The notes under the pieces are model-generated. The model was not told the origin of the DNA. It saw nothing but the letters and a program-made list of their open reading frames with translations, and ran no database searches. Below are positions 1-64,000 of a DNA stretch of 64,000 bases, piece by piece. The number at the start of each line of letters is the position of its first letter. Position 1 is the first letter of the stretch. The stretch lies in contig NZ_JOCT01000029.1 in assembly GCF_000717875.1 (NCBI RefSeq), positions 31,727 to 95,726 of the forward strand. Direction: 5' to 3'. Both the position numbers and the translations under genes were made by a program. The stretch comes from Streptomyces sp. NRRL S-455. GTDB taxonomy: Bacteria > Actinomycetota > Actinomycetes > Streptomycetales > Streptomycetaceae.

Positions 1-525
1 CTGGATCTGCATGGTGGAGCGGCCGTTCTCCACCGTGTACGAGCCGATACGCGTGGAGCCCACGTTGGGCCACGCGTTGTAGATGTACCGCTGCGCTCCG
101 GACGGATCGCACGAGCCGGACCCGGCCACGCGCTGCCAGACCTCCAGGCTGTACCGGTTCGACGGCGAGCCCTCCGCGAAGGCGAAGCCCGTGCCGGTGA
201 CGCCGGCGCCGTTGACGGTCAGCTCCCGCGCGCTCGCGAGGTAGGCGACCCCTGTCGTATTGATCTCACAGAAGTCGATGGTGAGCTGCATGCGCTTGAG
301 AACCGGATCGTCCTTCTGGTTCACGCACGGCGTGCCGTCAGCAGTCCTTTCGAAGAACTCCTCACCGTCCTCGTACTGCGGTTCCATCTGAACCTGAACA
401 AATCCCTTGGTCACCACGACCAGGGAACCGGTTCCGGTGACCGGGTTGCCGCAGGCGTCCACGCGGACGATCCGGGCGTGCGTGCCCTTGATCGCGGTGG
501 CGGCCGAAGCCACGGTTGCTACCAC
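1..525 (-). CDS. Phage structural protein, probably head-tail or tail-tube (partial)
   Basis: This minus-strand reading frame is open from a GTG at 525 to the left edge, giving 175 codons, so the C-terminus is missing. An SD-like AAGGGGTGA lies just upstream of the GTG. The start is 11 bases past the stop of the preceding head gene. The protein begins MVATVASAATAIKGTHAR, has four visible cysteines and many Gly/Thr/Val strands, and has no transmembrane segment. Its position after capsid and a second head protein suggests a connector or major tail protein, but I do not recognise a family. The coding call is firm; the function is inferred from gene order only. Confidence 0.6.
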   Translation of the reverse strand, partial: MVATVASAATAIKGTHARIVRVDACGNPVTGTGSLVVVTKGFVQVQMEPQYEDGEEFFERTADGTPCVNQKDDPVLKRMQLTIDFCEINTTGVAYLASARELTVNGAGVTGTGFAFAEGSPSNRYSLEVWQRVAGSGSCDPSGAQRYIYNAWPNVGSTRIGSYTVENGRSTMQIQ

Positions 526-535
526 TGTTCACCCC

Positions 536-1426
536 TTACGTGGGTACGCCGAGAGTCATCAAGGCTGCGAGGTGCGCGCACTCCCAGCCGAACAGGTACG
601 TGCGGGAAGCCTGCTTGCGGACGGTGTTGGTGGACCGGTCGAACGTGCCGGGGAAGTCGCGCACGGCGACGTCCGACCGGTAGCCGAACAGGGCGCCGGT
701 CGCGTAGATCCACGCCGAGCCGGCCGGAGCGGCCGACCCGTCGGGACCTGTCCCGGTGTACCCGGCCGCCGCGACGATGCGATGCCCGCCCGGTGTGCGC
801 AGCACCCCGTCCGCGTCGTCCGTACGGAGCAGGCTCCGGGACTTCAGCGTGGCCAGCGCGGCCACCGGAACGTGGACCACGCCGACACCGCCGTACTGCT
901 CGGCGAGCGCACCGTCCAGACGGCCGATCGCCACGGCGGCGTCGTCCGTCGTCGCCACCACGGCGTTTGCGGCCGTCTGAAGCCGGATGCCTTGTGGGTC
1001 GTCCAGCGGGTCATCGGCGGCCAGGTGCGGCCACACGGTGGACTGCCCGCCGGCTTGGCCGGTCCAGAACGCCCTGCTGACCTGGAACGCCTCACTGCGC
1101 GCGAGAGCTTCGGCAGCCTGGTCCACGTCCGGCAGACCGATGAGCGAGCAGTCGAACGCGGCGTAGACTGTGAAGGCGGTCGCCCCACGGTCTACACCCT
1201 CGGCCGTGGGCTCGATCGGCGGTGCGGCGGGGACGGAACCGTCCGTGCCGGTGACGGCGATGCACTCGTCCGCGTACGTCGTCTGCGCCCCACCGCACCA
1301 GTCGGTCCAGGTCACTCCCTGCTGCCAGTGCGGCCCCGGCGCGGCCGGATGCTGCGCCGCGTCCCACAAGTCGTTCGGGAGCGCGACGAAGTCCGGCCCG
1401 TCGACTATGCCCCGGATACCGGCCAC
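536..1426 (-). CDS. Second head/capsid-associated structural protein
   Basis: The 296-residue product lies directly downstream of the major capsid gene in the head operon. It has no signal peptide, membrane segment or cysteine cluster. The C-terminal half contains RSDVAVRDFP and a basic stretch before EC-AHLAAL, which resembles the style of HK97-fold virion proteins. Some actinophages encode a second capsid subunit just after the first, so it could be a pentamer, cement or connector protein. Codon use matches its neighbours. The assignment rests on order and general appearance rather than a recognised motif. Confidence 0.5.
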   Translation of the reverse strand: MAGIRGIVDGPDFVALPNDLWDAAQHPAAPGPHWQQGVTWTDWCGGAQTTYADECIAVTGTDGSVPAAPPIEPTAEGVDRGATAFTVYAAFDCSLIGLPDVDQAAEALARSEAFQVSRAFWTGQAGGQSTVWPHLAADDPLDDPQGIRLQTAANAVVATTDDAAVAIGRLDGALAEQYGGVGVVHVPVAALATLKSRSLLRTDDADGVLRTPGGHRIVAAAGYTGTGPDGSAAPAGSAWIYATGALFGYRSDVAVRDFPGTFDRSTNTVRKQASRTYLFGWECAHLAALMTLGVPT

Positions 1427-1460
1427 GTCGCGCTCCCTCCGTTGTCGGTACGGTCAGGGC

Positions 1461-3251
1461 TCAGAGCTGGTGCCCGAGAGTCTGGTCCGCGCTGCCCGAC
1501 CCGTTGACCGCGAGCGTTGCCCGGTACAGGCGGGACTCGTGGCCGACCCTGGCGACCAGGTGCGCCTCCTCCGCCCACAGGGCGGTGTGGTCGTTCTCCG
1601 CGTTCAGCGCGCTGTCGCGGATCACACCGAGGTCGAGCTGGAGGCCGTTGCCGTGCAGGAAGGTGCCGGCGGCGTACATCATGAAGTCGACGCTGGTCGG
1701 CCAGGCCGTCATGTTGGTGTCCACGCGGCCGAACTGGCCGGAGCCGCGCACCTGCCAGTCGGAGACGAACTGCGGGCGCACCGACCTGTCCGTGAACCAC
1801 GCGGTGATCTGCGCGTCCGACACGCTCTCGCGCTCGACCTTCGTCCGCCAGGCGAGGTCGGCCCGGATGACCGCGAGCGTCCAGCGCGGCAGGACGACCT
1901 CCAGTACCGCGTCCTCGCGCATGGCGAACTTCGCGCGGTAGTCGATCGCTGCCAGCTCCACGCCGTTGAGCAGCGTCTGGGCGGCAGGCTTGTTCGCCGC
2001 GCCAAGAGCGATGGCCGAGGTGGACCGGGCGACCATGAGGGAGATCAGCCGGGCGTTGATGACGTGCGCGTAGGCCGCCCGCAGCAGCCGGATGAAGTTC
2101 TGCGTCGCCTCCGGGTACGCGTCGTCGGTGAGGTTACCGGCGGTGAGGCTGACGCCGTACGCCTCCAGCCGCGTCTCGTCGAACGTCGGGCACGGCACGC
2201 GCAAGGTCGGCTTGTTCACCGAGCCGGTGACGGTGGCGATGTCGTCGGCCTCAGTCCACAGCCACGGGTCGCTCGCGTTGGAGAACGGGAAGGCGAACCC
2301 GCCGAAGCCCGAAGCCGGGTTGGAGCCCGCGTTCTGGAAGAACACGTCACCGATGGACGGGGACACCGGGTAACGGATGCCGCCCCGGGAGACACCGACG
2401 GTCGGCAGGTCGATGAGGCCGACCGGAGTGTCCGCGATGTTGAAGAAGTCGTAGGTGACCTCCGACGGGGCGCACCACCCACCGCCGGCCAGCAGGGCGT
2501 CGGCCTGGCCGCGCTGCTGCGTCATCGAGTGCCACAGCTCCTCTACCGTGGAGGCAGAGGTGCGGTCGTCCACCGTGTGCTCGAACTGGTTGCGCAGCGA
2601 CGCGACCAGGTGGCGCGGGGCGCCCCGGTCGCCGTACTGCGTGGTCGGCACGGCCTTCGCCTTGGCGCGGAACGCCTCGCTCAGGGCCTCCAGCGTCGGC
2701 AGGGACTGCCCGGCACCCACGCCGGGGATGTCCACGCTCGCGGTGACGGCCATGGTCTGCGCATTCGGTGCCTTGGCCTGCGGGGCACGCTCGCGTACCT
2801 GCGACAGGGAGGCCACCCGGCGCTGCACGGCCTCGGGGGCCTGGTCGCCGAAGAGGATGGAGGCCACACCCTTGGCCGTGGCCTCAGTCAGTGCCGCGAG
2901 GTCGACACGGCCGCCGGCGGTGACGGGGGCGGCGCCCTCGCCTCCGTCACCGCCTTCGCCGCCCTCACCGACGTGCACGGACTGACGCAGCAGCGCCATG
3001 CGCCGGGTCGCCTCCTGCTGTGCGGTGGCGGCCTCTTCCTCCGCGCGGACCGCGCGCACGCGCAGCTCCGCGCGGATGCGGTCCAGGTCACGCGTGAGAC
3101 GTTCGCTGTAGCTGATGTGTTCGGGGAGGATCTGCTGAAGTCCGGCGACGCGGTCGAACTCCGCGACCGCGTTCGTCTCCAGCTCGCGCAGCTCCGACTC
3201 TCCCACGAGTGAGAGGTCGTCGGGCGCGGTGAACAGTTCGGGTTCCGGCAC
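1461..3251 (-). CDS. Major capsid protein, HK97-like with long N-terminal scaffolding region
   Basis: I chose the GTG at 3251 because GGAGG lies five bases upstream; the frame stays open to 3320 without a better SD. The protein is 596 residues. The first roughly 110 residues are acidic and alpha-helical with many Glu/Arg/Ala, like a coiled-coil delta (scaffolding) domain removed by the prohead protease. The rest is rich in beta-strand and Asn/Gly turns and ends LAVNGSGSADQTLGHQL. Gene order (portal, MuF/protease, this gene, head completion) is standard for HK97-type head modules. The protein would form the procapsid shell and be matured by the protease encoded just upstream. Confidence 0.75.
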   Translation of the reverse strand: MPEPELFTAPDDLSLVGESELRELETNAVAEFDRVAGLQQILPEHISYSERLTRDLDRIRAELRVRAVRAEEEAATAQQEATRRMALLRQSVHVGEGGEGGDGGEGAAPVTAGGRVDLAALTEATAKGVASILFGDQAPEAVQRRVASLSQVRERAPQAKAPNAQTMAVTASVDIPGVGAGQSLPTLEALSEAFRAKAKAVPTTQYGDRGAPRHLVASLRNQFEHTVDDRTSASTVEELWHSMTQQRGQADALLAGGGWCAPSEVTYDFFNIADTPVGLIDLPTVGVSRGGIRYPVSPSIGDVFFQNAGSNPASGFGGFAFPFSNASDPWLWTEADDIATVTGSVNKPTLRVPCPTFDETRLEAYGVSLTAGNLTDDAYPEATQNFIRLLRAAYAHVINARLISLMVARSTSAIALGAANKPAAQTLLNGVELAAIDYRAKFAMREDAVLEVVLPRWTLAVIRADLAWRTKVERESVSDAQITAWFTDRSVRPQFVSDWQVRGSGQFGRVDTNMTAWPTSVDFMMYAAGTFLHGNGLQLDLGVIRDSALNAENDHTALWAEEAHLVARVGHESRLYRATLAVNGSGSADQTLGHQL

Positions 3252-3304
3252 GTCAACCTCCGGGAGAGCGGCCGAGATCAAGTCGGCGCGCACGGTACAT
3301 ACAA

Positions 3305-3350
3305 ACGGCCGAATCGCCAAAAGTCACAAAGACTCTGACGATTCGGCCGT
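3305..3350. other. Inverted repeat between small ORF and capsid gene
   Basis: A 12-base inverted repeat (ACGGCCGAATCG and its complement) is separated by a 22-base AT-richer loop. It lies between the tiny proline-rich ORF and the capsid start, so it could be a weak terminator, an mRNA processing signal, or a protein site controlling capsid expression. Confidence 0.45.
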
Positions 3351-3359
3351 TGTCGCTGC

Positions 3360-3422
3360 TCAGCCGCCGATCGGGGGCGGCGGAGGCGGCGGGGGCGGGG
3401 CCGGTCGGTTACAGCCGCACAT
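3360..3422 (-). CDS. Tiny proline-rich peptide MCGCN-type (20 aa)
   Basis: This 20-codon ORF starts with ATG at 3422 and has GGAGTG six bases upstream. It begins six bases after the stop of the protease gene and ends about 110 bases before the capsid start. The peptide is MCGCNRPA followed by a run of nine prolines and IGG. The CxC pair near the N-terminus could bind metal or carry a modification. I do not know a function. The good SD and its place inside a head operon argue for translation, while the poly-Pro run could be a ribosome pause site. Confidence 0.45.
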   Translation of the reverse strand: MCGCNRPAPPPPPPPPPIGG

Positions 3423-3427
3423 ACGGA

Positions 3428-6400
3428 TCACTCCTCTCGGTGGACTTGGCGGGACAGGGCGGCGAGGACGCGGCGGTATGCCCACTGGTCCAACTCGTCC
3501 TCGGTCAGACCCTCGGAGAGCTGCGGGATACCCGCTGCGACGAGGGCGAGCTGCTGGCCGGACGTCAGGTGCGTCTTCAGCTTCGGGACCGGGAAGCCGG
3601 GGATGTTCACGGCGAGCAGGCCGACCAGGCGCAGCGACCCGCCGATGCGGCGCCAGTCGCCGGACACCTGCCCGGCCGCGCGCAGCTCGTGGATGCGCGA
3701 CTCGGGCGTGCCGGGCCGGATGGAGCCCGCGACCCAGATGCCGTGAGCGTCGTTGCCGACGGCGACGTCCGCCACGGCGGCGCCGGTGTTGTCGTAGTGG
3801 TCGGCTGCCGCGCGGTAGCCGTAGGACAGGGGCGCATGTCCGGTGCCGACGGTGATCTGTCCGACGCCTACCGATGAGCCGTCCTCCGTCCAGACGTTGC
3901 CCGTCATGAAGTACGGGTGTGCCTCCTCGTGCGGTGGGGTGACGCACACACCCTCCTGCCCGATGTGGCAGGTGCCCCACAACGCGGCGTGCCCGTACAC
4001 CCGGCCCTCCGGCGTGACCGTGATCCCGGTGGGCACCGACAGGCCCGGGTTGGAGAACCAGCTGGCCGGCGGGCGCACCGGCGCCTCCACCGTCCGAGCC
4101 GGAGCCGTACGGACCTTCGTCTCACGCACCGCGCCGATCGGTTCGCCGCCGGCGACGACGGCCCCGGCCTCGTCCAGCAGGGCGATGTACGCCTCGGCGA
4201 AAGCGGGGATGTCCACCAGGGTCGCCGCGCGGATACGGCCCTTGTTGAACACGACTTTCTCCGGCGACGCGAACAGCATGTCGAACGGGGAGCCTTCACC
4301 GTCCGCGTCCGGGTCGGCAGGCCACACCAGTTCCATGTCGGCGTCTTTGATGGAGTCGACATCCACCGACACACCGCGCAGGAACTGACCCTTGATCTTG
4401 CCGTGGACCGTGCGGCCGTCCTCGGTGGACAGGTCCAGAACGCCCTCACCCATGATGAGGCCGCCGTCTTCCCGCCACACCCGGTCGATGCGGCCGACGT
4501 TCACCGCTACGGTGTGCGGCTCCCCGCCGTGGCTGTCTTCCTTGTTCCAGCGCAGCGGGAGCGGCAGGTCGGCCCAGGTGAGCGCCTCCGGCTTGAACTC
4601 CCGGCCGTCGCCGGTCTCGATACCCTCCACGGTCAGCGGGCCACGCCACGGCGCGGTGTCGCCGGAGCCCATCTCGCTGACCGGCGGCCCCGCCACCTCC
4701 TCGGCGTCGGCCGCCGCGCCGTGCGCCAGGGTCTCGGGGCCGTGCTCGCCCCGCAGCGTCTGCGCACCCCCGACCGCCTTCTCCCCGACCTCCACGCACT
4801 CGCCGGAAGCCTTGTCCAGCTCCATGCCGGGCGGGCACTGCTTCTCCTCGGAGGCGGACTGTTTGTTCTCCTTCAACCGCTTGTCCTTCGGCGTACCGGG
4901 GTTCGGCTCACCCTTACTCAGAACCTCGGTCGCTTCGGTCGCTGCTTCGGTCGTCATGGACTGATCTCCTTCCGCCGCGTCCTGTGCGGCCGGTTGGGTG
5001 TCGGCACTCGCCGTGGTTGCCGGGCTCCGCACTTCCTGCCAGACGGCGATGAGGAAACCCCGGCACGCGTTGCCGTAGCGGGCGCCGGTGCAGTCCCGGT
5101 AACCCATGACCGGGTACTCCGCCATGGCTGCGTCCAGGGTGGTGAACGTGCGGCCGTCGATCGCTTTGCAGGGGTCGCACGTACGGCGGTCCAGAATCTC
5201 GGAGGCGGTGTACGAGGATGCAGGCGGCGCGGCCTCCATCACCGCGTGACGTCCGGCGTTCTGCGCGGCCGTCATCGCCTGTCCGACGGCGGCCCGCACT
5301 GAGGTGTCGTCCACCGTGGCCAGCTCCCGGTCGACCTCAGCAGCCACCTGCTCCGACGGCCGGCTGGAGCGCAGCAACCCGGACAGCTTCCGCTTGGCGG
5401 CCGTCAGTAGCGCCCCCGACATGAGGTCGCTGGACAACTCCGCGACGGAAGACAGCAGCCGCCGTCCGGTGAGCGCGGCCGTGACCGCGTCCTCGTCGCC
5501 GTCGGGCAGCGACCAGTCCGGGACGGCGATGCCCTGCCGTTCGGCCTCACGCTGGCACGCCCGGCCCGCTTTGACCGCGTACTCCTCCATGAGATTCAGC
5601 AGAGTGGACGTCGCAGCCCGGCTGTCCAGGGTCAGCTCAGGCACCGACTCCAGGCGGTCGTCGGCGAGGTCCCGGGTGATCTGCTCGCGCACGTCCAGGC
5701 GCCACGCGGCCGTGACCGACTTGAGGGCCTTCAGCGCCCCGGCTGTCGCGGACTCCCACTCCGCGTGCACCCCGGCGAAGTCGACGCGCGAGGCCACCTC
5801 CAGCTCGGTCGGCTCCCGGCGCAGCGGTCCGGCGGCGGCCGTCACCGCGTCGCCGGTCAGGGGTATGTCGTGGTCCTCGTCGCCGAAGGACAGCCGAATG
5901 CGGTCGAACGTCACCGTGCCCAGCCGCTGTTCCAGTTCCTTCAGCAGGGCGGGGTCGTCGCTGTACGCGGCGCAGATGTGCGCAGCCCAGGGGCTGTGCT
6001 GCGGGGGCATCTCGGGACGCCCGTGCGTGGACTCCAGAGCTTCCGTGACGCAGGCCCGGACCCGCAGCAGGCCGTCCGGTGGAACGTGCTCGCCGGGTTC
6101 GGCGTCGCCCACGTTCCAGACCCAGCAGGGGTAGTCTCCACCTCCGTTCCAGTGCGCGGCGCCGAACGCCTTGGCCCGCACGGGCCCGAGCCCGTACAGC
6201 TCCGCCAGCGGGCGCAGGATCCCCTCCAGCTCGTCGCGCTGCCCCTCGGTCCACTCGGAGCTGTCGTCACCAAGGAAGAACAGCGTGCAGTGCAGCTCCT
6301 CGGCCGGCTCGCCGCCGGGTATTGCGAGGCGTTCGGCATCCTCGGCCGTCGGCATGAGGGCGACCATGCAGCCCTGCGTGTGCGAGCCGTCGGCGGCGGC

Positions 6401-6442
6401 CGTGAGCGCCGGCGGGTGCTGGTGGTCAGTGCGCGGGGGCAT
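3428..6442 (-). CDS. MuF-like head protein fused to 2H phosphoesterase-like and capsid maturation protease domains
   Basis: The product is 1004 residues and three regions can be seen. Residues 25-200 look like a 2H phosphoesterase (LigT-like) domain, with HCTLFFLG (His51) and a second His155 in AAHICAAY. Residues about 230-470 resemble a MuF head-morphogenesis domain, ending in the Cys-rich motif RTCDPCKAIDGRTF and CRGF. Residues about 610-780 resemble a prohead (S78-like) protease, with RWNKEDSHGG and GVSVDVDS. A further conserved-looking tail follows. The start overlaps the portal stop by 17 bases. A strong internal start at codon 496 probably yields the protease part separately. The protease would trim the capsid delta domain during head maturation. 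Confidence 0.7.
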   Translation of the reverse strand: MPPRTDHQHPPALTAAADGSHTQGCMVALMPTAEDAERLAIPGGEPAEELHCTLFFLGDDSSEWTEGQRDELEGILRPLAELYGLGPVRAKAFGAAHWNGGGDYPCWVWNVGDAEPGEHVPPDGLLRVRACVTEALESTHGRPEMPPQHSPWAAHICAAYSDDPALLKELEQRLGTVTFDRIRLSFGDEDHDIPLTGDAVTAAAGPLRREPTELEVASRVDFAGVHAEWESATAGALKALKSVTAAWRLDVREQITRDLADDRLESVPELTLDSRAATSTLLNLMEEYAVKAGRACQREAERQGIAVPDWSLPDGDEDAVTAALTGRRLLSSVAELSSDLMSGALLTAAKRKLSGLLRSSRPSEQVAAEVDRELATVDDTSVRAAVGQAMTAAQNAGRHAVMEAAPPASSYTASEILDRRTCDPCKAIDGRTFTTLDAAMAEYPVMGYRDCTGARYGNACRGFLIAVWQEVRSPATTASADTQPAAQDAAEGDQSMTTEAATEATEVLSKGEPNPGTPKDKRLKENKQSASEEKQCPPGMELDKASGECVEVGEKAVGGAQTLRGEHGPETLAHGAAADAEEVAGPPVSEMGSGDTAPWRGPLTVEGIETGDGREFKPEALTWADLPLPLRWNKEDSHGGEPHTVAVNVGRIDRVWREDGGLIMGEGVLDLSTEDGRTVHGKIKGQFLRGVSVDVDSIKDADMELVWPADPDADGEGSPFDMLFASPEKVVFNKGRIRAATLVDIPAFAEAYIALLDEAGAVVAGGEPIGAVRETKVRTAPARTVEAPVRPPASWFSNPGLSVPTGITVTPEGRVYGHAALWGTCHIGQEGVCVTPPHEEAHPYFMTGNVWTEDGSSVGVGQITVGTGHAPLSYGYRAAADHYDNTGAAVADVAVGNDAHGIWVAGSIRPGTPESRIHELRAAGQVSGDWRRIGGSLRLVGLLAVNIPGFPVPKLKTHLTSGQQLALVAAGIPQLSEGLTEDELDQWAYRRVLAALSRQVHREE
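4955..4971 (-). promoter_or_regulatory. Internal ribosome-binding site and ATG within the MuF/protease gene
   Basis: AAGGAG lies eight bases before an in-frame ATG at 4957 (codon 496). Initiation here would give a 509-residue protein (3428-4957) holding only the protease region, at the junction between the MuF and protease domains. Such nested products are known for phage protease/scaffold genes. Confidence 0.6.
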
Positions 6443-8276
6443 GGCCGTTCACCGCCCTCGGTACGAGCGAGGTGGAGATCATGGCCGTGGTGTCGGCGTA
6501 GGGGCTGCGGCCGTCGATGACGAGCCGGCCGAACGTGTCCAGGTGGCACAGGTACGTCCCGGACGAGCCGGGCCGTACGGACGGGGCCGCCGTGGCGACC
6601 GCGTGCGTGAACGGGCACGAGTACTCGTACTCACCGCACAGAGGCGGGTGCAGCAGGTCCCACCGGTTGCCCGCTCCGACGCGGAGCATGTGCTGCGTCC
6701 GGGCCTGCTGCACGAGAAGCTGCGCCCGCTCCACCGTGGCCTGCTGCTCCCGCGCGGGCGGGCCGGTCTCGTCCTGCGTCGGGGGTGGTTCCTCACCCGG
6801 CGTGGCCGCGCGTCCGGTGTCCTCGGCCGGGGCCTGCTGCGCTCCTCCGGGCGGCGGGGTGTCGCCTTGCTGGACGGCTTCGGCCGTGCCGGGGTCCTGC
6901 GGGGAGACGGGGACGATCTGCGGGACGTCCTCGCCGAGCAGTTGCGCCAGGGCGGACGCGGCGCCCGTCGGCAGGGTGCGGATGATGGTCTTGAGGGACT
7001 GTACCCGCAGCTCTTCGTCGTCCGGTGCGTCGTCCTCGTCGAACCCCAGCTCCCGGCGGTACGCCTCGCCGGACAGCTCCAGCCGGTCGTAGGCCAGTGT
7101 CGCGTTGCCGCTGCGGTCCGGGCTCAGTGCCAGCTCGCTCATGTCGTACCAGACGACCCACGCGGCCGGGTCCTCGCCGGACAGCTCCAGCCGGGGCTGG
7201 AGGTAGCCGCGCGTCAGTGCGTCGCAGATCAGCTCCGCGACGGGGGCTATGTGGGTCTTGAGAGCACCTTCTTCCAACTGCCAGGCGGACCAGTGGTTCA
7301 CGTCACCCATGCCCAGTAGCACGTCGGCAGGCATGTCCAGCTTGGTGGCCAGACGCTTGATCGCGCTGTCCCGCTTCGCGATGATCTTCTCGTCGATCTT
7401 CAGCGTGAAGTCGACGTGCTTCACCTTGTCGATCGCCTCGGCCGGGCCGACCAGCGGGATCGGCACCACGGCGGACGCGGTACCGGGGTTCTGAATGGCG
7501 GTCGCCGCGACGGCGATCCACTCGGACATCAGCGGGTTGGGGTCTTCCTCGAACTCCTCCCTGACTGGGAAGCTCAGCTCATCCGGGAGCAGCAGGAGTC
7601 CGGCGGAGGCCAGCCGGGACAGGTACTCTGCCGTGATCTTCCGGTTGACCAGCTCCAGCTCCCGCATGATCTCCCGGGCGGACCGGGCCGGGGAGTCGGC
7701 CATGTGGAAGAACCGGTCATGCGGCCGCCAGACACGGACGACGTGGTGCTCCGGGGCGAGGTCGCGCCAGTCCTGGCCGGTGGTCGCGCTCTCCTCGTCC
7801 ATCACCTGGTACTTGCCGGACTGCACGCGGACCTCGTCCACGGACCGGACCTGCCAGCGCTCAGTCTTGCCGTCCTGCTCCCCGACCAGGTACCCCTCGC
7901 CGGGGAGGGAGAGTTGCACCGTCAGCCGCCTCAGAATCTGCGACTGGCCGGCGACGCCTCCGCCGAAGAGCATCATGAGGTCAGCGGCCGTGCCGCTGGT
8001 GACGATCTCGGGTTCGTCAGAGCCCGGCTTCAGCCGGCCCGCCCGGAGGCGGACCCTGCTCAGCATGTTGGCCAGCCACCCGACGCCGAAATTGAACTCG
8101 CCGAGGGTGTCGTGGAACTGCCAGACCTCTTCCTGCCATTTCTCTGTCCGGCGCAGGAACTTGGTCTCAGGCCCAGGCGGTGAGGCAGCGGCGGCCGTCA
8201 GCGACTCGGGCGGAGACTGCGGCAGCGGGGCGGGCTCCCGGGCCACACGTCCCCGGAATGCGTCGTACCACGGCAC
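6426..8276 (-). CDS. Portal protein
   Basis: I chose the GTG at 8276 (MPWYDAFRG) because GGGGAGG lies six bases upstream; an upstream extension reads through a terminator region. The 616-residue protein has a portal-like layout: a soluble N-terminal wing, a helical stem region with LVNRKITAEYLSRL and KIDEKIIAKRDSAIKRLATKLDMP-like segments, and a Gln/Pro/Ala-rich disordered tail with several cysteines near the end. It lies immediately upstream of MuF/protease and capsid genes, the usual portal position. It would form the dodecameric ring at the head vertex through which terminase packages DNA. Confidence 0.8.
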   Translation of the reverse strand: MPWYDAFRGRVAREPAPLPQSPPESLTAAAASPPGPETKFLRRTEKWQEEVWQFHDTLGEFNFGVGWLANMLSRVRLRAGRLKPGSDEPEIVTSGTAADLMMLFGGGVAGQSQILRRLTVQLSLPGEGYLVGEQDGKTERWQVRSVDEVRVQSGKYQVMDEESATTGQDWRDLAPEHHVVRVWRPHDRFFHMADSPARSAREIMRELELVNRKITAEYLSRLASAGLLLLPDELSFPVREEFEEDPNPLMSEWIAVAATAIQNPGTASAVVPIPLVGPAEAIDKVKHVDFTLKIDEKIIAKRDSAIKRLATKLDMPADVLLGMGDVNHWSAWQLEEGALKTHIAPVAELICDALTRGYLQPRLELSGEDPAAWVVWYDMSELALSPDRSGNATLAYDRLELSGEAYRRELGFDEDDAPDDEELRVQSLKTIIRTLPTGAASALAQLLGEDVPQIVPVSPQDPGTAEAVQQGDTPPPGGAQQAPAEDTGRAATPGEEPPPTQDETGPPAREQQATVERAQLLVQQARTQHMLRVGAGNRWDLLHPPLCGEYEYSCPFTHAVATAAPSVRPGSSGTYLCHLDTFGRLVIDGRSPYADTTAMISTSLVPRAVNGHAPAH

Positions 8277-8361
8277 GGCATACCTCCCCGGTTCGGATCG
8301 AGGGGCATGGTAGCTGCGATCATCCAAATGGCCGTTTTCACGGCATACCGGCTGCGCGCAC

Positions 8362-8397
8362 GTGAGCCCCGCCGGCCACCACACCGGCGGGGCTCAC
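8362..8397. terminator. GC-rich hairpin upstream of portal
   Basis: GTGAGCCCCGCCGG is complementary to CCGGCGGGGCTCAC across an eight-base loop. It lies upstream of the portal start, so it separates the head operon from the cassette to its right. Confidence 0.65.
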
Positions 8398-8487
8398 GCA
8401 TCCCTGTGCACCCTGACCCGAGGAAGCCGGATGAACGCGGGGCACCATACGACGGAAGGTCAATTTCACCTACTCCCGCACGAAAAC

Positions 8488-8511
8488 CCCGGAGCGGAGA
8501 TGCTCCGGGGC
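8488..8511. terminator. Hairpin terminator after the 8.5-kb cassette
   Basis: CCCCGGAGC pairs with GCTCCGGGG across a six-base loop, just past the stop of the leftward 70-residue gene. The same CCCCGG...CCGGGG design recurs at many cassette ends in this window. Confidence 0.7.
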
Positions 8512-8526
8512 CAGTGGGGCGAACGG

Positions 8527-8739
8527 TCAGAGCCTTCCGGCCTTGAGCAGCGTGCGGACGGCCTGCCGGAACTCGCCCTTCAGCTCATCGGCTGCCAGCG
8601 CGTCGCGCAGAAACTCGCCGGCCGTGGGGTGGGTCGCCGCCCGACGGGCCGCCCAGCGGAGGTCCGGGGTGACTCCGTGATCGCCCCGGGCGACCTCGGC
8701 GAGAATTTCCTGGGCGTCTGCGATGTGGCTGGAGTTCAT
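8527..8739 (-). CDS. Small hypothetical cassette protein (70 aa)
   Basis: The protein is short, helical and soluble, with no cysteine or membrane segment (MNSSHIADAQEILAEVARG at its start). AAGGAA lies upstream of the ATG. It is a single-gene unit with its own palindromic promoter (8787-8824) and terminator (8488-8511). I do not recognise it. Confidence 0.65.
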   Translation of the reverse strand: MNSSHIADAQEILAEVARGDHGVTPDLRWAARRAATHPTAGEFLRDALAADELKGEFRQAVRTLLKAGRL

Positions 8740-8786
8740 GGTCGGTTCCTTCTTTCCTTGGTCTGTCGGTCCGGCACTCCGTCCCG

Positions 8787-8824
8787 ATGAATTAATTAAA
8801 CCACACTCTGTGCGGCCGGGGCAA
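8787..8824 (-). promoter_or_regulatory. Palindrome-type promoter, leftward
   Basis: On the minus strand a GGGGTTG box (TTG at 8824-8822) is followed after 18 bases by TTTAAT within GGTTTAATTAATTCATC. It drives the 70-residue gene ending at 8527. Confidence 0.65.
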
Positions 8825-8837
8825 CCCCGAGCACGAC

Positions 8838-8870
8838 GAAGCCCCGGAGCCGTACGCGCTCCGGGGCTTC
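8838..8870. terminator. Hairpin terminator after the RiPP locus
   Basis: GAAGCCCCGGAGC pairs with GCTCCGGGGCTTC across a seven-base loop, directly downstream of the ATP-grasp gene. Confidence 0.75.
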
Positions 8871-8888
8871 GCGGGGTGTTGCAGTGCG

Positions 8889-9896
8889 CTACACGTCGGC
8901 GGACCCTCGCTGCCAGGGCGCCCCCGAGGACGCGCGGTGACCACCGCCGGGGGTGTAGACGTGGGTGGCCAGTGCCGTCTGGACGAGGTGGTCAGCGATG
9001 GCCCGTGAGATGACCATCCCGGTAGACGTTTCCACGAAGCCGAACTGGCCCGCCGGGTTCGCCTCCAGGAACCACCACGTGCCGCCCTGGTCGACGGCGA
9101 AGTCCAGGGCGGCGTACTCCAGCCCCAGCGTCTGCATGAGCTTCTGGACTTTCTGCGTCAGCGGCAGACTGGCACTCACAGCCTCGAAGCCCAGGTCGTT
9201 CTCCGGGGCCGCCCTCCAGTCGAACGCCCCGTCGGCGGTGACCTTGCACGGGAACATCCGGTCGCCGATCACCGTCAGCCGGATGTCGTGTGTCTTGTCC
9301 ACAGGCCGCTGGAGGTAACACATGGTCTGCCGCACGTGGTCGGCGCCGGCCAGGATCTCCTCGGGGGACACCAGCCGGGCCTGGACGAACCGGTCCGGGT
9401 GCGCGGTGAGGGTCTTGCACACCACCCTTCCGCCCTGTTCCGTGGCGAACGCGGCGGCCCGGTCGGGATCGTTGGTGAACAGTGCTGGAGGAGTCCGCAG
9501 GCCGAGAGACGAGGCGAGATGCAGTTGTCGTGGGCCGGGCCGGGCAGCCTGCGCCCGGAGCGGGTGGTTCACCCACAACGTCCCGTCAAGGCCGTACAGG
9601 AAGTCCTCCAGGATGGCTCGGGACTCCCGCTGTCCCCACCCACCGGGCAGGCCAGGGTGCCACCAGAAGACGGAGACAACCGACTGCGAGAGCGTGGAGC
9701 GGTGGTCGTCTTCGATGGTGAACCGTAACGGCTCCCCGTCCGAGACGCCGGTCATCCGCAACGCCCCCGGGCGCGCGAGGTCGGCGGGGTCGATGCGGTG
9801 GATGGCGACCCCACGCGCCTGAATCTGCCGTATCACGAGGTCAGCCCCGAGATCGTCAGGTGCGGTGACGACAAGCACGGTGGGTGGGAGCGGCAT
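8889..9896 (-). CDS. ATP-grasp ribosomal-peptide ligase (graspetide-type maturase)
   Basis: The 335-residue protein starts at ATG 9896, whose ATGA overlaps the stop of the precursor gene, so the two are translationally coupled. It has an N-terminal sensor-like domain (VLVVTAPDDLGADLVI), then ATP-grasp features: GGRVVCKTL, DIRLTVIGD, YAALDFAVDQGG and WFLEANPAGQFGF with the metal-binding E-x-N. This layout matches ATP-grasp peptide maturases that form side-chain ester or amide crosslinks in graspetides, the family typified by Streptomyces SAV_5884. The likely substrate is the adjacent 90-residue peptide. A promoter and a terminator flank the pair as one mobile cassette. Confidence 0.8.
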   Translation of the reverse strand: MPLPPTVLVVTAPDDLGADLVIRQIQARGVAIHRIDPADLARPGALRMTGVSDGEPLRFTIEDDHRSTLSQSVVSVFWWHPGLPGGWGQRESRAILEDFLYGLDGTLWVNHPLRAQAARPGPRQLHLASSLGLRTPPALFTNDPDRAAAFATEQGGRVVCKTLTAHPDRFVQARLVSPEEILAGADHVRQTMCYLQRPVDKTHDIRLTVIGDRMFPCKVTADGAFDWRAAPENDLGFEAVSASLPLTQKVQKLMQTLGLEYAALDFAVDQGGTWWFLEANPAGQFGFVETSTGMVISRAIADHLVQTALATHVYTPGGGHRASSGAPWQRGSADV

Positions 9897-10168
9897 CAGT
9901 CGTCGTCCTTCTTGTGCTCTTTGCTGTTGTGGGTCATGGTCGGCCCGAACAGGGCGTGCGGAACGTGGGCGAAGTCGTCGTCCTTCTTGAACCCCTTGTG
10001 GTTGTGGGTCATCGTCGTGGCCTGGACGTCGGCGACGTCGACCACGGCGTCCCCGTCCGAGGTCACGTTGAGCTGGCGGAGGCGGTCGAACGTGAACTCC
10101 GGGGTCCGGTCGACGGGCGGGGTCGGGACCTCGACGAGGAGTGCAAAGGGGGTACACGTGGCGGTCAC
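9896..10168 (-). CDS. Graspetide-like RiPP precursor with two C-terminal core repeats
   Basis: The GTG at 10168 has GAAGGA eight bases upstream; the frame is open further up but that part overlaps leader DNA. The 90-residue peptide begins MTATCTPFALLVEVP, resembling the TPFAL-type leader of ATP-grasp target peptides. It ends in two repeats, TTMTHNHKGFKKDDD and PTMTHNSKEHKKDDD, separated by a short linker. Each core offers Thr/Lys donors and a triple Asp acceptor, as expected for ester/amide macrocycles. It immediately precedes and overlaps the ATP-grasp ligase. No transporter or protease is visible nearby, so export is unexplained. Confidence 0.75.
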   Translation of the reverse strand: MTATCTPFALLVEVPTPPVDRTPEFTFDRLRQLNVTSDGDAVVDVADVQATTMTHNHKGFKKDDDFAHVPHALFGPTMTHNSKEHKKDDD

Positions 10169-10280
10169 GGTGCCATCCTTCGGTTGTGGGGCCGTGCTCT
10201 GACGGCCCGTTCCTGTGTTCCTGGTTCCTTGCTCTTGATCCGCGCCCTGGGAGACCAGCACCCGTAGTCGCCGATCATGG

Positions 10281-10314
10281 ATTAATTAAACCTTAGTTGT
10301 GTGACGCACGCAAC
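10281..10314 (-). promoter_or_regulatory. Palindrome-type promoter of the RiPP locus
   Basis: On the minus strand GGGTTG (TTG at 10314-10312) is followed after 17 bases by TTTAAT in AAGGTTTAATTAATCC. It lies upstream of the precursor gene, with repeated GGAAC purine boxes in the leader. Confidence 0.65.
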
Positions 10315-10329
10315 CCTCAGACACGACAA

Positions 10330-10357
10330 AACCCCGGAGCGTGAAGGCTCCGGGGTT
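10330..10357. terminator. Hairpin terminator after the GntR gene
   Basis: AACCCCGGAGC pairs with GCTCCGGGGTT across a six-base loop, downstream of the leftward GntR gene. Confidence 0.7.
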
Positions 10358-10371
10358 CAACCGCGCGGCAT

Positions 10372-11049
10372 TCAGGACAGAGTGAGCGGGTGGCCCGGCG
10401 CGTAGACGGCCTCACCGACACCGATCACCGTGTTGCCGGTGACGTAGACGCTGCGCACCGTCAGCACCCCCCGGTCGTTGTCCAGGCCGAACTCCGCACG
10501 CTCTTCGTCCGTGGTGGTGCGGACGTCCGCTGTCTTGGACGCCACGCGGACCTCGTTGCCGGAACGGTCCTGGTAGAGAGCCTGCCAGGTGGGATCGCAG
10601 GCCCGGGGTTCGTCGATCTCGGGGACGTACTCGGCAACGTCCACGCGCACCCACGACTGCGATGCCTGGACGACGTCGCCTCCTCGGGCCACGGTGCGCA
10701 CGCGGTTCACGCACTCGCCCTCCCCGAGGAGTTCGGCGACCCAGTCGGGCGCCTGCACCCGCTCGCTGCGCTTGTGGTTGATCGTCTCGCCGGCCTGCGT
10801 GATGCCCTGAATGCGCTTCTCGCCCACGATGAGCCGGCGCCGGTCAGCGACGAACACCCCACGCCCCTGCTGGGAGGTGACGTACCCCTCGGCCTTCAGC
10901 AGCGCGATGCCACGATAGACCGCATTGTCGCTGATCATGAACTGCTTCATCAGTGCTGCGGTGGGCGGCAGTTGGTCTCCCGGCTTCAGAGTTCCCAGGT
11001 CAATGCGTGCCCTCAGGTACGAGACCATGCGCGCGACGGTGCCAGCCAT
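10372..11049 (-). CDS. GntR-family (HutC/KorSA-like) transcriptional regulator
   Basis: I chose the ATG at 11049 (MAGTVARMVSYLRARID) because GAGGAG lies six bases upstream; an earlier ATG at 11094 has no SD. The 225-residue protein has an N-terminal GntR winged helix (PGDQLPPTAALMKQF, QGRGVFVADRR). A C-terminal UTRA-like effector domain follows (VNRVRTVARGGDVV and ending YVTGNTVIGVGEAVY). Regulators of this type repress transfer genes in Streptomyces plasmids and integrative elements. It is divergent from a small plus-strand gene, and the shared intergenic DNA holds TTCCT/AGGAA inverted repeats likely to be its operator. Confidence 0.8.
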   Translation of the reverse strand: MAGTVARMVSYLRARIDLGTLKPGDQLPPTAALMKQFMISDNAVYRGIALLKAEGYVTSQQGRGVFVADRRRLIVGEKRIQGITQAGETINHKRSERVQAPDWVAELLGEGECVNRVRTVARGGDVVQASQSWVRVDVAEYVPEIDEPRACDPTWQALYQDRSGNEVRVASKTADVRTTTDEERAEFGLDNDRGVLTVRSVYVTGNTVIGVGEAVYAPGHPLTLS

Positions 11050-11082
11050 CAGTTTCTCCTCGGGTCTTCCTATCGGATGTGG

Positions 11083-11133
11083 TTGACGGTACATCAGCTG
11101 TGCCTTAGCTTCCTAGGAGGGTTCCTGTAGGAA
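11083..11133. promoter_or_regulatory. Divergent promoter/operator region between gntR and the 11.2-kb gene
   Basis: On the plus strand TTGACG (11083-11088) lies 17 bases before TAGCTT (11106-11111). Two inverted repeats overlap or follow it: TTCCTAGGAG at 11110-11119 and TTCCTGTAGGAA at 11122-11133. This arrangement suggests autoregulation by the adjacent GntR protein. Confidence 0.5.
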
Positions 11134-11183
11134 GTCCCCCAGGGCATTCCCCTGAATTCGATAAATCACACACGGAGGACCGC

Positions 11184-11573
11184 ATGGCCGCCACCAGCAC
11201 TCTGTCCGACGTCAAGACGACCGCCCCGACTGCCCGTCGCGCGGCAGAGATCCACGCAGTGTGGATGGCCGACCCAGAGATGCCGGACGTGGCCGGGAGC
11301 ATGGCTGACGCCGTGCGTGTGCTGGCCGTACGGGCCGCCGTGCACGAGCGGACAGGCGACGCGCGGGCCGCCGCCCTGCCCGCTCCGGCGGCCGTGGAGC
11401 TGTCGGCGAGGGTGCTGGAGCGTCAGTTCCCCGAGCTGCGCTGGATCGCGGAGCGCACCGGGCACGTCCTGGTGCACGGGGCCGACGACGCCCGCTGGGC
11501 CCCCGGCGACTACACGCAGCAGGTGTACGTCGGTGCCTTCGGCGCGGTCGGCGGCCGACACTGGTCTGTGTGA
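11184..11573 (+). CDS. Hypothetical protein divergent from gntR (129 aa)
   Basis: GGAGG lies five bases before the ATG. The product is Ala-rich and soluble with no membrane segment and no recognised motif; its C-terminal half has an RWIAERTGHVLVHG segment. It is one of only two plus-strand genes in the left block, and it probably shares control with the GntR regulator. A long bidirectional terminator follows. Confidence 0.65.
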   Translation: MAATSTLSDVKTTAPTARRAAEIHAVWMADPEMPDVAGSMADAVRVLAVRAAVHERTGDARAAALPAPAAVELSARVLERQFPELRWIAERTGHVLVHGADDARWAPGDYTQQVYVGAFGAVGGRHWSV

Positions 11574-11581
11574 CGATTTCG

Positions 11582-11633
11582 GGCACGACGAAGCCCCGGG
11601 ACCTGTGGTGGAGTCCCGGGGCTTCGTCGTGCC
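11582..11633. terminator. Bidirectional terminator between convergent genes
   Basis: A 21-bp perfect stem (GGCACGACGAAGCCCCGGGAC and complement) with a ten-base loop separates the plus-strand 11.2-kb gene from the convergent minus-strand gene at 11.6 kb. Confidence 0.85.
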
Positions 11634-11638
11634 TGCGA

Positions 11639-11884
11639 TCAGTCGGAGAACCCAACGCCGAAAGGCATGGAGTCCGAGGGCAGCGCCCCGTCAGGTACCT
11701 CGGCGGTGAACGTCGCAGACGCCCCGTCCTCCGCGACCTCAACGGCGATGATCTTGCACCCACCCTCAATCGGCTGGCCCTCGATGTTCATCGGAACCGT
11801 CTTCCCGATTTGACTGTCAAAGACGTCCGGAGCGAAACGAGACCCCGGGTCGGCGGGCTGGCTGAACTGGACTTGTCGGCTCAC
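11639..11884 (-). CDS. Small hypothetical cassette protein (81 aa)
   Basis: The protein (MSRQVQFSQPADPGSRFAP at its start) is soluble and beta-rich, with one Cys and an acidic C-terminus. It has its own palindromic promoter element at 11907-11922 and ends at the bidirectional terminator. I do not recognise the family. Confidence 0.6.
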   Translation of the reverse strand: MSRQVQFSQPADPGSRFAPDVFDSQIGKTVPMNIEGQPIEGGCKIIAVEVAEDGASATFTAEVPDGALPSDSMPFGVGFSD

Positions 11885-11906
11885 GGGTACTCCCTGCTTA
11901 GACGGG

Positions 11907-11922
11907 TGACTTGATTAAACCA
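11907..11922 (-). promoter_or_regulatory. Palindrome-type promoter element, leftward
   Basis: The minus strand reads GGTTTAATCAAGTCACC upstream of the 81-residue gene. The TTG -35 box is not evident here, so this is a weaker member of the family. Confidence 0.45.
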
Positions 11923-11925
11923 GTG

Positions 11926-12441
11926 TCAGTGGGTGTTGCGGCCGGCCTCGGCGCAGGCGCCGCACGGGCGGCGGTGGCAGTCACCGCAGACGGCCGGCGG
12001 GTAGAAGCTGCGGGTCTCCTGACGCAGGTACCCGTTCTCGCAGGTGCAGGTGTGCACGCACGGAGCGGCCACGGCCTCCACCGGCCCGGCCGCCGGGATG
12101 ACGGCGATCATCTCGTCGGGGCGCACCGGGCAGTGCGGGTACAGCGTGATCCACGGGCCGTCGGCCCCGGCCGTCCACGCCTTGCAGCTCGGGCAGTCAA
12201 CCTCAAACGCGGCCGGCCGGGCAACGTAGGCGGCGTTCAGGTAGCTCACCCAGTTCAGACGGCTGCCGCGCCGCAGCGGCTGGTCCGCGTCCCCGACTAC
12301 GAGGTCTCCGGGCTGCACCTGGTCGGCGCGGACGATGGTCAGGCGGTCCAGGCTGTAGCCCTCGGGGAGGGGACGCAGGCCCCAGTCCTCATCGCGGACG
12401 CAGGCGACAGCGGGGGTCAGTTCGACGGCTACAGCGGTCAT
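11926..12441 (-). CDS. Cysteine-rich zinc-binding hypothetical protein
   Basis: The ATG at 12441 follows GAAAGAAGGAACCGACC. The 171-residue protein has a central CPSCKAW and a C-terminal cluster HTCTCENGYL ... CGDCHRRPCGAC, consistent with two zinc-binding modules. The N-terminal half contains [12 protein letters not shown], similar to small beta-barrel motifs. It is a single-gene cassette behind the 12482-12519 promoter. Confidence 0.65.
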   Translation of the reverse strand: MTAVAVELTPAVACVRDEDWGLRPLPEGYSLDRLTIVRADQVQPGDLVVGDADQPLRRGSRLNWVSYLNAAYVARPAAFEVDCPSCKAWTAGADGPWITLYPHCPVRPDEMIAVIPAAGPVEAVAAPCVHTCTCENGYLRQETRSFYPPAVCGDCHRRPCGACAEAGRNTH

Positions 12442-12481
12442 GGTCGGTTCCTTCTTTCCTTGGTCTGCCGGGCCCCTGCCC

Positions 12482-12519
12482 GATGACTTAATTAAATCAC
12501 AGTCCGGGCGGGGGTGCAA
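12482..12519 (-). promoter_or_regulatory. Palindrome-type promoter, leftward
   Basis: The minus strand carries TTGCAC (12519-12514), a 17-base spacer, then TTTAAT within GATTTAATTAAGTCATC. It serves the zinc-binding gene ending at 11926. Confidence 0.7.
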
Positions 12520-12537
12520 CCTCGCACGCAGTAGGGG

Positions 12538-12714
12538 TCAGAGTGCGTGCACTCGCATAACCAGAACCTTCGCGGGTGCCGGGTTCGCGGTAACCAGGTC
12601 GGCACGCACGCTTTCGTGGGCGTCGACCGGACCCTTCGCTCGAACCACCCGCTGCCCGGTGCACCGTTCTCCATTGGGGCCGAGGATCAGGTACTTCGTC
12701 AGGTAGTTCTTCAC
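12538..12714 (-). CDS. Small hypothetical protein (58 aa)
   Basis: The GTG at 12714 overlaps the preceding stop as GTGA, with GGGGGAGGAT upstream. The protein is basic (MKNYLTKYLILGPNGERC at its start) and ends VLVMRVHAL. It is the third gene of a coupled three-gene operon starting at 13510. Function unknown. Confidence 0.6.
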   Translation of the reverse strand: MKNYLTKYLILGPNGERCTGQRVVRAKGPVDAHESVRADLVTANPAPAKVLVMRVHAL

Positions 12715-13244
12715 AGATCCTCCCCCGCGCCCGGGTCGGTGATGGTGACGCCGTCCCGGACGCGGGACAGGACCCGGTCGTACTCGCAGCGGGGGTCGTC
12801 CCAACCGCCTCCGCCGCCGTCCAGCGTCAGCGTCTTGGCGTTGACCCTCTTCACCCGGTAGGTGTCTTGGCAGGTCTCGAACGTGCGCACCGTGACGATG
12901 TCGCCGACCCGGAAGTCCGCCCGCTCCCACGGCCGGGACCGGGTGGCCACCTTCTCGGCTATCGCGTCCTTGGCGTCCGCCTTGGCCTTGGCGTGCTTCG
13001 CGTTGGCCTGCGCCTGCTTCGCCTTGGTGTACGCGACCAGCGCGCGGTCGGACGCCGCGTCCGCACGGTCCTTGGTACGCCGGGCGGAGCGGTAGGAGTG
13101 GTGGCCGGCGAGCAGCGGCTGCCCGCCGGCGAACCGGCCGTACATGCCGTCCGCCCGCTCACGCATCCCCTCGGCCTTGGCCGTAAGCCGGTCGGCCTGT
13201 TCCTGGAGTCGGTCAGCCCGGCGGCGCTCGGGTGAGGCGCCCAT
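12711..13244 (-). CDS. DUF3560-like protein
   Basis: The 177-residue protein has an Arg/Ala-rich coiled-coil N-terminus (RRRADRLQEQADRLTAKAE) and the GGQPLLAGHHSYRSARR segment, typical of DUF3560-type proteins common on Streptomyces plasmids and phages. A C-terminal region (FRVGDIVTVRTFETC) looks like a small beta-barrel. It overlaps its neighbours by ATGA and GTGA junctions, so the three genes are co-translated. The biochemical role of this family is not established. Confidence 0.65.
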   Translation of the reverse strand: MGASPERRRADRLQEQADRLTAKAEGMRERADGMYGRFAGGQPLLAGHHSYRSARRTKDRADAASDRALVAYTKAKQAQANAKHAKAKADAKDAIAEKVATRSRPWERADFRVGDIVTVRTFETCQDTYRVKRVNAKTLTLDGGGGGWDDPRCEYDRVLSRVRDGVTITDPGAGEDL

Positions 13245-13510
13245 CAGACGGCCCGACGCTTCGGCGCTCGGCGGACGTTCTGGACGACGTAGTCCTCCGG
13301 GTTCTCGGAGTCGAGCGCCCAGGTCTGGCCGGTACGCTCCATCTCCGCACGATGCTTGGCGTTCTTCTCCTTGCGGAAGGCCACCGTCTCGGCGACCGCG
13401 ACCCGCACGGCCTCGTCCTTGTCCGCCGCCTGCACCACGCGGGTGCCGGCTCCGATCCGGCCGCCCTTCGGGTGGCGGATCTCGATCAGGACCCGGAAGG
13501 TCTCGCTCAT
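13244..13510 (-). CDS. Small hypothetical protein (88 aa)
   Basis: The ATG follows a GGAAAGAGGAACCC leader. The product begins MSETFRVLIEIRHPKGGR, is basic at its C-terminus (RRAPKRRAV) and contains ENPEDYVVQNV. It is the first gene of the three-gene operon ending at 12538, driven by the 13557-13593 promoter. No family recognised. Confidence 0.65.
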   Translation of the reverse strand: MSETFRVLIEIRHPKGGRIGAGTRVVQAADKDEAVRVAVAETVAFRKEKNAKHRAEMERTGQTWALDSENPEDYVVQNVRRAPKRRAV

Positions 13511-13556
13511 GCTGGGTTCCTCTTTCCTTGGTCTGTCGGGCCGTTCGTCCTGCCCG

Positions 13557-13593
13557 ATGACTTAATTAAATCATAGGTCTGTGAGGTGAACAA
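13557..13593 (-). promoter_or_regulatory. Palindrome-type promoter, leftward
   Basis: The minus strand has GGGTTGTTC, a 17-base spacer and TTTAAT within TATGATTTAATTAAGTCATC. It is one of the best matches to the family consensus. Confidence 0.75.
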
Positions 13594-13698
13594 CCCGGAG
13601 GATGCCACGGAACAGGGTTCCCGCAGAATCGCTCTAGGCGAAGCGCAAAACGTGTGTTTTGAGCACGCCCGAACCGGCCTCCGGATAGGCTCAGCGAT

Positions 13699-14784
13699 GT
13701 GACGATCATGACGGCGGCAGGGGCCGGCACGATCGCGGCCGACGGGAACGTGGCGCTGCGCACCGTGCTGGGCCTGCGCGAGAAACTGGGCACGGTCGCT
13801 CCGCGCGACCCGAAGAACCGCCGGCTCGGACCGCGCGTCCACCGGCTCGACCTCCTCCACGAGCTGTGCGCGCCGGAGACGTTCGAGCACGTCGTGGGGT
13901 GGCTGAACTCCGAACGGCTCACCAGCAACGGCACCCGGCGCGAGTACGCCGACGACGTCCGCCACTGGGCACGTGCTGCCCGGGAGCTGGTTGGCACCGA
14001 GCCCTTCTACCTCGGGGCGATCACCTCCGATGTGATCCCGGCGTGGCGCGCGTGGACCGGGGACATCGGGCTCGGGCCACGGCGGGTCAACCGCCTGGCT
14101 TCGTCGCTGACTTCGCTCATCGAGTACACCAAGTTCCGCACCCGGCTGGAGATCATCAACCCGATCACCAGGTACGACCGGCCGGTGATCGACCCGCACG
14201 ACGAGACGTCCATGACGCCGATCCTTGAAGTGCCGGAATTCCAGGCCGTGGTGGAGCAGGCGCAGACCCCACGTCAGGCCCTCGTGCCGGTGCTCATCTA
14301 CACCCTGGCCGGCCGTGTCTCGGAGTGCTGCGCGGCCGGCATGCACCACATGAAGCCGTCCGGCGGGGAGTGCAAGCTGGACCTGACCCGCAAGGGCGGC
14401 AAGGGCCGCGTGTTCACTCTCCCGCCGAAGCTGTGTGAACTCGGGGCCGTGTGCTGGCAGGGCCGGACCTCCGGGCCGCTGCTGCTCGATGACGACGACC
14501 GGCCGATGGACCGGCACGCGGTGGACCGGCTGTTGAACCGCCTCGGCCGCGCGGCCGGTGTGCTGCCGGGCCGGGACCTCACTCCGCATGTCCTGCGGGC
14601 CAGCAAGCTCACCCACATGTACGACCAGGGTGTGAAGCCCGACGACATCCGCCGGTTCGCCGACCACAGCCAGGTCGCCACGACCATGCGGTACATCAGG
14701 CGCCGGGACGATGAGGCGCTGAAGCGGACACACGCAGCGGCGGCCGTGAAGGTCTACGAGGGTTTGGTCGACCGGTTCTTGTGA
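13699..14784 (+). CDS. int: Tyrosine recombinase (integrase)
   Basis: The GTG at 13699 starts a 361-residue site-specific recombinase. Residues about 60-160 look like a SAM-like core-binding domain. The catalytic domain shows Arg206 in LAGRVSE, a Lys around 232-235 in RKGGKG, the HxxR box His297/Arg300 (PHVLRASKL), His323 in ADHSQVATTM, and the nucleophile Tyr332 in RYIRRR. It would integrate and, with an excisionase, excise the element. It lies against the direction of the surrounding genes and ends in its own terminator. I could not identify an attP core by eye. Confidence 0.9.
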   Translation: MTIMTAAGAGTIAADGNVALRTVLGLREKLGTVAPRDPKNRRLGPRVHRLDLLHELCAPETFEHVVGWLNSERLTSNGTRREYADDVRHWARAARELVGTEPFYLGAITSDVIPAWRAWTGDIGLGPRRVNRLASSLTSLIEYTKFRTRLEIINPITRYDRPVIDPHDETSMTPILEVPEFQAVVEQAQTPRQALVPVLIYTLAGRVSECCAAGMHHMKPSGGECKLDLTRKGGKGRVFTLPPKLCELGAVCWQGRTSGPLLLDDDDRPMDRHAVDRLLNRLGRAAGVLPGRDLTPHVLRASKLTHMYDQGVKPDDIRRFADHSQVATTMRYIRRRDDEALKRTHAAAAVKVYEGLVDRFL

Positions 14785-14792
14785 CACGACGA

Positions 14793-14820
14793 AGCCCCGG
14801 AGTCACGGGACTCCGGGGCT
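14793..14820. terminator. Hairpin terminator after integrase
   Basis: AGCCCCGGAGT pairs with ACTCCGGGGCT across a six-base loop just past the integrase stop; it may also serve the convergent small gene at 14839. Confidence 0.75.
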
Positions 14821-14838
14821 GGTCTACGGGTGTGAGTG

Positions 14839-15012
14839 TCAGTCCTCGTCACCGTCGCAGGTGTGTCCGTAGACGACTCGTCGGACGTCCGACTCGTTGG
14901 TGATCAGGTCGTACGCCATGCCGGAGCGCCAGCCGCACGGCGTGTGGGTCAGGTGGTGGAGAGACCACCAGCCGGACGCCTTGTCAGCTTCCCAGTCCGC
15001 AGGGAGTCGCAT
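14839..15012 (-). CDS. Small hypothetical protein (57 aa)
   Basis: The ATG at 15012 has AAGGAGGGAACTGACC upstream, a strong SD. The protein begins MRLPADWEADKASGWWSL and ends HTCDGDED. His and Cys residues (HHLTHTPCG, GHTC) could bind a metal. It is a single-gene cassette with its own palindromic promoter at 15042-15077. Confidence 0.6.
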   Translation of the reverse strand: MRLPADWEADKASGWWSLHHLTHTPCGWRSGMAYDLITNESDVRRVVYGHTCDGDED

Positions 15013-15041
15013 GGTCAGTTCCCTCCTTGGTCAGTGTTCCT

Positions 15042-15077
15042 GATTTGATTAAATCATACCCCGGCCCGGGCCGACAA
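15042..15077 (-). promoter_or_regulatory. Palindrome-type promoter, leftward
   Basis: The minus strand has GGGTTGTCG, an 18-base spacer and TTTAAT within TATGATTTAATCAAATCA. It drives the 57-residue gene. Confidence 0.7.
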
Positions 15078-15087
15078 CCCTTCCGCG

Positions 15088-15487
15088 TCATCTGCCAGGC
15101 GCGCTGAAGACGACCGTGCACCCGGCGGTGTCCAGTGCGGCGCCGATCTGGTCCCGCTCGGCGGCCGTCAGCGGGCGAGTGCTGTCCCACTCATTGCGCG
15201 GGTCCCAGCCGAATAGGGCGATGGGGTCCTCGCGTCTCGGGCGCCGCCTCGACAGGGACGCCAGCGACTCGGGCCAGGACTGCGGCGGCGTACGGGTTCG
15301 GCGCGTAGACGCCGGGGAGGATCAGCGCGCAGTCGGACATGGCGATGCGCAGGCGCGAGCCGTCGGTGAGGAACGCACGACCGACGCCGTGCGGGCCCAG
15401 GGCTTTCTCCGCCGTGGCGATCCGGTCACCCCACTCCGCGCGGCCGTCGGGGTGGATCAGGACGTAGACGGGTTCCGTGGTCGTCAT
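15088..15487 (-). pseudogene. Frameshifted hypothetical gene (or programmed +1 frameshift)
   Basis: The ATG at 15487 opens a frame (MTTTEPVYVLIHPDGRAEW at its start) that ends at 15191 with an odd tail. Skipping one C in the CCCC run at 15223-15226 joins it to a second open frame that ends at 15088. That frame reads sensibly: IALFGWDPRNEWD, RPLTAAERDQIGAALDTAGC. The spliced product would be about 132 residues. This could be a single-base insertion, a sequencing error, or a programmed slip at CCC.CAU. The N-terminal half resembles small phage proteins of unknown function. Confidence 0.55.
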
Positions 15488-15524
15488 GGTCCGCACGCTA
15501 CCGTGACGCACTGACAGCGGGCGG

Positions 15525-16133
15525 TCACTTGAGCAATTGAGCCACGATCGGGCCGGCGGCATCGTTGACGTGCTGCGCGACGACGGCAACCGTCAGCATG
15601 GCCTCGGTGACCAGCGTCGGCCCCTCGTATGCAGTAGGGGTCACCAGGCCAGACCACTCACGTCCGGAAACGCGGACGACGGCCGATGCGAGAACTGCGG
15701 GCCGCTTGGTGTCGTCGGGCTCCCGTACACCGGGGTACTCGCCGCTGTCGCCCCAGCCTCGGTCCTCAGTCCAGTCCTGCCAGGAGTGCGGGAACCGCTT
15801 CGCTCCACCGCCGATCTGGTGGTGATCGAGGGGTATGCGGATCTCGGCATACAGGCCGTGGTCGTCCTCGTCGCGGTGCAGCGAGATGCCGCGAAGGTCC
15901 GGGCGGGTCCGCACGTACCCCGGGGCCATGATGGGCCCAGAGGCCACTGTCCAGGCGTGCACTGCGAACTCTGCCGGGTCATCGACCGGGGCAGGTTCGT
16001 CGGTCCAACTGCTCCGGAACAGCCCGTTGTTCAGGCGCAGGTATTCCGCGTACCGGGAGTACCCGTTGCTGGCGTGCTCCCGGTCGTAGACGTCGTCGAC
16101 AGCGGCCAGTGTCGTCTCGTTCCAGGAGGTCAT
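15525..16133 (-). CDS. Hypothetical protein (202 aa)
   Basis: GGGAGG precedes the ATG by eight bases. The protein is soluble and aromatic-rich, with SWTDEPAPVDD, GYVRTRPDLRGISLHRDEDD and KRFPHSWQDWTEDRG. The C-terminal 30 residues are hydrophobic and helical. It follows the 83-residue gene with an ATGA overlap and lies in the block that also holds the holin. I do not recognise a family. Confidence 0.6.
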   Translation of the reverse strand: MTSWNETTLAAVDDVYDREHASNGYSRYAEYLRLNNGLFRSSWTDEPAPVDDPAEFAVHAWTVASGPIMAPGYVRTRPDLRGISLHRDEDDHGLYAEIRIPLDHHQIGGGAKRFPHSWQDWTEDRGWGDSGEYPGVREPDDTKRPAVLASAVVRVSGREWSGLVTPTAYEGPTLVTEAMLTVAVVAQHVNDAAGPIVAQLLK

Positions 16134-16381
16134 CGCCGGGCCTCCCGCGCACCGACCTGGACACCGTCCAGAAAGGCGTACGCGTTGGCGAGGCTCATGG
16201 GCGTCAGCCCACTGCTTCCGACATGGACCGCGTACTGGCCTTCTTCCAGGTCACTCACGTAGATGCGCAGCCCGGTCTCCGCAGCAACGACACCGGCGGA
16301 CCATTCGAGCTGCACGTGAGGCGGCCAGCTCTCGTTGTACGGGGGCTCGTGGCTGCCGTCAGGGTTCCTCGTAACGTTCAC
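16130..16381 (-). CDS. Small hypothetical protein (83 aa)
   Basis: The frame starts at GTG 16381 without a clear SD and overlaps the next gene by ATGA. The product contains PPHVQLEWSAGVVAAETGLRI-like and DLEEGQYAVHVGSSG segments, suggesting a small beta-rich fold. No family recognised. Confidence 0.5.
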   Translation of the reverse strand: MNVTRNPDGSHEPPYNESWPPHVQLEWSAGVVAAETGLRIYVSDLEEGQYAVHVGSSGLTPMSLANAYAFLDGVQVGAREARR

Positions 16382-16426
16382 GGTCGCAGGCTATCGCCCA
16401 GCAGCAGTCGTCCGGGGCGGTTCCGG

Positions 16427-16858
16427 TCAGGCCCACTCGCGCGAAGCGAGCAGTGCGGCACCGGCCCACACCGCACCCCAGACGAGCACCGGCGCCGGGA
16501 CGCCGACGGTGAGGGCAACGGCGACCGTCACGGCGGCGGACAGCCACCCGGACACGCACCACGGGCAGGTGATCAGCTCGGCGAGCCAGTACGGCGACCA
16601 CTTCGCCCGGCGCACGTACCGGTTCGTCCGGCCGTCGATGAGCGTCAGCGTGCCGAGGGCCGGGTGGCGGACGAACGGCTCGTCATCGGACGGCTGAGGG
16701 ACCGCGTGCCGCTCCTGCTCTTTGTCCGTCAGTGGGCGCCATCCGCCGGCGAGGCGGTCGCGCAGCCAGAGCACCGGCGGGAACGTGTCTTTCATGGCGA
16801 GCCGGGAAGCGCGGTAGCTCGCGAGGATCATGCAGGCGATGAGCAGCCAGGTGGGCAC
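16427..16858 (-). CDS. DUF1360-like membrane protein
   Basis: The GTG at 16858 has GGAG eight bases upstream. The 143-residue protein has an N-terminal hydrophobic helix (TWLLIACMILASYRASRL), a soluble middle with LRDRLAGGW, the motif LITCPWCVSGWLSA, and a second long hydrophobic region to the C-terminus. The S-YR...CPWC-GW pattern is characteristic of DUF1360-type membrane proteins found in phages. Next to the holin, it could take part in lysis, but this is inferred from position. Confidence 0.65.
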   Translation of the reverse strand: MPTWLLIACMILASYRASRLAMKDTFPPVLWLRDRLAGGWRPLTDKEQERHAVPQPSDDEPFVRHPALGTLTLIDGRTNRYVRRAKWSPYWLAELITCPWCVSGWLSAAVTVAVALTVGVPAPVLVWGAVWAGAALLASREWA

Positions 16859-16972
16859 GGTCTTGGCTCCATGGTCCGTGGACGGGACGCCCTGTCGGGC
16901 GACGATTGGAGGTGGTCACCAGGCCGAGCGCCCCGCCGTAGGTGAGACGTTGCGCCCGGTGGCCTGGTTGCG

Positions 16973-17338
16973 TCAAGCGACGAGCTTCCCCGGAGGGGAC
17001 ACGTCTGCGGGCTGCGGCGCGATGACGTTCGGCCGGGTCACGAACCAGGCGACGAGCAGCATGATTGCGCCGACGAGCTGCGCCTGCGTTTCGGTGCTCC
17101 AGTCGAACCCGAAGTACGCGACGAGCGACACCCCGGCGACTATGAGGCCGTTGACGGCCGCGATGATCCCGTCCCCGACCTGGACGGCGACGATGATGCC
17201 GAGCACGGCCGCAACGGTGGCCGTGATGATGGACTGGAGCTTGGGGTCGAACCCGAGGCCGAAGGCGCTCAGGATCTGCCACACCGCTCCGACGGCCGCC
17301 AGCCACACGGCCGGCTCCCGCCCGTACACCTTGCCCAT
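16973..17338 (-). CDS. Holin
   Basis: The ATG follows GGGAGGAATC. The 121-residue protein has about three to four hydrophobic segments (LAAVGAVWQILSAFG, IITATVAAVLGIIVAVQVG, AVNGLIVAGVSLVAYFG, LVGAIMLLVAWFV) and a short charged tail. Size and topology match actinophage holins, which form the inner-membrane hole that releases the lysin. A hairpin separates it from the helicase-like gene upstream. Confidence 0.7.
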   Translation of the reverse strand: MGKVYGREPAVWLAAVGAVWQILSAFGLGFDPKLQSIITATVAAVLGIIVAVQVGDGIIAAVNGLIVAGVSLVAYFGFDWSTETQAQLVGAIMLLVAWFVTRPNVIAPQPADVSPPGKLVA

Positions 17339-17408
17339 GATTCCTCCCGAGGAAGAGACCCGGGCAGGGTAGGGCAGATCCGCCGATTCACCATCTCAGA
17401 GCACGACA

Positions 17409-17438
17409 AAGCCCCGGGCCGCGAGGGCGCCGGGGCTT
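17409..17438. terminator. Hairpin terminator
   Basis: AAGCCCCGG pairs with CCGGGGCTT, lying between the P4-type helicase gene and the holin. Confidence 0.65.
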
Positions 17439-17455
17439 CGGTGTTGGACGTCGGG

Positions 17456-18370
17456 TCAGTGCGCCCGAACGACTTGACCCACAGCCCACGCGAGAGCAGC
17501 GCGCAGGGCCTCGGTCTCCTTCAGGCGGGGTCGCAGGCTCGGGTCCGGATCGGTCAGCTCTTCGAACTCGATGGGGTTCAAGCGCCGCCGGGTACCTTCG
17601 TCCAGCTCCCGGTCGTCGTGCGGTCCTGTCACCAGGGCCAGACTGTGTGACGGCTTGAACTCGAAGGGGTTTCGGTGAAGGTGCCTCGTGACGATCGTGC
17701 TCTCAGTGAGCAGGAGCTTCAACTTCCCGGTGTTGATGCGCCCAATCTCTTCAGCCACGACGAAGCGGACGCCGCGCAGGTCCCCAGCCAGGGGCCAATT
17801 GACCGAGTACAGCGCGTGGCTCCCGAGGGCATCGCACAGCGGCCGAAGGAACGTCGACTTCCCGGACGACCCCGGGCCGTGCAGGACGGCGGCCGAATCG
17901 GCAGGTTCTCCGGTTACGGCCCTCGCGACGAAGGACCCGAGCGGGGAGGACGCGCCGGACGGCAGGCTTGCGAGCACTTGGTCCCAGGCAGGGCTCTGAG
18001 CGTCGGGGTTGTAGTCGACGGCTGCCACCTTGGTCAGTCGCAAGGTGGGGTCGTGCGGGTGCAGCGTTCCGGTGAAGAGGTCCACCACACCGTTCTGCAC
18101 GTTGAGCAGACCCGGGTGGCTGTCCAGGGTCTGCACGTCAATCTCCAGAACAACCTGGAGCTGACGGAGGATCGTACGGACGTGCCTGTCAGAGAGTCGG
18201 CGGTGCCCGTGCGCTTCCCGCCACTGGTTCACCCTGTCGGCCGCCTCGTCCGCGCCGAACTGCGTCACCCAGACCTTGCCGTCCCAGTACAGCCATCCGA
18301 GGCCCGGGTTCCAGGCGAGTTCGCTTTCAAGGTCGTCCGCCATCTCACGGAGGTTGGGGTCAAGGTCCAT
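17456..18370 (-). CDS. P4/D5-type primase-helicase, short second copy
   Basis: The 304-residue protein has GWLYWDGKVWV near the N-terminus, NVQNGVVDLFTGTLHPHDP, a Walker A GPGSSGKST and the superfamily 3 helicase signature FVVAEEIGR. These match, in order, parts of residues 270-600 of the giant primase-polymerase at 33.5 kb. It is much shorter, with no TOPRIM or polymerase domain. It may be a stand-alone loader or inhibitor, or a degenerate paralogue. It has its own palindromic promoter and an AGAGGAG SD. Confidence 0.75.
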   Translation of the reverse strand: MDLDPNLREMADDLESELAWNPGLGWLYWDGKVWVTQFGADEAADRVNQWREAHGHRRLSDRHVRTILRQLQVVLEIDVQTLDSHPGLLNVQNGVVDLFTGTLHPHDPTLRLTKVAAVDYNPDAQSPAWDQVLASLPSGASSPLGSFVARAVTGEPADSAAVLHGPGSSGKSTFLRPLCDALGSHALYSVNWPLAGDLRGVRFVVAEEIGRINTGKLKLLLTESTIVTRHLHRNPFEFKPSHSLALVTGPHDDRELDEGTRRRLNPIEFEELTDPDPSLRPRLKETEALRAALAWAVGQVVRAH

Positions 18371-18396
18371 GGTCTGCTCCTCTGTTCCGTGGTCGG

Positions 18397-18434
18397 GATG
18401 AATTTACTAAACCATGCTTCCGTCAGCCGGACAA
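18397..18434 (-). promoter_or_regulatory. Palindrome-type promoter, leftward
   Basis: The minus strand has GGGGTTG (TTG at 18434-18432) and, 17-18 bases on, TTTAGT within GGTTTAGTAAATTCATC, upstream of the short helicase gene. Confidence 0.6.
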
Positions 18435-18449
18435 CCCCGCGTCACCCGA

Positions 18450-18731
18450 TCAGGGCTGAACCCGCTCCAGGGCGCGGTCCAGCTTGGCCTCGATGCGCTC
18501 CAGGTCCCGGGCGTCGGCCTTGAACATGACGTGCTTGGCGCCGAGCAGAAGCACAGCCTGGAACACGAGTTGCAGCCACTCGGACTGCCAATTCTCGAAC
18601 GTCGCCGCCCAGAACTCCGACCAGCCCTCTTGGTCGATCTTGGGCTGCATGGCGATGAGCTGTCCGGCCCACGAGCCTAGGAACAGCAGGGCGAGGATGT
18701 AGACCGCGCCCCAGCGGCGGAAGTGACGCAC
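18450..18731 (-). CDS. Small membrane protein (DUF6766-like)
   Basis: GTG at 18731 follows GGGAGGGTC. The 93-residue product has a hydrophobic helix (AVYILALLFLGSWAGQ), the motif EFWAATFENWQSEWLQL, a second hydrophobic helix (VFQAVLLLGAKHV) and a charged C-terminal helix with ERIEAKLDRALERV. The FWAATFENWQSE signature is that of a small actinobacterial membrane protein family of unknown role. Confidence 0.65.
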   Translation of the reverse strand: MRHFRRWGAVYILALLFLGSWAGQLIAMQPKIDQEGWSEFWAATFENWQSEWLQLVFQAVLLLGAKHVMFKADARDLERIEAKLDRALERVQP

Positions 18732-18803
18732 CGACCCTCCCGAGGTAGACCCGGGCAGGGTAAGGCAGGTCAGTCGATTCGCCGACTCGCCGTCAGGCAC
18801 GGC

Positions 18804-18835
18804 GAAGCCCCGGACCGCGAGGGCGCCGGGGCTTC
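18804..18835. terminator. Hairpin terminator
   Basis: GAAGCCCCGG pairs with CCGGGGCTTC between the 159-residue gene and the membrane protein gene. Confidence 0.65.
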
Positions 18836-18842
18836 AGGTGGA

Positions 18843-19322
18843 TCAGTGGCTGCGCTCGGCGGTCCACTGCTCGCGACGGCGGCGCAACTCGTCCTTGGCC
18901 GACTCCAGCCATGCGGCCTCGGCCTCGGCGCTGCCCAGGTCGGTGGTCAGCATGACCCGGCTGAAGACCCGGGTGTCCTCGAACGTCGGCGGGACGCGGC
19001 CGGCCAGGGCCTCGCGGGCGGCCTGCGCCTTGGCCGGGTCCGGCTCGGCCGGTCGCAGCTCGGGGCTGTTGCGGCTGGTAACGTCGCCCGGCTCCAGCAG
19101 CGGGACCGAGCCGTCGGTGGCCTTGTCGTACCAGTGGCTGGACGGTTCGCCGGTGACGTCGTCGTCTGCGATGAGCAGGGGCACGGCGTCCAGGCTCACC
19201 GGGTCCACGTAATAGGCGACCAGCGTGAAGTGGTCGTTCTCATCGACGAAGCGTGTACCGAGCGGCTGCCGGTCAGCGAACGGATACGGGCCGTCCTCGG
19301 TGATGGGCCTGGGCGCGGTCAT
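18843..19322 (-). CDS. Hypothetical protein (159 aa)
   Basis: GAGGAG precedes the ATG. The protein is acidic and soluble (MTAPRPITEDGPYPF at its start). A long Ala/Glu/Arg helix forms its C-terminal third (AEAEAAWLESAKDELRRRREQW). It has its own promoter at 19349-19385 and a terminator downstream, making it a cassette placed right after terminase. No family recognised. Confidence 0.65.
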   Translation of the reverse strand: MTAPRPITEDGPYPFADRQPLGTRFVDENDHFTLVAYYVDPVSLDAVPLLIADDDVTGEPSSHWYDKATDGSVPLLEPGDVTSRNSPELRPAEPDPAKAQAAREALAGRVPPTFEDTRVFSRVMLTTDLGSAEAEAAWLESAKDELRRRREQWTAERSH

Positions 19323-19348
19323 CTGACTCTCCTCGTTCCGTGGTCACT

Positions 19349-19385
19349 ATGAATTAACTAAACCATAGCCCGTGTGCCCGCACAA
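19349..19385 (-). promoter_or_regulatory. Palindrome-type promoter, leftward
   Basis: GGGGTTG (TTG at 19385-19383) and TTTAGT within ATGGTTTAGTTAATTCAT on the minus strand, directly after the terminase stop. Confidence 0.65.
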
Positions 19386-19392
19386 CCCCGCG

Positions 19393-21426
19393 TCACCCGA
19401 TCGTGCGGGCCGCCGTGGCGAGACCCTTGGACGACGTCGTGCCGGTCATCGTCGGCTTCACGATCCGCTGGTGCCAGGCCGGCCACACCATCGCGTCCAG
19501 CCGGTCCGGTGACCAGTCCAGCTCGTCGTACCAGGTGCACATCTGGTCCTCCAGCTCCGGGAATTCACCCACCATGTGCCACCGGCCCTGCTCGGACAGG
19601 GCCGATACCGGCTCCGCGCGCACCTTCTTCCCCCGCGTCGCGCGCACGGTCTTGATGGGGATGCGTACGCCCATCGCGTCGGCGGCGGCCCGAATCGTGT
19701 TGACGGCCATGTCCCCGCCGAAGTTGACCTCTACGCAGATGTCGTCCGCGTCGTAGTCGACGGCTGCCTGAACTGCGCGCCGGCCCCACCCGTCCGGGGA
19801 CAGGTGGCACGAGCGGTCGGCGAGGACATGGCCGTGGGCGAGCTGCGCCGGGCGGCCGTCGGACCGGACATGCTCCCGCATCGCCTTGCCCACGACGACA
19901 ATGCCTTGTTCGCCCCGGCCGCCCGAGGGGTCCACGCCGACGGAAATCCGTGCAAGGTCTGGAAGATCGGCTGGGCGCAGCCGGTGGGCGTCGATCACCG
20001 CGCGGGTCCACAGCGCGTTCTCGTCCTGGTCGATGATCTCGGCGTGCAGCTCCTGGCGGCCGATCTGCGTGCTGCCGTAGGCGTCCTCCAGCGCGGCCTT
20101 GATGTCCTCGGGCAGGTGCGGGTTGTCGTACATCGACGCCCGGGTGCGCACCACGTTCTCGACCCCGCCGGACGCGAGTTTCTTGATCAGCGCCCGGGGC
20201 TTCGGCGTGGTGGAAGCCACCCAGTGCGGCCGGGGGCCGGTGCGCAGACCGAAACGCATCTGGTCCCACGTGTCGTCCAGGTACCGCCAGGCCGCCAACT
20301 CCTCCAGCCACGAGAGGCAGTTGGAGACGAGCAGGTCACCCGCGAAGAACTCGTGATCGTGCTCAACCGTCAGGTCGTACACGCGCGCGGCGCGACTGAT
20401 ACGCGAGGACCGAAGTGCACCGGCGCGAACAGGCGCGGGTCGGCTTACGGACTTGGCACTCAAACGTGTCGCCGCACACGCAGCACACCCGTTCCTCCCG
20501 TGCTCGTGACGCATCCGCACGGCACTTCGGAGAGCAGTACCGCGCTGCGACCGTGCCCCGGGACTGGAAGGAGGCCCCGCAGCGCTCACACTCGAAACTT
20601 CGGTAGACCGCGCGGGCCCACTTTGTCTGGCCGCCCCGGCTGCGCTCCTCGGGGGTGAGATTACCCCCTCGCTTGCTCCCGTCTTGTTCCATGTGAGAAC
20701 ACTATCAAGTGGCCCGACGAGTAAAGCGGGCTTCCAGCCGTCGGCCGTCGCTACCTTGTGATCCGGGGTGAGCCACGTGAACCCCGCGCCGTGGTCGTAG
20801 CGCACCACGTCCTTCACACCGTTGTCCCAGACCTCCAGTACGGTGCGCAGTCCGTTGCGGGTCCACACGCGGTCCCCGGGCCGGACGGTCTCGATGTGCC
20901 GCTCCCCGTGCTCGGTGCGCACCAGCGTGCCCTCAGCCACGCACCTGTTACCGCCGGACCGCAGGCGCTCGACGCTGCCAGGGCTGTCGGCGCCGAACAG
21001 CTTCGCCTCCGAGCCGTTGGGCCAGCGGATGACCGTGCCGCCCTGGACGGTCATCATCCGCGCCTCGGGGCTGTGCACCCGGAGCCCGGAGGGACCGGCG
21101 TAGCAGGACGTCGCCGCGTCGCCGAGGGTCGGCGCGATGATGCCTATCCAGTGCGGGGTGGGGCCGGGCAGACACGGCGGGCCCATGACGTGCTCGTGGA
21201 CGTACCGTGCGCAGGCGTCCGTCTTGCCGGCGCCACGGCCGGCGAGGAGCAACCAGCCGTACCAGTCGCCCTCAGGCGGGACCTGGTGGGGCAGTGGAGT
21301 CCAGCGCGGTTCGGACAGCGTGCGCGCGTGCATCAGCAGACGTTCGGCCGCCGCGCGGCTCAGCATCCGGTCCACCATGGAGGTCATTGTCGGTGGAGCT
21401 GCGGCCGTTGCTTTCCGGAGCGCCAC
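19393..21426 (-). CDS. terL: Terminase large subunit interrupted by an intein
   Basis: The 677-residue precursor has the Walker A LLLAGRGAGKTDA (residues 59-71). After an intein (residues 162-369) follows the Walker B region SWLEELAAW, with the catalytic Glu pair. The C-terminal nuclease shows SVGVDPSGG, DICVEVNFGG and DRLDAMVWPAW, consistent with an RNase H-like metal site. Mature terminase would be 469 residues, a normal length. The protein cuts and translocates phage DNA into the prohead through the portal. The annotated GTG lacks an SD and sits inside a terminator-like hairpin. ATG at 21387 is an alternative start, also without a clear SD. Confidence 0.85.
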   Translation of the reverse strand: MALRKATAAAPPTMTSMVDRMLSRAAAERLLMHARTLSEPRWTPLPHQVPPEGDWYGWLLLAGRGAGKTDACARYVHEHVMGPPCLPGPTPHWIGIIAPTLGDAATSCYAGPSGLRVHSPEARMMTVQGGTVIRWPNGSEAKLFGADSPGSVERLRSGGNRCVAEGTLVRTEHGERHIETVRPGDRVWTRNGLRTVLEVWDNGVKDVVRYDHGAGFTWLTPDHKVATADGWKPALLVGPLDSVLTWNKTGASEGVISPPRSAAGAARQSGPARSTEVSSVSAAGPPSSPGARSQRGTALRSAVRMRHEHGRNGCAACAATRLSAKSVSRPAPVRAGALRSSRISRAARVYDLTVEHDHEFFAGDLLVSNCLSWLEELAAWRYLDDTWDQMRFGLRTGPRPHWVASTTPKPRALIKKLASGGVENVVRTRASMYDNPHLPEDIKAALEDAYGSTQIGRQELHAEIIDQDENALWTRAVIDAHRLRPADLPDLARISVGVDPSGGRGEQGIVVVGKAMREHVRSDGRPAQLAHGHVLADRSCHLSPDGWGRRAVQAAVDYDADDICVEVNFGGDMAVNTIRAAADAMGVRIPIKTVRATRGKKVRAEPVSALSEQGRWHMVGEFPELEDQMCTWYDELDWSPDRLDAMVWPAWHQRIVKPTMTGTTSSKGLATAARTIG
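20320..20943 (-). other. Mini-intein in terminase at the Walker B motif
   Basis: The 208-residue insert begins with Cys (CVAEGTLVRTEHGERHIETV, a classic block A), contains the block B-like TPDHKV, and ends in the block F/G pair VYDLTVEHDHEFFAGDLLVSN followed by Cys of the C-extein. Excision would join SGGNR to CLSWLEELAAW, restoring a typical terminase Walker B context. No LAGLIDADG or HNH motif is visible in this frame; the central region instead holds an overlapping zinc-ribbon ORF. Confidence 0.85.
20363..20692 (-). CDS. Zinc-ribbon ORF overprinted within the intein
   Basis: In a different minus-strand frame inside the intein, a 109-residue ORF starts at ATG 20692 and ends at 20363. It carries two convincing zinc modules: ECERCGASFQSRG..RYCSPKCR and CCVCGDTFE..RACSRRC. 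Such ribbons are typical DNA-binding parts of phage HNH-type homing endonucleases, but no HNH core is visible. There is no strong SD before the ATG. It could be a nested homing factor, a relic of a lost endonuclease, or be reached by frameshift. Confidence 0.6.
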   Translation of the reverse strand: MEQDGSKRGGNLTPEERSRGGQTKWARAVYRSFECERCGASFQSRGTVAARYCSPKCRADASRAREERVCCVCGDTFECQVRKPTRACSRRCTSVLAYQSRRARVRPDG

Positions 21427-21465
21427 GGAGCCCGTGCCAACTGGTGATCGGCACGGGCTCCGTGG
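21423..21465. terminator. Strong hairpin at the start of terL
   Basis: CCACGGAGCCCGTGCC pairs with GGCACGGGCTCCGTGG across an eleven-base loop. It lies past the lysin stop and overlaps the candidate GTG of terL, so it probably terminates lysin transcription and may hide that start codon. Confidence 0.75.
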
Positions 21466-21537
21466 TTGCGGACTACGGGGTAAGGCGGTCCCCGCTCCGG
21501 TCCTTGGCGCCGGCCCGCGCGGCCGTCTGCGGGGCGC

Positions 21538-22644
<1,107 letters not shown>

Positions 22645-23466
22645 TCAGGTCGTGGCGGGTTCGGGGAGCAGGCCGAGAGCGCGGGCCTTGCGCAGGGCCG
22701 CGTCCTTGCGCTGGGGCTTGTCCACCCAGTCCACCCCGAGGCGCTTGTACGCCTCGGAGACCCGTGAGGAGAAGGTTCCCGGGTGCATCTTCAGCCGGTC
22801 GGCGGCGACTGAGAAACTGACCCCGGTCTCCAGCTCCCGTAGGATCTTCACGTGCGTGTCCGAGAGGCGGATCTGACGATCCGTCGGTGTCGGCGGGTCG
22901 GGCCTGCACACCCCGAGCAGGCCGCGCATCCGGGCCTCCCGTAGTGCGGCCTCCCGGCGGACCACCTGTGGGAGATGCGAGACTCCGAGGGCCGCATACA
23001 CGGAGGTGGTGAGGTTCTTGACGACGTGGTGGCGGACGCCCCACGCGGCGCACACCTGGGCCACGGTGCGCCCGGCGTCGAACGCGCGCAGCAGCCGGAC
23101 CTCCGCCGGGTTGAGTTGCACGCGACGGTTGCGCAGGGCGGCCTCGGTCTCCGCGCGCTCACGGTTGCCGCGCTTACAGGCCGGGCAGGTCGGCTCCTCG
23201 CGCTTGATGTGGCGGCGGTAAGCGGCCAGGGTGCCGCAGTCCTCGTACGGGCCTATGTGTCCGCCGAGGAGCCCGTTACGGACGGCCTGTGCGGCCGTGT
23301 CGGCATTGAGCAGTTGGAGGATGCGGGCGCGCGTTCCCTTGATGCTCCCGAAGGTCTCCCCGGGCATGGCCCGCACGATGTCCTGGCGGTCCTTCCCCAT
23401 GGACAGCAGCCACAGCACGCGGCGTTGACGTTCGGTCAGGACGACAGGTTGCGGCTCGCTGTCCAT
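22645..23466 (-). CDS. Regulator with three LuxR-type HTH repeats and a zinc knuckle
   Basis: ATG at 23466 follows GGAGGGAGACACCCGC. The 273-residue protein holds three GerE/LuxR-like helix-turn-helix units. They lie at residues about 10-60 (LTERQRRVLWLLSMGKDRQDI), 115-170 (LNPAEVRLLRAFDAG...VKNLTTSVYAALGV) and 215-270 (LSDTHVKILRELETG...SRVSEAYKRLGV). A CPACKRGN/RER segment lies between the first two. There is no receiver or ligand domain. It could be a phage transcription regulator with extended DNA contact. Its promoter carries a double palindrome and an apparent leader hairpin. Confidence 0.7.
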   Translation of the reverse strand: MDSEPQPVVLTERQRRVLWLLSMGKDRQDIVRAMPGETFGSIKGTRARILQLLNADTAAQAVRNGLLGGHIGPYEDCGTLAAYRRHIKREEPTCPACKRGNRERAETEAALRNRRVQLNPAEVRLLRAFDAGRTVAQVCAAWGVRHHVVKNLTTSVYAALGVSHLPQVVRREAALREARMRGLLGVCRPDPPTPTDRQIRLSDTHVKILRELETGVSFSVAADRLKMHPGTFSSRVSEAYKRLGVDWVDKPQRKDAALRKARALGLLPEPATT

Positions 23467-23494
23467 GCGGGTGTCTCCCTCCGTAGATTGGGGC

Positions 23495-23527
23495 GGGCCC
23501 CGGGTCACGTCCACTGACCCGGGGCCC
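23495..23527. terminator. Leader hairpin between promoter and the LuxR-repeat regulator
   Basis: GGGCCCCGGGTCA pairs with TGACCCGGGGCCC across seven bases. It lies downstream of the 23582-23618 promoter elements but upstream of the regulator start, so it may act as an attenuator, unless it terminates the sugar dehydratase transcript. Confidence 0.6.
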
Positions 23528-23581
23528 TTGTCGACCGGCGACGTCCCGGGACGGATCACCGGGTCTGCCAGGACACTCTCA

Positions 23582-23618
23582 TTTAGTTAAATCCCCGATT
23601 GATGGTTTTGTTAAACCA
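23582..23618 (-). promoter_or_regulatory. Double palindrome element, leftward
   Basis: Two copies occur 20 bases apart: GGTTTAACAAAACC and GATTTAACTAAAT on the minus strand. This is the only site where the element is doubled, just upstream of the LuxR-repeat regulator and downstream of the dehydratase stop. Confidence 0.55.
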
Positions 23619-23626
23619 TCCTGGCG

Positions 23627-24709
23627 TCACAACTCCAGCCACAGCGGGTTATCGAGAGACCAGCGCACGGTGGTCTCTATGGACTGCTCCAGCGGCACCG
23701 GGGGCTTCCAGCCGAGGGAGGCGAGCCGCGCGCCGTCCAGGGCGTAGCGCAGGTCGTGGCCCGGCCGCGAGGCGTGGAAGGAGATGGGTTCGATGAGGTC
23801 GTCCACCCCGGCGGAGTCCATGCCCATCGCGGCGCCGACCAGATGCACTAGCTCGATGTTGTCCACCTCGCGCTCGCCGACGATGTTGTACCGCTCGGGC
23901 CGGGTGAACGCGCCGTCCCGGTACTGCGCCGGGCCCATGGCGATACGTATGTGCTCGCCGCTCAGCGTGGTCACGTCGGGCTCGTCTTCGGTGTACCGGC
24001 GCGTCAGGAACAGCCAGGCGTCGGCCAGGTTGCGCGCGTGCAGGTAGAACCGGGAGCCCGGGGTTCCGTCGGGCGCGGTGTGCACCATGATGGACCGGCC
24101 CGCCCGCAAACTCTTGATGATCTTCGGCAGAAACTTCTCCCCGTCCTGCATTTCTCCGATCACGTTCATCGTGTTGGTGAGGACGACCGGCACGCCGTAG
24201 GTACGCCAGTAGCTGACGGCGATGGACTCCTGCGCCGCCTTGCTCGCCGAGTACGGGTTCGACGGCACAGCTGGCTCCCACTCCGTGTGCCGGTGCTCGC
24301 CGTAGGCCGGGCCGTACACCTCGTCCGTGGACATCTGGAGGAACAGCCGGGGCTCGATGGCCCGCGCGACCTCCAGGACGTTCAGCATCAGAGCGACGTT
24401 GTTCTGCACGAACGGCACCGGATGGGATATCGAGCGGTCCACGTGCGACTCGCTCGCCACGTTCATGACGACGTCGCAGCCGCCGAACTGGTGCAGCGTC
24501 AGCGGGTCGGCCGGGGACCGCATGTCCCAGTGCACGATGTCCACGCGGTGCGACCAGTCGGTGTCGCACACGGCCGAGGCGATCCGGGCCGGCAAACCCT
24601 TGTGGTGGAAGGAAACCGGGCAGACGATCTCCCAGTCGGTGTGCGTCAGCAGGTGGCGCAGGACGTGGCTGCCGACGAACCCCGACGCACCCGTGAGCAG
24701 AACGCGCAT
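23627..24709 (-). CDS. NDP-sugar 4,6-dehydratase-like SDR enzyme
   Basis: ATG at 24709 (MRVLLTGASGFVGSHVLRH) follows CCGAGGAAATGGGTGGCC; a GTG two codons upstream is an alternative. The 360-residue protein is an extended short-chain dehydrogenase/reductase with the NAD motif TGASGFVG, the catalytic MSTDEVYG (Thr-Asp-Glu as in dTDP-glucose dehydratases) and YSASK. It would convert an NDP-hexose to a 4-keto-6-deoxy sugar. Together with glycosyltransferases at 48.5 and 58.9 kb and an epimerase at 59.6 kb it suggests sugar decoration of DNA, virion or cell surface. Confidence 0.8.
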   Translation of the reverse strand: MRVLLTGASGFVGSHVLRHLLTHTDWEIVCPVSFHHKGLPARIASAVCDTDWSHRVDIVHWDMRSPADPLTLHQFGGCDVVMNVASESHVDRSISHPVPFVQNNVALMLNVLEVARAIEPRLFLQMSTDEVYGPAYGEHRHTEWEPAVPSNPYSASKAAQESIAVSYWRTYGVPVVLTNTMNVIGEMQDGEKFLPKIIKSLRAGRSIMVHTAPDGTPGSRFYLHARNLADAWLFLTRRYTEDEPDVTTLSGEHIRIAMGPAQYRDGAFTRPERYNIVGEREVDNIELVHLVGAAMGMDSAGVDDLIEPISFHASRPGHDLRYALDGARLASLGWKPPVPLEQSIETTVRWSLDNPLWLEL

Positions 24710-24782
24710 GGCCACCCATTTCCTCGGTCCCTGATCCGTGGGCCGGATGGTAGCCAGGGGCGGGGAAATCGCCGAACACGCA

Positions 24783-24813
24783 GGAACCGCCCGGTGCGGC
24801 GCCGGGCGGTTCC
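24783..24813. terminator. Hairpin terminator
   Basis: GGAACCGCCCGG pairs with CCGGGCGGTTCC across a seven-base loop, downstream of the 84-residue gene and upstream of the dehydratase. Confidence 0.75.
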
Positions 24814-24875
24814 TCAAGCCGAGGCGGTGCGAGCGCACCAGCCGTCCCAGGTGTCGTACCCAGACGGCCGGCCGG

Positions 24876-25130
24876 TTACTCGGTGGCGAGCTGGTCCTGC
24901 ATGGCCGCACTGTAGGCGCGCTCGATGTAGAGCACCTCCTGCTCGGTGCCGTTGGCGTAGTCGTTGCGGAGCTGGTTCAGGGCCGCCTCCAGGTACGGCT
25001 GGAACAGCTCGAACGCCTCGCGCCGCCCCGCGTTGTCCGTCCGTACGGTGATGCTCACGGGCAGGTTGTCGCTGGTGGCGAGCGAGTAGGTGACGCTCGC
25101 CGTGGTGAAGCCATCGGTGGGAAGGGGCAC
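24876..25130 (-). CDS. Small hypothetical protein (84 aa)
   Basis: GTG at 25130 follows AGGAGGCAGAC. The protein (MPLPTDGFTTASVTYSLAT at its start) is acidic, with an antiparallel-strand-like start and a helical C-terminus (ALNQLRNDYANGTEQEVLYIE). It sits between terminase small subunit and the terminator. Function unknown. Confidence 0.65.
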   Translation of the reverse strand: MPLPTDGFTTASVTYSLATSDNLPVSITVRTDNAGRREAFELFQPYLEAALNQLRNDYANGTEQEVLYIERAYSAAMQDQLATE

Positions 25131-25197
25131 GTCTGCCTCCTGTGTCGTGGGTCGGGCCCCGGATGATGTCACCGAATGCCGTGACCACCTACCGTCG

Positions 25198-25839
25198 TCA
25201 CTCCGGCTCCTCGGTCTCGCCGACGACCTCGCCCTCCACAACGCGCAGGTGCGCGCCGGCCGCCTCCAGCATTCGCTGCCGCTGCGCGGGCTCCAACTCC
25301 ACGGCGTTCGCGCCGGCCAGGATCGCCTCCACGACCACCGTCGTCTCCTCCTCCACCCGGCGGTCCAGCGCGATGGTCAGCTTCTCACTGGAGTCCGTGC
25401 CGTCGATCTTCGCCTGCCGCTCCTCGATGCGTTGCAGACGGTCGATGCACGCGAGGACCACCCCGTCGTCGCGCAGCGGCTGGCCGTCAGGACCGTGGAC
25501 GATCTGCCCGGCGTGCAGCACGTAGTGCGGTCGGGCGAGGACCGCGTGGACCTGACGGCGCATTCCGTCCAGCCGCATCCGGGCCGCCTCACGGTACTCC
25601 TCCAGGCCCATCGACAGCTCTTTGTTGGCCTGCTTCAGCGCACGGGAAACGTCCACGCACGCGTACGCGGCCGACGCGATGCCCTCACCGTCCAGATACT
25701 CCGGATAGTCCGAAGCCATCTGATCGGCGACCTGCTGCCAGGTCAGACCCCGGTTCTTCAGCTCGATGGCCCGAGCCCTGCGCTTCGCCACATAGGCCCG
25801 GTGACTGGGCTGACGGTGCGGAGGATCACCCCTCGCCAT
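25198..25839 (-). CDS. Probable terminase small subunit / DNA-binding HTH protein
   Basis: GGAGGG precedes the ATG. The 213-residue protein has an N-terminal basic helix (YVAKRRARAIELKNRGLTWQQ) forming a helix-turn-helix with QVADQMASDYPEYL, then long acidic helices with ERQAKIDGTDS. This layout is common for terminase small subunits that recognise packaging sites. It lies a few genes upstream of terL, with accessory genes inserted between. A general HTH role is an alternative. Confidence 0.6.
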   Translation of the reverse strand: MARGDPPHRQPSHRAYVAKRRARAIELKNRGLTWQQVADQMASDYPEYLDGEGIASAAYACVDVSRALKQANKELSMGLEEYREAARMRLDGMRRQVHAVLARPHYVLHAGQIVHGPDGQPLRDDGVVLACIDRLQRIEERQAKIDGTDSSEKLTIALDRRVEEETTVVVEAILAGANAVELEPAQRQRMLEAAGAHLRVVEGEVVGETEEPE

Positions 25840-25870
25840 GACTTAACCCTCCCTATCCTTTAACGGACAT

Positions 25871-26641
25871 CTACAGTCCGCAGCGCGTGGCGAACGCCCC
25901 GACCACGACCCACTGGTGCCAGCGGAACAGGATCTCCGGGTCGTGCCATCCGGCCGCTGTGATCGAGTGAATGAGCGTGTCCTGCGGGTGCGGTATGAGG
26001 ACCCCGCGCAGCGCCCGGGACTTGGCCCGGATGCCGTCCGGGGAGATGCCGTGCGAGGCCTTCCAGTCATGCGAGGAGTCGGTGCTGATCTCATGCCACC
26101 GGGAGTCCAGCGGGCGGACCTTCTCCGCGACGACGAGCGCCCCCGTCTCACGGGCAGACATCCGCGCCAGGTGCAGTGCCCCGACCCGCTCACGTAGCGG
26201 CAGGAACTGGAGCGTGAACAGGCACAGCGTCAGGTCCGCGTCCGTGTGCTGGAGCGGCGGTTCCTGAATCGGCGCGTGCACGTAGTCGATGCGCCGTGCC
26301 GGCACCCCGGCCAGATTCTCAGCGGCCCGGTCCAGCATCGGTTTCTCGATGTCGTACAGCACGGCCGACAAGTCCCGGTGCGCCTGGCGCTGGAGGATGG
26401 CGCCTACCGTGGTGCCAGTAGCTGCCCCGAGGTCCGCCACCAGGCCGCCCTGTGGTACGAGCCAGTCCGACAGGCCCGCCACCAGGTCCTGAATCGCGTC
26501 GTAGAACGGAACGGACGCGCGCACGTGGCTGTCGAACGCGTCGACCACGTCCGGGGTGAACGCCCAGGCGCCAGCGGTGAAGGACTCAGCCACGTCCCGG
26601 TACACAGGTGTCTCAGCCGTAGAGTCGTCGGTGTTCGGCAC
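25871..26641 (-). CDS. Class I SAM-dependent methyltransferase (CmoA-like fold)
   Basis: I chose GTG 26641 because it follows GCGAGGTA; ATG 26674 is an alternative. The start overlaps the end of the asparagine synthetase gene. The 256-residue protein shows SAM-binding motif I VADLGAATGTTVG, an acidic loop YDIEKP and motif IV DLTLCLFTLQFLP, similar to CmoA/UbiE-like small-molecule or tRNA methyltransferases. No DNA methyltransferase NPPY motif is present, so the target is probably not DNA. It is the last gene of the ParB / methyltransferase / AsnB operon. Confidence 0.7.
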   Translation of the reverse strand: MPNTDDSTAETPVYRDVAESFTAGAWAFTPDVVDAFDSHVRASVPFYDAIQDLVAGLSDWLVPQGGLVADLGAATGTTVGAILQRQAHRDLSAVLYDIEKPMLDRAAENLAGVPARRIDYVHAPIQEPPLQHTDADLTLCLFTLQFLPLRERVGALHLARMSARETGALVVAEKVRPLDSRWHEISTDSSHDWKASHGISPDGIRAKSRALRGVLIPHPQDTLIHSITAAGWHDPEILFRWHQWVVVGAFATRCGL

Positions 26642-28019
26642 GGTAGTACCTCGCAGGGTCTGGAAGGGTTTCACTGATCACGGTCTTGAGGCCCAGGCCG
26701 TCCTGGAACGCGACCTTGGCCCGGGTGGTGACGGACTCGGGGAGCCGGCCCCGGTACGCGCGCTGGAGCACAGCCTTCGGCCGGGCCTTACCGTCCTGAA
26801 CGGCGTGCCGGGGCAGAGACAGCGCGAGGTCTACGACGTCCGGGTCCAGAAACGGCAGGCGACCCTCCACGCCGTGAGCCATGAACGCCTTGTTGACACG
26901 GGGGAAGTTGCGCCGGGCCTGTGCAGCGATCAGGTCCCGGCGGTAGGCGTACCAGTCGGCTTTCGCCAGCCCGTGGTAGGCGAACCCGTAGCTGGCCCAC
27001 AGCTCGTCACTGCCCTCGCCGCTGTACGTGACCTTGAAGCCGTCGGAGCGGATGGCCCGCGCGAGGGCGAGGCACGGCCACGCGATCTCGACCTGGGCCT
27101 TGTACTCCAGCTCCACCTGCGCGACGACGCGCGAGAGGTCGTCCGCCGTCGGCGGCGGGATGTCGACCTCCACCAACTTGGCGCCGATCATCTCGGCCGT
27201 TTCCCGGGCGCAGCGCAGGTCTCGTGACTTCGGGTCCAGGCGAGCGGTGTAGCAGACCAGGTCCGGGTAATGCCGCTTCAGCTCCAGCGCGATGGCGGCG
27301 GAGTCGATGCCGCCGGACAGCAGGGAGCACACCGGAACATCTGCGATAGCCCGCCGGTCCACGGCCCGCTCCAGCGCCCCGGCGAGAGCGTCGGCCGCGT
27401 TGTCCAGGGTCCAGTCGGCCGGGTGCGCGGTGAGCCGGTGGAAGGCCCGCCGGGAGGTGGCGCCGCTGGTTGCGTCCGTGCTCCACCACTCCCCTGGGCC
27501 GACGTCCATCACGGCCGGGCCGCAGCGACGACCGAGTGCGGTGAACGCCTTCAGCTCCGAGGCGTAGAGCACCGGCCGGGCCCGGTGGACGTGCAACGGG
27601 ATCTCCCCGTGCCGGTCACGCGCCGCGTGCAACACGCCAGGCTCCCGGTCGTCCGTCCACACCAGGGCGAACATGCCGTCCAGGACGGGCAGCGCGCGAG
27701 CAGGGCCGAGGACAGCCAGGGCTGCCGCCACGACCTCCGTGTCGCCGGATGTCTGCCAGGTGCGGCCCGGCTCCGCACGTTCGACCATTCGCCGCACGGC
27801 GCCCGCGTTGAACAGCTCCCCGTTGTAGACGAGCAGCACCGGGCCGTCGCGGTACGGCTGGTCGGACCGTTCCTGCGGGTCCTGGACCGCCAGCCGAGTG
27901 TGCCCGAGGGTGCAGCCGCCGGACTCCGCGACGGCTGACGCGTCCGGGCCCCGGTGTGCGAGAGCGGTAACCGCCCGGCCGAGGTCGAGATGCCCGGCGG
28001 CGGCGACCAGACCGCACAT
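26613..28019 (-). CDS. Asparagine synthetase (glutamine-hydrolysing)-like amidotransferase
   Basis: The start MCGLVAAAGHLD places the nucleophilic Cys at position 2, required for the N-terminal glutaminase domain; ALAHRGPDASA and VYNGELFN are also present. The C-terminal synthetase has the PP-loop LLSGGIDSAAI and later YSGEGSDELWASYG. At 468 residues it is shorter than many AsnB proteins. The start overlaps the methyltransferase stop (TGATG). It could amidate Asp, a sugar acid or a modified base. Phage copies near sugar and DNA-modifying genes are more likely to act in decoration than in amino-acid supply. Confidence 0.85.
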   Translation of the reverse strand: MCGLVAAAGHLDLGRAVTALAHRGPDASAVAESGGCTLGHTRLAVQDPQERSDQPYRDGPVLLVYNGELFNAGAVRRMVERAEPGRTWQTSGDTEVVAAALAVLGPARALPVLDGMFALVWTDDREPGVLHAARDRHGEIPLHVHRARPVLYASELKAFTALGRRCGPAVMDVGPGEWWSTDATSGATSRRAFHRLTAHPADWTLDNAADALAGALERAVDRRAIADVPVCSLLSGGIDSAAIALELKRHYPDLVCYTARLDPKSRDLRCARETAEMIGAKLVEVDIPPPTADDLSRVVAQVELEYKAQVEIAWPCLALARAIRSDGFKVTYSGEGSDELWASYGFAYHGLAKADWYAYRRDLIAAQARRNFPRVNKAFMAHGVEGRLPFLDPDVVDLALSLPRHAVQDGKARPKAVLQRAYRGRLPESVTTRAKVAFQDGLGLKTVISETLPDPARYYRAEHRRLYG

Positions 28020-29362
28020 CAGATCGCCCCTGCCTCACGCAGCGGCACGAGGATCCGGTCCCGCACTGTGGCGGCGATGTGGGACATCATCACTGGCGGC
28101 ACGGCCCGGCCGATGCGCTCCCAGCGCTGCGCGTACGTCCCGGTGAGCACGAAGTCGGCCGGGAACCCGCCGATAGCGCGCAGCTCCTGAAGCGTCAGCT
28201 TCCGGGCCTCGGTCCAGTGTGTCGGACCTGTGAAACCCGGGCCGCCTTGCCCCTGTGCAGCCATCACCGTGTCGTACGGCCGGTCCGGGTGCTGACGTCG
28301 GACGTGAAAGTACCTCTGCGATTTCTCGCCGGGCCGTAGCTTCTCCCAGTCGTCCCCGATGGCGTACCCCTTGATGGACAAGGCCTGGCCGGTCTCCGGG
28401 TCGTGGGTGACCGGTTCCGCCTCGCCGCGCACTTGGTAGTGGCATGCGCTCGTGGCTGTTCCGCCTACCGTGATCGCTGGTGACGGTTTGTCCGTCACGT
28501 CACCTGCGCTGAACTGGCCGGACGTGTCGTGGAACACGCGGGGCTCCGCGATGACCCGAGACGGCGGGAAGTTGCCGTTCCCGGTGCCGGGGTCCGCACC
28601 GATGGTCGGGGACGGCTGGTCAGCCGCGCGCATGGACCCGCCGCCGAACCCGCCGTTGTCTCCCTGCGCGAGGATCCACGGCAGTGCGTCCCGCACGGTG
28701 TACTGGTACGGCAGCGGGCCAGGGTGCACCGGGTCCATGCCGAGGTCTTCGCGCACGCCCACGAAGATGAGCCGGTTGCGAGACTGCGGGACGCCGAGCC
28801 ACGAGGCGTCCAGCACCCGGGCGGACACGCGGTACCCGCACGCGCGCAGCCGGGCCAAGATCAGCTTGAAGTATCCCTTGGCCGTGCCCCGGACCAGCCC
28901 GGCGACATTCTCAGCGACGAACACCCGGGGCTGCGTCTCCTCGATGAGTCGGGCGTACTCAAAGAACAAGTCGTCCGTACGTTGCTGGGTGTCGCTGTAC
29001 TTCTTCACCTGGCCCCAGCCGGCCTCACGCTTGCCGGCCGTGGAGAACGAGGCGCACGGCGGTGACCCGTCGAACAGGTCGATCTCCCCGACGCCGAGGC
29101 CGCACGCGTCCAAGACGTCCTGCCCCTTGACCTCCCGGATGTCCCGGGTGTCCAGCACGGTATGCGGCGCTGCATTGGCACGGTAAGTGTCCTGCGCGGC
29201 GGGGACGAACTCAGAGGCCCACAGCATTCTGAAGCCGGCCATGCGGTAGCCGAGGGACGACCCGCCGCACCCGCTGAAAGTCGACACGGCGTTGAAGCCG
29301 TTCCACGACAGCGCCCGGATCTCCTCCATGGACGGGACGCGGTACGGGGGCTTGTCGGTCAC
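28019..29362 (-). CDS. DNA (cytosine-5) methyltransferase
   Basis: GTG at 29362 overlaps the ParB-like stop as GTGA. The 447-residue protein has the C5 motifs in order: I (STFSGCGGSSLGY), IV (DGSPPCASFSTAG with catalytic Cys), VI (VFVAENVAGLV), VIII (SWLGVPQSRNR), and IX/X (LQELRAIGGFP). A target-recognition region lies between VIII and IX. It would methylate phage DNA, probably to evade host restriction. Translational coupling to the ParB-like gene suggests joint action on DNA. Confidence 0.9.
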   Translation of the reverse strand: MTDKPPYRVPSMEEIRALSWNGFNAVSTFSGCGGSSLGYRMAGFRMLWASEFVPAAQDTYRANAAPHTVLDTRDIREVKGQDVLDACGLGVGEIDLFDGSPPCASFSTAGKREAGWGQVKKYSDTQQRTDDLFFEYARLIEETQPRVFVAENVAGLVRGTAKGYFKLILARLRACGYRVSARVLDASWLGVPQSRNRLIFVGVREDLGMDPVHPGPLPYQYTVRDALPWILAQGDNGGFGGGSMRAADQPSPTIGADPGTGNGNFPPSRVIAEPRVFHDTSGQFSAGDVTDKPSPAITVGGTATSACHYQVRGEAEPVTHDPETGQALSIKGYAIGDDWEKLRPGEKSQRYFHVRRQHPDRPYDTVMAAQGQGGPGFTGPTHWTEARKLTLQELRAIGGFPADFVLTGTYAQRWERIGRAVPPVMMSHIAATVRDRILVPLREAGAI

Positions 29363-29973
29363 CGGGACTTCCCCGACCACTCGTACCCGCACTTGGGGCA
29401 CCGGTGCTCGGTCTCGATGTCCTCGTCATAGGACGGGAACTCCGTAGGTGGCACCGAGGCGGGGACGGCGGTCGCGTCGAACTCGGGTGTCTCCGCCTGC
29501 TGGCCGAACAGGTCGGCCTCGCTCACCTCGTAGCCTGTGCCCACCAGGTCGTCGTCCAGGGAAGCGAGCAGGGCCGCCAGGGCCTCGTCGTCGTAGTCGC
29601 CGTCGTCGGCCGACTTGTTGTCCACCAGGTTGATGCGCGTGGCGGTGTCGTCGTCGCACTCGATGAGGTGCGCGAGAGCGGTCGGGTCGTCGGCGTCCAC
29701 GTTGATGCAGAGCTGGCACGGCCGGTTGTGCGTCAGCTCCCAGTCCTGGCACGCCTCACGGCCGGACTCCTCGTGCCGCAGCAACGCGAGGTACGTGTGG
29801 TTCCCGGCGAGGATCGTCAGCTCCTCGCCCTGCCGGCGCACGGTGAGCGGCTTGTACTGGCCGTTGGCCCGGAGGCTGTCCAGGATCACGTCCACGTTGC
29901 CCCGGCGCGCGTTACCGGGGAACGGGGTGAGATCTTCCAGCGAAACCTGTTCGGTTCCGACGGTCGTGGTCAT
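29359..29973 (-). CDS. ParB-like nuclease-domain protein with C-terminal zinc knuckle
   Basis: The 204-residue protein has ParB/sulfiredoxin-fold features: VSLEDLTPFPGNARRGN, IAxSL-type helix DVILDSLRANGQYKPLTV, and ILAGNHTYLALLR. An acidic region with CQLCINVDADD and a C-terminal HRCPKCGYEWSGK follow. ParB-like domain proteins coupled to DNA methyltransferases are common in actinophages and may choose or nick the modified DNA. AAGGGG precedes the ATG. It starts the coupled operon running to 25871. Confidence 0.8.
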   Translation of the reverse strand: MTTTVGTEQVSLEDLTPFPGNARRGNVDVILDSLRANGQYKPLTVRRQGEELTILAGNHTYLALLRHEESGREACQDWELTHNRPCQLCINVDADDPTALAHLIECDDDTATRINLVDNKSADDGDYDDEALAALLASLDDDLVGTGYEVSEADLFGQQAETPEFDATAVPASVPPTEFPSYDEDIETEHRCPKCGYEWSGKSR

Positions 29974-30050
29974 CGCGGCCCCTTCGCCTGGTCGACGGAC
30001 GCGGCGATGTTAAGACCGGAGCAGCCCATGATCATTCCGGAGTACGACGA

Positions 30051-30077
30051 AGCCCCGGGCCGTGAGGCTCCGGGGCT
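30051..30077. terminator. Hairpin terminator
   Basis: AGCCCCGG pairs with CCGGGGCT downstream of the zinc-ribbon operon and upstream of the ParB-like gene. Confidence 0.65.
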
Positions 30078-30095
30078 CGGTGGTTCATCGGGCGG

Positions 30096-30581
30096 TCAGT
30101 CGTCGGTCGGTGCACTCGACTCGGTGAGCGGGGCCAGGTGCTCTTTGCAGTTGCTGCACCGCTGGACCGCCATACGTGGATGGGGTTCGAGGGTGACCGG
30201 GCCGCACGTAGGGCAGACGGCTTGGATTGCACCGTCCACGTCGCCGCACTCGTCCACGTCGCCGGGCGCACCCGGCATCGTCAGTTCTCGGCACGGCTTG
30301 CTGTGAGCCGCGTGGCCGCAACCCCGGCAGACTCCTGCCGCCGTGGTCCCGCCCGGGATGGCGACGCCCCGCATGAACGCGAACAGGTCCGCCTTGCACC
30401 CGGGGCACAGCTCCCGCTCGTCGGCGGAGCCGTCCTCGTTGGGGAGCCGGGGCCGCGTCCAGCCGTTCGGCAGCTCGGGCCGGGCCACCGGGATCCCGGG
30501 ACCGCAGGTGCCGGCGAACAGCATCACGGAACCCGTCTGTTCCTGGAACCCGCAGCGGTCACACTCCAGATGGACGCTCAC
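30096..30581 (-). CDS. Multi-zinc-ribbon protein (161 aa)
   Basis: Four cysteine modules are visible: ECDRCGF, LCPGCKA, VCRGCGHAAHSKPC and the pair VCPTCG...RCSNCKEH. It overlaps the upstream gene by ATGA. It probably binds nucleic acid or acts as a zinc-stabilised adaptor, but no catalytic residues are seen. It is the last gene of the coupled zinc-ribbon operon. Confidence 0.65.
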   Translation of the reverse strand: MSVHLECDRCGFQEQTGSVMLFAGTCGPGIPVARPELPNGWTRPRLPNEDGSADERELCPGCKADLFAFMRGVAIPGGTTAAGVCRGCGHAAHSKPCRELTMPGAPGDVDECGDVDGAIQAVCPTCGPVTLEPHPRMAVQRCSNCKEHLAPLTESSAPTDD

Positions 30582-30880
30582 GCCCCGGCCCTCGCTTCCT
30601 CGGTGACGATCAGCACGCGGTGCCCAGCCGGGAACTCACCCGTCAGCGTCGCCCCGGTCTGGCTGCGCGCCGTGATGCGCTTGCCCTTCCGGGCCGTGAC
30701 GGTCCACGCAACGCCCTCCATCGGCATCGCGTGCGCGATCCCGGCGCCGCTCACGCGGCCGTCCTTGCCGACGAGATACGCGGCCCCGGTGCCGGGGTTG
30801 ACCCACGTGTCCCCGACGGCCAGGTCATCAGCGGGGCGGCTGCGTACGTCGTCCCAGGTGTACGGGTGATCTGTGCTCAT
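30578..30880 (-). CDS. Small hypothetical protein (100 aa)
   Basis: The ATG at 30880 overlaps the previous stop (ATGA) after GAAGCGAGGAACG. The product contains LAVGDTWVNPGTGAAYLV and GKRITARSQTGATLTGEF, suggesting a beta-rich SH3-like fold. It is part of the coupled operon. Function unknown. Confidence 0.6.
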   Translation of the reverse strand: MSTDHPYTWDDVRSRPADDLAVGDTWVNPGTGAAYLVGKDGRVSGAGIAHAMPMEGVAWTVTARKGKRITARSQTGATLTGEFPAGHRVLIVTEEARAGA

Positions 30881-31260
30881 TCCTCGTTCCTCGCTTCCTT
30901 GATCAACGCCCGGCATCCCGGACGCCGGCACAGCAGCCGGCTGTCTACCTTCCTCAGCTCGACGAGGCACGACAACTCCGCCGACTCCCCCAGCTCCATC
31001 GAACCGTCGCAAGCGGCCACCGACGTGCCGTAGGCGTATCCGGAGCCCGTGACTGCCACGTGCACCGTGACGTTCCGGCGAGGAGTCCAGTCACCGTGCC
31101 CCTCACCGTTGTTCGCACCGCCGAGCGCCTCGCCGTTCCAGGTCAGGATCCGGCGCGGCTCGTCGGCCGTAGCCGGGTGGTAGTCGTCGGGCCGGTCCTG
31201 CTCGTTGCGGGCCACCTCGTCGCGGTAGTCCGCAACGTCGATGGAGCCGGGCGCTTTCAC
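30877..31260 (-). CDS. Hypothetical protein with C-terminal zinc-ribbon remnant (127 aa)
   Basis: GTG at 31260 overlaps the previous stop as GTGA. The protein has a beta-rich middle (NVTVHVAVTGSGYAYGTSV) and ends LLCRRPGCRALIKEARNEE. The peptide IKEARNE also ends the upstream gene, because both stops lie in the same GAAGCGAGGAACGAGGA ribosome-binding region. Confidence 0.6.
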   Translation of the reverse strand: MKAPGSIDVADYRDEVARNEQDRPDDYHPATADEPRRILTWNGEALGGANNGEGHGDWTPRRNVTVHVAVTGSGYAYGTSVAACDGSMELGESAELSCLVELRKVDSRLLCRRPGCRALIKEARNEE

Positions 31261-31619
31261 CCCTCGTTCCTCGCTTCCTTGATCGGCAGTTGCAGCGGCG
31301 GCCGGATGCAGTGCACCCACCGCGCCGGCGCGCACTTGCCCGCGCGTTCGACGGGCCAGGGCTTCGCCTCCCGGCCGCACCGGGGGCAGACGTACAGCCA
31401 CGTCCCGTCCTCGTTGCGCTGCGGGTGACGTCCGGCGTCCTTGTTGGCGCGCATCCGCTGCGCAACCCCGAACAGGACACCCGCCGCGCGGCACTCCACG
31501 CGGCCCGCCGCGACCAGCTTCGGCACGTTGCCCTTGTGCCGGTACAACTTCCCCGTGGCGGTGAACGAGGCGTAGTTGCCGCACAGCGGGCACGTCCCGC
31601 CGCTGCTCGCCCGGCCCAC
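31257..31619 (-). CDS. Zinc-ribbon hypothetical protein (120 aa)
   Basis: GTG at 31619 follows GGAGGGCTGAGCG. The protein has GGTCPLCGNYASFTATGKLYRH and VCPRCGREAKP, two CxxC modules around a basic helix, plus C-terminal KCAPARWVHC. It is likely a nucleic-acid-binding accessory protein in the coupled operon. Confidence 0.65.
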   Translation of the reverse strand: MGRASSGGTCPLCGNYASFTATGKLYRHKGNVPKLVAAGRVECRAAGVLFGVAQRMRANKDAGRHPQRNEDGTWLYVCPRCGREAKPWPVERAGKCAPARWVHCIRPPLQLPIKEARNEG

Positions 31620-31622
31620 CGC

Positions 31623-31868
31623 TCAGCCCTCCGCCGGTGCCGGGTGCTGCTCGATGACGGCTCGAATCGCCTTCACCGACGAGGCCCTGACGAGCCGGAG
31701 AATCTCCGCGTAGTCGCCGGCCTGCTCCTCGATGGCCTTGATGCGCTTGCCGAGGGTGCTGGCCCGGGGCCCGGCGGGCAGGGTCAGCCACTCCTCGCGC
31801 AGCGTCTCGGCCTTGGCGGCGAGCTGCGCCCGGCGCAGATCCAGCTCGGCTATCGTTCGTGCGTTCAC
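31623..31868 (-). CDS. Coiled-coil hypothetical protein (81 aa)
   Basis: GTG at 31868 overlaps the previous stop as GTGA. The protein is almost wholly helical (AELDLRRAQLAAKAETLREE), with heptad-like spacing, and has no cysteine. It may dimerise. Function unknown. Confidence 0.6.
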   Translation of the reverse strand: MNARTIAELDLRRAQLAAKAETLREEWLTLPAGPRASTLGKRIKAIEEQAGDYAEILRLVRASSVKAIRAVIEQHPAPAEG

Positions 31869-32050
31869 CGGTCGGCCTCCGTCTCTTTGCACCCCGGGCA
31901 GTAGTCCCGTCCGCCACGCTTGCTGACCCAGCCTGCGCGCTTCGCGTCTCGGCGAGCCTCCGTCACGGTGGCGGCCGACGGAACGGTGCTGCTGTCGAAC
32001 ATCTCGTGACAGCCGTTGCAGCGCAGGAATGCCCTTACGAACACGGTCAC
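31865..32050 (-). CDS. Small zinc-binding protein (61 aa)
   Basis: GTG at 32050 overlaps the previous stop as GTGA. Two CxxC pairs (LRCNGCHEMFDSST and YCPGCKETEADR) flank a basic helix (EARRDAKRAGWVSKRGG), forming one treble-clef-like zinc site. Similar small proteins are common in actinophage early regions. Confidence 0.6.
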   Translation of the reverse strand: MTVFVRAFLRCNGCHEMFDSSTVPSAATVTEARRDAKRAGWVSKRGGRDYCPGCKETEADR

Positions 32051-32352
32051 CGTGCGGCCCTCCGCTCCCGGTAGATCTCGTACGCGTCCGCGTAGGAGTC
32101 CGTGCGGTCGGTCTCGATGTACCACCGGGCGAAGCCCCGGCCCACGAAGATGCCGCTCCGTTCGGCCCACCGTTCGATCTTGGCGGGCGACACCAGCCAC
32201 GCGGCGTACGCCTCGGCGTAGCTGTCCGTCCGACCGGTGTCCTCGTACCACTTGGGGAAGCCGGCGTCCGGCTTGCCCTGCGCGGTCTCCCACTGCCGGG
32301 CCGCCGCGATGCGCTTGTTCCGCTCGGCCGCTTCCTTCTGCTTCCAGTCCAC
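32047..32352 (-). CDS. Hypothetical protein with a tandem internal repeat (101 aa)
   Basis: GTG at 32352 follows AAGGAAGGCGGGACCC. Two repeats are seen: FPKWYEDTGRTDSYAEAYAAW and FARWYIETDRTDSYADAYEIY, each about 45 residues with surrounding helices. The N-terminus is basic and helical (KQKEAAERNKRIAAARQWE). It is the first gene of the coupled operon, placed just after a terminator. Function unknown. Confidence 0.6.
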   Translation of the reverse strand: MDWKQKEAAERNKRIAAARQWETAQGKPDAGFPKWYEDTGRTDSYAEAYAAWLVSPAKIERWAERSGIFVGRGFARWYIETDRTDSYADAYEIYRERRAAR

Positions 32353-32377
32353 GGGTCCCGCCTTCCTTGATCGTGGC

Positions 32378-32406
32378 CCGGGGCCGGGTGGTTCTCCCGG
32401 CCCCGG
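32378..32406. terminator. Hairpin terminator
   Basis: CCGGGGCCGGG pairs with CCCGGCCCCGG across seven bases, after the N6-type methyltransferase gene. Confidence 0.75.
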
Positions 32407-32418
32407 TTCTGTCATCGG

Positions 32419-33168
32419 TCAGTACGGGCGTGGGACAACCGCGATGACGGTCCGCACGCCGGTCCCCGACTCCTTGAAGGCGTTGTCCGGCAGAGTGACC
32501 GTCCATCCGTCCACGTCCTTGAGCAGCGCCCAGAACCGGCGGGTGAGGGCCGTCTCCCGGAAAGCGACGCCTGCCGACATGACCGACACCAGACGGCCTC
32601 CCGGCCGCAGGTGCTCGTACGCGTGCAGGATGTGGGTGATGTCGGCCTGCCTGGCGAACGGCGGGTTCATCACCACCCGGTCATACGCACCCTGTGGGTC
32701 GGTAGTGAGGAAGTCGCCGACGGTCACGGTGATGTCCGGGTGGTGCTCATCCCTCAGCGCCTCGGCATGTTCGGGCTGGATCTCCACGCAGTCCACGACC
32801 GCACCGGCCCGGACAGCGGCGAGGGCGAGAGCGCCCCTGCCAGCTGACGGCTCCAGCACGCGCATGCCCGGCTCGATGCGGGCCAGGTCGATGACCTGCT
32901 GAACGACGGGCGCCGGGGTCGGGAAATACCCGAACTGCTGCTTGGCGCTGACGACTTCTCCGGTGAGGATGACGGGCTCTATGGCGTCGGCCGCGTCACC
33001 GTCGAACAAGTGGGCGCGCTTGCTTCGGTTCCACTTACCGCCAGCCGCCTTGAGCACCTTGTCGGTGTCGAGATACAGCTTCCGGTCGAGCTGCCCGGTC
33101 AGCCGCAGGGCGTTGCCGTCGGTCTCGGCACGGTCCAGCACCGCGAGGACGTCGACAGAAACCCTCAT
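32419..33168 (-). CDS. Adenine-N6-type DNA methyltransferase
   Basis: ATG at 33168 follows GGAATGGAGTTCCC. The 249-residue protein has an N-terminal DNA-binding-like region (LYLDTDKVLKAAGGKWNRS), motif I RVLEPSAGRGALALAA and motif IV DRVVMNPPFARQ. The NPPF box is typical of N6-adenine methyltransferases. It has its own palindromic promoter. It may protect phage DNA from restriction together with the cytosine methyltransferase at 28 kb. Confidence 0.8.
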   Translation of the reverse strand: MRVSVDVLAVLDRAETDGNALRLTGQLDRKLYLDTDKVLKAAGGKWNRSKRAHLFDGDAADAIEPVILTGEVVSAKQQFGYFPTPAPVVQQVIDLARIEPGMRVLEPSAGRGALALAAVRAGAVVDCVEIQPEHAEALRDEHHPDITVTVGDFLTTDPQGAYDRVVMNPPFARQADITHILHAYEHLRPGGRLVSVMSAGVAFRETALTRRFWALLKDVDGWTVTLPDNAFKESGTGVRTVIAVVPRPY

Positions 33169-33240
33169 GGGAACTCCATTCCTTGATTCCTTGGTCATGA
33201 GACCAGCCGGGGCGTGGATCGCCGAACGGCCCGCTCATTC

Positions 33241-33275
33241 GATTTAATTAAACCAGGGTTGGGGTGCCGAGACAA
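33241..33275 (-). promoter_or_regulatory. Palindrome-type promoter, leftward
   Basis: GGGGTTGTC and TTTAAT within TGGTTTAATTAAATCG on the minus strand, with TTG at 33275-33273. It drives the N6-type methyltransferase. Confidence 0.7.
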
Positions 33276-33301
33276 CCCCTTGGAGCTGCCCCGGCGCCTC
33301 T

Positions 33302-33511
33302 TCACGGGTGAGCCGCCAGACGCAGGCGCTCGCCGCCCTCTGCCCGCAGGATGGCTATGGCCAGGGCCTCATCGACCAGCAGGCCCGACGCCTCGCACAG
33401 CCGCCACCCGCCGGGCCCGTGCGCCGGGACGTGCGAGCCCTTGAGCGAGTCGTCCATCAGACCCGGGTCCACCTGGCCCCCGCACAGGGGGCACTCGATC
33501 ACGTCGTCCAT
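33302..33511 (-). CDS. Small zinc-binding protein (69 aa)
   Basis: GAAGGA precedes the ATG at 33511, six bases after the polymerase stop. The product begins MDDVIECPLCGGQVDPG and has a His-containing middle (GSHVPAHGPGG) and one further Cys. It probably binds one zinc ion. It is co-transcribed with the polymerase fusion. Confidence 0.6.
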   Translation of the reverse strand: MDDVIECPLCGGQVDPGLMDDSLKGSHVPAHGPGGWRLCEASGLLVDEALAIAILRAEGGERLRLAAHP

Positions 33512-33516
33512 GGCCG

Positions 33517-36500
33517 TCAGTCCTTCGCGTAGCACGCATCCCACGACACGGCCGCCTTGCTCGCGCCGGCCGTGATCGGCACGCCCTTGAAAGCGAACGT
33601 GAACGCGTCCAGCACGGTGGCCGTGATCTCCTCCACGCGGTTCTCGGGGACGCACAGGACGACCTCGTCGTGCACGACGCAGCGCAACCATTCCGTCGCC
33701 TCCGGGGCCCGGTCGACGAGCCGCAGCAGCGCCTCGCACATGATGTCCCGGGCGCCGCCCTGGCCCATGAGGGCCGGGGCCTGCGTCCAGGCCCGGTCCG
33801 GGTTGCAGCGCATGAGCCGGCCGAAGCCGTTGTCCAGCAGCTCGCCAGCCTTGCCCCGCTCGCGGACCTCGGTCCTCCAGGCGCACAGCCCCGGGAACTG
33901 GCTGTTCATCTGGTCGTCGAACTGCTGCGCCACCGCCCGCTCGACGCCCTGGCGGAGGACAAGGCTGTCCACGCCCATCCCGTAGTTCCAGCCGTGGCCG
34001 GACGCCTTGGACTTGTCCCGCCACTCACAGGTGTGCTTCGGCCCGGTGCACCCGCAGTTGTCCCGGCCGAACACGGCGTCGGTGACCATGCTGTGCGCGT
34101 CCATGCCCGGACCGAACAGGGCCATGTACGCCTCGTCCTGGCTGTGTCCGGCCACGGCGCGCATGTCGACCTGGTCCAGGTCGAACGCAATCAGCAGCAT
34201 GCCGTCGTCGGCGATCATCGGGCGCCGTTGGTGGACCTTGCCGCCACGCTTGCCCATGTTGGTCACCGACGGGTTGATGTACGCCCACCGGCCGGACGCC
34301 TGGAGGTCACCGACCTTCGGGTGCACCCGGTCTCCGATGAGGTGCTTCTGGATCTCCGCGTACTTCTGCACCGAGGACGTCACGGTGACGATGTGGCCTG
34401 CCATTTCCTCGATCGCGGCCCAGTCCGCGTCGGGGTGGAACGGGCGACGGTTCGGGTTGAGCAGGGCGGGCAGCTCGCGGGTCTCTTTGCCCTTGCCCAC
34501 CAGGTAGGCGCCCTCGCCCAGCGCGTCCTTGCTGGTGGCGAGTGTCCCGGAAGCCGTCTTGAGGTAGTACGGCAGACCCCGATCGGCGAACGCCCGAACG
34601 AGAGCGCCCCGACCCTCCTTGGTGGACAGGGGGGCCAGCACCGGCTCGTCCGTGAAGACACGGTTCTTGCCCCGACCCCTGCCGACCGACTTGGTCAACG
34701 GCACACCGCAGTTCTCGTGCAGCCACTCCAGCGACTCCTGCCGCTTGTCGGCCTCAGCCTTCACCAACCGGGTCAGCTCGGGGACGTCCACGCGCCAGCC
34801 GTTGTAGGTCATACGGTGCTGGAGGTGGGCTACACGCATCTCGCGCCGGACGTAATCCGAAGGCTCACCCAGAGCGCGCCGCACGCCCCGGGTGGCCTTC
34901 AGGTCGCCGCTGAAGTACGCGCGGTACTCGGGATCGTCCTCGGGGATCCTGCCGTATCCGATCTCGGCCCGCTCGTCGTCGGTCAGCTTGCGCCCGTCGA
35001 TCTCTTCCGGGGCGTGCTTGATGGCGAGGGCCCGGAGGTTGTCCGTCTTGCCGGGCATGCCGAGCCGGGCCGCCAGGCCGTCCAGGCTGTAGTAGCCCTT
35101 GGCGGACCAAGGCTTCTCACCCTTGGCGCCGGGCGGGTCCACGGTCATCGCCCACCGCATGGTGTCCACCGTCTTGGCGGCCAGCTTGTCGTAGTCGGCG
35201 CCGTGGTGGCGGGCGAGGGCCATGAGGTCGAACCCGAGCAGGTTGTGGCCGTAGATCTCGTCGGCGTCCTCCAGCCGCTTGATCAGCTCCTGCACGGAGT
35301 TGACGACGACCTCCGTGCCGTCCTCGGTGACGTAGCCGGACAGCTTGGTGTACGGGTCGCCGCCGAGGTCGGTGTGGGTGAACAGCCGCTTGGCCGAATG
35401 AGACTCGATGTCGAACCCGATCACGCCGCCGGCGCGCGACGGGACGCTTTCGGCCTCGGGAGCCGGGGACGGGGCGGGGACGGTGACCGCGCGGGCCGCG
35501 TGATCGGCTTCCGCTTCGCCGAATGGATCTTCTCCGAACGGGTCCGCATCGGGGGCCGTCTGAGGAGGTGTACCGCCTGTACCCCCTACTCCGGTAACTC
35601 CTATACGTGAAGAGATTTCACGGTTATGAGGTGAAGAGGGTACAGGGGGTACACCTTCGTCTCCACCGGCGTTGACCGGGTCTTTTCCGTTCGGGTCCTG
35701 GAAGCGCACTCCGAGCCACGCCTGGTAGTTGACGCCCTTGGGCTCGTGACCGCCCAGCGTCGACCGTCCGTCACGAGCCCGGATCTTCTTCCGCTGCACG
35801 CCGTTCCGCGCGCACTCGTCGTGGCCTCCGAATCGGGAGACGAACGTGCGGTCCGTCCACTCCCGGTGGCCCTTGTCCTCCAGGTACTTGTTGAAGACCT
35901 CGTGCAGCTCCCGGGCGAGGATGTGGCTGTTCCAGTCGAACGTCAGGACGTCCCCGATGAACGACAGGATCAGGTCCGACTCCCGGCGCCAGCTCAGCGT
36001 GTCGTCCTCCACCCGCTTCGGAGCGGGCGGCATGATCTGCCCCGCCGCGTACCACTTGCGGGCCCCCTCGACGAGCCACGCCAGGGCGGCCTCCGTACGC
36101 GGCCCGTCGTCCGTCCGCAGCCGCTGACGGAGCATCTGGTCACCGGGCTTGTCGTAGGGCCCTGTGCACGCCTCCCCGGGCTTCCTGAACGTGAACGGGA
36201 AGCACAGCATCTGGAGCCGGCGCCACGTGCCGTGGTCGGACTCCTCCACGAGCGGCCGGTGGTTGGTGTTGATGATCAGGGTGTGGGTCGTCCGGAAGGT
36301 CACGCTGTCCTGACGCATCTTGCGCGCCTTGATTTGCTCGGTGCCTGCGAGCTGCTTGACCCGGTTGACGTCCAGCTTCTTCGCCTCGGGCGTCTCCTCC
36401 AGCACCGCGAGCCGGGCCCCGAGGAAGTCCATCATCTCGGTGGGGTGGTTCTCACTCGCGTTGCCGAGCAGGGCCCGGTGAGCGACGGCCGTGTGGTACC

Positions 36501-37896
36501 CGCCGCGCGTGCCGGCCGCCTTGGCAAGCGTGTCCATGATCGAAGACTTGCCGTTGGACCCTCCTCCCTGGCAGATGAGGATGACGTCGTCCGGCGGGGT
36601 GTGGCCGGTGATGCCCTGGCCGTTGCGGATCTGGAGGTAGTCCACCGAATCATCGGGGACGGCCTCCAGCGCGGTGTCCCAGTCGGGGTGCGTGGCGCCG
36701 GGGACGTAGTCACACCCGGTGATCTTCGTCATGAGCCGGTCAGGGTCGTGCGGGGTGAGCACACCCGTCTTCAGGTCCAGGATGCCGTTCTGGCAGTTGA
36801 GCGCGTCCGGGTCGTAGTCGAAGTCCGTCGCGTCGGACAGGATGCCGTTGACACCTTTGGCCAGCTTGAGCAAGTTGCCCAGCTTGGATGCGGCCAGCGC
36901 TCCGCGCCAGCCGTCCATCTCGGTGCGGTAGTCCTTGCCCGGCTCGGCGCGCTGCTTGTCGAGTGCCCGCTGGAAGCCCGCGAGGGCCCACTGCCGGATC
37001 TCCTCCAGCACCTGGGCGTCGGTGCACTCGGTCCACACCTTGCCGTCCCAGCGCATCCACCCGAGCCCGGAGGCCCACCGGTAGCGACCCTCAAGGGCCT
37101 CCATGCACACAGCGTCCGCCAGCACGGCGTCGGAGAACGCGGCGTCCCGTGTGTTGTCGCTCGGCTTCTCGGTGGTGGCCGCGTCGCGCAGCCCCTCCAG
37201 CGTGCCCCCCGCGTGGAAGTAGTCGTCCACGCCCTTGACCTGCGTCCCGTTGACCTCCTCGGGGACGATCAGGTACCGGATGTCGGCAGCGCCCTTGGAC
37301 TCCAACCAGGTGCCAAGGCGACGCATAGCTTGCAGCACTTGGCGGTTGTGCCGGGCGTCCGAGTCAAAGCAGATGACGACTGTTCGGCCCTTGAGCTGGA
37401 TGTCCTCCCAGTCTCCGAGCGTGCCGCCCCGCCTCTTCCAGTTCCAGACTCCGGAGAGCGCCACCGCCGCGATCCCGTGGGATGCCAGGGAGTCGGCCTT
37501 CTTCACGCCCTCCGTGATCCACAAAGGAGTCGTGACGAGGCGTACAGAGTTTGCGACGAGCGGCGGGACGTCGAGACGCGACGCCTTGCCCTGAGCTGTC
37601 GCGTACTTCACGGGCTTGTCGCCCATCGCTTGCGGAACACCGGGCTTGAACTGCGCACCGATGCGCTCGCCGGTCACCCGGTAGATGGGGATGAACAGTC
37701 CGGGAAAGGCACTTTCCTCGCGCCAGGCCCACACCGGGATGGACTCCTCGCGCAGCCGTGCGCGGTCCTCGTCGGTGCCGTAGAGGGTCTCGTAGCCGCG
37801 AGCGTCCCGGTGTTCCGGCGCGATCTCGCTCGCGTCCAGTTCCGCCCGGTGGTGATCGGACAACTGCCCCGCGTTCGCTTCCACGTAGGTGGTCAT
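33517..37896 (-). CDS. Primase-helicase-DNA polymerase A fusion
   Basis: ATG at 37896 follows CAAGGAATCGAGGAACCG. The 1459-residue protein joins three replication modules. Residues 110-240 are TOPRIM-like (WITEGVKKA with Glu129; ICFDSDAR with Asp178/180). Residues 260-640 form a P4/D5 superfamily 3 helicase (Walker A ICQGGGSNGKSSI at about 441-453). A Pro/Gly linker lies at about 735-820. The rest is family A polymerase with 3'-5' exonuclease (FDIES, HNLLGFD, YFSGD), then motif A AFDLDQVDMRA, motif B WNYGMG and motif C VVHDEVV. One polypeptide could prime, unwind and copy phage DNA. Confidence 0.9.
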   Translation of the reverse strand: MTTYVEANAGQLSDHHRAELDASEIAPEHRDARGYETLYGTDEDRARLREESIPVWAWREESAFPGLFIPIYRVTGERIGAQFKPGVPQAMGDKPVKYATAQGKASRLDVPPLVANSVRLVTTPLWITEGVKKADSLASHGIAAVALSGVWNWKRRGGTLGDWEDIQLKGRTVVICFDSDARHNRQVLQAMRRLGTWLESKGAADIRYLIVPEEVNGTQVKGVDDYFHAGGTLEGLRDAATTEKPSDNTRDAAFSDAVLADAVCMEALEGRYRWASGLGWMRWDGKVWTECTDAQVLEEIRQWALAGFQRALDKQRAEPGKDYRTEMDGWRGALAASKLGNLLKLAKGVNGILSDATDFDYDPDALNCQNGILDLKTGVLTPHDPDRLMTKITGCDYVPGATHPDWDTALEAVPDDSVDYLQIRNGQGITGHTPPDDVILICQGGGSNGKSSIMDTLAKAAGTRGGYHTAVAHRALLGNASENHPTEMMDFLGARLAVLEETPEAKKLDVNRVKQLAGTEQIKARKMRQDSVTFRTTHTLIINTNHRPLVEESDHGTWRRLQMLCFPFTFRKPGEACTGPYDKPGDQMLRQRLRTDDGPRTEAALAWLVEGARKWYAAGQIMPPAPKRVEDDTLSWRRESDLILSFIGDVLTFDWNSHILARELHEVFNKYLEDKGHREWTDRTFVSRFGGHDECARNGVQRKKIRARDGRSTLGGHEPKGVNYQAWLGVRFQDPNGKDPVNAGGDEGVPPVPSSPHNREISSRIGVTGVGGTGGTPPQTAPDADPFGEDPFGEAEADHAARAVTVPAPSPAPEAESVPSRAGGVIGFDIESHSAKRLFTHTDLGGDPYTKLSGYVTEDGTEVVVNSVQELIKRLEDADEIYGHNLLGFDLMALARHHGADYDKLAAKTVDTMRWAMTVDPPGAKGEKPWSAKGYYSLDGLAARLGMPGKTDNLRALAIKHAPEEIDGRKLTDDERAEIGYGRIPEDDPEYRAYFSGDLKATRGVRRALGEPSDYVRREMRVAHLQHRMTYNGWRVDVPELTRLVKAEADKRQESLEWLHENCGVPLTKSVGRGRGKNRVFTDEPVLAPLSTKEGRGALVRAFADRGLPYYLKTASGTLATSKDALGEGAYLVGKGKETRELPALLNPNRRPFHPDADWAAIEEMAGHIVTVTSSVQKYAEIQKHLIGDRVHPKVGDLQASGRWAYINPSVTNMGKRGGKVHQRRPMIADDGMLLIAFDLDQVDMRAVAGHSQDEAYMALFGPGMDAHSMVTDAVFGRDNCGCTGPKHTCEWRDKSKASGHGWNYGMGVDSLVLRQGVERAVAQQFDDQMNSQFPGLCAWRTEVRERGKAGELLDNGFGRLMRCNPDRAWTQAPALMGQGGARDIMCEALLRLVDRAPEATEWLRCVVHDEVVLCVPENRVEEITATVLDAFTFAFKGVPITAGASKAAVSWDACYAKD

Positions 37897-37949
37897 CGGT
37901 TCCTCGATTCCTTGGTCAGTGCTTCCTTGGTCTGCGGGGGTGTGGGCAC

Positions 37950-38435
37950 TTACTCTCTCCTCCCCTTCCGGCCGGCCGGGCGCCGACGATCGAACCGGGC
38001 CGCAGAAGCGGCGTCCCACGCCGTCCGGAACTCGGGGCCGGTCCACATGCGGTGGACGTCGGCGACCATGCCGCTCGGGTGCCAGACGCGGACGGTGTGA
38101 TCCCGCCCGCAGACGTCACCCCTGCGGTGCAGGCCGCGCACCGTGAACAGCATCAGGCCGGTGACGGTGACGAGGCCCTTCCAGCGTGGGTCGTCAAAGG
38201 TATCCGCGAGCGGCTTTATCTCCATCCACGCCTGGTCAGCGCCACGATGGGGCCGGATACGGAAGTCCGGCAGGTACCCCCGGCCGTCGCCGACGCGGTA
38301 CGCCTGCGGCTCGTACTCCCACGGGATGCCCGCGCGTTCGAAGAACACGATCCAGCGGGCTTCCAGCCGCGAGCGTGTGGTGACCCCGTGCACGGTGGTG
38401 GGGATCGGCTTGACGGCCTGGTACAGGCTGGTCAT
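37950..38435 (-). CDS. PD-(D/E)XK nuclease-like protein
   Basis: ATG at 38435 overlaps the upstream stop as ATGA. The 161-residue protein has RSRLEARWIVFFERAGIPWEYEP, then LPDFRI and WMEIKPL, giving an E...D...ExK nuclease pattern. It resembles small phage restriction-like or junction nucleases that accompany replication proteins. The C-terminus is strongly basic (RFDRRRPAGRKGRRE). It sits between the excisionase-like gene and the polymerase fusion. Confidence 0.65.
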   Translation of the reverse strand: MTSLYQAVKPIPTTVHGVTTRSRLEARWIVFFERAGIPWEYEPQAYRVGDGRGYLPDFRIRPHRGADQAWMEIKPLADTFDDPRWKGLVTVTGLMLFTVRGLHRRGDVCGRDHTVRVWHPSGMVADVHRMWTGPEFRTAWDAASAARFDRRRPAGRKGRRE

Positions 38436-38665
38436 CCCGCACCGACGCCCGTGACGACCGGAGATGCGGCGGGGACGGAGACGACGATGGGGGTGTTGCG
38501 CAGCTTCACCCACGCCTCGGCCTCGGCCCGGGGGATGCGCACACGGCCGTTGGCCGTCTTGTGCTTGGTCAGCGGCACGTCCGGGTCGTCCAGCCACCGG
38601 TACACGGACCCCGGATGCACCTCCGCGAGGCTTGCGACCTGGGCGACCGTCAGGAACTCCTGCAC
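38432..38665 (-). CDS. Excisionase-like / MerR-type HTH protein
   Basis: GTG at 38665 follows AAGGAGGAGCA. The 77-residue protein reads FLTVAQVASLAEVHPGSVYRWLDD, then a wing with KTANGRVRIPRAEAEAWV, the usual helix-turn-helix of excisionases and small phage regulators. It is the first leftward gene at the divergence point, so it may control the lytic switch. It could also act as recombination directionality factor for the distant integrase. Confidence 0.7.
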   Translation of the reverse strand: MQEFLTVAQVASLAEVHPGSVYRWLDDPDVPLTKHKTANGRVRIPRAEAEAWVKLRNTPIVVSVPAASPVVTGVGAG

Positions 38666-38741
38666 TGCTCCTCCTTGATGGTGCGTAAGTACGTGCAACA
38701 ACGATACCCGCGTTTACACACACTTACACGGTGGGTACCAT
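38666..38741. promoter_or_regulatory. Divergent promoter region of the two genome arms
   Basis: On the plus strand TTTACA (38713-38718) lies 17 bases before TACCAT (38736-38741). Direct repeats TTACAC at 38714 and 38724 are 10 bp apart, on the same helix face. The leftward HTH gene starts at 38665 and the rightward block at 38895. Confidence 0.5.
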
Positions 38742-38894
38742 AACGGACAGAGGGCCCGACGGAGCCCCGCCGACCACTGACCAAGGAACACCCGGGACGC
38801 CGGGCGCGGATGGGGTGACGTCACAGATCCCCGCAACCCCCTCGTGAAGTGCGGGTTCGGTGATTGTGCACCCCGCTGGGAGGATCACGGACTC

Positions 38895-39206
38895 ATGACC
38901 AAGGAACAGGCCGCCTACGCGGCAGCGCTGAACCGCGTCGGCTCCGACGTAGAGGACGGCTTGCTGTTCTCCGAAACGCTCGGCCGGTGGAGTGCAACGC
39001 CCCGCGCCGCAACCGGCCCGCACGTCGACTGCCCGCACTGCTGGTGGACGACCCCGTGCGGCGGGCCGGACGACGGTGAGCACTTCGCCGACCTGTGGGA
39101 GCACCTGATCGCCCGCCACGGGATCGACACGTGGGTAGCGGCGGCGCTCGCGCAGACGGCGTGGGTCCGTGCGGTGGAAGAGTTCGAAGGAGCGCAGGCC
39201 GCATGA
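38895..39206 (+). CDS. Hypothetical zinc-binding protein (103 aa)
   Basis: ATG at 38895 follows GGGAGGATC; an ATG at 38844 lacks this. The product has VDCPHCWWTTPCGGP and EHLIARHGIDTW, a likely C2HC zinc site. It is the first rightward gene and overlaps the next by ATGA, forming a coupled operon with the helicase. Confidence 0.65.
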   Translation: MTKEQAAYAAALNRVGSDVEDGLLFSETLGRWSATPRAATGPHVDCPHCWWTTPCGGPDDGEHFADLWEHLIARHGIDTWVAAALAQTAWVRAVEEFEGAQAA

Positions 39207-39583
39207 GCGACGACACCGACCGCAAGCTGCTAGGCATGCTCGACTCGCTCAGCCCCGACCACGTGCAGCGGCTGAAGACCCTCACCGACGCGCGCACAGC
39301 TACCCCGCCGGCGTCGCCGACCGACGGCCCGGAGACGTACCGGGGCGTGACCGTCCCCGAGACCCTGCGGCCCAACTGGGACCAGCCGGAGGCGCACTTC
39401 TGGCGGGCTGGAGTCAGCTCCACGCTGGACGTCGCCGTGCCGCTGGTGGACGACTTCATCGACCCCGGGGCCTGCTCCCTGGACCACCACGGCTACTGCC
39501 AGGAACACGGCTGGTTCGGTGAGAACGACTGCCCGAACGAGCGCGCTCAGGAGTTCATCAAGTCGGCGGAGGCAGGCCAATGA
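39203..39583 (+). CDS. Hypothetical acidic protein (126 aa)
   Basis: The ATG overlaps the previous stop (ATGA) and the protein ends in an ATGA overlap with the helicase gene. It has an acidic helical N-terminus (MSDDTDRKLLGMLDSLSP) and a His/Cys-rich end (CSLDHHGYCQEHGWF, DCPNERAQ), a likely zinc site. Tight coupling suggests it is a helicase partner. Confidence 0.6.
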   Translation: MSDDTDRKLLGMLDSLSPDHVQRLKTLTDARTATPPASPTDGPETYRGVTVPETLRPNWDQPEAHFWRAGVSSTLDVAVPLVDDFIDPGACSLDHHGYCQEHGWFGENDCPNERAQEFIKSAEAGQ

Positions 39584-41229
39584 GCCAGACCCTCCAGCTC
39601 CGCGAGTATCAGCGCGAGGCCATCGACGCCGTGCAGGCCGCGTGGGCCGACGGGATGCAGCGGCCCGCCGTCGTGCTCCCGACCGGCGCCGGCAAGACGG
39701 TCATCTTCTCCCGCATGGCGTCTGAGCACATCGCGGCCGAGGGCACCCGCGTGGTCATACTCGTGCACCGCGACGAGCTGGCCGACCAGACGCTCAACAA
39801 GCTGAAGCAGACCGAGCCGGGCCTGTTCACGGGCAAGGTGAAGGCTTCGGCCGACAACGTCGCGGCCGACGTGATGGTCTGCTCGGTGCAGACCCTCGCC
39901 CGGGAGAAGCGGTTCAACCGCCTGGTGGACTCGCAGGAGAAGTGCGGCAAGGTCGGCCTGGTGATCGTTGACGAATGCCACCACGCGGCGGCCGTCAGCT
40001 ACCGGAACATCCTCGCCGGCCTCGGCTGCTACAGCGGGATGCCCGGAACCCGGGCCGTGGGGTTCACGGCGACGATGGCGCGCGGGGACGGCCAGGGCCT
40101 CGGGAGCGTGTGGGAGGACGCGGTCTACACCCGCTCCCCGCTGTGGATGATGTCCCGGGGCCACCTCGTGGACGTCCAGTCCAAGCTGATCGACGTCGAC
40201 ACCCTCCACCTCGGCGACGTGAAGAAGTCCCGGGGCGACTACACCGCTTCCTCTCTGGGCGACGCGCTGATGGAGGCCGGCGGCCCGCAGATCATCGCCA
40301 AGGTGCTGGAGGAGCATGCAGCCGGCCGACGCAGCCCGATCGTCTTCACCCCGACGGTGGAGGTCGCACGGGCGACGGCCGAGGCCCTGCCGGACGCCGC
40401 GTACGTGCACGGCGGAACGCCCCGCGAGGAGCGGTTGAACATCTACCGCCGGTTCCGCACCGGCGAGGTGCGCACGCTGGTCAACTGCATGGTGCTCACC
40501 GAGGGCGCGGACTTCCCGTTCGCGGACTGCGCGGTGATCGCCCGGCCGACGAAGTCGGAGCCCCTGTTCATTCAGATGGTCGGCCGCGTGCTGCGGCCGA
40601 GCCCGGCCACCGGCAAGCAGGACGCGCTGGTGCTCATCCTCGCCGGTGAGGGCGGGTCGTTGTGCACGCTGGTGGACCTGGAGCCCGGGGCGGAGATCCG
40701 GGAGGTGAAGGACGGCGAGACGCTGGCCGAAGCCTACGAGCGCGAGGAGTCCTACAAGGACGAGGTCGTGCCGGCTGGCTCGCTGCGGTTCGAGCTGAAG
40801 CACCGCGACCTGGACCTGTTCAAGGCGTCGGCCGCCTACTCGTGGCTGCGCACCCACGGCGGTATCCAGTTCATCCCGCTGGGCGACAACGGGGAGATCC
40901 TGCTGTGGCCATCGCGGGAGGAGACGGAGAAGTGGGACGTCGCCTACGCGCCGGCGCGCGGTACGTGGGAGCGGCTGCACGAAGGCCTGGACCTCGGCAT
41001 GGCGATGGCCTGGGCGGAGACCGAGGCCATGGACCGCTCCGCGCTGAACATGACCAAGTCGGCCGCGTGGCGTAAGAAGCCGGCCTCCCCGAAGCTGGTC
41101 GGCCTGCTGCGGTACGCCGGTCACACCGTGCCGGACGGGATCCGGGCGGGCCTCGCCTCGGACCTCTACGCGGTCACCATCGCTTCGCGCAAGCTGGACC
41201 GTTTCCTCCCCCGGACGTCCGGGGTATGA
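39580..41229 (+). CDS. DECH-box superfamily 2 helicase
   Basis: The 549-residue protein has the Q-like LREYQREAIDAV, Walker A LPTGAGKTV, motif Ia LVHRDELADQ, motif II VDECHHA, motif III GFTATMAR, and motif VI QMVGRVLRPSP. This is a UvrB/RecQ-like phage DNA helicase of the SSL2/RAD25 type. The C-terminal 170 residues form a separate domain with YSWLRTHGGIQFIP. It starts in an ATGA overlap. It probably acts in phage replication or recombination with the RecB-type nuclease encoded downstream. Confidence 0.85.
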   Translation: MSQTLQLREYQREAIDAVQAAWADGMQRPAVVLPTGAGKTVIFSRMASEHIAAEGTRVVILVHRDELADQTLNKLKQTEPGLFTGKVKASADNVAADVMVCSVQTLAREKRFNRLVDSQEKCGKVGLVIVDECHHAAAVSYRNILAGLGCYSGMPGTRAVGFTATMARGDGQGLGSVWEDAVYTRSPLWMMSRGHLVDVQSKLIDVDTLHLGDVKKSRGDYTASSLGDALMEAGGPQIIAKVLEEHAAGRRSPIVFTPTVEVARATAEALPDAAYVHGGTPREERLNIYRRFRTGEVRTLVNCMVLTEGADFPFADCAVIARPTKSEPLFIQMVGRVLRPSPATGKQDALVLILAGEGGSLCTLVDLEPGAEIREVKDGETLAEAYEREESYKDEVVPAGSLRFELKHRDLDLFKASAAYSWLRTHGGIQFIPLGDNGEILLWPSREETEKWDVAYAPARGTWERLHEGLDLGMAMAWAETEAMDRSALNMTKSAAWRKKPASPKLVGLLRYAGHTVPDGIRAGLASDLYAVTIASRKLDRFLPRTSGV

Positions 41230-41241
41230 TTTAGCTAAACC
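41226..41241 (+). promoter_or_regulatory. Palindrome-type promoter element, rightward
   Basis: TATGATTTAGCTAAACC overlaps the helicase stop codon and precedes the 135-residue gene. Confidence 0.5.
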
Positions 41242-41261
41242 ACAGGAACGGGGACCAAGAA

Positions 41262-41669
41262 ATGGACGAGGCACGGGTTCGGACGGTCATCCGCGAGGAG
41301 ATCGCCCTGGCCATGAAGGCGCTCAAGGAGGCGGCCGACCGGGCGGACATGCCGTACGAGACCGGGGAGCTGGAGTCCTCCGCCCTGCGGGCCATCGGCA
41401 GCGCCGTCGACCACTTCCAGACCGAGTACAAGACGATGTGCGAATGGACGGACAGTGAGCGCAAGCGACTCACTGACCCCTTCACAGGCGAGGCGCCGGA
41501 CGTCGCGACCTGCGAGCACTTCTACCCGTACGACCTTGCGACCAAGACCCAGGCAGGCATCTGCGAGGGCTGTGACGCCCGGCGCCCCCACCGACACGAG
41601 TACGCGTGGTCCCGGGAAGCTGGCGAAATGCGTTGCGTGCACTGCGAGCAGCCGGACTCCAACGAATGA
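41262..41669 (+). CDS. Hypothetical zinc-binding protein (135 aa)
   Basis: The ATG follows GGAACGGGGACCAAGAA. The N-terminal half is helical (MDEARVRTVIREEIALAMK). The C-terminus has ATCEHFYPYD, GICEGCDARRPHRHEY and MRCVHCEQPD, two zinc modules. Palindrome promoter upstream, terminator downstream: a single-gene cassette. Function unknown. Confidence 0.65.
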   Translation: MDEARVRTVIREEIALAMKALKEAADRADMPYETGELESSALRAIGSAVDHFQTEYKTMCEWTDSERKRLTDPFTGEAPDVATCEHFYPYDLATKTQAGICEGCDARRPHRHEYAWSREAGEMRCVHCEQPDSNE

Positions 41670-41673
41670 TCCC

Positions 41674-41698
41674 GGGGAGGGTTGCGGCGGCCCTCCCC
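41674..41698. terminator. Hairpin terminator
   Basis: GGGGAGGG pairs with CCCTCCCC across nine bases after the 135-residue gene. Confidence 0.7.
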
Positions 41699-41743
41699 AC
41701 CTGGCCGTTAGGCCATTGACCAAGGAAGCAGGAAGGTACCGCA

Positions 41744-44700
41744 ATGACTCAGACGACCCCTGAGCGGAAGCCGTGCTCCGTGTGCGGCAACGAGTACACC
41801 GTGACGGCGAACAAGACGATCCGTCACCACTTCACCGAGAACCCCGACTTCCAGGCCGGGCCCGACAGCCGCAAGTGCAAGGGCGTCGGACAGCCCCCGG
41901 CCGGCGCGGCGGGCGTCGCTCTCGCCGAGGACATGGAGGCCGGCCGGTCTCAGTGCCGCCTGTGCAAGCATCCGGCGCAGCTCACCGGCAACGGCCGGGT
42001 TCGGTCTCACCTCACCCCCGAGCAGACGCCCCGTCAGTGCCCGGGCGGCAGCGACTTCCCGCTGGGCACCTACCCGGACCTCATCGGCACGACGGACGGT
42101 CTCGTGGCCACCCTCGCGGCCGACTGCGAGCACGTTCCGGTCGGCCAGTGCTACGGCTGCCACGGCGCTGCCGGGAAGCCGGTCAGCGACGCTGAGCTGG
42201 ACGCCATGGCGGAGACCGAGGGCACCGGCGCGGCTCCGTGGGGCGTGGACCCGGCGACGGTGACGCAGCGGACCATGGCCGACCAGTTCAAAACTGTGGA
42301 GACTGACGACTTCGGTCAGCCGGTCCGTACGTGCTTCAACTGCGACGCTGTGGCGTGCCCGGGCTGCGACGGACCGGCGAACGATGAGGCCCGCTCACAG
42401 GCTGAGCGGTTCATGGACGCGGCGCCAGCCACGCACACCGGGCGGCCGTCGATGCACAGCGGCGGCGGCGGACTGTCGGCTGCGGAGCAGGAGCGCTTGG
42501 CGGCCGTCGTTGCCACGGACTACCGCACCGGCGAGCAGAAGGCTGCCGACGCTCGGATGTCCCGGCTGACGGACGAGGCCATCAAGGTGCTAGAGCAGCG
42601 CAGCCCGGAGGAGAAAGCGGAGACGACGGCCCGCATGGACCGCACCGCGTCGGCCGCCCTCGGCGTCCCGCTCGACCCGGCGCTGAACCACAACTACACC
42701 GACCCGTCCGGGGTGGAGTGGATCCACCCGGGGCCGGAGGAAACGTACCAGGCGCCGGACTGCACGGTGCTGAGGGAGGCCGGTAACGACGTCCCGACGA
42801 TGGACCAATACGGTCGGATCAAGGGAGGCGGGGTCTACTGCGAGAAGTGCGACACCGACGACCACCGGTGCCCGGGCTGCGGCACGGACGTCCCGCACGG
42901 CACCGTGGCCTGCGCCGCGTGCACCGCCCGCGTGGACGCCGAGGACGCGGAGCGGCTGGGCACCTGCACCCGTTGCGGGAAACCCCGCGACGGACACGCG
43001 CACGACGTCGGCCCCGACCCCGAGCTGCCCAACTGCCCGCACCCGGAGACGCACCGCGCGGGCTGCGGCTGCCCGGACGACGACAGCGCCCCCGGGCAGT
43101 ACAACCCGGAGGACGACCCCCAGACGCGTCTCGGTGAGCTGGACGAGGGCGACTACTTCCTCCGGAAGGGCACGCTCATGCGCCTGACCGAACGGGAGTC
43201 GAGTAGCTCGGTGCTGGCCGAGGTGATGGACGGCCCGCATAAAGGCCGCACCGGCGAGCTGACGAACCTGAACGAGGTGGTTCAGCGGGCGCCCGCACCG
43301 CAGGACGCGACGTCCGGCCCGGTCCGCGTCGGCGAGCTGGAGGAGGGCGACCACTTCACCCGGCGCGGCACGCTCATGCGCGTGACGAGCGCGGGCTACG
43401 GCCTGGTGGAGGCCGTCGTCGTGGACGGCCCGCACAAGGGACGCACCGGCGAGCTGAAGAACCCGGACGAGCTGGTGGACCGCGAGCCGTGCCGCCACAG
43501 CTACGCCTGGGGTGACGACGGCAAGTTCGGGCACAGCGGGTCATTCTGCGAATACTGCGGCGCTGGGGACCCGGCGACCGAGGTGACCACGGAACAGGAG
43601 ACCAAGGAATGCACGGACGACAGGACGCTGATCGCGTCGCCTCGTTCTTCGGCGGCATCCGCAACGAGTTCAACGGCCACGGCTACGCCGACGAGCCCGG
43701 CCCATGGTTCCCCGCAGGGTACGAAGGCGAGTGCGCCGGCTGTTTCGCCGAAATCGGAATCGGTGACATCATCCGCGCCGACGGCGAAGGCGGCTGGGAA
43801 CGGCAGGAGTGCTGCGGTGACGACTGACCAGAGCGCGGCAGCAGCGGCCTTCCTCGGCAGCGGCCGGCCGGCGGCCCCTGCATCGAACGGGACGCAGAAC
43901 CAGGCCGATGCGGCGGCGCAGTTCCTCGCCGGTGGCTCGGGGTCGCACGGGGAGAAGGAGACCAAGCGCGACCGGTACGGCAGGTACCTGATCCCGCACC
44001 CGGACACCGGCAAGGAGAAGGCCTGGACCCGGGCAACGACGTTCGCCAAGTCCATCAGCGACACGTACGCCCTGTCCCAGTGGGGCCTGCGGATGGCATT
44101 GCTCGGGGCGACGATGCGTCCGGACATCGTGGCGCGGGCGCACGGCAAGCACGTCCGGGCGGACAAGGCCCTGCTGGACGAGCTGACGGCGGAGCTGAAG
44201 AACGCCGCCGGGGACAAGGTCGCGGCCAACCTCGGCACCGCGATGCACTCCTTCACGGAGATGGCGGACCGGGCATGGCACTCCCCCGGCGGCCCGCGCA
44301 GCATCCTGGACCAGGTCCCGGCGGATTGCCGGGGGATGGTGGAGACGTACATCCGCCTGCTGGAGGAGACCGGTCTCGAACCGGTGCCGCACCTCATCGA
44401 GTTCACGACGGTCGTCAAGCAGTACGGCGTCGCCGGGACCTCGGACAACTGCTACAAGGTCACCAAGCCACTCGTGCTGAAGATCGGCCGGGCCGAAGTC
44501 CGGTTCCAGCCGGGCGAGTACGTGATCGGCGACAAGAAGACCGGCCGGGACCTGGACTACGGCTGGCAGGAGATCGCAATCCAGCTCGGCACGTACGCAC
44601 AGGGCATCAACACGGCCGGGGTGTGGGACCGGCACGACGAGGTCTGGGAGCCGGACCCGCTGAGCCGGTTCGACAAGCCGGGGACGAAAGTCCGCACGGA

Positions 44701-45133
44701 TGCCGGGATCGTCATTCACCTGCCGGTGGACAAGGAATCCGAGAAGACGCCGACCGTCTACGGCGTCGACCTGGAGAGCGGCTGGAACGCGGCCGTGCTG
44801 TGCGAACGGGTGAGGGCCTGGCGCAACGTCCGTACCCTCGCCTCCCCGGTCATGGTCTCCGAGGCTGGGGACACGTTCGCCCCGTCCCGGGCGGCTGCGG
44901 TGGTCAAGGCCGCCCCGATGGCCGGCGACCACGACCCGGACACCGGCGTCACCACGCGGACCACGGTCCGGCCGCCGTCCCTCAAGGACAAGGCCCTAGC
45001 GGTCACGTCCAAGGGCGACGCGTCGGCGGTGTGGAAGGAGGCGAAGGCGGCCGGCCTGCCCGACACGAAGGTGGACGAGCTGGTGGCCGTCATGCAGAAC
45101 CGACTCAAGGAACTCGCCGAACCCGGTGGCTGA
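41744..45133 (+). CDS. Zinc-ribbon protein fused in frame to a RecB/Cas4-type exonuclease
   Basis: The frame is open for 1129 codons. Residues 1-620 hold many CxxC/CxxH modules and two copies of a repeat (GELDEGDYFLRKGTLMR... and GELEEGDHFTRRGTLMR..., each ending DGPHKGRTGEL). Residues about 740-1129 form a PD-(D/E)XK exonuclease with GEYVIGDKKTGR and the RecB-like QEIAIQLGTYAQGI. Between them is a Ser/Ala/Thr linker that overlaps a separate ORF. GTG at 43817 (codon 692) has AGGAG upstream and probably gives the nuclease alone. So the locus may make a fusion, a separate nuclease, or both. Confidence 0.7.
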   Translation: MTQTTPERKPCSVCGNEYTVTANKTIRHHFTENPDFQAGPDSRKCKGVGQPPAGAAGVALAEDMEAGRSQCRLCKHPAQLTGNGRVRSHLTPEQTPRQCPGGSDFPLGTYPDLIGTTDGLVATLAADCEHVPVGQCYGCHGAAGKPVSDAELDAMAETEGTGAAPWGVDPATVTQRTMADQFKTVETDDFGQPVRTCFNCDAVACPGCDGPANDEARSQAERFMDAAPATHTGRPSMHSGGGGLSAAEQERLAAVVATDYRTGEQKAADARMSRLTDEAIKVLEQRSPEEKAETTARMDRTASAALGVPLDPALNHNYTDPSGVEWIHPGPEETYQAPDCTVLREAGNDVPTMDQYGRIKGGGVYCEKCDTDDHRCPGCGTDVPHGTVACAACTARVDAEDAERLGTCTRCGKPRDGHAHDVGPDPELPNCPHPETHRAGCGCPDDDSAPGQYNPEDDPQTRLGELDEGDYFLRKGTLMRLTERESSSSVLAEVMDGPHKGRTGELTNLNEVVQRAPAPQDATSGPVRVGELEEGDHFTRRGTLMRVTSAGYGLVEAVVVDGPHKGRTGELKNPDELVDREPCRHSYAWGDDGKFGHSGSFCEYCGAGDPATEVTTEQETKECTDDRTLIASPRSSAASATSSTATATPTSPAHGSPQGTKASAPAVSPKSESVTSSAPTAKAAGNGRSAAVTTDQSAAAAAFLGSGRPAAPASNGTQNQADAAAQFLAGGSGSHGEKETKRDRYGRYLIPHPDTGKEKAWTRATTFAKSISDTYALSQWGLRMALLGATMRPDIVARAHGKHVRADKALLDELTAELKNAAGDKVAANLGTAMHSFTEMADRAWHSPGGPRSILDQVPADCRGMVETYIRLLEETGLEPVPHLIEFTTVVKQYGVAGTSDNCYKVTKPLVLKIGRAEVRFQPGEYVIGDKKTGRDLDYGWQEIAIQLGTYAQGINTAGVWDRHDEVWEPDPLSRFDKPGTKVRTDAGIVIHLPVDKESEKTPTVYGVDLESGWNAAVLCERVRAWRNVRTLASPVMVSEAGDTFAPSRAAAVVKAAPMAGDHDPDTGVTTRTTVRPPSLKDKALAVTSKGDASAVWKEAKAAGLPDTKVDELVAVMQNRLKELAEPGG
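43609..43827 (+). CDS. Small zinc-binding protein overprinted in the nuclease gene (72 aa)
   Basis: In another frame, ATG 43609 directly follows GAGACCAAGGA, matching the cassette SD seen elsewhere. The 72-residue product has GGIRNEFNGHGYADEPGPW, ECAGCFAEIGIGD and a terminal ECCGDD. It looks like a genuine small protein, whereas the main frame over this stretch is a low-complexity Ser/Ala/Thr run. So the linker of the long ORF is probably the shadow of this gene. Confidence 0.6.
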   Translation: MHGRQDADRVASFFGGIRNEFNGHGYADEPGPWFPAGYEGECAGCFAEIGIGDIIRADGEGGWERQECCGDD

Positions 45134-45137
45134 GTAG

Positions 45138-45152
45138 GGTTTAACTAAATCA
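45138..45152 (+). promoter_or_regulatory. Palindrome-type promoter element before a long noncoding leader
   Basis: GGGTTTAACTAAATCAG follows the nuclease stop. Transcription from here would cross about 430 noncoding bases before the next gene at 45591. Confidence 0.5.
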
Positions 45153-45239
45153 GCTTCCGGGGTATCATAAAAGCATACGGAGCACAGCAAGTCCGGGCGG
45201 AACAAGCATTCGTGACATAGCGTCATAGATCCTCCCGGA

Positions 45240-45254
45240 ACAACTCCACAGAGA
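45240..45254 (+). repeat. Leader repeat ACAACTCCACAGAGA, copy 1
   Basis: This 15-mer occurs again at 56254-56268. In both places it lies in a long untranslated leader downstream of a palindrome-type promoter and follows a CCCGG-containing sequence. Confidence 0.5.
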
Positions 45255-45391
45255 CCGCCCCGGGGCTCAACCCCACCGGCTCCGGGGCCTTGAGAGACCC
45301 AACGACGCGCCGTCGTAGCGACACAGCCCCCTGGGCGACACGCAACATCGGCGGGCGGCTCGGGGTCTGGCGGCGGCCGTAAAACGCTGGT

Positions 45392-45502
45392 CGCGCGGTA
45401 GCTCAACTGGAGCAGCCCTCACAGGCTCAGAGCCCCTACAGGACAACGGTTCCCCCGAGCCGTCTGTCCGGGGAGATTCGGGTTCGAGACCCGGCCGCGC
45501 AC
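45392..45502 (+). tRNA. tRNA-like sequence of unusual length (isotype unresolved)
   Basis: CGCGCGG (45392-45398) can pair with CCGCGCA (45495-45501). TAGCTCAACTGG matches a D-arm, and CGGGTTCGAGACCCG is a perfect T-arm. About 111 bases separate the ends instead of 75-95. Between the arms lie a short AGCC/GGCT hairpin and a long CCCC..GGACA-ACGG..CCGT-TGTCC-GGGG stem. No standard seven-base anticodon loop could be fitted. It could be a degenerate tRNA, a tRNA with a very long variable arm or insert, or a tRNA mimic in the 45134-45590 noncoding stretch. Confidence 0.4.
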
Positions 45503-45590
45503 CGGAGCCACGTTCCACCGGCTCCCCTCCCTCGCCACCGGCGGCGGGAACACCCAAGGAACACACGAACCCAAGGAAAGCAGGGCACAC

Positions 45591-46193
45591 ATGACCACGA
45601 TGACGGACCCGTTCAGCGCGGACGCGGTGAAGGCCGTTCGCTTCCTCTCGGGAGAGAAGAAGGTCGGGGCCAAGTTCCCCAAGGTCGGCCACGTCGTCGC
45701 CGGCACCATCACCGACTGGCGGATGGCGCAGCAGACCGACAACGAGACCCGCGAGCTGCTGTTCTGGCAGGGGAAGAAGCCCACCCCGCAGTCCCAGCTC
45801 ACCATCCCGACGGAGTCGGCCCGGCCCGTGGAGATGATGGTCATCGAGCTTCAGTGCGAGCCCACCGGCGTCACCTGGGAGGGCAAGGACTACGAGGAGG
45901 TCCAGCTTCCCGAGGACGACGGCAAGCGCACGCTGTACGTCAGCAACACGAAGATCAAGGCGCTCGCCGACGCGCTGAAGCAGGCGGGTATGCAGCTCCC
46001 GGAGGTCGGCGGGTACCTGGAGATGGCCCGGGGCAAGAGCGTCAAGGCGCCGGGGGCCAAGTTCCCCAGCCAGTCGTTCACCGCGCGGTACACCCCGGCC
46101 GACAAGAACACCCGTCGGGAGCAGGATCTGCCGGTGCACACCTCCACGTCCGTCAGTGAGGACGGCGAGGCGGCGGACCCGTTCGGCGGCTGA
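45591..46193 (+). CDS. Possible single-stranded DNA-binding protein
   Basis: AAGGAAAG precedes the ATG. The 200-residue protein has an acidic C-terminal tip (SEDGEAADPFGG), reminiscent of SSB tails that recruit partners. The body contains GTITDWRMAQQTDNETRELLFW and YVSNTKIKALADALKQAG, consistent with an OB-type fold. It stands alone between the leader/tRNA-like region and a bidirectional terminator, next to replication genes. The ssDNA-binding role is inferred; a general replication accessory is possible. Confidence 0.5.
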   Translation: MTTMTDPFSADAVKAVRFLSGEKKVGAKFPKVGHVVAGTITDWRMAQQTDNETRELLFWQGKKPTPQSQLTIPTESARPVEMMVIELQCEPTGVTWEGKDYEEVQLPEDDGKRTLYVSNTKIKALADALKQAGMQLPEVGGYLEMARGKSVKAPGAKFPSQSFTARYTPADKNTRREQDLPVHTSTSVSEDGEAADPFGG

Positions 46194-46213
46194 ACGGATC
46201 TACGGCACAATGA

Positions 46214-46248
46214 GGAAACCCCCGGGAAGGGCGCTCCCGGGGGTTTCC
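46214..46248. terminator. Bidirectional terminator
   Basis: GGAAACCCCCGGGA pairs with TCCCGGGGGTTTCC across seven bases between convergent genes ending at 46193 (+) and 46266 (-). Confidence 0.85.
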
Positions 46249-46265
46249 CCTTGTCCGGCATCATG

Positions 46266-46847
46266 TCAGGCCGCCACCTTCCGCCGGCGGCGGGGCTGCT
46301 TCGGGAGTGGCGGAGCGAAGACCGGGACGGTGTCGCCGAGGACCGGCCAGGCGACCGCGCGCAGGGCGTCCATGTTGTGCTGCGGCATCCGGACCACCGG
46401 CTCGCCGTACGCGGCGTGACCGGCCGCCCGCAGCCACCACGCGTCGCACTGATCCCCGCCCTTGTCGCCGGGGAACTTCCGTCCGGCGCGAGTGAGCGCG
46501 GCCAGGGCCATGGAGTCTTTGTCCGCCCCGCCGCCGTAGCCCGTGGCGTACAGCTTCAACGTCTTCGTGTTGACCAGGACGTAGGGGACGCCTGAGCGCA
46601 TGACGGCGAGCCGGACGGTGGCGTGCACCATCGGGATGACCTTGGCGGACGCACCCCGGAAAAGCCCGGGGTCGTCCTCGATGACGACGAGGTCGGGGCG
46701 GGCCACACGCAGGGCCGCCGTCATGCGTTCCTCGATGCTCAGCAAGCGCCGGTCGCCCTTACCGCGCGGCTTGATGACGGCGGTGGAGTCGTCCGGGAAG
46801 CACAGTCCCGTGCACTTCATCGACAGGTCCGCTCCCATGATGCGCAT
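46266..46847 (-). CDS. RuvC-like Holliday junction resolvase
   Basis: ATG at 46847 (MRIMGADLSMKCTG) follows GGAGG. The 193-residue protein has the RuvC/RNase H start MGADLSMKCTG with its catalytic Asp, an acidic strand VVIEDDPG, and a later GGDQCDAWWLRAAG with a conserved Asp. It would resolve branched DNA before packaging. It is the only leftward gene in the right arm and has its own promoter-like element at 46876. Confidence 0.7.
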   Translation of the reverse strand: MRIMGADLSMKCTGLCFPDDSTAVIKPRGKGDRRLLSIEERMTAALRVARPDLVVIEDDPGLFRGASAKVIPMVHATVRLAVMRSGVPYVLVNTKTLKLYATGYGGGADKDSMALAALTRAGRKFPGDKGGDQCDAWWLRAAGHAAYGEPVVRMPQHNMDALRAVAWPVLGDTVPVFAPPLPKQPRRRRKVAA

Positions 46848-46875
46848 TCCTTGGTCCTCCGAATCTGGGCGCACT

Positions 46876-46890
46876 CATTTCGTTAAATCA
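46876..46890 (-). promoter_or_regulatory. Palindrome-type element, leftward
   Basis: The minus strand reads TGATTTAACGAAATG upstream of the RuvC-like gene. The palindrome is imperfect and no TTG box is evident. Confidence 0.4.
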
Positions 46891-47005
46891 GATGTACCCG
46901 ATACGCTGATCGGCCACGCTCCCGACGCGGCCTGGACTCGGCTACGCGCAGGTTTACCCAGTGGGTACGCTCGGAGCAGGACCACGGACTGAGGAGAGCA
47001 GACCA

Positions 47006-47476
47006 ATGACAAGCTCTACACCCCTGCCCGGACTGGACTCCGTCGGCAAGTCGGGAACCTGGACGATCGCCGACCAGCACGGCCAGACGATCACGATTAC
47101 CGGGGAGCTGCTGGGCCTCGGCTCCAGCTACCGGCCCCGGCACCAGAACCACCCTGACACCGAGTTCGCCCCGCCGCGCACCCACTGCTCCACCTGCCGG
47201 TGGACGGAGATCCGCATCTTCGCCGTGGACTCCGAAGAGGGCAACCCCGGACCGCTGCCGTACCTGGTGGTCAAGCGTGGTGCGTCGGCCATCCCCGGGG
47301 AGAAGGACTTCGTTGAGTGGGAGGGTCTGGTCACCGGGGACGAGGTGCTGGAGAAGCTGACCACCCGCCGGGGCACGGACGCGTTCCTGACCGCGCCGGC
47401 CTCCCGGGCCGCGTCGCAGGCCGCCGCGTTCGACCCCGGGGTGAGGGACGCCTGGCAGAACCGCGCGGTGAAGTAA
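47006..47476 (+). CDS. Hypothetical protein (156 aa)
   Basis: ATG at 47006 follows GAGGAGAGCAGACCA. The protein has TWTIADQHGQTITITGELLG, the pair THCSTCRW, and an Ala-rich C-terminus. An inverted TACCCAGTGGGTA lies upstream at about 46957 and may be a regulatory site. Function unknown. Confidence 0.6.
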   Translation: MTSSTPLPGLDSVGKSGTWTIADQHGQTITITGELLGLGSSYRPRHQNHPDTEFAPPRTHCSTCRWTEIRIFAVDSEEGNPGPLPYLVVKRGASAIPGEKDFVEWEGLVTGDEVLEKLTTRRGTDAFLTAPASRAASQAAAFDPGVRDAWQNRAVK

Positions 47477-47550
47477 ACCCCGTTCGGCGGCCACGCTGAT
47501 CGCTGGTACCGTCCCCGGCTTTGACCGAGCCGGACGGAGGGACGGACGAC

Positions 47551-47838
47551 ATGGGCAGGCACAGCGCGGAACGAATCCCCACCCGGGACCTGCGGCGCTC
47601 GTACTCCCGGCTGCGCGAAGCGTACGAGCGCCTGCTACGAGACCACCTGGAACTGAAGAGCACCGCCCACGGCCTGCCGGCCCCCGAGTCCGGCGGGCCG
47701 TTGTCGTCCGGGGCCGAGGTCGTGCTGTGGCAGCCTCCCCGCCACCTGGCCACCGGCGCGGAGCCGCTGGGCGTGGATGCCGCCTGCGAGCTGGTCCGGT
47801 CCACCGGTCTGCTGACATCGCCGGGGCTTGAGGCGTGA
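47551..47838 (+). CDS. Small hypothetical protein (95 aa)
   Basis: GGAGGG precedes ATG 47551. The first half is a basic amphipathic helix (YSRLREAYERLLRDHLEL), the second is Pro/Gly-rich. It may bind nucleic acid. A palindrome promoter follows it at 47854. Confidence 0.55.
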   Translation: MGRHSAERIPTRDLRRSYSRLREAYERLLRDHLELKSTAHGLPAPESGGPLSSGAEVVLWQPPRHLATGAEPLGVDAACELVRSTGLLTSPGLEA

Positions 47839-47853
47839 CAGGCGAGGGTATAC

Positions 47854-47870
47854 CGATTAAGATAAATCAT
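47854..47870 (+). promoter_or_regulatory. Palindrome-type promoter element, rightward
   Basis: CGATTAAGATAAATCATCG, a diverged member of the family, lies upstream of the winged-helix gene at 47899. Confidence 0.4.
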
Positions 47871-47898
47871 CGACCCCCTGATCACCGAGGAAGGAACC

Positions 47899-48165
47899 AT
47901 GACCGTGACCGCGCCCCAGCGCCCCCCGCGTGGACGCCCGAGGCCCGCAGAGACCATCGAGCGCGACCGGAAGATCCTGACCCTGCTCAAGGATCACCCC
48001 GACGGCCTGGCCCGTAACGCCATCGCCGAGGCGATGGGCTTGAACAAGTCCCGCACGTACCTGTCCCTGGACCGGCTGCGCCGGCAGGGCCTGGCCGAGA
48101 TGGTCAAGTCCGAGGAATCACAGGCCGACAAGGACGCCCTGTGGGTGGCCGTCCAGGAGGACTGA
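47899..48165 (+). CDS. Winged-helix DNA-binding protein (88 aa)
   Basis: The ATG follows GAGGAAGGAACC. The protein has a basic N-terminus and a MarR/ArsR-like winged helix: ILTLLKDHPDGLARNAIAEAM, KSRTYLSLDRLRRQGLAEMV. It is a likely small transcription regulator. It overlaps the next gene by TGATG. Confidence 0.65.
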   Translation: MTVTAPQRPPRGRPRPAETIERDRKILTLLKDHPDGLARNAIAEAMGLNKSRTYLSLDRLRRQGLAEMVKSEESQADKDALWVAVQED

Positions 48166-48482
48166 TGCCATCGGACCGCACACCCGCCGCCACGGAGCCC
48201 GCACCCGGCGCAGACGCCGAAAGTGCGGGCTCCGTAGTTGTCGGCGTTGACCCGTCGACGTCGGACGGTGTGGCCATCGTCTCAGTGAATCCCGAACGTG
48301 TGGAGGCGTTGAGGCAGCGTCTCCAAGAGGCAGGTGAGGGGTTCCAGCGGATGCGTGGGAGTCTGGCTGCCGCATCATCAGCCTTCCGGCAGTACGACCC
48401 GCGCTACGCACCGCCGGTCAGGGACGCGATGCGCTGGAGCCCGCCGGCCGACGGAGAGGAGATACCCCCGTGCCCCGCATGA
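48165..48482 (+). CDS. Hypothetical protein (105 aa)
   Basis: It starts in the TGATG overlap with the winged-helix gene. The protein begins in a disordered Pro/Ala stretch, then SVVVGVDPSTSDGVAIVSV, a helix EALRQRLQEAGEGFQRM, and a Pro-rich end. The GVDPSTSDGVA segment resembles the start of RNase H-like folds, but the rest is missing. Its end overlaps the glycosyltransferase start. Confidence 0.55.
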   Translation: MPSDRTPAATEPAPGADAESAGSVVVGVDPSTSDGVAIVSVNPERVEALRQRLQEAGEGFQRMRGSLAAASSAFRQYDPRYAPPVRDAMRWSPPADGEEIPPCPA

Positions 48483-49120
48483 GTGTTGCCGTGGTCATCC
48501 CGACGATCCCGGGCCGGGAGGATCTGCTGGAGCGCGCCCTGGCCTCCGTACGGGCGCAGCGGCGCCGGCCGGACCAGGTCGTCGTCGAACGCGACTCGCT
48601 GCGCACCGGAGCCGACCAGGCTCGCAACCGCGCGCTGCAACGGGTGACCACGGACGTGATTGCCTGGCTTGACGATGACGACGAAATCAAGCCCAACCAC
48701 CTTATGGCCTGCATGCGTGTAATGGAGCAGTCCTCGGAGAAGCCTGACCTGGTGTACCCGGCACCGGTAGTGCGCGGGGGCGAGGACCCCACAGCCGTGT
48801 CGGTGCAGGGCCAGTGGAGGCTTCCGTGGGGTGTCCGTTTCGGTGCGGAGCAGGAGGCCCATCTGCGACGGTTCGGGTCATTCATCCCGATGACGCACCT
48901 GGTGCGCACCGAGCTGGTCCGCACCATCGGCGGGTTCCGTCCTGGCCAGAACGTAACGACAGATGGCCTAGGTCGCCGCTACCGTGGCGAGGACGAGGAC
49001 TATCTGGTGCGCCTGCTCGACACAGGGGCCACGTTCGAGCACCTGGACGCTCGGACGTGGGTCTGGCACGTGCACCGTGGCAATACCGCCGGGCGGGGTC
49101 TCGCCCCGGCGGATATCTGA
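48470..49120 (+). CDS. Family 2-type glycosyltransferase
   Basis: GTG at 48470 follows GGAGAGGAGATACCCCC. The 216-residue protein has the GT-A start VAVVIPTIPGREDLLERALASV, the metal-binding DxD-like IAWLDDDDEI, and a later GEDEDYLVRLLD acceptor-side motif. It would transfer a sugar from an NDP donor. With the sugar-nucleotide enzymes at 23.6 and 59.6 kb it forms a possible glycosylation set. Confidence 0.8.
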   Translation: MPRMSVAVVIPTIPGREDLLERALASVRAQRRRPDQVVVERDSLRTGADQARNRALQRVTTDVIAWLDDDDEIKPNHLMACMRVMEQSSEKPDLVYPAPVVRGGEDPTAVSVQGQWRLPWGVRFGAEQEAHLRRFGSFIPMTHLVRTELVRTIGGFRPGQNVTTDGLGRRYRGEDEDYLVRLLDTGATFEHLDARTWVWHVHRGNTAGRGLAPADI

Positions 49121-49211
49121 ACACGGAAACGGAGGAGTCGTACCGACCACCACAGCCACGACCGGACCACCCCCCACCCTCGCCGATGCCGTACGGCGGC
49201 GCATCGGCGAG

Positions 49212-49400
49212 ATGACCGCCCGGGGCCAGAAGACGTTCACCGTCGCGGATTTTCCCGGCGTCGCCCGACGCGCAGGCCGGCCAGGACCCTGGCTGGAGGA
49301 CCACCTGCTCGTCCTGGAAGGCATCGGCGTGCTACGGGCCGTCAACCGACCCGGGCCGCGCACCTGGGCCGTCCGCCCCGGTGCGGAGTACCTACGGTGA
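49212..49400 (+). CDS. Small winged-helix protein, start uncertain
   Basis: The frame reads sensibly upstream of ATG 49212 to about 49139, just after a strong GGAGGAG at 49126, but no ATG, GTG or TTG lies there. The safe part encodes MTARGQKTFTVADFPGVARR then WLEDHLLVLEGIGVLRAV, a winged-helix pattern shared with the proteins at 49857, 52521 (C-terminus) and 54767. The protein may begin at an unusual codon. It overlaps the next gene start. Confidence 0.5.
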   Translation: MTARGQKTFTVADFPGVARRAGRPGPWLEDHLLVLEGIGVLRAVNRPGPRTWAVRPGAEYLR

Positions 49401-49729
49401 GCCGGCGAGTGATGAGGTTCGGGTACGTCTACGGAGGAACGGCCCGCTTCAAGGGGCAGAAATACATGCTGGACGGGACGGCCTACTCACTGGGCCGGTG
49501 TGACGAGGTGCGGCTTCGCGCGGCAGCCGTACGGGACTTGTCCCAGTCACAGAACGTTCCGCTTGCCGGTATCGAGATCACGGACTTCTGGTTCAGCGAG
49601 ATCGTCACCGAGAACGACATCCGGGACACGTCGGCGGGTACGGCGAGTGCCGACCCTTTCCGTCCCCACGCCGACCCCGGTCCGGACCCGTTCCGCCCCT
49701 GCGATGTCCCTGACGGCTGGGACACGTAA
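49397..49729 (+). CDS. Hypothetical protein (110 aa)
   Basis: GTG at 49397 overlaps the previous stop. The protein has RFGYVYGGTARFKGQKYML and IEITDFWFSEIVTEND, then a disordered tail with DPFRP repeats. The 3' part of the gene contains the first copies of the GGGACA/TGTCCC repeat. Function unknown. Confidence 0.55.
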   Translation: MSRRVMRFGYVYGGTARFKGQKYMLDGTAYSLGRCDEVRLRAAAVRDLSQSQNVPLAGIEITDFWFSEIVTENDIRDTSAGTASADPFRPHADPGPDPFRPCDVPDGWDT

Positions 49730-49814
49730 ATGCGGGACACGGACAACGAGGGGCCCCGGGACATCGGGGCCCCTTTCGCGTACTTCACGGTTGCACGCCC
49801 GGGGCGACGGGTAC

Positions 49815-49832
49815 GATGATTTAGGGAAATCA
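49815..49832 (+). promoter_or_regulatory. Palindrome-type promoter element, rightward
   Basis: ACGATGATTTAGGGAAATCAT lies upstream of the winged-helix gene at 49857, with a TTGCAC further upstream. Confidence 0.5.
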
Positions 49833-49856
49833 TCCTGACCAAGGAACGAGGAAGTC

Positions 49857-50315
49857 ATGACCAAGCAGACCGAAGCGGCGGCCGTGGACGTTCTCACCGC
49901 CGTCACCCGGGACGACCCGGCGGCGGCACGGGCGCACATCCGGGAACTGTCCTTCCAGGGACGCGCCCTGCTCATGGCCTGGGCCGTGGAGCTGAGCCGG
50001 CTCATCCAGGACGAGCAGTACGCCTACGACGCCAAGGAGCGCCGGATCGCCCGGGAAACCCGCGAGACCGAGGCAGACGCCTCCACATGCCAGAAGATTC
50101 TGCGCGCCCGCGTCCGACGCCTCGCGCAGAGGACGGATGCGGAAGCGCTGACAGTGCGTGCTCTCGAATTTCTCGACCTCGGACGCAGCCGGCCGTGGAT
50201 CGCCGGGGAGCTGGAGAAGCTCACCGACGAGGGTGTGCTGAAGCCGGACCCCAGTGACCCGGGGCGGTACTTCATCCTGCGGGCGCCGGACGGGGACACG
50301 ACGGCCGACGTCTGA
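49857..50315 (+). CDS. Helical regulator with C-terminal winged helix (152 aa)
   Basis: GACCAAGGAACGAGGAA precedes the ATG. The N-terminal 100 residues are helical and charged (RIARETRETEADASTCQKIL). The C-terminal half has EFLDLGRSRPWIAGELEKLTDEGVL, matching the winged-helix pattern R-S/P-R-x-W...L..L...GVL of the translocase C-terminus. It lies directly before the repeat-rich region and could bind it. Function is inferred. Confidence 0.6.
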   Translation: MTKQTEAAAVDVLTAVTRDDPAAARAHIRELSFQGRALLMAWAVELSRLIQDEQYAYDAKERRIARETRETEADASTCQKILRARVRRLAQRTDAEALTVRALEFLDLGRSRPWIAGELEKLTDEGVLKPDPSDPGRYFILRAPDGDTTADV

Positions 50316-50531
50316 CGGGACATCGCGGTAGCGGGACAACGAGCCCTCACGGGACAAGACCGTGGGGGCTTCGTCGTGTCCCGGGACATCCGGCGCCGGG
50401 ACACAGGAGGTGTCCCGCACGGGACAGGGACAGCGGGACACAGCAGCCGGGACAAACACTCTGTCCCTGGTGGGACATGTCCCGGGACAAAGGTTTGCCG
50501 GGACACGGGACATGGGGACAAGTAGCGTGTA

Positions 50532-50550
50532 CGATGATTTAAGAAAATCA
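50532..50550 (+). promoter_or_regulatory. Palindrome-type promoter of the transfer module
   Basis: ACGATGATTTAAGAAAATCA sits at the end of the densest GGGACA cluster, followed by CCAAGGAATCGTGACCAAGGAAGAG before the membrane-protein gene. Confidence 0.55.
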
Positions 50551-50592
50551 GCACCGACCAAGGAATCGTGACCAAGGAAGAGAGGGCAGACG

Positions 50593-51810
50593 ATGTCCCG
50601 CATGTCCCGCACTCAGGCAGCCACCTACGGTCTGCTTGTCCCGGCCGCACTGGCCCTGGCCATGTCCGCCGACACCTCGTACCGCTTCATGGAGACCGCG
50701 CTTCAGATCTCCGACGAGACCGAGCGCATGATTCTGTGCGGCGTCGCCGAGGCCGCCATCGTCGCCCTCACGGTCTACGCCTGGGCCACCCGGACCAAGG
50801 GCCCCGCCTATCTCGCCTATGCGGCCGTGCTGGTGCAAGGCATCCCCGCCTTCACGGTCTCCGGGAGCGTCGGCGGCCCAGTGCGGGTCGTCCTCGGCCC
50901 GGTGCTGCTGGCCGTTCTCCTGCACCTGCTGCTCGGCCTGGAACTGCGCATGTCAGGGGCTAAGTCGGACAGCCTGCTCGCCTCCGCCCTGCGGGAGCTG
51001 AAGGAGCGTCTGACGGCCTTCCTGGGCATCGGCCGACGGGGCGCCGACTCCGCCGCCATCGCCCGCAGCCGCGCCGCCGACAAGGCCGTGGACCTGGCGG
51101 ACCGTCTGGCTGCCGCCCAGCCCGGCAAGCGCAAGCACACTCGCCTGGTAGGCCGTCTCGCGAAGCAGATCGACGCGGCCCGCCACGGGCTGAACGAGAC
51201 GGAGGCCGCGCAGGCGGAGGCCGCCATCGTCGCCCGCGTCGTCCGGCGTAAGTCGGTCAAGGCTCTCGCCAACATCAGTACGCGGCACGACTGGTCGCTG
51301 TCCCTTGTCCCGGCGCCGGCTGTCCCGGTCGGGGACACGGGACAGAGCGATGTCCCGACGTTCGTGTCCCCCGAGGCGGCTGTCCCCCGGGACACGGCCG
51401 ATGTCCCGGCCCCTGTTGTCCCGCAGCGGGACATGTCCCGTGTCCCGCAGGACGTTGTCCCGGCGCCCGAGCCGGTTGTCCCGGCGGCCGTGTCCCGCCC
51501 TCGGGCCGCTGTCCCGGCGACGATGTCCCGGCCGCGTCCCACCGTCCGTATCTCTCTGGACAAGACGCCCGAGGAGATCAGCGCCGAGCGGGACATGTCC
51601 CGGAGCGCGGGACAGGCGAGCGTCGATGTCCCCGAGGACGTCCGGGACAACCTGACTGGCATCGTCCGCTTTCTGATGGAGACGGGACACGACAAGGCCG
51701 AGGTCCGCGCGATTGTCCCGACTCTGCCGGGACACGGGGACACGAAGCCGGGCGGCCCGAAGTCGGAGAGCCTGCGCAAGGCGATCCAGCGGACGTTCCC
51801 CAAGGAGTAA
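50593..51810 (+). CDS. Membrane protein of plasmid-transfer type (Spd/DUF2637-like)
   Basis: The 405-residue protein has three or four transmembrane segments in its first 120 residues (GLLVPAALALAMSA, MILCGVAEAAIVALTVYAW, VVLGPVLLAVLLHLLLG). A charged coiled region follows. Then comes a Val/Pro/Arg low-complexity stretch in which VP, MSR and VPA units arise from repeated TGTCCC in the DNA. A small folded C-terminus (DNLTGIVRFLMETGHDKAEV) ends it. Similar membrane proteins lie next to TraB in Streptomyces plasmids, where they help spread between hyphal compartments. The repeat-driven composition is unusual. Confidence 0.65.
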   Translation: MSRMSRTQAATYGLLVPAALALAMSADTSYRFMETALQISDETERMILCGVAEAAIVALTVYAWATRTKGPAYLAYAAVLVQGIPAFTVSGSVGGPVRVVLGPVLLAVLLHLLLGLELRMSGAKSDSLLASALRELKERLTAFLGIGRRGADSAAIARSRAADKAVDLADRLAAAQPGKRKHTRLVGRLAKQIDAARHGLNETEAAQAEAAIVARVVRRKSVKALANISTRHDWSLSLVPAPAVPVGDTGQSDVPTFVSPEAAVPRDTADVPAPVVPQRDMSRVPQDVVPAPEPVVPAAVSRPRAAVPATMSRPRPTVRISLDKTPEEISAERDMSRSAGQASVDVPEDVRDNLTGIVRFLMETGHDKAEVRAIVPTLPGHGDTKPGGPKSESLRKAIQRTFPKE

Positions 51811-51865
51811 CCGACGTAGAAGGCACTTGCGGCCCGGGACAGACGGGCGCACCCTTGATTTAGGT

Positions 51866-51899
51866 AAAGCCCTACCGGGGACAACCCTGGTAGGGCTTT
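51866..51899. terminator. Hairpin terminator
   Basis: AAAGCCCTACC pairs with GGTAGGGCTTT across twelve bases, after the membrane-protein gene. A degenerate GATTTAGGTAAAG element overlaps its left side. Confidence 0.7.
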
Positions 51900-51936
51900 C
51901 GCCTTCGGAACCAGGAATCAGGAAGAGGAACCAGGA

Positions 51937-52515
51937 ATGAATCACATCGGGCAAAACCACCCTGACAACCCGTTCAGCCCGGCTGGCCGGGCCAACGGGC
52001 AGACGAACGGACAGCTCCGCGCTCGGGGCCTGGACGGCCAGGGCAACCCCCTCCCGTCGAACGGCAGCAGCGCCAAAACCGCAGGTCAGAAGGGATTCTC
52101 CCGACCGGGCGGCACACGGGGTCAGGGCATCGCACAACTCGCCCAGTCCATCGGCTCGATGGAGCTGTCCAACCAGGACGATCTGCACGCGTTCTGCGAG
52201 GCGTACCGGGCGATCCTCAACTACCTGGCCGTGTCCGCGAAGATGGCCGAAGGCCAGCTCAAGGCGGCTGCCAGGGCCAACGCACGGCAGGCGAAAGACG
52301 GGTGGATGACGCCCGCTCAGGCAGCCAAGCTGGCGCTGACGTTGCGTTCGGTTGGCAAGGATCTCGACCGCATGGCCAACTCCTGCGTAGACGGGTCCGC
52401 AAGCGCGGTCAAGGCGTGGCGCCGGTTCGAAGGCCTGCTGGACGAGCTGGAGAACGACCGCAAGGGTGTCCGTCGTCCCGGGGGCCGTCGTGGCGGCTCC
52501 TTCACCGTGGTGTAG
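51937..52515 (+). CDS. Hypothetical transfer-module protein (192 aa)
   Basis: CAGGAATCAGGAAGAGGAACCAGGA precedes the ATG. The protein begins MNHIGQNHPDNPFSPAGR in a Gly/Asn/Gln-rich disordered region of about 75 residues. Helices follow with QDDLHAFCEAYRAILNYL and WMTPAQAAKLALTLRSVG, and a basic Arg/Gly tail ends it. It lies directly upstream of the FtsK-like gene and is probably co-transcribed. It may be a small accessory transfer protein, but the family is not recognised. Confidence 0.55.
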   Translation: MNHIGQNHPDNPFSPAGRANGQTNGQLRARGLDGQGNPLPSNGSSAKTAGQKGFSRPGGTRGQGIAQLAQSIGSMELSNQDDLHAFCEAYRAILNYLAVSAKMAEGQLKAAARANARQAKDGWMTPAQAAKLALTLRSVGKDLDRMANSCVDGSASAVKAWRRFEGLLDELENDRKGVRRPGGRRGGSFTVV

Positions 52516-52520
52516 GGGCG

Positions 52521-54518
52521 GTGGGCGACGTGTCGAACAGTCACCGCGTACGCGGATACGCCCTGTTCAGGGTGTCTGAACGCATCACTTCGTACGTCCT
52601 GCCCTGGGCCATCACCATGGCCGCGTGGCCTCTGGCTCTGGTGCTCCACCTCGTCATCGGGGACAGCCCGTTGTGGATGTCCTTTCTCGCCCTCGGGTTC
52701 GCGTATCTCGCATACGTGACCTGGTCGACCTGGGCGGTGCGCCGCCAGGAGACCCGGGTCATGGTCACGGTGTTCGTCAGCGCCGTCCTGACCTGGGAAC
52801 TCTTCGCCATCACCGTCCGTCCCTGGCAGGCCGACGTGGCCAAGGCGTGGGCGCTCGGCGGACTCGTTCTGTCGGTTGCCTGGTGCGTCCGGCACGCGGC
52901 TCTGTCGGGTGTGCGGGACTCCGACAAGTCGCCGGAGACCAGCGGAAACGACGGTTTGCTGGCCAAGGTCCGGGCGTTCAAGGACGCCAGGGTCGGCAAG
53001 GTTACGGAGTCCGAGCAGGAGCTGCGCGCCCGGGTCCACCTGGACGCCCCGACCACGGCGAAGGAGGCGCAGGACGCCCGGGAGCAGATTGCGGCCGTCG
53101 CCGGGGTCGGCGCCGACCAGGTGAAGGTGCTCAAAGTCGCAGGTCACGAGGGTCAGGTGGACGTGGCGTTCACCCGTGGGCAGGACGCCCTCAAGCCGGC
53201 CGTCTGGACCGGCCCACGCCACCTCGGGGCGTCCATCGCGGACTACCCGATCTGGCTCGGCAAGCGCACCGACGGCAGCGACATCAACTGGTGGATCGTC
53301 GGTTCCGACGACGAGGAAAACCCCAGGCCACTGGCCCACACGAAGTGCACCGGGGTGTCCGGCGCGGGCAAGACGGAGACCCTTTGCACCGCCATCCTCC
53401 AGATGCGCGAGCGCGTGGACGTCGTCCCCGTGGTCGGCGACCCGGCGAAGTACTCGCAGTCCTTCGGCGACATCTCAGAGGCGATCGGCCTGGCCGCGAC
53501 GACCCGTGAGACCACGGAGCAGCTCGTGCGGAACCTCATCCCGCTCATCGAGTACCGCGCGGGACTGTTCGGCACGCTGACCCGGGCTGATGGCGGCAAG
53601 GGCTACAAGCAGTGGGTGCCGGAGCTGTGGACGCTGCACCGCATCCCGGCGATCTTCCTGGACATCGAGGAGGCCACCGACGTGCTGATGGTGGTGGACG
53701 AGGAAGCCGACGAGGCGCTGCGCAAGCTGCGGTCGGTCGGCGTGCACTTCTGCGCGTCTACGCAGACCATGCCGCACGACAACATCAACCGGAAAACCCG
53801 TGGTCAGTTCACCCAGTCCCTGGCCCACGGGCAGAAGGAGAACCAGGACGCCAAGTACGCCCTGGAGGCGGAGACGCTGGAGGCCGGGGCCGACCCGACC
53901 AAGTGGGCCAACAACGCCCCTGGTTCGCTGTATGCCGAGGTCACGGGCACGGACAAGGTCCATTGGCCGGTCGACGGCCGGGTGCCGCGCATGAGGGCGG
54001 CCGACCGTGCGGAGATGATCGAGCGCACTCGACCGTACTGGGCTGAGCTGGACGCGGGCAGTTACCGCATCCTCGCCGAGGGCGTCGTGGACGAGCAGGC
54101 CGAGGCCGTGGAGACGGCCGGCGACGAGCCCCTGGAGGGCACCGTGGACGACGATTTCGCGCAGGTCAGCGACCTGGACCTGACCTCGGACGGCATCGAC
54201 ACGAGCGAGCCTCTGTCCGCCCCGCGCGGCGCCGGCGTCACCTTCGCCGACCCGCTGAACACCAGCCGGATGTCGACGGAGGACGCCCGCGCGGAGCTGC
54301 TGAACCGCATGCACATCCTGGTCAGCAGCGGTCAGACGGACGTCACGTTCGAGGACCTGGCCGACCTCCCGGACCTCGTCGGCCGGCCCCGTGGCTGGGT
54401 GTACGACGAGCTGGAGCAACTGGCCGACGACGGCGTGCTGCGCCGCGTCAACCCGCCCAACAAGCGGGCCGTCTACGAGGTCGCCGGGAACGTGTTCGCC
54501 GAGGCGGCGGCCATGTGA
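52521..54518 (+). CDS. FtsK/SpoIIIE/TraB-type DNA translocase
   Basis: GTG at 52521 (or 52530) gives about 665 residues. Residues 20-120 hold three to four membrane segments (ITMAAWPLALVLHLVIG, MSFLALGFAYLAYVTW, AWALGGLVLSVAWCV). The motor has Walker A CTGVSGAGKTETL and a Walker B-like VLMVVDEEAD, followed by GVHFCASTQTMPHDNI. The C-terminus has a winged helix (LVGRPRGWVYDELEQLADDGVL), like the DNA-reading gamma domain of FtsK and TraB. In Streptomyces plasmids TraB moves double-stranded DNA between hyphae by binding short clt repeats. The GGGACA array upstream is a candidate target. Confidence 0.85.
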   Translation: MGDVSNSHRVRGYALFRVSERITSYVLPWAITMAAWPLALVLHLVIGDSPLWMSFLALGFAYLAYVTWSTWAVRRQETRVMVTVFVSAVLTWELFAITVRPWQADVAKAWALGGLVLSVAWCVRHAALSGVRDSDKSPETSGNDGLLAKVRAFKDARVGKVTESEQELRARVHLDAPTTAKEAQDAREQIAAVAGVGADQVKVLKVAGHEGQVDVAFTRGQDALKPAVWTGPRHLGASIADYPIWLGKRTDGSDINWWIVGSDDEENPRPLAHTKCTGVSGAGKTETLCTAILQMRERVDVVPVVGDPAKYSQSFGDISEAIGLAATTRETTEQLVRNLIPLIEYRAGLFGTLTRADGGKGYKQWVPELWTLHRIPAIFLDIEEATDVLMVVDEEADEALRKLRSVGVHFCASTQTMPHDNINRKTRGQFTQSLAHGQKENQDAKYALEAETLEAGADPTKWANNAPGSLYAEVTGTDKVHWPVDGRVPRMRAADRAEMIERTRPYWAELDAGSYRILAEGVVDEQAEAVETAGDEPLEGTVDDDFAQVSDLDLTSDGIDTSEPLSAPRGAGVTFADPLNTSRMSTEDARAELLNRMHILVSSGQTDVTFEDLADLPDLVGRPRGWVYDELEQLADDGVLRRVNPPNKRAVYEVAGNVFAEAAAM

Positions 54519-54540
54519 CGGACCGGCGATTGGCGCACAC

Positions 54541-54578
54541 TCAGGGCGGGCATCTCATGTCAGAGATGCCCGCCCTGA
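54541..54578. terminator. Strong hairpin terminator after the translocase
   Basis: TCAGGGCGGGCATCTC pairs with GAGATGCCCGCCCTGA across six bases. Confidence 0.85.
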
Positions 54579-54679
54579 CACGTCTCTGACGGCCCGTGGT
54601 GGCACCTCTGACGCGTCAGCAGACGCCGCCGGACTGTCCGTGACTCCAGCCATTACACGGGTCTGACAGGGGCGCTGAC
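54558..54679. repeat. Short CTGAC/GTCAG cluster
   Basis: About seven copies of CTGAC or GTCAG occur in roughly 120 bp of noncoding DNA past the translocase, including CTGACGCGTCAG. This could be a second small binding-site cluster. Confidence 0.4.
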
Positions 54680-54766
54680 GGCCTCGGCGGCGCTGCGACC
54701 TAGAACTCTCTCCCGCTCGGCCCGGCCGGCGCGGACAACGACCGATGACGCAAGGACTGATGACAG

Positions 54767-55162
54767 ATGACCAAGGAACTGAACTGCACCGGATGCGGCG
54801 GCCAGGCGGTCCACACGAAGACGGTCCCGCTGTGCTCGCGGTGCGCTCTGGCCGTTGCCGAGGAGTCGTTGGGCTTCGTGTTCGACGGGCTGCGCAGCGA
54901 CGCCGGAGTGATCCAGCTCCCGGCCGCGCCGGAAGACCGGATGAGCCCGGCGGAGGCCGACGACGTGGCGTACCAGCGGCTGTCCGCGCTGCGCCGACAG
55001 GGTGCGAAGCGGGTCACGTTCGAGGACTTCAAGGATCTGCAAGAGATCACCGGCCGGTCCCGGCCGTGGGTGTACCGGTGGCTGGACGCCCGGGTGAAGG
55101 ACGGCGACCTGGTCAAGGACACGGCGGGCGAGCGCGTGGGTTACGTCTACGCCCCGGACTGA
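54767..55162 (+). CDS. Zinc-ribbon plus winged-helix regulator (131 aa)
   Basis: The product begins MTKELNCTGCGGQAV with a second LCSRCALA pair, forming a zinc ribbon. It ends in a winged helix (VTFEDFKDLQEITGRSRPWVYRWLDA) closely similar to the translocase C-terminus (VTFEDLADLPDLVGRPRGWVYDEL). It could read the same DNA sites as the translocase. The sequence GATGACAGATGACCAAGGAA supplies start and SD-like bases. Confidence 0.65.
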   Translation: MTKELNCTGCGGQAVHTKTVPLCSRCALAVAEESLGFVFDGLRSDAGVIQLPAAPEDRMSPAEADDVAYQRLSALRRQGAKRVTFEDFKDLQEITGRSRPWVYRWLDARVKDGDLVKDTAGERVGYVYAPD

Positions 55163-55175
55163 CGCGGGCCGGGGG

Positions 55176-55212
55176 TTGTGCAGTCACAGGGCCTATGGTT
55201 TAGTTAATTCAT
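55176..55212 (+). promoter_or_regulatory. Palindrome-type promoter, rightward
   Basis: GGGGTTGTGC (TTG at 55176) and, at the usual distance, TATGGTTTAGTTAATTCATCG, upstream of the 63-residue gene. Confidence 0.7.
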
Positions 55213-55236
55213 CGAGACCGACCGCTGGAGGAACTG

Positions 55237-55428
55237 ATGAACTGGACCACCGAGACGCTCCGCTCCGGGATCGCGCTGGAGGTCGCCTCCGACGACCACG
55301 GGACCATGGGCGTACCGGGCACGTGGTACCGAGTCCGCCGGGGCGCTCGTGTCTCGGTGGCCACTCGCAACCGGGGTGACGCGCTCCGTCTGTTCCAGCG
55401 TCGGGTGCGGGTGGCCTCCAAGGCCTGA
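55237..55428 (+). CDS. Small hypothetical protein (63 aa)
   Basis: GGAGGAACTG precedes the ATG. The protein begins MNWTTETLRSGIALEV and has a basic end (RLFQRRVRVASKA). It is beta-rich and small, with unknown function. It shares a transcript with the 28-residue membrane peptide. Confidence 0.6.
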   Translation: MNWTTETLRSGIALEVASDDHGTMGVPGTWYRVRRGARVSVATRNRGDALRLFQRRVRVASKA

Positions 55429-55483
55429 CCGCACCGCCCGACACCGACAGCCCCGGCGCCGACCACGGAACGAGGAACTGACC

Positions 55484-55570
55484 ATGGGTGAACGCTTCTG
55501 GAATGGACTGGGCATCCTCGCCCTCATCGCGGCAGGTGTGTTCGCCGTGACGTGGATGTCCCTGCACTGA
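55484..55570 (+). CDS. Single-pass membrane micropeptide (28 aa)
   Basis: CACGGAACGAGGAACTGACC precedes the ATG at 55484. The peptide begins MGERFWNGLG and continues as one transmembrane helix (ILALIAAGVFAVTWM) to a short end. Such small membrane peptides in phages often alter host membranes or act in lysis or exclusion. Nothing more specific can be said. Confidence 0.55.
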   Translation: MGERFWNGLGILALIAAGVFAVTWMSLH

Positions 55571-55588
55571 CCGCACCACCCGACACCG

Positions 55589-55616
55589 ACAGCCCCGGAG
55601 CCGCTACGGCCCGGGG
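55589..55616. terminator. Hairpin terminator
   Basis: AGCCCCGG pairs with CCGGGGCT, a standard cassette terminator, after the micropeptide. Confidence 0.65.
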
Positions 55617-55655
55617 CTTCGCCGTTTGCTGCCCGATTGGCCAGGCTGCCGCCGT

Positions 55656-55670
55656 GGTACAACTAATTCA
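55656..55670 (+). promoter_or_regulatory. Weak palindrome-type element, rightward
   Basis: GTACAACTAATTCAGGG lies upstream of the 137-residue membrane protein. It is the most diverged member of the family. Confidence 0.35.
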
Positions 55671-55715
55671 GGGTCGCGGCAGCGGCTCCTGACCTAGGAA
55701 TCAAGGAATCTGACC

Positions 55716-56129
55716 ATGGAGATAGAGCGGAGGCATGCCCCGGTCCCCGGGGAGTTGCTGGAGTACCTGAAGGCCAACCCGACCGCCGCGCAGCAGGCGG
55801 CCGACGGCGGCGTCCACGTCCACGTGCACCACCACTACGCGGCCCCGGAGCCGGCTGTCCCCGCCGGGGCGATCGTGCATCAGGGCCCGGAGAAGACGGT
55901 GGCGGAGAAGGTGATCCCGTGGCTGTGGGTCGCGCTGCTGTCCTGCGTCGTCCTGACGCTGTGTGCGCTGGTGTTCGCCATGGTGGCCGTCGTCGCGGTG
56001 GCCGTCCTGGCGGCGGTGATCGTGCTCGGCCTGGTGGTCGCGCACGTCATCAACTCCCACGCCGGCGCGGCCGAGGCGAAGGCCAAGGCGGCGGAGGCGC
56101 TGAACAAGGGCAAGCACAAGAGGCGGTGA
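55716..56129 (+). CDS. His-rich membrane protein (137 aa)
   Basis: AATCAAGGAATCTGACC precedes the ATG. The protein has a soluble N-terminus with GGVHVHVHHHYAAP (a histidine cluster), then two long adjacent membrane segments (VIPWLWVALLSCVVLTLCALVF and AVAVLAAVIVLGLVVAHVI) and a basic Ala/Lys tail. This layout matches a family common in Streptomyces mobile elements. The His cluster suggests metal binding. Confidence 0.6.
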   Translation: MEIERRHAPVPGELLEYLKANPTAAQQAADGGVHVHVHHHYAAPEPAVPAGAIVHQGPEKTVAEKVIPWLWVALLSCVVLTLCALVFAMVAVVAVAVLAAVIVLGLVVAHVINSHAGAAEAKAKAAEALNKGKHKRR

Positions 56130-56152
56130 GGCTCATGGCACCGCCGACCCGG

Positions 56153-56184
56153 AGAACCCCGGACCCGATGAGGGCCGGGGTTCT
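56153..56184. terminator. Hairpin terminator
   Basis: AGAACCCCGG pairs with CCGGGGTTCT after the His-rich membrane protein gene. Confidence 0.7.
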
Positions 56185-56197
56185 TTGCGTTGAGGGG

Positions 56198-56233
56198 TTG
56201 TGCGGTCGCCAGACCCATGGTTTAATTAAATCA
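56198..56233 (+). promoter_or_regulatory. Palindrome-type promoter, rightward
   Basis: GGGGTTGTGC (TTG at 56198) and a perfect GTTTAATTAAATC core at the usual spacing, followed by a 200-base leader. Confidence 0.7.
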
Positions 56234-56439
56234 GTCGGGAGGGATCCCGGCGGACAACTCCACAGAGAGCAGGCCTCCCGTACGTGCTGGCTGTACGGGC
56301 GTAACCATGGGACTGACGACGCCGAAGAGGGCGCGGAGAGCACCCGCGACACTGGGCAGACCCCCTCAAGGATCACGTAGCACCCGCCATGGCAGCTCTG
56401 CTCTCTGTGGGACCTGACCCACCGAACCCGGAGGATCCG
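56234..56439 (+). other. Long untranslated leader with repeat and hairpin
   Basis: This stretch without a convincing gene carries the second copy of ACAACTCCACAGAGA (56254-56268) and a hairpin (CCCGTAC ... GTACGGG, 56277-56299). It resembles the leader at 45.15-45.3 kb and could be a structured regulatory RNA. Confidence 0.45.
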
Positions 56440-56757
56440 ATGCAGCGCACGAGCGCGGACGAGGAAGACCGGCAGTCTGTCGCGCAGTTCGGCTGCACCG
56501 TGCAGGGCGCCTACGACCGGTTCAGTGATGTTCTTGACGAACGAGGTGTCCGGGCCAAACGGTACGGACCGAACCGTGGGGGCCCTGCGACGGACCGTCA
56601 GAAGGCTTACCTCCGGTCGCTGCTCGCGCAGCACGCTGGCTCGGAGACGGCAGAGGCGATTCGGAACTACTTCAACTGCTGCCGTTTGGTCCGCCGTCCG
56701 ATCAGCTTCGGCGACGTGGCAGAAGCCATCGAGGCGCTGCGCAGCCTTTCCGACTGA
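56440..56757 (+). CDS. Hypothetical protein (105 aa)
   Basis: GGAGGATCCG precedes ATG 56440. The product is helical, with GCTVQGAYDRFSDVLDERG, ATDRQKAYLRSLLAQHAG and SFGDVAEAIEALRSL. The middle resembles a three-helix DNA-binding bundle. Function unknown. Confidence 0.6.
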   Translation: MQRTSADEEDRQSVAQFGCTVQGAYDRFSDVLDERGVRAKRYGPNRGGPATDRQKAYLRSLLAQHAGSETAEAIRNYFNCCRLVRRPISFGDVAEAIEALRSLSD

Positions 56758-56783
56758 CCAGTCGACCACGGAACGAGGAAGCT

Positions 56784-56984
56784 ATGAACTCGGGACAGCC
56801 CCGGCTCATACGACACCCGGAAGGCGGGTACGTCTCGCCTTCCGGCAGGTACCGCATCACCGCCAAGAGGGGCGAAACCGGGCTACTGCTGTTCTGGAAG
56901 GTCCGCGACACTTCGGACCCGTCCCGGAACCTGCCGCCCTGTCACTACCTGGCGCACGCCCGAAACCGGTACGGCACCGACTGA
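56784..56984 (+). CDS. Small hypothetical protein (66 aa)
   Basis: CCACGGAACGAGGAAGCT precedes the ATG. The protein begins MNSGQPRLIRHPEGGYVSPS, is basic, and has RYRITAKRGETGLLLFWKV. It looks like a small beta-sheet protein. Function unknown. Confidence 0.55.
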   Translation: MNSGQPRLIRHPEGGYVSPSGRYRITAKRGETGLLLFWKVRDTSDPSRNLPPCHYLAHARNRYGTD

Positions 56985-57015
56985 CCCGCCCTACTGACCA
57001 CGGAACGAGGAACCC

Positions 57016-57393
57016 ATGACCGCAGCGAACCCCGCGCCCGTGCGCGTCGTCTCTTTCGGCTACGGCCACGGCGACGCCCCGGCCGCCCACCTGACCCTGG
57101 ACCTGCGCCACCACTTCCCCGGTGCGGGTGCAGACCCGGAGATGCGCGGCCGGACTATCATCCGCCAGACCGGAGGCCGCCGGGGCATCCTCGGCACCCC
57201 GGGTCTCCGGACCTTGCTGGCCGCCACGGTGCGCGCGGTCCGGGCGTACGACTCCGGGCCGTACAACCGGGCCATCGTCGTCGCGGTCGGCGGAGGACGG
57301 ATCCGCGCCGTCGTGGCCGCCGAAGCGCTCGCGCGGCGCCTGCGCCGCCGGGGCCACGACGTCCTGGTGGAGCACCACCCTGCCGCCCGCTGA
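57016..57393 (+). CDS. RapZ C-terminal-domain-like protein
   Basis: CCACGGAACGAGGAACCC precedes the ATG. The 125-residue product has VVSFGYGHGDAPAAHLTLDLRHH, RQTGGRRGI, and IVVAVGGGRIRAVVAAEALARRL. These match the C-terminal half of RapZ (RNase adaptor), without its kinase-like P-loop domain. Such stand-alone domains are frequent on actinobacterial plasmids and phages. It may sense a nucleotide-sugar or RNA; no catalytic activity can be inferred. Confidence 0.7.
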   Translation: MTAANPAPVRVVSFGYGHGDAPAAHLTLDLRHHFPGAGADPEMRGRTIIRQTGGRRGILGTPGLRTLLAATVRAVRAYDSGPYNRAIVVAVGGGRIRAVVAAEALARRLRRRGHDVLVEHHPAAR

Positions 57394-57408
57394 CCCATCA
57401 ACTCCTCG

Positions 57409-57434
57409 GCCCCGGAGCACCCCCGCTCCGGGGC
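57409..57434. terminator. Hairpin terminator
   Basis: GCCCCGGAGC pairs with GCTCCGGGGC after the RapZ-like gene. Confidence 0.7.
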
Positions 57435-57466
57435 TTTGTCGACCAAGGAACGAGGAAACTGCGACC

Positions 57467-57943
57467 ATGACCGACACAGCAGGTACCTTCGCCGCCGCCT
57501 TCGCGGCCCTGTTCGTCGCGCACTCCGTCGGTGACCACTGGGTTCAGACGTCGTGGCAGGCGGCCCGCAAGGGCGACCGTTCGCGCCCCGGGCACATAGC
57601 CTGCGGCCGTCACGTCTTCGGCCTGACCGTGACCAAGGCGCTCGCGCTGCTGCTCGCCGTGCTTGTGCTCGGTCTGGAGGTCAGCGCCCTCGGGGTGGTC
57701 CTCGGCCTCGGCCTGGACGCAGGCACGCACTACTGGGCCGACCGCCGGCACACGCTGACCAGCCTCGCCCGAGTCTGCGGGAAGACGGAGTTCCACACCC
57801 TCGGCACCCCGGCGCACCCGGGCCACCCGGTGGCCGCTGACGGCGAGTACGCCCCGACCCTGGGCACCGGGGCCTATGCGCTGGACCAGTCGTTCCACCA
57901 CTTCTGGCTGTTCGTCGCTGCGCTCATCATCGCGGCCGTCTGA
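57467..57943 (+). CDS. DUF3307-like membrane protein (158 aa)
   Basis: GACCAAGGAACGAGGAAACTGCGACC precedes ATG 57467. The protein has four hydrophobic segments: FAAAFAALFVAHSVGDHWVQ, TKALALLLAVLVLGLEV, ALGVVLGLGLDAGTHYWADRR and FWLFVAALIIAAV. The HSVGDHWVQ and HYWADRR motifs resemble DUF3307-type membrane proteins. It shares a transcript with the preceding small genes or reads from the RapZ terminator onward. Function unknown. Confidence 0.65.
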   Translation: MTDTAGTFAAAFAALFVAHSVGDHWVQTSWQAARKGDRSRPGHIACGRHVFGLTVTKALALLLAVLVLGLEVSALGVVLGLGLDAGTHYWADRRHTLTSLARVCGKTEFHTLGTPAHPGHPVAADGEYAPTLGTGAYALDQSFHHFWLFVAALIIAAV

Positions 57944-57956
57944 GCCAGTTGGAACG

Positions 57957-57987
57957 GAAGCCCCGGAGCCATGCGGCCCGGGGCTTC
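57957..57987. terminator. Hairpin terminator
   Basis: GAAGCCCCGG pairs with CCGGGGCTTC after the DUF3307-like gene. Confidence 0.7.
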
Positions 57988-58000
57988 GCCGTGCCCGGGG

Positions 58001-58037
58001 TTGCTTGCCCAACGGGCATAGGATTTAATTAAGTCAT
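58001..58037 (+). promoter_or_regulatory. Palindrome-type promoter, rightward
   Basis: GGGGTTGCTT (TTG at 58001), then TAGGATTTAATTAAGTCATC at the standard distance. Confidence 0.75.
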
Positions 58038-58065
58038 CCCGGACCGACCAAGGAACGAGGAACAC

Positions 58066-58791
58066 ATGGACCGCCGCAACGTCACTGGCCACGACGGAAC
58101 CGTCCACCAGGCCCTGCTCAACTCCCACACCGGCGACTTCATCGACCTCGCGTGCGACGCCGGCCGCTACGCCGTCGTCCACCACGGCGAGGCGTTCGAC
58201 CAGGCACGCCTCACCGACGCCGCGCTGACCTGCCCCGGCTGCACGGCCGCCGCCACCGGCGCCGTGCCCCACCCAGCAGATGAGGCCCGCGAGTACGCCG
58301 CTGCCGTCCTCGCCGAGGCCGACCGGCGCGGATACCCGCCGGCGCTGGACGACGAGGGTATGCGTCTGGCGTTCGAGCGCCTTGCTCTGGACAGTGGCGC
58401 GGCCCACCCCGTTTACGCGCGCCTCGCACGGGGCGAATACGACCCCGAGAACTCTTACCGGAAGGTGCGGGAGTACGGCCTGGCCCGGGGTTACCTGGAC
58501 GACATGCTCACCGAACGGGCGCTGGATGTAGCGGAGCCGATCCCTGGAGCGACGGCCGAGTACAGGAGGTTCACTGGCGGGACAGTCACGGCCCCGCTCT
58601 CCGTCGGCGACCGCGTGATGCGCACCGCCTACGCCTCGGGCCTGTGGTGGTTCGGGAACATCGCCGGGACCGACGGCCGGTACGTCCTCGTGTACCGGGA
58701 CGGGTCCGAGATTCCGTCCCGGTACACGGCGTGCGAGATGCACCGGCTGTTCGCCAAGCTGGACCGTGCGCCGCAGCCGGCTGCCGTCTAA
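58066..58791 (+). CDS. Hypothetical protein (241 aa)
   Basis: GACCAAGGAACGAGGAACAC precedes the ATG. The N-terminal part has a CPGC pair and HH motif; the middle is helical (EAREYAAAVLAEADRRG, EYGLARGYLDDML). The C-terminus has a beta-barrel-like stretch (LSVGDRVMRTAYASGLWWFG). It may be a small enzyme or DNA-binding protein, but no family is recognised. It is a single-gene cassette. Confidence 0.6.
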   Translation: MDRRNVTGHDGTVHQALLNSHTGDFIDLACDAGRYAVVHHGEAFDQARLTDAALTCPGCTAAATGAVPHPADEAREYAAAVLAEADRRGYPPALDDEGMRLAFERLALDSGAAHPVYARLARGEYDPENSYRKVREYGLARGYLDDMLTERALDVAEPIPGATAEYRRFTGGTVTAPLSVGDRVMRTAYASGLWWFGNIAGTDGRYVLVYRDGSEIPSRYTACEMHRLFAKLDRAPQPAAV

Positions 58792-58807
58792 CGGCCTGTT
58801 CACCCGG

Positions 58808-58835
58808 AGCCCCGGCGCCCTCACGGCCCGGGGTT
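58808..58835. terminator. Hairpin terminator
   Basis: AGCCCCGG pairs with CCGGGGTT (one wobble) after the 241-residue gene. Confidence 0.6.
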
Positions 58836-58901
58836 TCGTCGTACCCCGTGAGCGAAGGGAGCCGTGCGGCGATTCGACGATTCCTCGGTACCTTCCGGCG
58901 C

Positions 58902-59615
58902 ATGACGCAGACCACGGAACCCCTTGCGGTCATCGTCCCCACGCGCGGACGACCGCAGAACGCGACCCGGCTCCAGCAGGCCTTCCGCAACACCGACTCC
59001 CTGAACGCCACGCTGGTCTTCGTAGTCGACGCCGACGACCCCGAACTGCCCGCCTACCGCGAGGCCCTGAGCGGAGCCATGCTGATGGTCTTCGGAGGCG
59101 AGACGGGCACCGGCATGGTGGCCGCTCTGAACCGGGCCGCCGACCTGCTCGCCCCGCAGTACGGCGCACTGGGATTCATGGGCGACGATCACCTGCCACG
59201 CACGGCCGGGTGGGACGCGCACGTGCTCGGGGCGCTGCGCTCCCCTTGGCCGCAGATCGTCTACGGCAACGACTTGTTCCAGGGCGAGCGGCTGCCGACG
59301 GCCGCCTTCCTGCCGTCCCGAGTGGTGCAGGCGCTGGGGTACATGGCGCCGCCGGTGCTGCGGCACCTGTACGTCGACAACTTCTGGCTGGAGCTGGGCC
59401 AGCAGCTCGGAGGCCTCACCTACCTGCCGGACGTCGTCATCGAGCACGTCCACCCAGCGGCCGGGAAGACCGCGATGGACGCCGGCTACGCGGCGGTCAA
59501 CGCCCCCGAGGCCGACGTGGCCGACCGGCTCGCGTGGCTGGAGTTCCGCGACGGCGGCGGGTTCGACGAGGCCGTGCGCAGGGTGCGTACCGAGTACGCG
59601 CGGGCGGCGGCGTGA
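58902..59615 (+). CDS. Glycosyltransferase-like protein (GT-A fold)
   Basis: ATG at 58902 starts a 237-residue protein with EPLAVIVPTRGRPQNATRL, FVVDADDPEL, a GTGMVAALNRAADLL loop and GFMGDDHLPRT, which carries the DxD-like metal site. It resembles phage and capsule glycosyltransferases. The end overlaps the epimerase start (GTGA), so both are co-translated and probably work on the same sugar. Confidence 0.75.
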   Translation: MTQTTEPLAVIVPTRGRPQNATRLQQAFRNTDSLNATLVFVVDADDPELPAYREALSGAMLMVFGGETGTGMVAALNRAADLLAPQYGALGFMGDDHLPRTAGWDAHVLGALRSPWPQIVYGNDLFQGERLPTAAFLPSRVVQALGYMAPPVLRHLYVDNFWLELGQQLGGLTYLPDVVIEHVHPAAGKTAMDAGYAAVNAPEADVADRLAWLEFRDGGGFDEAVRRVRTEYARAAA

Positions 59616-60520
59616 GCACGCCCCGGGCGCTGGTGACCGGCGACCGTGGGTTCCTCGGCCGGCACTTCAAGGCTGAGCTGCGCCGGCGCGGGTACGAGGT
59701 GCACGGCCTGGACGTGAAGGCGTCCCCGGCGCAGGACTGCCGGCTGTTCTTCCGCGAGTGCCTGAGCAAGGGTTCGGTGCCGGGGCTGTGGGACCTCGTC
59801 GTGCACTGCGCGGCCGTGGTCGGCGGCCGGGCGACGATCGACGGCGATCCGCTCGCCACGGCGGAGTCGCTGAGCATCGACGCGGAGATGTTCCGGTGGG
59901 CGGCCGTCGCGCGGCCGGGCAGGGTGCTGTACTTCAGCTCCAGCGCGGCGTACCCGGTGGCGTACCAGACCGGGACATGGCGGGGCGAGACACTGCGCGA
60001 AGACGATCTCTGGCTTTCCCGCACGGTCGGCATGCCGGACCAGGTGTACGGCTGGACCAAGGTGACCGGCGAACTCCTCGCGGCCCGCCTCCGCGACAGC
60101 GGAGTGCCGGTCACCGTCGTGCGGCCGTTCTCCGGGTACGGCGAGGACCAGGACGATACGTACCCGTTCCGCGCGATCCTCGGCCGGGTGCTGCGCCGCG
60201 AGGACCCGCTGGAGGTCTGGGGCACCGGCGAGCAGGTGCGCGACTGGATCCACGTGGACGACCTCGTCGCCGGGGCGCTCGCCGTCGCCGAATCGGGCAC
60301 CGAGGACCCGGTGAACCTGTGCACTGGCCGGGCGACGTCGTTCCTGGACCTGGCCCGGATGATGGCCGACGTCGCTGAGTACAGCCCGGAGATCAAGCCG
60401 CTGGCGGACAAGCCGGCCGGCGTGGCGTACCGCGTGGGCGACCCTGCCCGGATGCGCCGCTTCTACGAGCCGAAGGTGGACCTGATGGACGGGATCCTGC
60501 GGGCGCTGAACGTGATCTGA
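59612..60520 (+). CDS. NAD-dependent sugar-nucleotide epimerase/dehydratase (SDR)
   Basis: GTG at 59612 overlaps the glycosyltransferase stop. The 302-residue protein has the Rossmann motif ALVTGDRGFLGRHF, the catalytic YFSSSAAYP and YGWTK, and C-terminal RDWIHVDDLVAGAL typical of extended SDR sugar enzymes. Its substrate is unknown. The dehydratase at 23.6 kb could supply a 4-keto sugar for it to modify. Confidence 0.8.
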   Translation: MSTPRALVTGDRGFLGRHFKAELRRRGYEVHGLDVKASPAQDCRLFFRECLSKGSVPGLWDLVVHCAAVVGGRATIDGDPLATAESLSIDAEMFRWAAVARPGRVLYFSSSAAYPVAYQTGTWRGETLREDDLWLSRTVGMPDQVYGWTKVTGELLAARLRDSGVPVTVVRPFSGYGEDQDDTYPFRAILGRVLRREDPLEVWGTGEQVRDWIHVDDLVAGALAVAESGTEDPVNLCTGRATSFLDLARMMADVAEYSPEIKPLADKPAGVAYRVGDPARMRRFYEPKVDLMDGILRALNVI

Positions 60521-60529
60521 CATCAGGGG

Positions 60530-60567
60530 TTGTGCCTCCCTCGGGACTATGATTTAATTAAGTCATC
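60530..60567 (+). promoter_or_regulatory. Palindrome-type promoter, rightward
   Basis: GGGGTTGTGC (TTG at 60530) and TATGATTTAATTAAGTCATCG, a near-consensus example. Confidence 0.75.
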
Positions 60568-60598
60568 GAGAGGGACCGACCAAGGAAAGCAGGACATC

Positions 60599-61033
60599 AT
60601 GGGCGAGCAGGCCAAGGTCTACGAGCGGACCGAGAACGGCACCGTCACCCACGTCTCCATCCGCGAGGGCCTGGCCGAGATCAACCACGCGATGCTGGAC
60701 GGCAAGCGCGAGGTCCGGACGATGTCCTCCATCACCCGCACCGACTTCGCCATCGAGTACAAGGACGGCCGTAAGGTCCGCCTGGTCCGCGTGGACGCCA
60801 CCGCCGAGCAGCCGGCCGAGACCGACGAGCGCCCCGACGCGTGGACCGTGGCCAGCCACAGGACCCTGCTGCACCGCTTCACGCAGGCGGACGAGGACGG
60901 CCGGGCCCTGTGCAACAAGAGCTTCCGCCCCTACCGCTACGGCAACGGCTACGACTTCAAGACGAAGGCCGAACAGCAGGCGGACAAGTACGCGCACCTG
61001 TACACCTTCTGCCCCCGCTGCGAGGCGAAGTAG
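60599..61033 (+). CDS. Hypothetical zinc-binding protein (144 aa)
   Basis: GACCAAGGAAAGCAGGACATC precedes ATG 60599. The protein has an acidic/basic alternating N-terminus (KVYERTENGTVTHVSIREG), TRTDFAIEYKDGRKVRLV, and ends YTFCPRCEAK with another Cys upstream (RALCNKSF), forming a zinc site. It heads a run of small genes. Function unknown. Confidence 0.6.
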   Translation: MGEQAKVYERTENGTVTHVSIREGLAEINHAMLDGKREVRTMSSITRTDFAIEYKDGRKVRLVRVDATAEQPAETDERPDAWTVASHRTLLHRFTQADEDGRALCNKSFRPYRYGNGYDFKTKAEQQADKYAHLYTFCPRCEAK

Positions 61034-61040
61034 GAACCCC

Positions 61041-61067
61041 GCCCGGGAGCCCCACCGGCTCCCGGGC
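61041..61067. terminator. Hairpin terminator
   Basis: GCCCGGGAGCC pairs with GGCTCCCGGGC across five bases. Confidence 0.7.
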
Positions 61068-61090
61068 CTGACCACGGAATCGAGGAACGG

Positions 61091-61285
61091 ATGAGCGCCC
61101 GCTGCTTGGCCACCACGTCAAACGGCTACGGCTGCATCAATTCAGTGCAGCCCGGCCGGACGGTGTGCCCAGCCCATGACCCGGCCCGCCAGTGCGGCGC
61201 CCCCACGCGGAGCGGCGGGAAGTGCAAGCGGATGAAGATGCAGGGGCACCTCCGGTGCTCGAAGCACACCACGACGAACGGCTGA
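61091..61285 (+). CDS. Small Cys/His-rich zinc protein (64 aa)
   Basis: ACCACGGAATCGAGGAACGG precedes the ATG. Cysteines and histidines are spread through ARCLATTSNGYGCINSV, TVCPAHDPARQCGAP and RCSKHTT, giving two likely zinc sites in a very basic protein. It may bind nucleic acid. Confidence 0.6.
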   Translation: MSARCLATTSNGYGCINSVQPGRTVCPAHDPARQCGAPTRSGGKCKRMKMQGHLRCSKHTTTNG

Positions 61286-61303
61286 CCAAGGAACGAGGAC
61301 CGC

Positions 61304-61648
61304 ATGACCGACATGAACCCCCGGCCGCTGCTGGCGCACGCGCACGAAGAGGCCGACGCGTACCTGATGCGCAAGGCGATGGAAGGCTCCATGACGCCCG
61401 GCGTCGCCAAGGACATGGCGACCACCGGCTTCACCGCCGTGACCCGCACGCTCTCCTACCTGCGCACGCGGGACGGCCTGAGCGAGCAGGCCATCGTGGA
61501 CAGCTTCCAGCGACAGCTCGGCAAGGCCCGCGAGGCTGGCGACGAGCAGCGCGTCATCGCGGCGGAGTTCACCCTGGCCGTGTGGGACGGCATGCAGCGC
61601 GACCTCGCCGAGTACCTGCGCGACGCCGGGGCGGAGGCGCAACGGTGA
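61304..61648 (+). CDS. Helical hypothetical protein (114 aa)
   Basis: GACCAAGGAACGAGGACCGC precedes the ATG. The product is all-helical (LAHAHEEADAYLMRKAMEGS, KAREAGDEQRVIAAEFTLAV) without cysteines. It overlaps the next gene start as GTGA. Function unknown. Confidence 0.6.
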   Translation: MTDMNPRPLLAHAHEEADAYLMRKAMEGSMTPGVAKDMATTGFTAVTRTLSYLRTRDGLSEQAIVDSFQRQLGKAREAGDEQRVIAAEFTLAVWDGMQRDLAEYLRDAGAEAQR

Positions 61649-61947
61649 ACGCCAAGAGGTATCGCGTCCAGTGCCTCAATCCGCAGTGCGGGTGGGTCGG
61701 GTATCGCAGCAACGCCTACGAGTGCGAGTGCTACGACTACCCGTGCCGCCCCACGGCGCCCGGATCAGGGTGCCCCAACGGCGCTAACCTGCGTGCTCGC
61801 TGCCCGCGATGCAAGAGCGACTGGACTCCGGCCCGCCGGGACCTGTTCCGGTCGGAGTACTTCACCGTGCGCGAGACCTGGAGCCGCGAGTACGCGGCGC
61901 AGATCCTTCGTGGCCGGGCCAAGCTGCGGAAGGAGGCACGGCAATGA
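61645..61947 (+). CDS. Zinc-ribbon protein (100 aa)
   Basis: GTG at 61645 overlaps the previous stop. The protein has QCLNPQCGWVGYRSNAYECECYDYPCRPTAPG and RARCPRCKSDWTP, at least two zinc modules, then an aromatic/basic helix. It overlaps the next gene by ATGA. Confidence 0.6.
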   Translation: MNAKRYRVQCLNPQCGWVGYRSNAYECECYDYPCRPTAPGSGCPNGANLRARCPRCKSDWTPARRDLFRSEYFTVRETWSREYAAQILRGRAKLRKEARQ

Positions 61948-62255
61948 GCCGAAGCGCCGGCCCGCCCTGCGGCAACAACCCGGCCTTCCGCATGAGCCCA
62001 GGGGACCGGGCCGCCGTGGCGGAGTTCATGGATTACCTGGACGACCGACGGCTGGCCGACGCGGAGCCCGAGCCGATCCGGGACGAGGACCCGTTCGGCC
62101 CGTGGGAGTTCGTGGAGATCTGGAACCAGTGCGCGGGCCACGGCGACGAGTGCATGTTCAACCGCTGCACCGGCCGGGAGTCCACCTGCCGGTGTATGTG
62201 CCCGGTCTGCCTCGGCGAGACCCCGCAGGACTACGGCTTTGACGGCGACTACTGA
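61944..62255 (+). CDS. Cys-rich hypothetical protein (103 aa)
   Basis: It starts in an ATGA overlap. The C-terminal half has QCAGHGDECMFNRCTGREST and CRCMCPVCLGETP, a dense metal-binding cluster. The N-terminal part is an acidic helix (DRAAVAEFMDYLDDRRL). Function unknown. Confidence 0.6.
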   Translation: MSRSAGPPCGNNPAFRMSPGDRAAVAEFMDYLDDRRLADAEPEPIRDEDPFGPWEFVEIWNQCAGHGDECMFNRCTGRESTCRCMCPVCLGETPQDYGFDGDY

Positions 62256-62274
62256 TCAAGGAATCGAGGAACCC

Positions 62275-62700
62275 GTGACCTCTCAGCAAGAGCCGATGGA
62301 CGTCGAGCAGGCCGTGCAGAACCTCGACCGCGCCCTGCACGACCCGGCGCGGCGGAGCGACGCCGTGGGTGATCTGTTCTCCGCTCTCGGGGCCGCCGCT
62401 CAGCAGATGGCAGACCAGCGGCGTGCCGCCCGTGCGGTTCTGCGAGAGGCTCGCCGCAACAACCCCGTGACGCGCGCCAACCGCGCCGCCGGTGCCCGCA
62501 AGGGCTGGGAGACGCGCCGGTCCCGGGAGGAACGGGAACGCCTCCTCGATTCGATCGGGGACGACCCGCGCCGTTCCGGCCCCGTATGCGACGAGATGAA
62601 CCACAACTCCGTTGGCTCCGAGGTGTTCTGCCAGCTCGAACCGGGTCACGACGAGGATCACGACGACGATTGCGGAACCACCTGGGAGCGCGAGGACTAG
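62275..62700 (+). CDS. Hypothetical protein (141 aa)
   Basis: GTG at 62275 follows AAGGAATCGAGGAACCC. The protein has an acidic helical N-terminus (VEQAVQNLDRALHDPARRS), a basic Arg/Ala middle (RAVLREARRNNPVTRANRAA), and a His/Asp-rich end with two Cys (VFCQLEPGHDEDHDDDC). It could bind metal or nucleic acid. Confidence 0.6.
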   Translation: MTSQQEPMDVEQAVQNLDRALHDPARRSDAVGDLFSALGAAAQQMADQRRAARAVLREARRNNPVTRANRAAGARKGWETRRSREERERLLDSIGDDPRRSGPVCDEMNHNSVGSEVFCQLEPGHDEDHDDDCGTTWERED

Positions 62701-62730
62701 CCCGACCCGACCAAGGAATGAGGAACCCCG

Positions 62731-62961
62731 ATGAAGTACTCCCTGACCCGCACGCTCCCCGACGGCACCGAGCGGACAAACCCGACGGCCCTGCACACGC
62801 TGCGCGAGGTGGAGGTGGCCGTCGCGTACTGCCTGATGGACAACTCCCGCGTGCCGCGCGGCGAGGCGCGGACGTTCGCCGCCGGTTTCGTCGGCCGGCC
62901 GCTCGGCGAGGCGGTCAAGCACGAGTCGTCCGGCTACGCGTTCCGCGTGGACCGTGCCTGA
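62731..62961 (+). CDS. Small hypothetical protein (76 aa)
   Basis: GACCAAGGAATGAGGAACCCC precedes the ATG. The product begins MKYSLTRTLPDGTERTNPT and has VEVAVAYCLMDNSRVPRGEA. The palindrome GAAAATTTTC follows at 62971. Function unknown. Confidence 0.55.
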   Translation: MKYSLTRTLPDGTERTNPTALHTLREVEVAVAYCLMDNSRVPRGEARTFAAGFVGRPLGEAVKHESSGYAFRVDRA

Positions 62962-62987
62962 CCGCGTGTAGAAAATTTTCGACATGG

Positions 62988-63014
62988 AGCCCCGGAGCCC
63001 TGCGGCCCGGGGCT
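62988..63014. terminator. Hairpin terminator
   Basis: AGCCCCGG pairs with CCGGGGCT, after the 76-residue gene. Confidence 0.7.
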
Positions 63015-63030
63015 TCGTTGCGTCCCGGGG

Positions 63031-63068
63031 TTGTCCGGTCGGCAGACCTATGATTTAATTAAGTCATC
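63031..63068 (+). promoter_or_regulatory. Palindrome-type promoter, rightward
   Basis: GGGGTTGTCC (TTG at 63031) and TATGATTTAATTAAGTCATCG, essentially identical to the 60530 site. Confidence 0.75.
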
Positions 63069-63098
63069 GGGAGAGACCGACCAGGGAACGAGGAAGTC

Positions 63099-63482
63099 AT
63101 GGCCACGGCATACCGGGTGATCGGCACCACGGACGAGTCCACCGAGTGCGACCTGTGCGGCAAGGTGGAGCTGAAGGCCACGGTCATGCTCGTCCCGCTC
63201 GACGCCGACGGCAACGACGACGGCGACGTCTGCTACTTCGGGACGTCCTGCGCCGCCAAGGCGGCCGGCTGGACCGTTCGCGAAGTCCGCGCCGGCATCC
63301 GGCGCGCGGCGGCCGAGGAGCTGGCGGCCGAACGGTCCCGGCGTATCGCCGAGCGCGAGGCGGAGACGAAGGCGTACAACGCCTGGGTGGCCGAGACTTA
63401 CGGCACCTGCGTGAAGGACGCGATTCAGAAGCACGGCGTAGCCGGTCTCTGGGCTCAGTTCCGCGCCGCGCAGTCGGCCTGA
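63099..63482 (+). CDS. Hypothetical zinc-binding protein (127 aa)
   Basis: GACCAGGGAACGAGGAAGTC precedes the ATG. The product has ECDLCGKVELKATVMLVPLD and VCYFGTSCAAKAAG, a likely zinc ribbon, then a long helix (AEELAAERSRRIAEREAETKA). Members of this type are frequent in Streptomyces phages. Function unknown. Confidence 0.65.
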   Translation: MATAYRVIGTTDESTECDLCGKVELKATVMLVPLDADGNDDGDVCYFGTSCAAKAAGWTVREVRAGIRRAAAEELAAERSRRIAEREAETKAYNAWVAETYGTCVKDAIQKHGVAGLWAQFRAAQSA

Positions 63483-63561
63483 CCACCCGGGCCCCTGAGC
63501 CAGTTGGTGATTCCGGGGCCCTGCACCACCCTGACCAAGGAACTGAGGAATCGAGGACGCC

Positions 63562-63810
63562 ATGCGAGCCAAGACGCCCGAGGGCCAGCGACTGGAAGCT
63601 GCCGCACGGGAGAAGCTGAGCCGTCTGACGGACGAGAAGCTGTCCGTGACGTGGCTGCTCACCGGGACCATGCCGATGAGCGAGGAACTGGCCGTGACGC
63701 GGGGCTGGCTGATGGACGAGCTGGAGGCCCGCATGGGCGAGGAGAAGTTCGACGCGTGGCTGTGGACCGACGGTGACGCCGTGGACCCACTCCCGTTCCT
63801 GGCCGGCTGA
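63562..63810 (+). CDS. Small hypothetical protein (82 aa)
   Basis: GACCAAGGAACTGAGGAATCGAGGACGCC precedes the ATG. The protein is helical with LEAAAREKLSRLTDEKLSVT and TRGWLMDELEARMGEEKF. No cysteine or membrane segment is present. Function unknown. Confidence 0.6.
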   Translation: MRAKTPEGQRLEAAAREKLSRLTDEKLSVTWLLTGTMPMSEELAVTRGWLMDELEARMGEEKFDAWLWTDGDAVDPLPFLAG

Positions 63811-63812
63811 CC

Positions 63813-64000
63813 ATGGACCGCATCTGGCGGGACGTCCGCAGCATCGACGAACTCGGCGCGGCGATGGCAGGGTGGCTGGAGGGACGCATCGCCTCACAGC
63901 CAGGCTGCTCGGTCGGCCCCGACGAGGAGACCGCGCACCTGGTGCCGGTGCTCGCCCGGCTTAACCGACGCGGCTGGGTCACCACCTGCTCGCAGCCCGG
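63813..64000 (+). CDS. Hypothetical protein, partial (DUF6919-like start)
   Basis: ATG at 63813 is two bases after the previous stop. The 62 visible residues begin MDRIWRDVRSIDELGAAM and end NRRGWVTTCSQPG at the window edge. The W-VTTCSQPG phrase resembles small Streptomyces mobile-element proteins. The C-terminus is missing. Confidence 0.55.
   Translation, partial: MDRIWRDVRSIDELGAAMAGWLEGRIASQPGCSVGPDEETAHLVPVLARLNRRGWVTTCSQP

Follow-up and report, generated by a model that had tools for sequence, protein, structure and literature searches.

Among the genes of a Streptomyces phage-plasmid, 58 copies of the hexamer GGGACA or its complement TGTCCC are gathered in and around a membrane-protein gene that stands just before traA-traB. 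We interpret this array as a cis-acting recognition locus of the tra-spd region, most likely read by the C-terminal domain of the membrane protein and serving the anchoring or spreading of the element, and we give this reading a probability of about 0.55. The word is in excess at the level of the DNA itself, the array keeps its place in related elements, and the word turns over between them. In the mechanism that we propose, the membrane protein would grip dozens of short non-palindromic sites in its own gene, where about half of them lie, and in the noncoding DNA just upstream, and the element would thereby be held at the membrane. The Spd machinery, acting with or after TraB, would tell its own DNA from the chromosome by means of the array; such recognition would serve anchoring or spreading through the hyphae, and TraB would use a separate clt directly downstream of traB. 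A Spd-type membrane protein may bind tags in its own gene so that the machinery recognises its own DNA. If the array is indeed the site of the Spd protein, it offers a defined locus in cis and a relation of helix to bases that can be read off, both testable in Streptomyces.

The window analysed is the whole stretch of 64,000 nt at positions 31,727-95,726 (forward strand) of contig NZ_JOCT01000029.1 from Streptomyces sp. NRRL S-455 (GCF_000717875.1), and it is part of a 95.7-kb contig of a draft genome. It contains virion-type genes (portal, terminase and tail) and a D5/PolA primase gene at 33520-38046, 12 kb from the array. An iteron origin, one of the alternatives listed at the outset, would place the repeats next to a rep gene; the primase gene stands at that distance from them. 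The initial annotation had pictured a phage carrying a transfer motor, and phage structural genes and traA-traB do both lie within the 64 kb; with virion and plasmid transfer genes together, the element has the make-up of a phage-plasmid. The analysis shows a family of phage genomes with a traA-traB-spd region, and the record of one relative, pS1D4-14.2, describes a complete linear plasmid of 98.8 kb that has ParA/ParB-type genes as well as portal and capsid genes. The Streptomyces plasmid-phage pZL12, for which transfer has been reported (cited in excerpts of PMC3583192 and PMC4487206), is likened to the element by its description as a plasmid-phage with reported transfer, not by its sequence.

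The array and the gene that carries it

About 58 copies at 49539-51883, with one or two expected, had been noticed at the outset, and both figures hold: the exact count is 58, of 97 in the whole window, and dinucleotide shuffles of 49539-51888 give a mean of 2.0 and a maximum of 7 (500 shuffles). Shuffles of the whole window give 53.2 on average and at most 72 (n = 100) against the 97 observed, and the remaining 31.7 kb of the contig hold 12 copies. Genome-wide, 63 pairs of GGGACA lie at most 20 bp apart, 33 in the array and 30 in the rest of the 8.2 Mb; outside the array such pairs show no excess in the host genome (30 vs 31 for a reversed-pattern control). Helical phasing of the array sites was not found.

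The array begins with six outlying copies at 49539..49763, at the end of the 49397 gene and in the gap that follows. Its dense, mostly noncoding part at 50293..50520 packs 19 copies into 228 bp, 15 of them rightward, exactly as first described, and the first of these reaches into the end of the gene upstream; within the 277 bp that are noncoding there are 18 copies, compared with a shuffle mean of 0.7 and a maximum of 4 (n = 1000). In five relatives the site columns of the noncoding array are 87% identical to the window, the other columns 75%. Three copies on the reverse strand occupy the first codons of the membrane-protein gene (50594..50642), 28 run through its linker-coding region into the C-terminal domain (51299..51742), and two forward-strand copies at 51836..51883 lie before traA. 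Taken as a whole, the array has 31 rightward and 27 leftward copies.

The gene itself (50593..51810, forward strand) encodes a protein of 405 aa with a hydrophobic N-terminal domain, a low-complexity linker and a C-terminal domain, the proposed reader of the array, which was placed at 51595..51807 (forward strand) by alignment and an AlphaFold2 model with predicted helices. The product is Spd-like by position and architecture only, and a Pfam search up to E 1 returned no match, DUF2637 included. The array belongs to this gene, because 31 copies are intragenic and shuffling of its synonymous codons leaves a mean of 5.7 (sd 1.9, maximum 13), with 0 of 2000 shuffles reaching 31. These copies occupy four frame/strand combinations. 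The early view that the DNA rather than the protein is conserved is upheld by the excess over synonymous shuffles. If the proposed reading is true, this coding sequence is under two codes, one for a peptide and one for many binding sites of the encoded protein.

Two details needed amendment. The coding part had been credited with 33 copies; the gene holds 31, and its 21 leftward copies were confirmed. A switch of orientation near the gene start had also been proposed; the leftward bias of the gene part is that of the coding sequence, because the synonymous null has the same right/left ratio (2.0 right and 3.8 left, observed 10 and 21), and what stands is the rightward bias of the noncoding part, seen in six of seven loci including the window, the exception being locus L038 with 4 right and 7 left. 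TraB, a relative of FtsK/SpoIIIE with a C-terminal winged helix, invites comparison with the KOPS/SRS systems, but the window array differs from KOPS-like guidance in that its gene part has no polarity beyond the coding effect.

An unbiased k-mer test was applied to 94 genes or open frames selected from 15 loci (15 of the 94 lie in the window, where some open frames may not be genes). The window gene 50593-51810 ranks first; next come those of the DUF2637/SpdB2 type in NBC_01005 and pWTY27, and then a membrane-protein gene of pCQ3.

Turnover of the word in relatives and plasmids

The initial annotation had proposed looking for the same repeat beside related translocases. An array is present in all 12 loci that have upstream sequence before traA-traB, the window included, and in this respect the expectation was right; the word is mostly GGGACA/RGGACA but differs in two, being GAGGACA in L037 and CGAAAG in pS1D4-14.2. 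Locus counts leave out L036 (upstream sequence missing; its TraB end is that of L031) and the duplicate contigs L018, L027-L029, L032, L094 and L096-L099. Locus L015 has another membrane domain (DUF2637, E 7e-11) joined to the same C-terminal domain, and its word is still GGGACA; pS1D4-14.2 has a membrane domain 76% identical and a TraB 72% identical to those of the window, another C-terminal domain, and the word CGAAAG/CGAGAG.

The plasmid stretches covered 15 of 47 TraB records (pS1D4-14.2 included) and 11 of 24 SpdB2 records, and three further SpdB2 records were covered as loci L041, L051 and L052. SpdB2-type genes of other Streptomyces plasmids carry other 7-mers, mostly in the linker: 13 named plasmid genes have 9-20 sites each, mostly between the membrane and C-terminal domains. 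In every one of the 26 genes of a comparison panel, two bases of the word agree with two residues in the C-terminal helix of the encoded protein. The Fisher P values of 0.003 and 0.0004 ignore relatedness and the post hoc choice of the panel, in which the words were chosen after those of the SpdB2 genes had been seen. The panel excludes plasmid pSN22, where the spd region falls into two frames; these were tested on their own. Two genes without that C-terminal helix have no array. The helix is called helix-turn-helix (HTH) from its sequence, with a sub-threshold Pfam hit in one protein only.

The window protein shares with the SpdB2/DUF2637 proteins the order of membrane domain, linker and C-terminal domain, the place before traA-traB (in several plasmids) and sites that lie mostly in the linker. 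It differs from them in having no DUF2637 match and a C-terminal domain without similarity to the SpdB2 HTH in profile comparison. The AlphaFold2 model of this domain is helical (mean pLDDT 75), and structure searches with it gave no significant match; binding of the array by this domain is what we infer for the window. The SpdB2 of pSVH1 is reported to bind DNA without specificity. SpdA2 of pIJ101 is likewise a DNA-binding protein of the spd region with sites in its own coding sequence, as the window protein would be. Its site sps, according to excerpts of PMC4170104, is a conserved palindrome of 12 bp, CGTCACGTGACG, present one to three times in the spdA gene; the array word, in contrast, is not palindromic, is a 6-7-mer and recurs many times (9-20 per named-plasmid gene, 58 in the window array), it changes with the element, and the candidate reader is a membrane protein.

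We see about even odds that the conjugative elements of Streptomyces, ranging from plasmids of 9 kb up to phage-plasmids, have in addition to clt another locus that acts in cis in transfer, made of 9 to about 58 short sites in and around the gene of a Spd-type membrane protein and read by the C-terminal domain of that protein, such that exchange or mutation of the domain would be followed by a rewriting of the array in that gene, giving each element a private address used in anchoring or in spreading within the mycelium.

Among other DUF2637 genes in whole genomes, 29 were examined (30 loci were fetched, and L053 was left out with no match to place the frame); 28 have no array and one is marginally positive. 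The S. globisporus DUF2637 gene (one frame only) and a Thermobispora gene were set aside, as neither clearly exceeded the null in the unbiased k-mer test; both exceed the synonymous null with preselected words, an observation not counted as support. The linear plasmids L045, L046, L049 and L050 gave weak signals in the k-mer test, and viral contigs searched with the NBC_01005 protein as query gave no relative.

TraB, its candidate clt and other readings of the array

The identification of TraA-like and TraB-type neighbours proved sound. The traA-like gene (51937..52515, forward strand) matches NCBIfam NF041213 plasmid_TraA (E 8e-5, below its cut-off), and traB (52530..54518, forward strand) matches NF041214 plasmid_TraB over nearly the whole profile (E 4e-87, below the equivalog cut-off). 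The latter encodes an FtsK/SpoIIIE-like DNA translocase with Walker A, hydrophobic segments and a C-terminal winged helix; it likely starts at the GTG at 52530, within a frame open from 52302, and the 58 array copies lie 0.6-3.0 kb before it. The 50 matches listed for the model of the TraB winged helix are winged-helix proteins (E 0.001-0.03), and FtsK is not among these listed matches.

The initial annotation had brought up the clt repeats recognised by TraB. The clt loci of pSVH1, pJV1, pIJ101 and pWTY27 do resemble the array as clusters of short repeats beside traB, with a repeat that differs between plasmids, and their plasmids offer the likeness of an element moving as double-stranded DNA. 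According to excerpts of PMC3583192, the clt of pWTY27 (shown by experiment) and that of pJV1 (described in print) consist of four to nine repeats at the 3' end of traB, and we recovered the known repeats of both at that place. The window array differs from these in standing upstream, with 58 copies in 2.3 kb in and beside a membrane-protein gene, alongside TGAC repeats at the clt position. These TGAC[AG] repeats, putative TraB sites at 54519..54766, follow traB directly, in the same place as the pWTY27 clt, and form the candidate clt. Nine of them fall within 240 bp beyond the final sense codon of traB, where the rate of the locus predicts 0.9 and shuffles give 1.5 (300 shuffles, maximum 5); the word was chosen after a k-mer scan of traB 3' ends. 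The GGGACA array is probably not the clt of TraB, because the known clt repeats of pWTY27 and pJV1 occupy the traB 3' end, a position taken in the window by the TGAC repeats.

An unusually large clt, whose GGGACA sites the TraB winged helix would bind and load for conjugative transfer, is nevertheless the foremost alternative, albeit an unlikely one. In its favour, an array lies directly upstream of traA-traB in all 12 loci with upstream sequence, helix alpha-3 of pSVH1 TraB is reported to recognise 8-bp repeats (cited in an excerpt of PMC3583192), and the TraB residue that precedes the helix tryptophan differs with the word: it is G with GGGACA/RGGACA, V with the CGAAAG of pS1D4-14.2 and P with the GAGGACA of L037. 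It is opposed by the 3' position of the pWTY27 and pJV1 clt, by a strong repeat at the traB 3' end in 17 of 27 loci (k-mer score of at least 7, a threshold with no formal null; the window scores 4.5), and by TGAC[AG] counts after traB that beat all 300 shuffles in 10 of 14 loci including the window. In addition, the TraB proteins of pWTY27 and NBC_01005 are 83% identical and the two have one clt repeat in common, yet their spd-gene arrays differ.

Two small proteins with a TraB-like winged helix (NF041214), encoded on the forward strand at 49857..50315 (E 7e-6) and 54767..55162 (E 4e-8), had also been put forward as readers of the array and were dropped, because arrays occur where no homologue was detected. 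For the 49857 protein no homologue was detected in L015 and L016, and for the 54767 protein none in a group with about 50% TraB identity, although all of these relatives have arrays.

Less probable again is a partition or maintenance site: a centromere anchored to the membrane, with the membrane protein or a ParB-like protein as its reader. Dozens of short sites with a membrane-bound candidate reader would suit it, as would the annotated ParA and ParB-type genes of pS1D4-14.2 and the effect on segregational stability of SpdA2/sps, whose sites also lie inside a spd gene (PMC4170104, in excerpt). Against it, the ParB-type gene of pS1D4-14.2 lies at 34 kb and its ParA gene at 85 kb, with the array at 10-12 kb, and comparable arrays adjoin tra genes on small plasmids.

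We find it harder still to regard the array as an operator or roadblock, through which the membrane protein, a GntR protein or a winged-helix regulator would autoregulate spd-tra. Sites both before and within one of the early genes of the module, and a GntR gene before the module in many plasmid stretches, speak for such control; five stretches with or without arrays, each only 3.4 kb, have no GntR gene, 9 to 31 sites across a coding region were judged far from ordinary operator design, and a conserved GATTTA-x-AAATC element at 50536 lies outside the dense noncoding part, to its right. That the repeats have no DNA function and are a by-product of a repetitive linker and biased codons is hardly credible: the linker does have a low complexity, and synonymous shuffling alone yields a few copies, but none of the synonymous shuffles comes up to the real count, the copies occupy several frames on both strands, and noncoding DNA contains 18 copies.

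The repeat array and the element that carries it

The window forms the end of a 95.7-kb contig in an 8.2-Mb draft genome, and IMG/VR contains a contig that matches this contig at 100%. PHROGs matches in the window are to portal, terminase and tail proteins and an exonuclease, Pfam matches are to D5/PolA primase and helicase, and a traA-like gene (51937..52515, +) and traB (52530..54518, +) are located to the right of the array. Among complete plasmid records, the closest one identified was that of pS1D4-14.2, a linear 98.8-kb molecule from Streptomyces sp. S1D4-14. Its annotation lists portal, capsid, tape measure, terminase, integrase and P4-type primase genes as well as ParA/ParB-type genes. 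That a plasmid-phage of Streptomyces can be transferred is in itself not new; the plasmid-phage pZL12 is cited for it in the accessible text of two papers (PMC3583192, PMC4487206).

An exact count gives 97 GGGACA/TGTCCC in the window, 58 of which fall between 49539 and 51883, where 500 dinucleotide shuffles give 2.0 on average and 7 at most. The noncoding part of the array (277 bp) holds 18 copies compared with 0.7 in shuffles. The membrane-protein gene (50593-51810) holds 31 compared with 5.7 expected, a number reached by none of 2000 synonymous-codon shuffles that preserve both protein and codon usage, and its copies occupy four frame/strand combinations. The initial annotation described repeats that change direction near where the gene begins. 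This is seen, but the coding side (10 right, 21 left) has the same bias as the synonymous null (2.0 right, 3.8 left), because the protein sequence imposes it. The noncoding part faces rightward in 6 of 7 loci, window counted. In the host genome, two GGGACA copies lie within 20 bp of each other in 63 cases. The array accounts for 33 of these, and the 30 outside it compare with 31 for a reversed-pattern control.

Scans of viral contigs with TraB and with the membrane domain yielded 14 distinct contigs including the window; 13 were found via TraB, and in all 12 of these that retain upstream sequence an array stands right before traA-traB. The top word is GGGACA in the window and in the related loci L014, L015, L016, L031 and L038, GGGACA with AGGACA in L017, L033, L034 and L035, GAGGACA in L037 (TraB identity 46%), and CGAAAG with CGAGAG in pS1D4-14.2, whose TraB is 72% identical to that of the window; in L095, which only the membrane-domain scan picked up, the word is GGGACA. 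The array lies inside a hydrophobic-protein gene before traA, above the synonymous null, in L033, L034, L035 and L037, while L017 has 36 RGGACA in the upstream 1.9 kb and its corresponding gene was not picked up by the frame filter. When the noncoding part of five relatives is compared with the window, site columns are 87% identical and other columns 75%.

Repeats after traB and within membrane-protein genes

The array had been proposed as the clt of TraB, the short repeats which this protein recognises. We scanned 14 stretches of TraB plasmids and the ends of 27 traB genes for k-mers, and recovered at the 3' end of traB the clt repeats of pWTY27 (TGACACC; given in the part of PMC3583192 available) and pJV1 (CCGCACA), and a repeat scoring at least 7, on a k-mer score that has no formal null, in 17 of the 27 loci, such as GGTGTCA in NBC_01005, CTGATCA in L017 and L035, and CTGACA in L037. 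The window traB end scores only 4.5; TGAC[AG], a word picked afterwards, has 9 copies in 240 bp after it (candidate clt at 54519..54766) compared with 0.9 by locus rate. After traB this word is above all 300 shuffles in 10 of 14 loci tested, the others being L015, L017, L033 and L035. The GGGACA array is therefore probably not clt; the TraB site probably lies downstream of traB and GGGACA is a second, separate set. Directly after traB, L017 and L035 each have 8 copies of CTGATCA/TGATCAG as candidate clt.

To judge from the sequences compared, this second set is that of the membrane-protein gene. The k-mer scan found CGCGAACA within the DUF2637 gene of pWTY27, whose authors list an SpdB2-like protein in the text available, and CGTGAACA within that of NBC_01005. 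When 94 genes or open frames, taken from 15 loci, were each compared with synonymous shuffles and the word was left free, the strongest four were the window gene, these two DUF2637 genes and a membrane-protein gene of pCQ3. Thirteen named plasmid genes have 9-20 sites each, mostly between the membrane and C-terminal domains, some sites extending into either domain. The same C-terminal helix occurs in 14 of 15 further whole-genome loci; 11 of these 14 cleared the unbiased margin, and CGTGAAC is the commonest panel word in excess in all 14. Among 29 other DUF2637 genes examined for an array, one was marginal.

In pCQ3 (L048) the gene at 3575-4048, with a different membrane domain, has 14 CGCATC words on both strands and in several frames. 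A Thermobispora bispora plasmid (L043, 7844-9092) has 87 partly overlapping CGGTACC words in 2.5 kb, both strands counted; they start at the end of a membrane-protein gene that lies downstream of traB and continue into noncoding DNA. It may be another such case, though the unbiased test did not set it clearly apart from the synonymous null.

The C-terminal domain and the array word

Of the SpdB2-type genes compared, 26 encode a helix of the form G-[WR]-S-x-[AG]-W-[VI]-[STA]. Its position 3 is alanine where the word starts with CGC (2 genes) and glycine with CGT (24), and position 6 is alanine with GAGC (3) and serine or threonine with GAAC (23), both with no exceptions; no array was found in two genes without the helix. 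pWTY27 and NBC_01005 have a clt repeat in common, with TraB 83% and the membrane domain 78% identical; their last 55 residues are 45% identical and their array words differ. L015 has another membrane domain (DUF2637), the same C-terminal domain as the window protein, and still GGGACA. In pS1D4-14.2 the membrane domain is kept (76%), C-terminal domain and word are both different, and the old C-terminal domain is retained in a second open frame which also has the new words. On these comparisons the C-terminal domain is the likeliest reader of the array. The old domain retained beside new words counts against this, and so do further points: the comparison draws on few changes among genes related to each other, membrane-domain neighbours predict the word as well as the C-terminal helix does, and the residue preceding the TraB helix tryptophan likewise varies with the word. 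In addition, for the C-terminal domain of the window protein only a small helical model was obtained (mean pLDDT 75), and structure and profile searches gave no significant match.

That second open frame (8695-9291 of pS1D4-14.2) has the old domain behind an endonuclease VII-like domain (Pfam E 2.6e-8) and its own CGAGAG/CGAAAG sites; the annotated gene is shorter.

The simplest account is that the membrane protein would bind the numerous short sites lying within the gene that encodes it. Such binding could gather the element at the membrane beside the TraB/Spd apparatus and let it be recognised as own DNA, and a gene holding both the sites and their reader would keep the two together through module exchange. 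A role of the array in spreading is our inference. According to the accessible text of PMC12857230 and PMC4170104, Spd proteins are membrane proteins required for intramycelial DNA transfer, and SpdB2 of pSVH1 binds DNA non-specifically and interacts with TraB. Site arrays in spdB-type genes were not found in the open-access literature as far as its available text goes (including PMC4170104, PMC3583192, PMC9513070, PMC12857230, PMC4487206 and PMC11652158), a coverage outside which key SpdB2 and TraB papers fall.

Other elements near the array

A 14-bp palindrome-like element similar in sequence to GATTTAATTAAATC occurs at 17 places in the window from 11154 to 63065 (for example 12485, 15042, 33241, 49818, 50536, 51857, 58022 and 63052), with 32 matches at up to two mismatches, both strands counted, compared with 0.3 expected. 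Some copies immediately precede genes, and the element may be an operator for a phage repressor, or a promoter element. The small proteins at 49857-50315 and 54767-55162 are similar to the C-terminal winged helix of the adjacent TraB, as if they were two copies of the DNA-binding end of the motor.
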